Assembly: GCA_007121175.1 (NCBI GenBank)
Contig: SKMG01000427.1
Coordinates: 1-13,461, forward strand
Length of the DNA stretch: 13,461 nt
DNA from: Trueperaceae bacterium
Lineage (GTDB): Bacteria > Deinococcota > Deinococci > Deinococcales > Trueperaceae
Direction: 5' to 3'
Below the pieces are notes generated by a model. It saw only the letters and a list, made by a program, of their open reading frames with translations, was not told the origin of the DNA and ran no database searches. Shown piece after piece: positions 1 to 13,461 of this stretch. The number at the start of each line of letters is the position of its first letter. Position 1 is the stretch's first letter. The position numbers were made by a program, and so were the translations under genes.

Positions 1-864
1 ATCGACGAGGCCGTCGCAGCCTGCACCCGCGTGACGAAGACGCACTCGAGCACCTTCTTCCTCGGCTCACGTCTGTTCACGGGCGAGAGGCGCCGCGCGG
101 TGACGATCATCTACGCGGTCTGCCGCGCGGGCGACGACGCCGTCGACGAGGCGGCCGACCCGGCAGCCGGCCGGGAGCGGCTGGCTCACTGGTGGGCCGG
201 CATCGAGCGGGCGTACGCCGCTCGCCCCCGGAGCGATCGGCCGACCGAAGTGGGTCTGGCCTGGGTGCTGGAGCGCTTCGCGGTCCCGTACGACGCCTTC
301 CTGGAGCTGCGGCTCGGACTCGAGAGCGATCTGAGCGTCCCCGACTTCGAGACGAGCGCGGAGCTGATGCTGTACTGCCGGCGGGTGGCGGGCGTCGTCG
401 GCTGGCTCGTGGCCCCGATCGCCGGTTACCGCGGCGGCCAGGCCACGCTCGACCGGGCGCTGGCCCTGGGGCAGGCGATGCAGCTCACCAACATCCTGCG
501 TGACGTCGGCGAGGATCTCGCCCGAGGCCGCTGCTACCTGCCGGCCGAGCTGCGCCGCCGGCACGGGGTCGAGCTCGACGCCCTCCGGCGGGGCGTGATC
601 ACGCCTGGCTACGTCGCCCTGGTCGAGGAGCTCGCGGAGCTCGCCCATGCGCTGTACCGTGAGGGCTGGCGCGGCATCCCGCAACTCCGGGGCACGGCCG
701 CCAGCGCGGTCGCGGTGGCGGCGCTCAACTACGAGGCGATCTTGCGCAAGCTGCGCCAGAACCGCTACGACAACCTCACCCGCCGCGCCCACCTCCGGCC
801 GCTCGAGCGCCTTGCGCTGATCCCGCGCGCGATGGTGGTGCTGGCAAGCGGCGGACAGTCGTGA
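1..864 (+). CDS. crtB: Phytoene synthase CrtB, 5' end cut off by window edge
   Basis: Squalene/phytoene synthase family enzyme that condenses two GGPP molecules head to head into phytoene, the first committed C40 carotenoid step, at the inner membrane face. The frame is open from base 1 and the residues before the GTG at 31 already fit the family N terminus (ACTRVTKTHSSTFFLGSRLF), so the true start probably lies left of the window; 287 codons are visible. Counting from codon 1, the first Asp-rich motif is DDAVD (45-49), the family signature YCRRVAG starts at 125, and the second Asp-rich motif is in NILRDVGED (164-172). These aspartates bind Mg-diphosphate. The stop at 862-864 is followed by a 33-base gap and crtO on the same strand. 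No key residue is missing. The assignment to phytoene rather than squalene synthase rests on both motifs and on the carotenoid neighbours. Confidence 0.93.
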   Translation: MDEAVAACTRVTKTHSSTFFLGSRLFTGERRRAVTIIYAVCRAGDDAVDEAADPAAGRERLAHWWAGIERAYAARPRSDRPTEVGLAWVLERFAVPYDAFLELRLGLESDLSVPDFETSAELMLYCRRVAGVVGWLVAPIAGYRGGQATLDRALALGQAMQLTNILRDVGEDLARGRCYLPAELRRRHGVELDALRRGVITPGYVALVEELAELAHALYREGWRGIPQLRGTAASAVAVAALNYEAILRKLRQNRYDNLTRRAHLRPLERLALIPRAMVVLASGGQS

Positions 865-886
865 TGGTGGCCGCACGGTCGCCTTC

Positions 887-893
887 GAGAGGA
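887..893 (+). promoter_or_regulatory. Shine-Dalgarno sequence for crtO
   Basis: GAGAGGA lies 4 bases before the GTG at 898. It supports this GTG as the crtO start and is the clearest ribosome binding site in the carotenoid operon; most of the following genes instead start in an overlap with the previous stop. Confidence 0.6.
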
Positions 894-897
894 CGGC

Positions 898-2463
898 GTG
901 CCTGACTACGACGTGATCACCATCGGGGCAGGGCACAACGCCCTGGTCACCAGCGCATACCTGGCTCAGGCGGGTTACCGCGTGGCCGTCTTCGAGCGGC
1001 GCGACGTCATAGGGGGCGCGGTCAGTACCGTCGAGATGGTGCCCGGTTACCGCTTCGACCTCGGCGGTTCGGCGCACATCCTGATCCGCAACACGCCGGT
1101 GGTCGAAGAGCTCGGTCTGGATCGCTTCGGCCTCGAGTACCTCGAGTGTGACCCGCTGTTCTTCGCGCCCTACCCAGACGGTGATCATCTGTTCATCCAC
1201 CGCTCGGAGGAGCGGACCGTCGCCGAGCTCGACGAGAAATTCCCCGGCGAGGGCGCCGCCTACGCGCGGTTCCTGGCCGAGTGGCGACCGTTTGCGCGCC
1301 TGGTCCGCGACCTGTTCCTCGCGTCGCCCGACCCGCTCACGCTGGGCCGTGCGGCGCTGTTCTCGAAGGCGGTGGACGATTGGCGCCGCGCGCTGCCGCG
1401 GATCCTATCTCCGTACGGTGAGCTGGTCGACGAGTACTTTCGCGAGGAGAAGGTGAAGACCCCGCTGGTGTGGATGGCCGCCCAGTCGGGTCCGCCGCCT
1501 TCCGAGGCGATGACCGCGCCGTTCCTGCTGTGGCACCCGCTCTACCACGAAAGCGGTGTCGCACGGCCCCGCGGTGGCTCAGGCATGCTGACCCAGGCGC
1601 TCGCGAGTCACATCCGGGCGCACGGCGGCGAGGTGCACCTGCGCGCGGCGGTCGACGAGGTCGTCGTCGAATCCGGCCGCGCGGTCGGGGTGCGCGTCGC
1701 TGGCCAGGCCTACACCGCGCGTGCCGTGGTCAGCGGAGCGCACGTGCTGGAGACCTTCGGGCGGTTGGTGAAGGAGCCTCATCGGCCCGATGCGGCGCGG
1801 CGGGTGCGCACGGGCAACGGTTTCGGCGCCATCGTGCGTCTGGCGCTCGACAAGCCGCTGCGCTACGCGGCCTTTCCCGAGCGTGAGGCGCGCGTCGCGC
1901 TGCAGCTGCTCGCGCGCGATCGGGCCCAGGTGTCCGCAGCCTACGGCGACTTCTTAGCGGGCCGGCCGGCTCGCGACCCGCCGATCGTCGCGATGTCGTT
2001 CTCGGCGGTCGACGACACGCTGGCCCCGCCGGGCGGGGAGGTGCTGTGGCTCTGGGCCCAGTACTTCCCGTACGCACTCTCAGGTTCTCGCCATTGGGAC
2101 GAGCTCGGTCCGGAGGTGGCCGAGTCGATCCTGGACGCCTTCGAGGTCTACGCCCCCGGCACCAAGGCCACGGTGGTGGGCTCGCTCTTCCAGCACCCAC
2201 TCTGGCTCGAGCGCGAGCTCGGCCTCTTCCGTGGCAACGTGATGCACCTCGAGATGAGCCTCGATCAGATGTTCGCCCTGCGTCCCTTCCTGGGCGCGGC
2301 TGGTTACCGGTCGCCCGTGCGGGGCCTGTACCTCACCGGCGCCAGCACCCACCCGGGGGGCGGGATCATGGGCGCTTCGGGACGCAACGCCGCGCGGACG
2401 GTGCTGCGAGACCTCTCGGCGCGGTCGCTCTTCACGCTGCCGCTGCGGCGCGAGGCGCGATGA
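898..2463 (+). CDS. crtO: CrtO-type carotenoid (beta-ring) 4-ketolase
   Basis: FAD-dependent oxidoreductase of the CrtI/CrtO superfamily, 521 aa, starting at GTG 898 after a good SD. The dinucleotide fold is at the N terminus ([15 protein letters not shown], about residues 8-22, followed by FERR). The C-terminal FAD signature [19 protein letters not shown] spans about 476-494. CrtO enzymes put a keto group at C-4 of a beta ring, acting on gamma- or beta-carotene types. CrtI-like desaturases share the fold, but [20 protein letters not shown] and [13 protein letters not shown] match my memory of Deinococcus radiodurans CrtO (DR0093) nearly word for word, whereas CrtI proteins start and end differently. 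It lies between crtB and the cyclase/hydratase fusion, and its stop overlaps the next start as ATGA (2460-2463). A TTA leucine codon at 1954 is rare in such a GC-rich gene. A PYROXD2-like oxidoreductase of other function is the main alternative. Confidence 0.88.
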
Positions 2464-4055
2464 GCGTCGCTGCGCATGCTGGCCGCCGCCCGGCGGTGGT
2501 GCCGGCCTGGGCCTGGGCCCTGCCGCCCCTCGTCGCGCTCTTCAGTGCCCTCGCCTGGGCGCCGGAGATGACCTACGGCCAGTTCCACCTGGGCTTCACG
2601 CTGCCCTGGCTGGTGCTGCTGTCCTTCGCCGCGTATCGCGCCCCGCGCGTCGGTCGCAAGGTGGCCGGCGACATGGGGCGCGGCGACACCTTCGCCTACC
2701 TGGCACTGGCGGCGCACGGCGTGATCGCCTTCATCTACACCACGCCCTGGGACAACTACCTGGTGTACCGGGAGGTGTGGGGCTATCCGCCCGGGCGGGT
2801 GCTGGCCACCATCGGCTACGTCCCGCTCGAGGAGTACGCCTTCTTCCTGATCCAGACGCTCGGCACGGGCCTGTTCCTGTTCGCCGTGGCCCGAGCCATG
2901 CCGCGGCAGGATCACGGTGACCCGGGCCGCGCGGGCTGGCGGGCGCGGGCACTCGGTGCGGCGCTGCTGCTCGGTGCGTCGGGGGCTGGAGTCCTGGCCC
3001 TGACGACCGAGCCCGGCACCTACCTGGGCCTGATCGTGATCTGGGCATTCCCGGTGATCGCGCTGCAGTGGGCCTTCGGCGGCGATCTGATCATGCGGCG
3101 CTGGCGCCTGGTGGCCATCGCCGTCACCCTGCCGACCCTCTACCTCTGGCTCGCGGACCGGCTGGCGATCGGTTGGTCGATCTGGTGGATCAGCCCGGAG
3201 TACACCATCGGCGTTCGGCCGCTGGGGCTGCCCGTCGAGGAGGCCCTGTTCTTCCTCGTGACCAACGTCCTGGTCGTCTTCGGGCTGGTCCTGGTGCTGC
3301 ACCCGGTGTCGCTGGGACGCCTCCAGGCGCTGGTGCAGGCCGTGCGGCGGGCGCCCTGGCGTCCGCTGCTGGTGCTCTGGGCGCTGGCGATGATCCCGAC
3401 GCCGCTCGCGCCCGAGTACTTCGCGCTCTTCGCCTACCTGTCGACGGGCTTCCTGGCGCTCGCCGTCCTGGTCTACGCCCATCAGCGCTACGGCCGCGTG
3501 TCGCTGGCGCTGTTCGGCGTCGCGTTCAGCTTCGGCGTGCTGATCGAGTGGGTCGGCGCGGCGACCGGCGTGCCGTTCGGCCACTACGCCTATACCGCCC
3601 CGGGGCCGGCGATCCTGGGCGTACCGCTGCTGGTGCCGCTCGGCTGGTGGGCGTTCGCGATGATCGGCATCGCCGTTGCGCCGCGCCGGCGCGCGCTGCT
3701 GCTGGCGCCGCTCGCGATGATCGCGTACGACTTGGGCCTCGACCCGCTGATGGTCCAGCAGGGCTTCTGGAGCTTCGCCGCCGACGCGCCCTACTACGGC
3801 GTGCCGCTGTCGAACTTCATCGGCTGGGGCCTCGCCGGTGCGGCGTTGGTGGCCGTGCTGCTGCGCCTCGAACCCCGGCTCGACCTCGATGCGTCGTGGG
3901 ACCTGCGCGCGGTGTACCTCGGGCAAGCGTTCCTGATGGGGTTCGGCCTACTGGTGTTCGGACTGCCGGCGGCGGCGCTGGCAACGACGGTCGCCATGGT
4001 CGCGCTCGCCGCGAGCTGGCGCCGGCCGCCGTCACCGACCCACTCGGCGCGATGA
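2460..4055 (+). CDS. Fusion protein: lycopene cyclase CrtYc-CrtYd plus carotenoid 1,2-hydratase CruF
   Basis: A 531-aa integral membrane protein starting at the ATG that overlaps the crtO stop. Three parts are visible. Residues about 15-145 form a first lycopene cyclase domain with TTPWDNY (94-100) and PLEEYAFF (122-129). Residues about 180-280 form a second copy with [19 protein letters not shown] (233-251) and LPVEEALFF (257-265). The two PxEE copies are the mark of the heterodimer-type cyclase, normally CrtYc plus CrtYd or one fused CrtYcd. Residues about 320-470 match CruF, with [21 protein letters not shown] (356 on), [10 protein letters not shown] (422-431) and [12 protein letters not shown] (445-456). 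Two more hydrophobic segments follow (about 484-520). The cyclase part should close one end of lycopene to a beta ring, and CruF should add water across the 1,2 double bond of the other, psi end. Family members are also C50 cyclases, but no UbiA-like elongase is visible, so a C40 substrate is more likely. There is no stop or frameshift between parts. Confidence 0.88.
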
Positions 4056-4771
4056 CGCGAGCGCGTCCCTACGGCTGGTCGTGGTGGCGCGAGCGAGCGT
4101 TGTCGCGCATCCACGCCGCCATCGCCTGGTACCTGCCCTTGGCCGCTGCGCGCTCGCTGCGACTCGACCTCGCCGGCGTCTGGGGCCTGGAGGAGGGCGA
4201 GACGCCCTCGAACGGCGCGGTGGTGGTGGCGAACCACAACAGTTGGTGGGACGGCTACCTCGCCTGGCTGATCGCGCGCCGGCACGACCGGGCGTTGCGG
4301 GTGCTGGTCGATCAGCAGACGTTGCGCCGCTACCCCTTCTTCGGTCGCCTCGGGGCGGTGCCGAGTACGGCGCTGCGATCGACGATTCGGAGCGTGACCG
4401 AGGGCGCGTGGCTGTTCGTCTTCCCGGAGGGGCGGACGATGCCTGCCGGGCCGCTGCACCGGTTCGAGGCCGGCGCGGCCACCATCTCCCGCCTGGCGCG
4501 CGCCCCGGTGCTGCCGATGGCGTGGCGGGTCGTGATGCGCGGCGCGCAGTACCCCGAGGTGTACGTGCGCCGCGGACGCCCCCTCGCGTGCGGCGCCTCG
4601 GCCTCCGAGCAGCACGCTGCGGTGGCCGAACTGCTCGGGCGCATCGACCACGACCTCGTCGCGGCGACCGATCCCGAGGCGCCGCTGCCGGGATACGAGC
4701 TGTGGAACCCGGGCCGTAGCTCCGGCCACGAGCGGGTCGGTCGCTGGCGGCGCTGGTGGGGGGCGCCATGA
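4052..4771 (+). CDS. Lysophospholipid-acyltransferase-family (PlsC-like) protein, likely carotenoid glycoside acyltransferase
   Basis: 239 aa, starting at the ATG that overlaps the preceding stop (ATGA 4052-4055). The glycerolipid acyltransferase motif I appears as NHNSWWDG (61-68), giving the catalytic HX4D with H62 and D67. Motif III is FPEGRTM (124-130). An N-terminal hydrophobic stretch around 22-34 could hold it at the membrane. General PlsC enzymes acylate lysophosphatidate, but this copy sits between a carotenoid hydratase and a glycosyltransferase with 4-base overlaps on both sides. Its inferred job is to transfer a fatty acyl group to the sugar of a glycosylated carotenoid, the role of CruD in Chlorobaculum (not necessarily homologous). 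The GPAT/PlsC-like fold is clear; the acceptor is inference from context. A house-keeping phospholipid role remains possible. Confidence 0.85.
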
Positions 4772-5892
4772 GCGAAGCGCTGCTGACGCTGGCGTGGTGG
4801 CTGGCCGCTGCCATGCTCGCGCTCGGCTGGTCCGTGGCGCTCCTGAACGCGCTCAGCTTCCCGAGCCTGGCGCGCGCCGGCCGGGGACGACGGCTGAGGC
4901 GGCCGTCGGTGTCGCTGCTGGTGCCCGCGCGCGACGAGCGCGACACCCTGCCACAGACGCTGCCGGGCTTCTTGTCTCAGGGTGCTGACGAGCTGCTGGT
5001 CCTCGACGACGGTTCGAGCGACGGCACCGGTGCCTACCTCCGGGCCGCCGCCTCGGCGCAGAGCACGGCGCCTGCTGGCACTGCGCCGCTGTTGCGCGTG
5101 CTCGACGGCGCCGCCCTGCCGGTTGGCTGGTCGGGGAAGAACTGGGCCTGCCACCAGCTCGCCGAAGCCGCGCGCGGGGAGTTGCTGGTGTTCACCGATG
5201 CCGACGTGCGTTGGGAGCCCGGGGCGCTCGACGCCGTGCGCTCGGCGCTCGCCGAGCACGACGGCGACCTGCTGACCTGCTGGCCGCGGCAGCGCTGCCA
5301 CGGTCTGGGTGAGCGTCTGCTGGTGCCGCTGGTCGACATGCTGCTGCTCTGCACGCTGCCCGCTCCGCTGGCGCGGCGTCCCTGGCCTCCCAGCGCGACC
5401 GGCGCGAACGGTCAGCTGATGGCCTGGACGCGCTCGGCCTACGAGCGGTTCGGCGGGCATGCGGCGGTGCGCGCCGAGGTGCTCGAGGACGTTCGCCTGG
5501 CGCAGCGCGTCAAGCGCCACGGGGGTCGCGTGGTGTTGACCCTGGGGCGCGAGCTGGTCTCGACGCGCATGTACCGCGGCTACCGCGCGGCGGTTCGCGG
5601 CTTCGCCAAGAACGTGCTCGCCGCTGCCGGATCGGCGCCGGCGCTGGTGGGGGTCTGGCTGCTCAACGTACTGACGTACAGCCTGGCGTGGCCGTTCGCG
5701 CTCTTCGACGCGCGCTGGTGGCCGATCGTGGTCGCCGGCGTAGGCCTGCGAGCGCTCACCAATGCCACCGCCGGGCGTGGGGTCGCCGAGGCGCTGCTGC
5801 AACCGCTGAGCCCGCTCGCGCTCGCGCCGGTGGTCGCTCTGGCGCTGCGTTGGCGCGGCGGCTACGTCTGGCGTGGCAGGCGCTACGCGTGA
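4768..5892 (+). CDS. Family-2 glycosyltransferase, CruG/CrtQ-like, likely carotenoid glycosyltransferase
   Basis: 374 aa from the ATG at 4768, which overlaps the acyltransferase stop; a GTG four codons upstream is in frame but less likely. An N-terminal membrane segment (about 5-30) precedes a GT-A domain with VPARDER (52-58), LDDGSSDGT (79-87), GWSGKNWAC (120-128), the metal-binding TDADV (143-147), GANGQLMAW (202-210), [14 protein letters not shown] (229-242) with the likely catalytic ED, and RMYRGY (257-262). Hydrophobic C-terminal segments (about 285-360) complete the membrane-bound layout shared by CruG, CrtQ and the hopanoid-associated HpnB group. Inside a carotenoid operon next to CruF, it most likely moves a sugar from a nucleotide sugar to the new tertiary hydroxyl. 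The sugar and the exact position cannot be read from sequence. Its stop overlaps the next gene (GTGA 5889-5892). Confidence 0.85.
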
Positions 5893-7373
5893 GCGCTCGT
5901 GATCGGTCGCGGAGCCCGGCGCGAGCCGCTGCCGCCGGCCACGGTCGGCGCGTCACAGTCGTCGGCGGCGGCTTCGCCGGCTTGGCTGCGGCCTTGACGC
6001 TGGCGTCGCAAGGAGCCCGCGTCACGCTGGTCGAGCGCGAGCCGCGCCTGGGCGGGAAGGCGGACGAGTGGCGCGACCGGGGCTACCGCTTCGACACCGG
6101 CCCGAGCGTGCTCACGCTGCCGGAGGTCGTGCGCGACACCTTCGCACGCTGCGGCCTGGAGTGCCCGCTGGAGTTCCGGCCCGCGTCCCCGCTGTGTCGC
6201 TACCTCTATCCGGATGGCCGTGCCTGGGACGTCTACCGGGAGCTCGAGCCGACGCTGGCAGGGCTCGACCGGAGCGAGGCAGACGCCTACCGCCGGACGC
6301 TCGACAAGGCCCGGGAGCTCTACGAGGCGGCGGCCCCGGTGTTCGTCCACGGTCCCGCACCCGGTCCCTGGCGGCTGGCCGCCTACGGGCTGCGTCACGG
6401 CTTGCGCGCGGCTCCGGGCCGCTCGCTGCCGGACCTGCTGCGCGCGCTCGGTGCTGCGGGGCCGCTGCTGGGGCCGTTCTTCCTGCGCTTCGCGACCTAC
6501 GTCGGCGCCGACCCTCGGCGGGCGCCGGCGGTGCTGCACAACGTGGCCTGGGCTGAACTCGGCCTGGGAGTGCATCACCTCGAGGGCGGCACCTACGCGT
6601 TGGTGCGCTCGCTCAGGGCGGCGCTGGAGACGCTCGGGGTGGAGCTGCGGTGCGGCGAGGCGGTGGAGCGGCTCGTGACGCGCTCGGGGGTGGTGCGCGA
6701 GGTGGTCACCTCGCGCGGGTCGCTGGCGTGCGACGCGGTGGTCGCCGCCGTCGACCGGGACCTGGTGCTGGCTTGGCTCGGTCGCGCTCGGCGTGAGCGT
6801 GAACCGAGCCTGTCCGGGCTGGTGCTGCTCGCCGGCCTCGGGCAGCGCGACGAGCGGCTCGCCCGGCACACGATCGTGTTCCCCGAGCGGTACGGCGCCG
6901 AGTTCGACGCGATCGCCTCGGGACGGTTCCCGAGCGATCCGACGCTCTACCTCCACATCAGCGCCCGCGACGACCCGGCCGACGCCCCCCCGGGCGGCGA
7001 GAACCGCTTCGTGATGGCCAACGCGCCCGCGCTCCCGCTCGGCAGCGCCGATCCTGAGGCGGTCGAGGCGCTCGAAGCTGCCGGACGCGAGGCCCTGCTC
7101 GCCACCCTCGCCCGGCGCGGCCTCGGTTGGCCGCGCGAGTCGCTGCTCACCAGCCGCTGGCTGGGGCCGGCGGCGTTCGCCGCCTACGGGTACCGCGGCC
7201 GCCTCTACGGCCATGCACCGCACGGCCTGCTCGGCGCGCTGCGTCCCCGGCCGCGGCTGGGCGCGGCCTCGAACCTGGTGCTGGCCGGAGGGACGGTCCA
7301 CCCCGGCGGCGGCGTGCCGCTGGCGCTGCTGTCGGGCCGCTACGCCGCCGCGACGCTGATCGCAAGCTGGTGA
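5889..7373 (+). CDS. crtD: CrtI/CrtD-family carotenoid desaturase, probably CrtD-like 3,4-desaturase
   Basis: 494 aa, starting at GTG 5889 inside the GTGA overlap with the glycosyltransferase stop; no ATG lies between this and the FAD motif. The dinucleotide fold is VVGGGFAGL (24-32), with VERE (48-51) and LGGKADEW (54-61). The substrate-side motif [13 protein letters not shown] follows (about 68-80). The C-terminal FAD motif [18 protein letters not shown] starts at 467. The phrase GG.xHPG.GVP..LSGR is closer to CrtD (1-hydroxycarotenoid 3,4-desaturase), as I remember it, than to the GAGTHPGAGIPG ending of CrtI. CrtD acts after hydration, which fits the CruF domain upstream. It is the last gene of the operon, so the phytoene desaturase CrtI must lie elsewhere, perhaps upstream of crtB. 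If this assignment is wrong, it is CrtI itself. A run of seven C bases (6985-6991) stays in frame. Confidence 0.85.
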
Positions 7374-7392
7374 GTCGAGGCGCGGTCGAGCG

Positions 7393-7421
7393 GCCGCCGA
7401 GGACTGTCGACCCGCGGCGGC
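7393..7421 (+). terminator. Possible stem-loop after the carotenoid operon
   Basis: GCCGCCG (7393-7399) pairs with CGGCGGC (7415-7421) around a 15-base loop holding the palindrome GTCGAC. It lies 19 bases after the crtD stop, within the 76-base gap to the adenosyltransferase gene. No T run follows, so a terminator role is only a guess from position; short GC inverted repeats arise easily at this composition. Confidence 0.22.
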
Positions 7422-7438
7422 GGATGTCGGCGCGGGGC

Positions 7439-7444
7439 TAGACT
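7439..7444 (+). promoter_or_regulatory. Candidate -10 box of a leaderless promoter
   Basis: TAGACT (TANNNT form) ends 5 bases before the ATG at 7450, placing the expected RNA start on or beside the A of the start codon. No Shine-Dalgarno sequence precedes this ATG, which agrees with a leaderless mRNA. No convincing -35 hexamer is visible at the usual spacing. Confidence 0.5.
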
Positions 7445-7449
7445 GCCGT

Positions 7450-8019
7450 ATGAAGCTCTACACCAAGACCGGTGACGACGGGACCACCGGCCTGTACGGC
7501 GGCGACCGTACGCGCAAGGACGCCATCCGCGTCGAGGCCTACGGGACCGTCGACGAAGCCAACGCCGCACTCGGCGTGTCTCGCCTCTACCTCGACGACG
7601 TGGAGCTCGACAAGCTCGTGGCCGGCCTGCAACACGCGCTGTTCGACGTCGGCGCCGATCTCGCCACCCCGGGGAACGCCAGCCAACGGCGGACGCTGGC
7701 ACTGCTCGAGGACTCGGACGTCGCCTTCCTCGAGACCGCCATCGACCGGCACGACGCCGAGCTCGAGCCGTTGCGTCACTTCATCGTGCCGGGGGGCCAC
7801 GCCGGCAGCGCCGCACTCCACCAGGCACGCGCGGTCGTGCGACGTGCCGAGCGGGCGGTCGTCCGGCTCGCGTTTGAGACGGACGACGTGAACCCGGTGG
7901 TGCTGCGCTACCTCAATCGGCTCTCCGACTTGCTGTTCGTGCTGGCGCGGCTCGTGAACGCGCGCCACGGCGTCAGCGAGTCGCGCCTGCTGGTGCAGCG
8001 CAGGCACCGTATCCGCTGA
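7450..8019 (+). CDS. PduO-type ATP:cob(I)alamin adenosyltransferase
   Basis: 189 aa; transfers the adenosyl group of ATP to cob(I)alamin to make coenzyme B12 (adenosylcobalamin), in the cytoplasm. The N-terminal ATP-binding signature YTKTGDDGTTGLYGG (4-18) is complete. RVEAYGTVDEANA (27-39), the helix with VVRRAERAVV (129-138) and NRLSDLLFVLAR (156-167) are the other family hallmarks. The length fits the single-domain PduO/MMAB trimeric enzyme. The ATG at 7450 is chosen because the signature begins at residue 4 and a -10 box sits directly upstream. It stands alone between the carotenoid operon and a convergent gene pair, so the B12-dependent enzyme it serves is not visible here. No residue in the motifs is lost. 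Confidence 0.95.
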   Translation: MKLYTKTGDDGTTGLYGGDRTRKDAIRVEAYGTVDEANAALGVSRLYLDDVELDKLVAGLQHALFDVGADLATPGNASQRRTLALLEDSDVAFLETAIDRHDAELEPLRHFIVPGGHAGSAALHQARAVVRRAERAVVRLAFETDDVNPVVLRYLNRLSDLLFVLARLVNARHGVSESRLLVQRRHRIR

Positions 8020-8023
8020 GACC

Positions 8024-8064
8024 GCGCGCCCTCGACGCCCCGCACCGACGGTGCCTAGGCGCGC
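8024..8064. terminator. Nested inverted repeat between convergent genes, possible bidirectional terminator
   Basis: An outer pair GCGCGCC (8024-8030) and GGCGCGC (8058-8064) encloses an inner perfect hairpin GCACC-GAC-GGTGC (8042-8054). It fills the 35-base gap between the stops of the adenosyltransferase gene (8019) and pyrD (8055) and runs a few bases into the pyrD end. There is no T run on either side, so it is not a classic intrinsic terminator; position is the main support. Confidence 0.35.
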
Positions 8065-9155
8065 ACCATTACCTCGTGCCGCGCGTCGCGCTCATCGAGC
8101 CAGGTCTGCAGGTCGGGCGCTCCCACGGCATCGAGCCAGCGCACCAGGCCGCGAGCGAGCTTCCGGGCCATGAAGGGGCCTTCGTAGATCCAGCCGGTGT
8201 AGACGTGCACCAGGCTGGCGCCGGCCTCGAGCCGCTCGATGACGTCGGCTGCGCTCTCGATTCCGCCCGAGGCGACCAGCGGCAGGCGCGTGCGCTGCCG
8301 CAACGAACGCAGCACCGCCAGCGCTCGCGGCGCCAGCGGCGGACCCGAGAGGCCGCCGGCTTCGCCCGGGTCGACGCGCAGCGTGTCGCGAGCCACGGTC
8401 GTGTTGGTGGCGATCAGGCCGTCGAGGGCGGCGGCCTCGGCAGCCGCCGTGACGACGTCGAGCGCGCTCTCGTCGAGGTCGGGGGAGACCTTCAGCAGCA
8501 TCGGCTTGGGCCCGAGCTCTGAGCGAAGCTCGCCGATCCGGCCCAGCAGAGGTTCGAGGTACGCCTGCTCCTGCAGCGTGCGCAGCCCGGGCGTGTTGGG
8601 CGAGCTCACGTTGAGCACCAGGTAGTCGGCCACCGGCCACACCGCTCGCAGCGCCTGCTCGTAGTCGAGCACGGCGTCGTGCAGCTCGGCGTCGCGGCTC
8701 TTGCCGACGTTGATGCCGAGCGGAGCGTCGGGCCACCAAGGCCGCGCCCTGGCCGTGCGCAGGCGACCGGCGATCGCGCTCGCCCCGAGGTTGTTGAAGC
8801 CCATCCGGTTGATCAGCGCGCGTTCGGCGACGAGCCGGTACAGCCGGGGGCGCGGGTTGCCCGGTTGGGCTCTCGCGGTGACGGTGCCTAGGTCTGCGGT
8901 GCCGAAGCCGAGGGCCGGCCAGGCCGCGGCGGCGTCGGCGTTCTTGTCGAAGCCGGCGGCGAGGCCGATCGGGTTGGCGAACTCGAGACCGAAGCGGCGC
9001 ACCCGCAGCCGTGGTTCGACCGGCATGAACACGGTCCTGATGAGCCGCAGCGCTGCTGGATGGCGGTCGCTGAACGCCAGCGCGCGCATGACCAGCTCAT
9101 GGACCTGCTCAGGCTCGAGGCGGAACATCAGGCCCCGCACCAGGGCGTACGACAC
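8055..9155 (-). CDS. pyrD: Dihydroorotate dehydrogenase, class 2 (quinone-dependent)
   Basis: 366 aa; oxidises dihydroorotate to orotate in pyrimidine synthesis, passing electrons through FMN to membrane quinone. The N-terminal helical part (about 1-50, beginning SYALVRGLMFRLEPEQVHE) is the membrane/quinone-binding extension that marks class 2. FMN and substrate motifs follow in order: AAGFDKN (66-72), NRMGFNN (116-122), INVGKS (148-153), LNVSSPNTPGLR (181-192) with the class 2 catalytic serine, LKVSPDL (221-227), TNTT (250-253), GGLSG (267-271), ASGGI (295-299) and VYTGWIYEGP (318-327). The start is GTG at 9155, only 6 bases after the SDR stop on the same strand, so the two are probably one transcript. 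No other pyr gene is adjacent. Confidence 0.96.
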   Translation of the reverse strand: MSYALVRGLMFRLEPEQVHELVMRALAFSDRHPAALRLIRTVFMPVEPRLRVRRFGLEFANPIGLAAGFDKNADAAAAWPALGFGTADLGTVTARAQPGNPRPRLYRLVAERALINRMGFNNLGASAIAGRLRTARARPWWPDAPLGINVGKSRDAELHDAVLDYEQALRAVWPVADYLVLNVSSPNTPGLRTLQEQAYLEPLLGRIGELRSELGPKPMLLKVSPDLDESALDVVTAAAEAAALDGLIATNTTVARDTLRVDPGEAGGLSGPPLAPRALAVLRSLRQRTRLPLVASGGIESAADVIERLEAGASLVHVYTGWIYEGPFMARKLARGLVRWLDAVGAPDLQTWLDERDARHEVMVRA

Positions 9156-9161
9156 GCTCGA

Positions 9162-9902
9162 TCAGCGCCGCGCCGGCTGGCTGGGCCGGATCTCGATCTT
9201 CGATGGCAGCGCCCGGGCGTCGAGGCGCGCGAGGTACAGCACCGTCTCGGCGATGTCGTCCGGCTGCAGCTTCCAGGCGTCCTCGGGAGCCGGCTCACGG
9301 CCGCTGAAGTGGGTCGCGACCGAGCCGGGCATGATCGTCGACACGCGCACGCCGCGCTCGCGGAGGTCGAGCATCACCGCCTGGGTGAAGCCGAGCAGGC
9401 CGAACTTCGAGGCGTTGTAGGCGCTGCCGCCGGCGAAGAAGTTCGCGCCCGCCAGCGAGCCGATCGTGACGAGCAGCCCGGCGCTGTCTTCCAGCGCGCC
9501 TACGGTCGCCTTGACGGTGTTGAACACGCCCGTGAGGTTGGTGTCGATGACCGCGTGCCAGTCCTCGGGATCGAGGTCGACGACCGAGCCGAAGGCGCCG
9601 ATACCGGCGTTGGCGACCACCAGGTCGATCCCGCCGAATCGTGAGATGGTGGCCTCGACGGCGGCCTGCAAGCTCGCAGGATCGCGCACGTCGGCGATCG
9701 ACCCGAGCGCGGCGGGCTCGGAGGCGTCCGCTCGCCGCGATGCGGCAGCGTCGAGCGCGGCCAGCGTCGCCGCCAGGGCCTCCTCGTCGCGCCCGGTGAG
9801 GCTCACGCGCATGCCGGCGGCGACCAGCGCCTCCGACACGCCGCGCCCGATACCTCTGCTGCCACCGGTGACGAATGCCGTCTTGCCGCTGAGATCTCGC
9901 AT
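9162..9902 (-). CDS. Short-chain dehydrogenase/reductase (SDR), substrate unknown
   Basis: 246-aa classical SDR with a Rossmann fold. TGGSRGIG (12-19) is the cofactor glycine motif, NAG is at 98-100, and the catalytic set is S149, Y162 and K166 (YNASK). TGRDE (36-40) at the end of the second strand suggests NADP(H) through the arginine. The stretch 51-72, rich in Ala and Asp, is a little longer than usual before DVRD. The start ATG at 9902 has no SD sequence but has a -10 box directly in front. The gene leads a two-gene unit with pyrD, which does not reveal its substrate; 3-ketoacyl-ACP reductase-like and sugar or ketone reductase roles are all open. Confidence 0.92.
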   Translation of the reverse strand: MRDLSGKTAFVTGGSRGIGRGVSEALVAAGMRVSLTGRDEEALAATLAALDAAASRRADASEPAALGSIADVRDPASLQAAVEATISRFGGIDLVVANAGIGAFGSVVDLDPEDWHAVIDTNLTGVFNTVKATVGALEDSAGLLVTIGSLAGANFFAGGSAYNASKFGLLGFTQAVMLDLRERGVRVSTIMPGSVATHFSGREPAPEDAWKLQPDDIAETVLYLARLDARALPSKIEIRPSQPARR

Positions 9903-9908
9903 GGGACG

Positions 9909-9914
9909 AGGCTA
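9909..9914 (-). promoter_or_regulatory. Candidate -10 box for the SDR-pyrD unit, leaderless type
   Basis: On the minus strand TAGCCT (TANNNT) ends 6 bases before the ATG at 9902, so transcription should begin at or next to the start codon. No SD sequence is present. The arrangement matches that in front of the cobalamin adenosyltransferase gene. Confidence 0.48.
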
Positions 9915-9950
9915 CCACGCTCGATCACGCCCCCCCGGCGCCCCTCGCGG

Positions 9951-9956
9951 TATCGT
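9951..9956 (+). promoter_or_regulatory. Candidate -10 box for the phosphatase-scpA unit
   Basis: TATCGT lies 10 bases before the ATG at 9967, which would give a leader of only a few bases. It shares the 64-base region 9903-9966 with the opposite-facing -10 box of the SDR gene; a run of seven C bases (9930-9936) lies between them. Confidence 0.4.
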
Positions 9957-9966
9957 GCCGACGCTG

Positions 9967-10596
9967 ATGCGCCGCCTGACCCTCATCCGCCACGGCCTCA
10001 CCGACTGGAACCGGTGCGGTCGCTTTCAGGGGCGCAGCGATGTCCCGCTCACCGAAGCGGGCCGCGAGCAGGCGCGGAGGCTGCACGGGCGCGCGCCGGA
10101 GCTCGGCCACGTCGACGCCCTCGTCAGCAGCCCCTCGCTGCGCGCGTCGCAGACGGCCGAGTTGGCGTTCCCGGACTACCCCCTGGAGCGAGACGAGCGC
10201 CTGCGCGAGATCGACTTCGGCGTCTTCGAGGGCCGCACCATGCCAGAGAACCAGGCGCATCCGGCGTGGGGCTGGTGGACGAGCGACCCGATCCGGCGTC
10301 CGGCGCCGCGAGGCGAGTCCTACGGCGGTCTCCAGGCGCGGGCGGTGGCGTGGCTCGAGGAGGCTGGCGAGCGCTGGTCGGGGGCTCACGTGGTGGCGGT
10401 GAGCCACTCGGGCACGATCCAGATGCTGCTCGCTCACCTCTTCGGCGTCGCACGGCCGCGCTGGACGACCCGCGTCGACATCGGCCACACCGCCATCAGC
10501 CAGGTGCGCTTCGAGGCGGGCATGACCGTGATCGAGCGCATCAACGACGTAGGGCACCTCGTGGCGCAGACCGGCGACGGCGGTTTCGGGGCGTGA
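9967..10596 (+). CDS. Histidine phosphatase family (phosphoglycerate mutase-like) protein
   Basis: 209 aa of the branch-1 histidine phosphatase superfamily. LIRHGLTDWN (6-15) holds the phosphohistidine RHG motif, SSPSLRASQTA (54-64) the second phosphate-binding arginine, LREIDFGVFEG (79-89) the proton-donor glutamate region, and VSHSGT (145-150) the second catalytic histidine. These enzymes act as phosphatases or mutases on small phosphoesters such as phosphoglycerate, alpha-ribazole phosphate or fructose bisphosphate. The substrate cannot be read here. An alpha-ribazole phosphatase (CobC) role could be imagined given the B12 gene about 2 kb away, but there is no direct support. The frame is open far upstream, yet the ATG at 9967 places RHG at residues 8-10 as usual. 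Its stop overlaps the scpA start (GTGA 10593-10596). Confidence 0.9.
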   Translation: MRRLTLIRHGLTDWNRCGRFQGRSDVPLTEAGREQARRLHGRAPELGHVDALVSSPSLRASQTAELAFPDYPLERDERLREIDFGVFEGRTMPENQAHPAWGWWTSDPIRRPAPRGESYGGLQARAVAWLEEAGERWSGAHVVAVSHSGTIQMLLAHLFGVARPRWTTRVDIGHTAISQVRFEAGMTVIERINDVGHLVAQTGDGGFGA

Positions 10597-11471
10597 ACGG
10601 CGGCGCTGGAGCCGGCCTCGTGGGCGAGGCGAGCCCTGTCGCGGCCGACGCGGCCGAGGCGAGCCCTGTCGCGGCCGACGCGGCCGAGGCCGGCTCCGTC
10701 GAGCGGCGCGCCGATGGCTCGAGCGCGGGCAGCGCCGCCGACCGTAGCCCGCTCGGTTTCGTGGTCGATCAGGACGGTTTCCGTGGCACCTTAGCCGAGC
10801 TGGCGACGGCGTTGCGCCGAGGGCGCGTCGAGCCCACGGCGCTCGACCTGCTGAGGTTGGTCGAGGACTTCCTGGCATACTTCGAGCTGCACGCCCAGCG
10901 CGACCTCGACGCGGCGAGCGAGGCGTTGCCGGCGGTGGCGGGGGTGGTCGAGCTGAAGCTGCGGCTGCTGCTCCCGCGTCCGCCGCGCGGCGAGGACGAG
11001 ACGGAGTGTGAGCTGCACGACGAGGTGACGCTGGCTGTCGAGTCGCTGGCTCGGCTCGAGCAGGCCATCGCCTTCTTGCAGCGCCGCCGCGAGCAGCGCC
11101 GGCACCTCGTCGCCGCGCGTGCGCCTCGGATCGACTTCCCGCGCCGGTTCGCGCCGACCCGGGTGGCGCTGGCACGGCTCGCGGCTCTCGCCGCGCGGTA
11201 TCGCGAGAGCGCCTACTTCGAGCTGCTGCGCGAGCGGCTGAGCGTGCCCGAGGCGATGCGCCGCCTGCTGGAGCGGCTCGGACGGCAGACGCGAGCCGAC
11301 CTCGACAGCCTCACCACACCATCGGACTGGGCCACCCGCACGGTGTACTTCGTGGGGCTGCTGGAGCTCGTGCGCGAACGGCGCGTGCGCGCCGATCAGG
11401 GTGCTGCGTACCAGCCGATCGTGGTCGAGCGGCTCGCCGGCGGCGAGCAGCAGCTCGACGCAGCCGAGTGA
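10593..11471 (+). CDS. scpA: Segregation and condensation protein A (kleisin), divergent
   Basis: 292 aa, read from the GTG that overlaps the phosphatase stop. Residues 1-55 are low complexity (Ala, Ser, Gly, Asp) and contain two copies of EASPVAADAA. The conserved part starts at FVVDQDGFRGTLAELATAL (56-74), equivalent to the F.GPLDLLL region of ScpA, followed by a helical Smc-binding part with ELKLRLLLPRP (120-130). A charged middle (140-180) follows, and the C-terminal winged helix TVYFVGLLELVRERRVRADQ (250-269) has the family pattern, then IVVER. ScpA joins Smc and ScpB in the condensin that organises and segregates the chromosome. The usual partner scpB is not next to it here. The N-terminal match is weak, so ScpA is identified mainly by the end pattern and overall layout. 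An internal GTG at codon 57 is too far into the conserved part to be preferred. Confidence 0.75.
   Translation: MNGGAGAGLVGEASPVAADAAEASPVAADAAEAGSVERRADGSSAGSAADRSPLGFVVDQDGFRGTLAELATALRRGRVEPTALDLLRLVEDFLAYFELHAQRDLDAASEALPAVAGVVELKLRLLLPRPPRGEDETECELHDEVTLAVESLARLEQAIAFLQRRREQRRHLVAARAPRIDFPRRFAPTRVALARLAALAARYRESAYFELLRERLSVPEAMRRLLERLGRQTRADLDSLTTPSDWATRTVYFVGLLELVRERRVRADQGAAYQPIVVERLAGGEQQLDAAE
10625..10690 (+). repeat. 30-bp tandem repeat, two full copies plus partial, in scpA N terminus
   Basis: The unit starting GAGGCGAGCCCTGTCGCGGC occurs at 10626-10655 and again at 10656-10685 without mismatch, followed by GAGGC of a third. The period is a multiple of three, so each copy encodes EASPVAADAA and the frame is kept. 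It looks like a recent duplication in a disordered tail of the protein. Confidence 0.9.
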
Positions 11472-11529
11472 GCGGGAGTCGCGGAGCCGAAATCGGTAGC
11501 AGCGGCGAGGCGGACCGGGCCGCGCTGGA

Positions 11530-13368
11530 TCACGCGCTGGCGAGCGCCGCGTCGGCTTCCCGCGCGAGCTCGTCACGCTTCGCCTCGCGCTTGCGTTGGT
11601 GCGGGTCGAGCGTCCGCTTGCGCAGACGGAGGTGCTTGGGTGTCACCTCGAGCAGCTCATCGTCGGCGAGGTACTCGAGGCACTCCTCGAGCGTGAGCGT
11701 CTTCGGCGGCACGAGCAGTACGTTGTCGTCCGACCCTGCTGCGCGCACGTTGGTGAGCTTCTTGTTCTTGGTCAGGTTCACGTCGAGATCGCCGGTGCGG
11801 TTGTTGGCGCCGACCACCATGCCCACGTACACCTCGGTACCCGGCCCGACGAAGAACACGCCGCGGTCTTGCAGCTTCCAGATGGCGTAGGCGAAGGCCT
11901 CGCCCTGTTCCATGGTGACGAGCGAACCGAACACGCGCGTACGCAGCGGGCCCACGTAGGGCGCATAACCGTCGAAGACGTGGCTCAGCAGGCCCTCGCC
12001 CTGGGTCATCGACAGGAACTGCGTGCGGAAGCCGAACAGCGCGCGGCTCGGCATCGAGAAGGTGAGCCGCGCCCGATCGCCGCGCTGCTGCAGGTCGAGC
12101 AGCTGCCCACGGCGCGTGGAGAGCGCCTCCATCACCGCGCCCATCGACTCGGCGCTCACGTCGGCCACGACCTTCTCGAACGGCTCGCAGCGGACGCCCT
12201 CGATCGTCTTCATGATCACCTGCGGGCGCGACACCGAGCACTCGAAGCCCTCGCGTCGCATCTGCTCGATCAGGATCGACAGGTGCAGCTCGCCACGCCC
12301 GGACACCCGGTACGACTCGCCACCGAGCGGCTCGACCCGCAACGCCACGTTGGTGAGGAGCTCGCGCTCGAGCCGCTCGGCGATGTGCCGGCTGGTGACG
12401 TAGCGGCCGTCGCGCCCGGCGAAGGGGCTGGTGTTGGGCGAGAAGGTGACGCTCACCGTCGGTTCGTCGACGCTCCTGCGCGGCAGCGCTTCGGGAGCCT
12501 CGGGGGCGGTGATGGTCTCGCCGATCTGGATCTCGTCGATACCGGCTACCGCCACGATGTCGCCGGCGATCACGCGCTCGACCTCCAGGCGCTGCAACCC
12601 GAGGTGCGTGTAGACCTTCTTCAGCCGCGACCTCACCTCGCCGCCGTCGGCCGTGAGCCGCAGCACCACGTCGCCCGCCGCGGCGCTGCCGCGCGTGACG
12701 CGCCCGATCGCGATGCGCCCGAGGAAGTCCGAGTAGTCGAGATTCGCGACCTGTAGCTGGAACGGTCCCCGAACGTCGCCGCTAGCCACGGGCGCGTGCA
12801 GGGCGATGGTCTCGAACAGCGGTGTCAGGTCCTCGCCCTCCGGCTCGCCATCGCGCCAGGCGCGGCCTTCTCTCGCCACGGCGTGGACGATGGGGAAATC
12901 GAGCTGCTCGTCGTCGGCCCCGAGCTCCACCATCAGGTCGAAGGTGAGACTCGCGACCTCGTCGGGGCGAGCGTCCTTGCGGTCGACCTTGTTGATCACC
13001 ACGATCGGCCGCAGCCCCAGCGCCAGCGCCTTACGCAGCACGAAGCGCGTCTGCGGCATGGGTCCCTCGGCTGCGTCGACGAGCAGCAGGCACGAGTCGA
13101 CCATGCCGAGGGCGCGTTCGACCTCGCCGCCGAAGTCGGCGTGCCCGGGCGTGTCGACGATGTTCACCCGTTCGCCTCGCCACTCCACGGCGGTGTTCTT
13201 CGCCAGGATGGTGATGCCGCGCTCGCGCTCCAGCGCGTTGCTGTCCATCACGCGCTCCACCACCTGCTGATGGGCGCCGAAGACGTTGGCCTGGCGCAGC
13301 ATGCCGTCGACCAGCGTGGTCTTGCCGTGATCGACGTGGGCGATGATGGCGAGGTTGCGGTAACGCAT
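11530..13368 (-). CDS. typA: Translational GTPase TypA/BipA
   Basis: 612 aa; ribosome-associated GTPase of the EF-G/LepA group, involved in 50S subunit assembly and in stress and low-temperature growth. G motifs are in place: AHVDHGKTT (10-18), RGITI (50-54), DTPGH (72-76) and NKVDR (126-130). Domain II, the EF-G-like domains III and V (including [19 protein letters not shown]) and the BipA-specific C-terminal domain follow, ending with [14 protein letters not shown] and [12 protein letters not shown], so the protein is full length. The ATG at 13368 ([16 protein letters not shown]) is chosen because it has an SD sequence and the normal N terminus; an upstream ATG at 13416 would add 16 unrelated residues. 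It converges on scpA with a 58-base gap in which I see no convincing terminator. Confidence 0.97.
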
Positions 13369-13373
13369 GCGAG

Positions 13374-13378
13374 CTCCC
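13374..13378 (-). promoter_or_regulatory. Shine-Dalgarno sequence for typA
   Basis: GGGAG on the minus strand lies 5 bases before the ATG at 13368 and decides between this start and the upstream in-frame ATG at 13416. Confidence 0.5.
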
Positions 13379-13414
13379 GGGGACGCGGCCGAAGGACGCC
13401 GAGTCCAAGGCGGC

Positions 13415-13420
13415 ATCCTA
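13415..13420 (-). promoter_or_regulatory. Candidate -10 box for typA
   Basis: TAGGAT on the minus strand would start RNA near 13408, giving a leader of about 40 bases that contains the SD sequence. It also overlaps the upstream ATG at 13414-13416, which argues against that ATG being used. No clear -35 box is visible. The rest of 13421-13461 shows nothing I can assign. Confidence 0.33.
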
Positions 13421-13461
13421 GCAGACCGCCGCCTGGTGCGGCCGTCGGGCGCGACCGCGTG

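What the first reader, a model, noticed from the sequence alone, without database searches (positions are those of the whole stretch)
2460..4055. Lycopene cyclase (CrtYc-CrtYd) fused to carotenoid 1,2-hydratase CruF in one membrane protein
Seen directly: two cyclase domains, each with a PxEE motif (122-125 and 258-261), and a complete CruF-type domain with DLGLDP and [12 protein letters not shown] lie in one uninterrupted 531-aa frame. Known: these are normally separate proteins, with the cyclase as one or two small subunits and CruF alone; CrtYB-type fusions join cyclase to phytoene synthase instead. Inference: one polypeptide cyclises one end of lycopene and hydrates the other, which would enforce the monocyclic, 1'-hydroxylated product and avoid beta-carotene. 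I do not recall this fusion being described biochemically.
Basis: partly seen in the sequence, partly recalled or inferred. Interest (0 to 1): 0.75.

Follow-up and report, generated by a model that had tools for sequence, protein, structure and literature searches.

The report
Lycopene cyclase fused to carotenoid hydratase
One membrane protein of a Trueperaceae bacterium joins two pigment-making enzymes that are usually separate, and relatives of Deinococcus and Meiothermus carry either the same double enzyme or a version whose first half has worn away, which may explain why no lycopene cyclase had been found in some Deinococcus species.

Summary
Confirmed: window 2460-4055 (+) is one 531-aa frame with two CrtYc/CrtYd-type lycopene-cyclase repeats and a CruF-type hydratase domain. 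It is no sequencing artefact: 28 of 111 Deinococcota genomes have it, and all 188 fused proteins kept from three capped searches hold both PxEE motifs. Every carrier seen with an organism name is from Deinococcota.

In Meiothermus that slot holds an unrelated FAD-type cyclase gene followed by a CruF whose N-terminus is a worn-down cyclase half without PxEE motifs; some Deinococcus CruFs keep a shorter, weakly supported vestige; Thermus has only the cyclase. The best CruF tree needs three changes, read as losses; one common loss for Meiothermus and Deinococcus is rejected. D. deserti and D. peraridilitoris, reported without crtLm, carry the intact fusion.

Likely function: cyclise one lycopene end, hydrate the other. 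No activity is shown. That the fusion enforces the monocyclic product is doubtful: separate enzymes do this elsewhere, and both predicted active faces lie on one membrane side. Ten searches of an open-licence library showed no description of this fusion in the passages read.

The parts
2460..4055 (+). whole cyclase-hydratase fusion gene, 531 aa; ATG overlaps the stop of the gene before it (ATGA)
   Evidence: conserved architecture
2568..2876 (+). first lycopene-cyclase repeat (CrtYc-like), PLEE at residues 122-125 (2823-2834)
   Evidence: TIGR03462, 58.6 bits; P122, E124, E125 in 188 of 188 fused proteins
3018..3287 (+). second lycopene-cyclase repeat (CrtYd-like), PVEE at residues 258-261 (3231-3242)
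   Evidence: TIGR03462, 84.1 bits; P258, E260, E261 in 188 of 188
3303..3356 (+). linker, residues 282-299, rich in arginine; predicted helix 282-297, taken as amphipathic (inference)
   Evidence: AlphaFold2 model; charge count
3450..4004 (+). [quoted passage not shown]
   Evidence: PF04240 114.3 bits, residues 332-515
1..864 (+). phytoene synthase crtB by context (5' end cut by the window edge)
   Evidence: PF00494 243 bits. In NCBIfam the best match is HpnD, 211 bits of 278.6, ahead of a CrtB model, 177 of 550: the name crtB rests on the operon
898..2463 (+). crtO-like carotenoid ketolase/oxidoreductase
   Evidence: best NCBIfam match BCarotKetCrtO 342 bits, under its cut-off of 1000; gene order
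4052..4771 (+). acyltransferase (CruD-like by position and pathway logic); ATGA overlap with the fusion
   Evidence: PF01553 53.3 bits
4768..5892 (+). family-2 glycosyltransferase (CruC/CruG-like by context); ATGA overlap
   Evidence: PF13506, PF00535; in NCBIfam HpnB 136 bits of 379, CruG 87.7 of 600, both under cut-off
5889..7373 (+). crtD-like 1-hydroxycarotenoid 3,4-desaturase, from a GTG that overlaps the stop before it
   Evidence: NF045637 269.7 bits (cut-off 580), TIGR02734 251 bits over its cut-off; start read; a stronger CrtI match lies elsewhere in the genome

Best explanation
The protein is a bifunctional membrane enzyme. Its first half (two CrtYc/CrtYd repeats, seven predicted transmembrane helices after an extra N-terminal one) cyclises one psi-end of lycopene to a beta-ring; its second half (CruF) adds water to the 1',2' double bond of the other end, giving 1'-hydroxy-gamma-carotene. 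Neighbouring genes then desaturate (CrtD), put on the keto group (CrtO), glycosylate and acylate it, giving a salinixanthin-like acyl glycoside. Shown: the fused frame, the domains, invariance of the motifs, the operon. Inferred: both activities, substrate order and the product. The fusion is old in Deinococcota (inference from trees and vestiges); its cyclase half was later lost or gutted more than once, in Meiothermus beside an unrelated FAD-dependent cyclase gene that now sits just upstream, while Thermus appears to have lost the hydratase half.
For: Domains and motifs. Of 26 conserved positions checked, 23 are invariant in all 188 fused proteins, among them P122, E124, E125, P258, E260, E261, D98, D209, D233, E363, D424 and N452; the others are W107 (187 W, 1 R), D428 (132 D, 56 E) and F453 (187 F, 1 Y). 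Gene order crtO-fusion-acyltransferase-glycosyltransferase-crtD in 21 of 22 loci with a whole fusion, the other (L089) ending at a contig edge. AlphaFold2 model: mean pLDDT 94.2, pTM 0.90 over the whole chain. Cyclase and CruF halves are about equally conserved among 18 fused loci (mean identity 0.54 and 0.59). Vestige: N-terminus of Meiothermus-type CruF against a cyclase profile up to 35.7 bits, 13 of 20 above the best of 4000 shuffles (7.5); profile-profile score 76.4 against a best of 19.2 in 100 column shuffles. CruF tree: fused proteins as one clade rejected (p-AU 0.0007); worn-down Deinococcus plus Meiothermus rows as one clade rejected (p-AU 0.0019), three changes on the best tree. FAD cyclase PF05834 directly upstream of CruF on the same strand in 18 of 20 Meiothermus-type genomes; in the other two CruF sits at a contig end.
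Against: No activity data were found for any fused protein. Curated cut-offs of the CruF equivalog models and of PF18916 are not reached. 8 of 28 fused genomes also encode a strong PF05834 protein (at least 100 bits), so the fused cyclase need not be the only one there. The cyclase tree does not join the fused cyclases; a single clade is 19.9 log units worse but not rejected (p-AU 0.0895), so two fusion events remain possible. Several branches that part fused from unfused CruFs are not well supported (85/79, 82/73, 92/85). The vestige in Deinococcus is weak on its own: 1 of 12 above the best shuffle, profile probability 9.2% against the cyclase and 68.9% against the Meiothermus remnant.
Confidence: 0.82

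Rival explanations
1. The cyclase half can act on both ends, and the asymmetric product arises only from competition between the halves, not from any coupling by the fusion. (Compatible with the bifunctional enzyme; it rivals the reader's 'enforces'.)
For: Separate Nonlabens CrtY alone gives beta-carotene, CruF alone dihydroxylycopene and hydroxylycopene, both together mainly 1'-hydroxy-gamma-carotene (PMC11855829, passages). Both predicted active-site faces lie on the same, low-charge side of the membrane, so one membrane-spanning lycopene could not engage both at once (inference).
Against: The fusion is kept in Trueperaceae, Deinococcus and Deinobacterium, which suggests some advantage; it may be only equal dosage.
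Confidence: 0.5
2. The cyclase half is a structural or regulatory pseudo-enzyme, and the genome's real lycopene cyclase is another protein.
For: 8 of 28 fused genomes have a strong PF05834 protein; a cyclase remnant without the motifs is kept in Meiothermus-type CruF with dN/dS below 1 (75 of 75 usable pairs).
Against: Both PxEE motifs are invariant in 188 of 188 fused proteins, unlike in the nine remnant rows aligned; 20 of 28 fused genomes, the window's own (77.8% complete) among them, show no PF05834 match of 100 bits.
Confidence: 0.08
3. The N-terminal extension of Meiothermus and Deinococcus CruF is unrelated membrane sequence that resembles the cyclase by chance.
For: For the short Deinococcus extensions the scores are near the noise (1 of 12 above the best shuffle; profile probability 9.2%). 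11 of 39 Meiothermus-type N-termini do not exceed the best shuffle either. A structural look-up of a Meiothermus model did not list the cyclase half's best match.
Against: for Meiothermus; same helix order, five helices matching the third to seventh cyclase helices of the fused model, with only the catalytic loop missing; same operon slot; place among fused CruFs on the trees.
Confidence: 0.07

Closest known systems
CrtYcd-type lycopene cyclases (two proteins or a single CrtYcd; PMC2889829 passages)
   Same: Two repeats with PxEE motifs, order c then d
   Different: Here continued by a hydratase domain in the same chain
CruF carotenoid 1,2-hydratase (Deinococcus DR0091, Dgeo2309; as cited in PMC11306087 and PMC11855829, passages)
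   Same: PF04240 domain with the conserved loops
   Different: Fused behind a complete cyclase; under the CruF equivalog cut-offs
CruF-acyltransferase fusion of Thermomicrobium roseum trd_1162 (PMC2615216, passages)
   Same: Fusion of the 1,1' hydroxylase (CruF type) with the enzyme of another step of the same pathway
   Different: There the partner is C-terminal and is an acyltransferase. Some proteins here have all three (L092, L093, P0029)
Fungal CrtYB (lycopene cyclase-phytoene synthase; PMC2889829 passages; the name CrtYB is recalled)
   Same: CrtYcd-type cyclase in a bifunctional protein
   Different: Partner is phytoene synthase; here crtB is a separate gene
Adjacent crtYcd and cruF genes of Chloroflexota (L019, L021, L039, L070)
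   Same: Same order, directly adjacent
   Different: Two separate frames

Membership tests
CrtYcd-type lycopene cyclase | TIGR03462 domain twice | tested here: met
   125.3 bits, two stretches; 58.6 and 84.1 bits
CrtYcd-type lycopene cyclase | Pfam PF18916 over its gathering score | tested here: not met
   24.9 bits, cut-off 27; the precomputed Pfam column, with a later model version, does list PF18916 for P0001
CrtYcd-type lycopene cyclase | cyclises lycopene | not testable with these tools
   needs expression and pigment analysis
CruF hydratase | PF04240 over its cut-off | tested here: met
   112.2 bits, cut-off 25
CruF hydratase | over the cut-off of a CruF equivalog model | tested here: not met
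   TIGR03460 78.7 of 154.7; NF041333 53.8 of 300; NF045693 45 of 400
CruF hydratase | hydrates the 1,2 double bond of a psi-end | not testable with these tools
   needs expression and pigment analysis
Fungal CrtYB | phytoene synthase domain in the same chain | tested here: not met
   no PF00494 match in P0001; PF00494 is met by the separate gene at 1-864
T. roseum CruF-acyltransferase fusion | acyltransferase domain behind CruF in the same chain | tested here: not met
   separate gene 4052-4771 in the window; joined in L092 and L093 and P0029

The most novel reading that the evidence does not exclude
The cyclase-hydratase fusion is the ancestral carotenoid-branching enzyme of Deinococcota. In several lineages an unrelated FAD-dependent cyclase took over, and the old cyclase half was gutted in place but kept, under selection, as a catalytically dead scaffold on CruF, perhaps as a docking platform for the replacement cyclase encoded directly upstream, so that the two-reaction complex survived the exchange of one of its enzymes.
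Probability: 0.3. Interest if true: 0.75.

Novelty: new variant of a known kind. Interest (0 to 1): 0.62.

Why it matters
It offers an answer to a gap in print: a comparison of Deinococcus pigment genes has no entry for the crtLm lycopene cyclase in D. deserti, D. ficus, D. proteolyticus and D. peraridilitoris (PMC5984946, Table 3). D. deserti and D. peraridilitoris carry the intact fusion, so their cyclase would be hidden inside the protein taken for CruF. It also gives a graded series of enzyme displacement by an unrelated enzyme inside one gene, from intact fusion to gutted scaffold to short vestige to almost none, with the replacement gene next door in Meiothermus. It supplies a candidate single-gene part for monocyclic carotenoids, and it warns that 'carotenoid biosynthesis protein' annotations in this phylum can hide two enzymes or a dead half.

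Tried and rejected

Literature: ten searches of an open-licence library. Nine papers opened: passages only, except one section of PMC5984946 read whole. None of these passages describes a cyclase-CruF fusion. Subscription reviews on Deinococcus-Thermus carotenoids were not seen.
Full report
What is there. The frame at 2460-4055 (+) encodes 531 aa without a stop. It holds TIGR03462, the lycopene-cyclase repeat, twice, and PF04240, the CruF domain, once. PF18916 and the CruF equivalog models are matched under their curated cut-offs, which I read as divergence, not absence. The start codon overlaps the stop of the crtO-like gene before it, the acyltransferase and glycosyltransferase that follow each start in an ATGA overlap, and the crtD-like gene can start at a GTG in the same kind of overlap. 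The operon reads crtB, crtO-like, fusion, acyltransferase, glycosyltransferase, crtD-like; crtB, crtO, CruD/CruC and crtD are names by context, as none of these genes reaches the cut-off of an equivalog model for that enzyme, and the first gene scores higher with HpnD than with CrtB models. A strong CrtI match (607 bits, with one TGA reported inside) lies on another contig of the same draft genome, 77.8% complete, so the window's last gene is more likely CrtD than CrtI.

It is conserved. Nearest named relatives are Trueperaceae metagenome bins (L002-L015). Of 111 Deinococcota genomes held, 53 have PF04240 and 54 have TIGR03462. In 28 genomes the two lie in one frame: 25 of family f1, that of the window, and 3 of f2; in two of these (G101, G073) the copy is cut or gapped. 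In the 84,980-species collection 384 stretches encode a relative and the best 80 were kept: 15 (L002-L016) hold cyclase and CruF in one frame; L017 is cut by its contig end; in 4 Chloroflexota the genes are adjacent and separate; in the other 60 a CruF profile finds none in the DNA held. Of 239 proteins kept from three protein searches (120 of 202, 52 of 52 and 120 of 337 hits listed, overlapping), 188 are fused (cyclase profile over 100 bits, CruF profile over 60) and 51 are CruF only. Of 26 conserved positions checked in the 188, 23 never vary; W107, D428 and F453 vary in 1, 56 and 1. Named carriers include Deinococcus malanensis, peraridilitoris, cavernae, hohokamensis, navajonensis, irradiatisoli, detaillensis, lacus, radiomollis, aquiradiocola and Deinobacterium chartae, and D. 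deserti plasmid 2, where the order is crtO-like, fusion, acyltransferase, DoxX, glycosyltransferase, crtD-like.

How it may work. AlphaFold2 gives mean pLDDT 94.2 and pTM 0.90. From the helix list I infer an extra N-terminal helix, seven cyclase helices, a linker helix (282-297) and the CruF helices, each crossing once. The segments between helices then alternate: the nine on side B, both termini included, hold on average 1.26 to 5.16 lysines and arginines, the eight on side A 0.02 to 1.78 (50 sequences; two residues of each neighbouring helix counted in). The ranges touch at one loop. All loops with the conserved motifs (104-122, 239-258, 370-390, 434-449) fall on side A. By the positive-inside rule both active-site faces then lie on the non-cytoplasmic side, so a single membrane-spanning lycopene could not have both ends treated at once; two successive steps with release or turning are likelier. 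This is inference from a model; no distances could be measured. The expected product is 1'-hydroxy-gamma-carotene, further turned into a keto, glycosylated and acylated form like salinixanthin. [quoted passage not shown] Separate enzymes can give the same asymmetric first product (PMC11855829, passages), so the fusion is not needed for it.

Worn-down relatives. Meiothermus-type CruF proteins (P0121-P0159) are 306-405 aa long, against about 220 for the domain. Their N-terminus aligns with the cyclase from about residue 124 on: up to 35.7 bits with a cyclase-only profile, 13 of 20 loci above the best of 4000 shuffles (7.5). Among database proteins 28 of 39 Meiothermus-type and 1 of 12 Deinococcus-type N-termini exceed the best shuffle (7.4; 100 shuffles of each of 52). 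Profile against profile, 38 Meiothermus-type N-termini score 76.4 against the cyclase (probability 97.3%), best of 100 column shuffles 19.2; the 12 Deinococcus-type ones score 23.4 (9.2%; best shuffle 19.1), and 32.0 against the Meiothermus remnant (68.9%; best shuffle 21.9). In the alignment of six Meiothermus-type and three Deinococcus rows the first PxEE is cut off, the second is replaced or gone, and the loop before it is missing. A model of one Meiothermus-type protein (pLDDT 86.5, pTM 0.79) keeps five helices in the order of the third to seventh cyclase helices, with three residues where the fused protein has a twenty-residue loop. The remnant evolves like translated, weakly constrained protein: dN/dS is below 1 in 75 of 75 usable pairs (of 78), median 0.42 against 0.24 for CruF, and higher than CruF in 73 of 75; the pairs are not independent, and 13 of 20 loci were used, 7 being left out as cut, short or oddly long. 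In L105 the remnant is all but gone.

Replacement next door. PF05834, the FAD-dependent cyclase family, lies on the same strand directly upstream of CruF in 18 of the 20 genomes of Meiothermus type (19 of f5 plus G002); in the other two (G029, G043) CruF sits at a contig end. Where the flank is long enough the order is crtO, FAD cyclase, remnant-CruF, acyltransferase, glycosyltransferase, crtD: the slot of the fusion. PF05834 matches of at least 100 bits (my threshold; G109 in two pieces on two contigs) occur in 23 of 25 genomes with CruF but no cyclase domain and in 8 of 28 with the fusion. The genomes are related, so this is a description, not a test. G095 has CruF alone in the operon slot and a PF05834 protein elsewhere; four genomes of f3 have an ordinary separate CruF, three of them with strong PF05834. 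Thermus-type loci have the cyclase directly before acyltransferase and glycosyltransferase and no CruF.

Trees. CruF domains: fused rows as one clade are rejected (p-AU 0.0007). With 14 more fused rows added and 6 distant rows (haloarchaeal, Nostoc, four of f3) dropped, the Deinococcota rows need at least three changes between fused and unfused, which I read as losses because of the remnants; worn-down Deinococcus plus Meiothermus rows as one clade is rejected (p-AU 0.0019), 15 fused Deinococcus-like rows as one clade too (7e-5), and the nine short Deinococcus-type rows as one clade only borderline (0.0451). The third change rests on one row, P0165, without an organism name. So two losses are well supported and three are likely, with G095, not in the tree, as a further case. 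Cyclase domains: a single clade of fused cyclases is 19.9 log units worse but not rejected (0.0895), so one or two fusion events are open.

The published gap. PMC5984946 (passages; [quoted passage not shown] deserti, D. ficus, D. proteolyticus and D. peraridilitoris, and cruF identity is only 36-38% in three of them (51.8% in D. proteolyticus). Two of the four are shown here to carry the intact fusion. PMC2889829 (passages) suggests horizontal transfer for the patchy cyclase types of Deinococcus, Thermus and Chloroflexi; in-place loss of one half of a fusion is a different, testable account for part of it.

Limits. No activity is shown. Many genomes are draft metagenome bins. Absence from print was checked only in the open-licence library (ten searches).

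Noticed in passing
L092 4169-6388 (-), L093 1717-4224 (+), protein P0029: Triple fusion cyclase-CruF-acyltransferase in one frame in some relatives (open frames of 740 and 836 aa, protein of 776 aa). The genome length behind L092 matches my recollection of Truepera radiovictrix.
   Followed up: partly
[not shown]
   Followed up: no
L153 and L154 (G097, G083), and G073 contig C360: A second, distant PF04240 match (31-43 bits) in three genomes that also have the fusion; function unknown.
   Followed up: no
L019, L021, L039: In three Chloroflexota loci cyclase and CruF stand in the same frame, parted by exactly one stop codon; likely ordinary coupled genes.
   Followed up: partly
G000 contig C442, 1560-3053 (-), L157: The window genome's strong CrtI match is reported with one TGA inside; not examined.
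   Followed up: no
L124 1842-2642 and 1882-2628: The cyclase of one Thermus-type genome (G051; also G052) is split over two frames, so it may be broken or mis-sequenced.
   Followed up: no
window 7450-8019 (+), 8055-9155 (-): Ordinary genes after the operon: cobalamin adenosyltransferase and dihydroorotate dehydrogenase.
   Followed up: no
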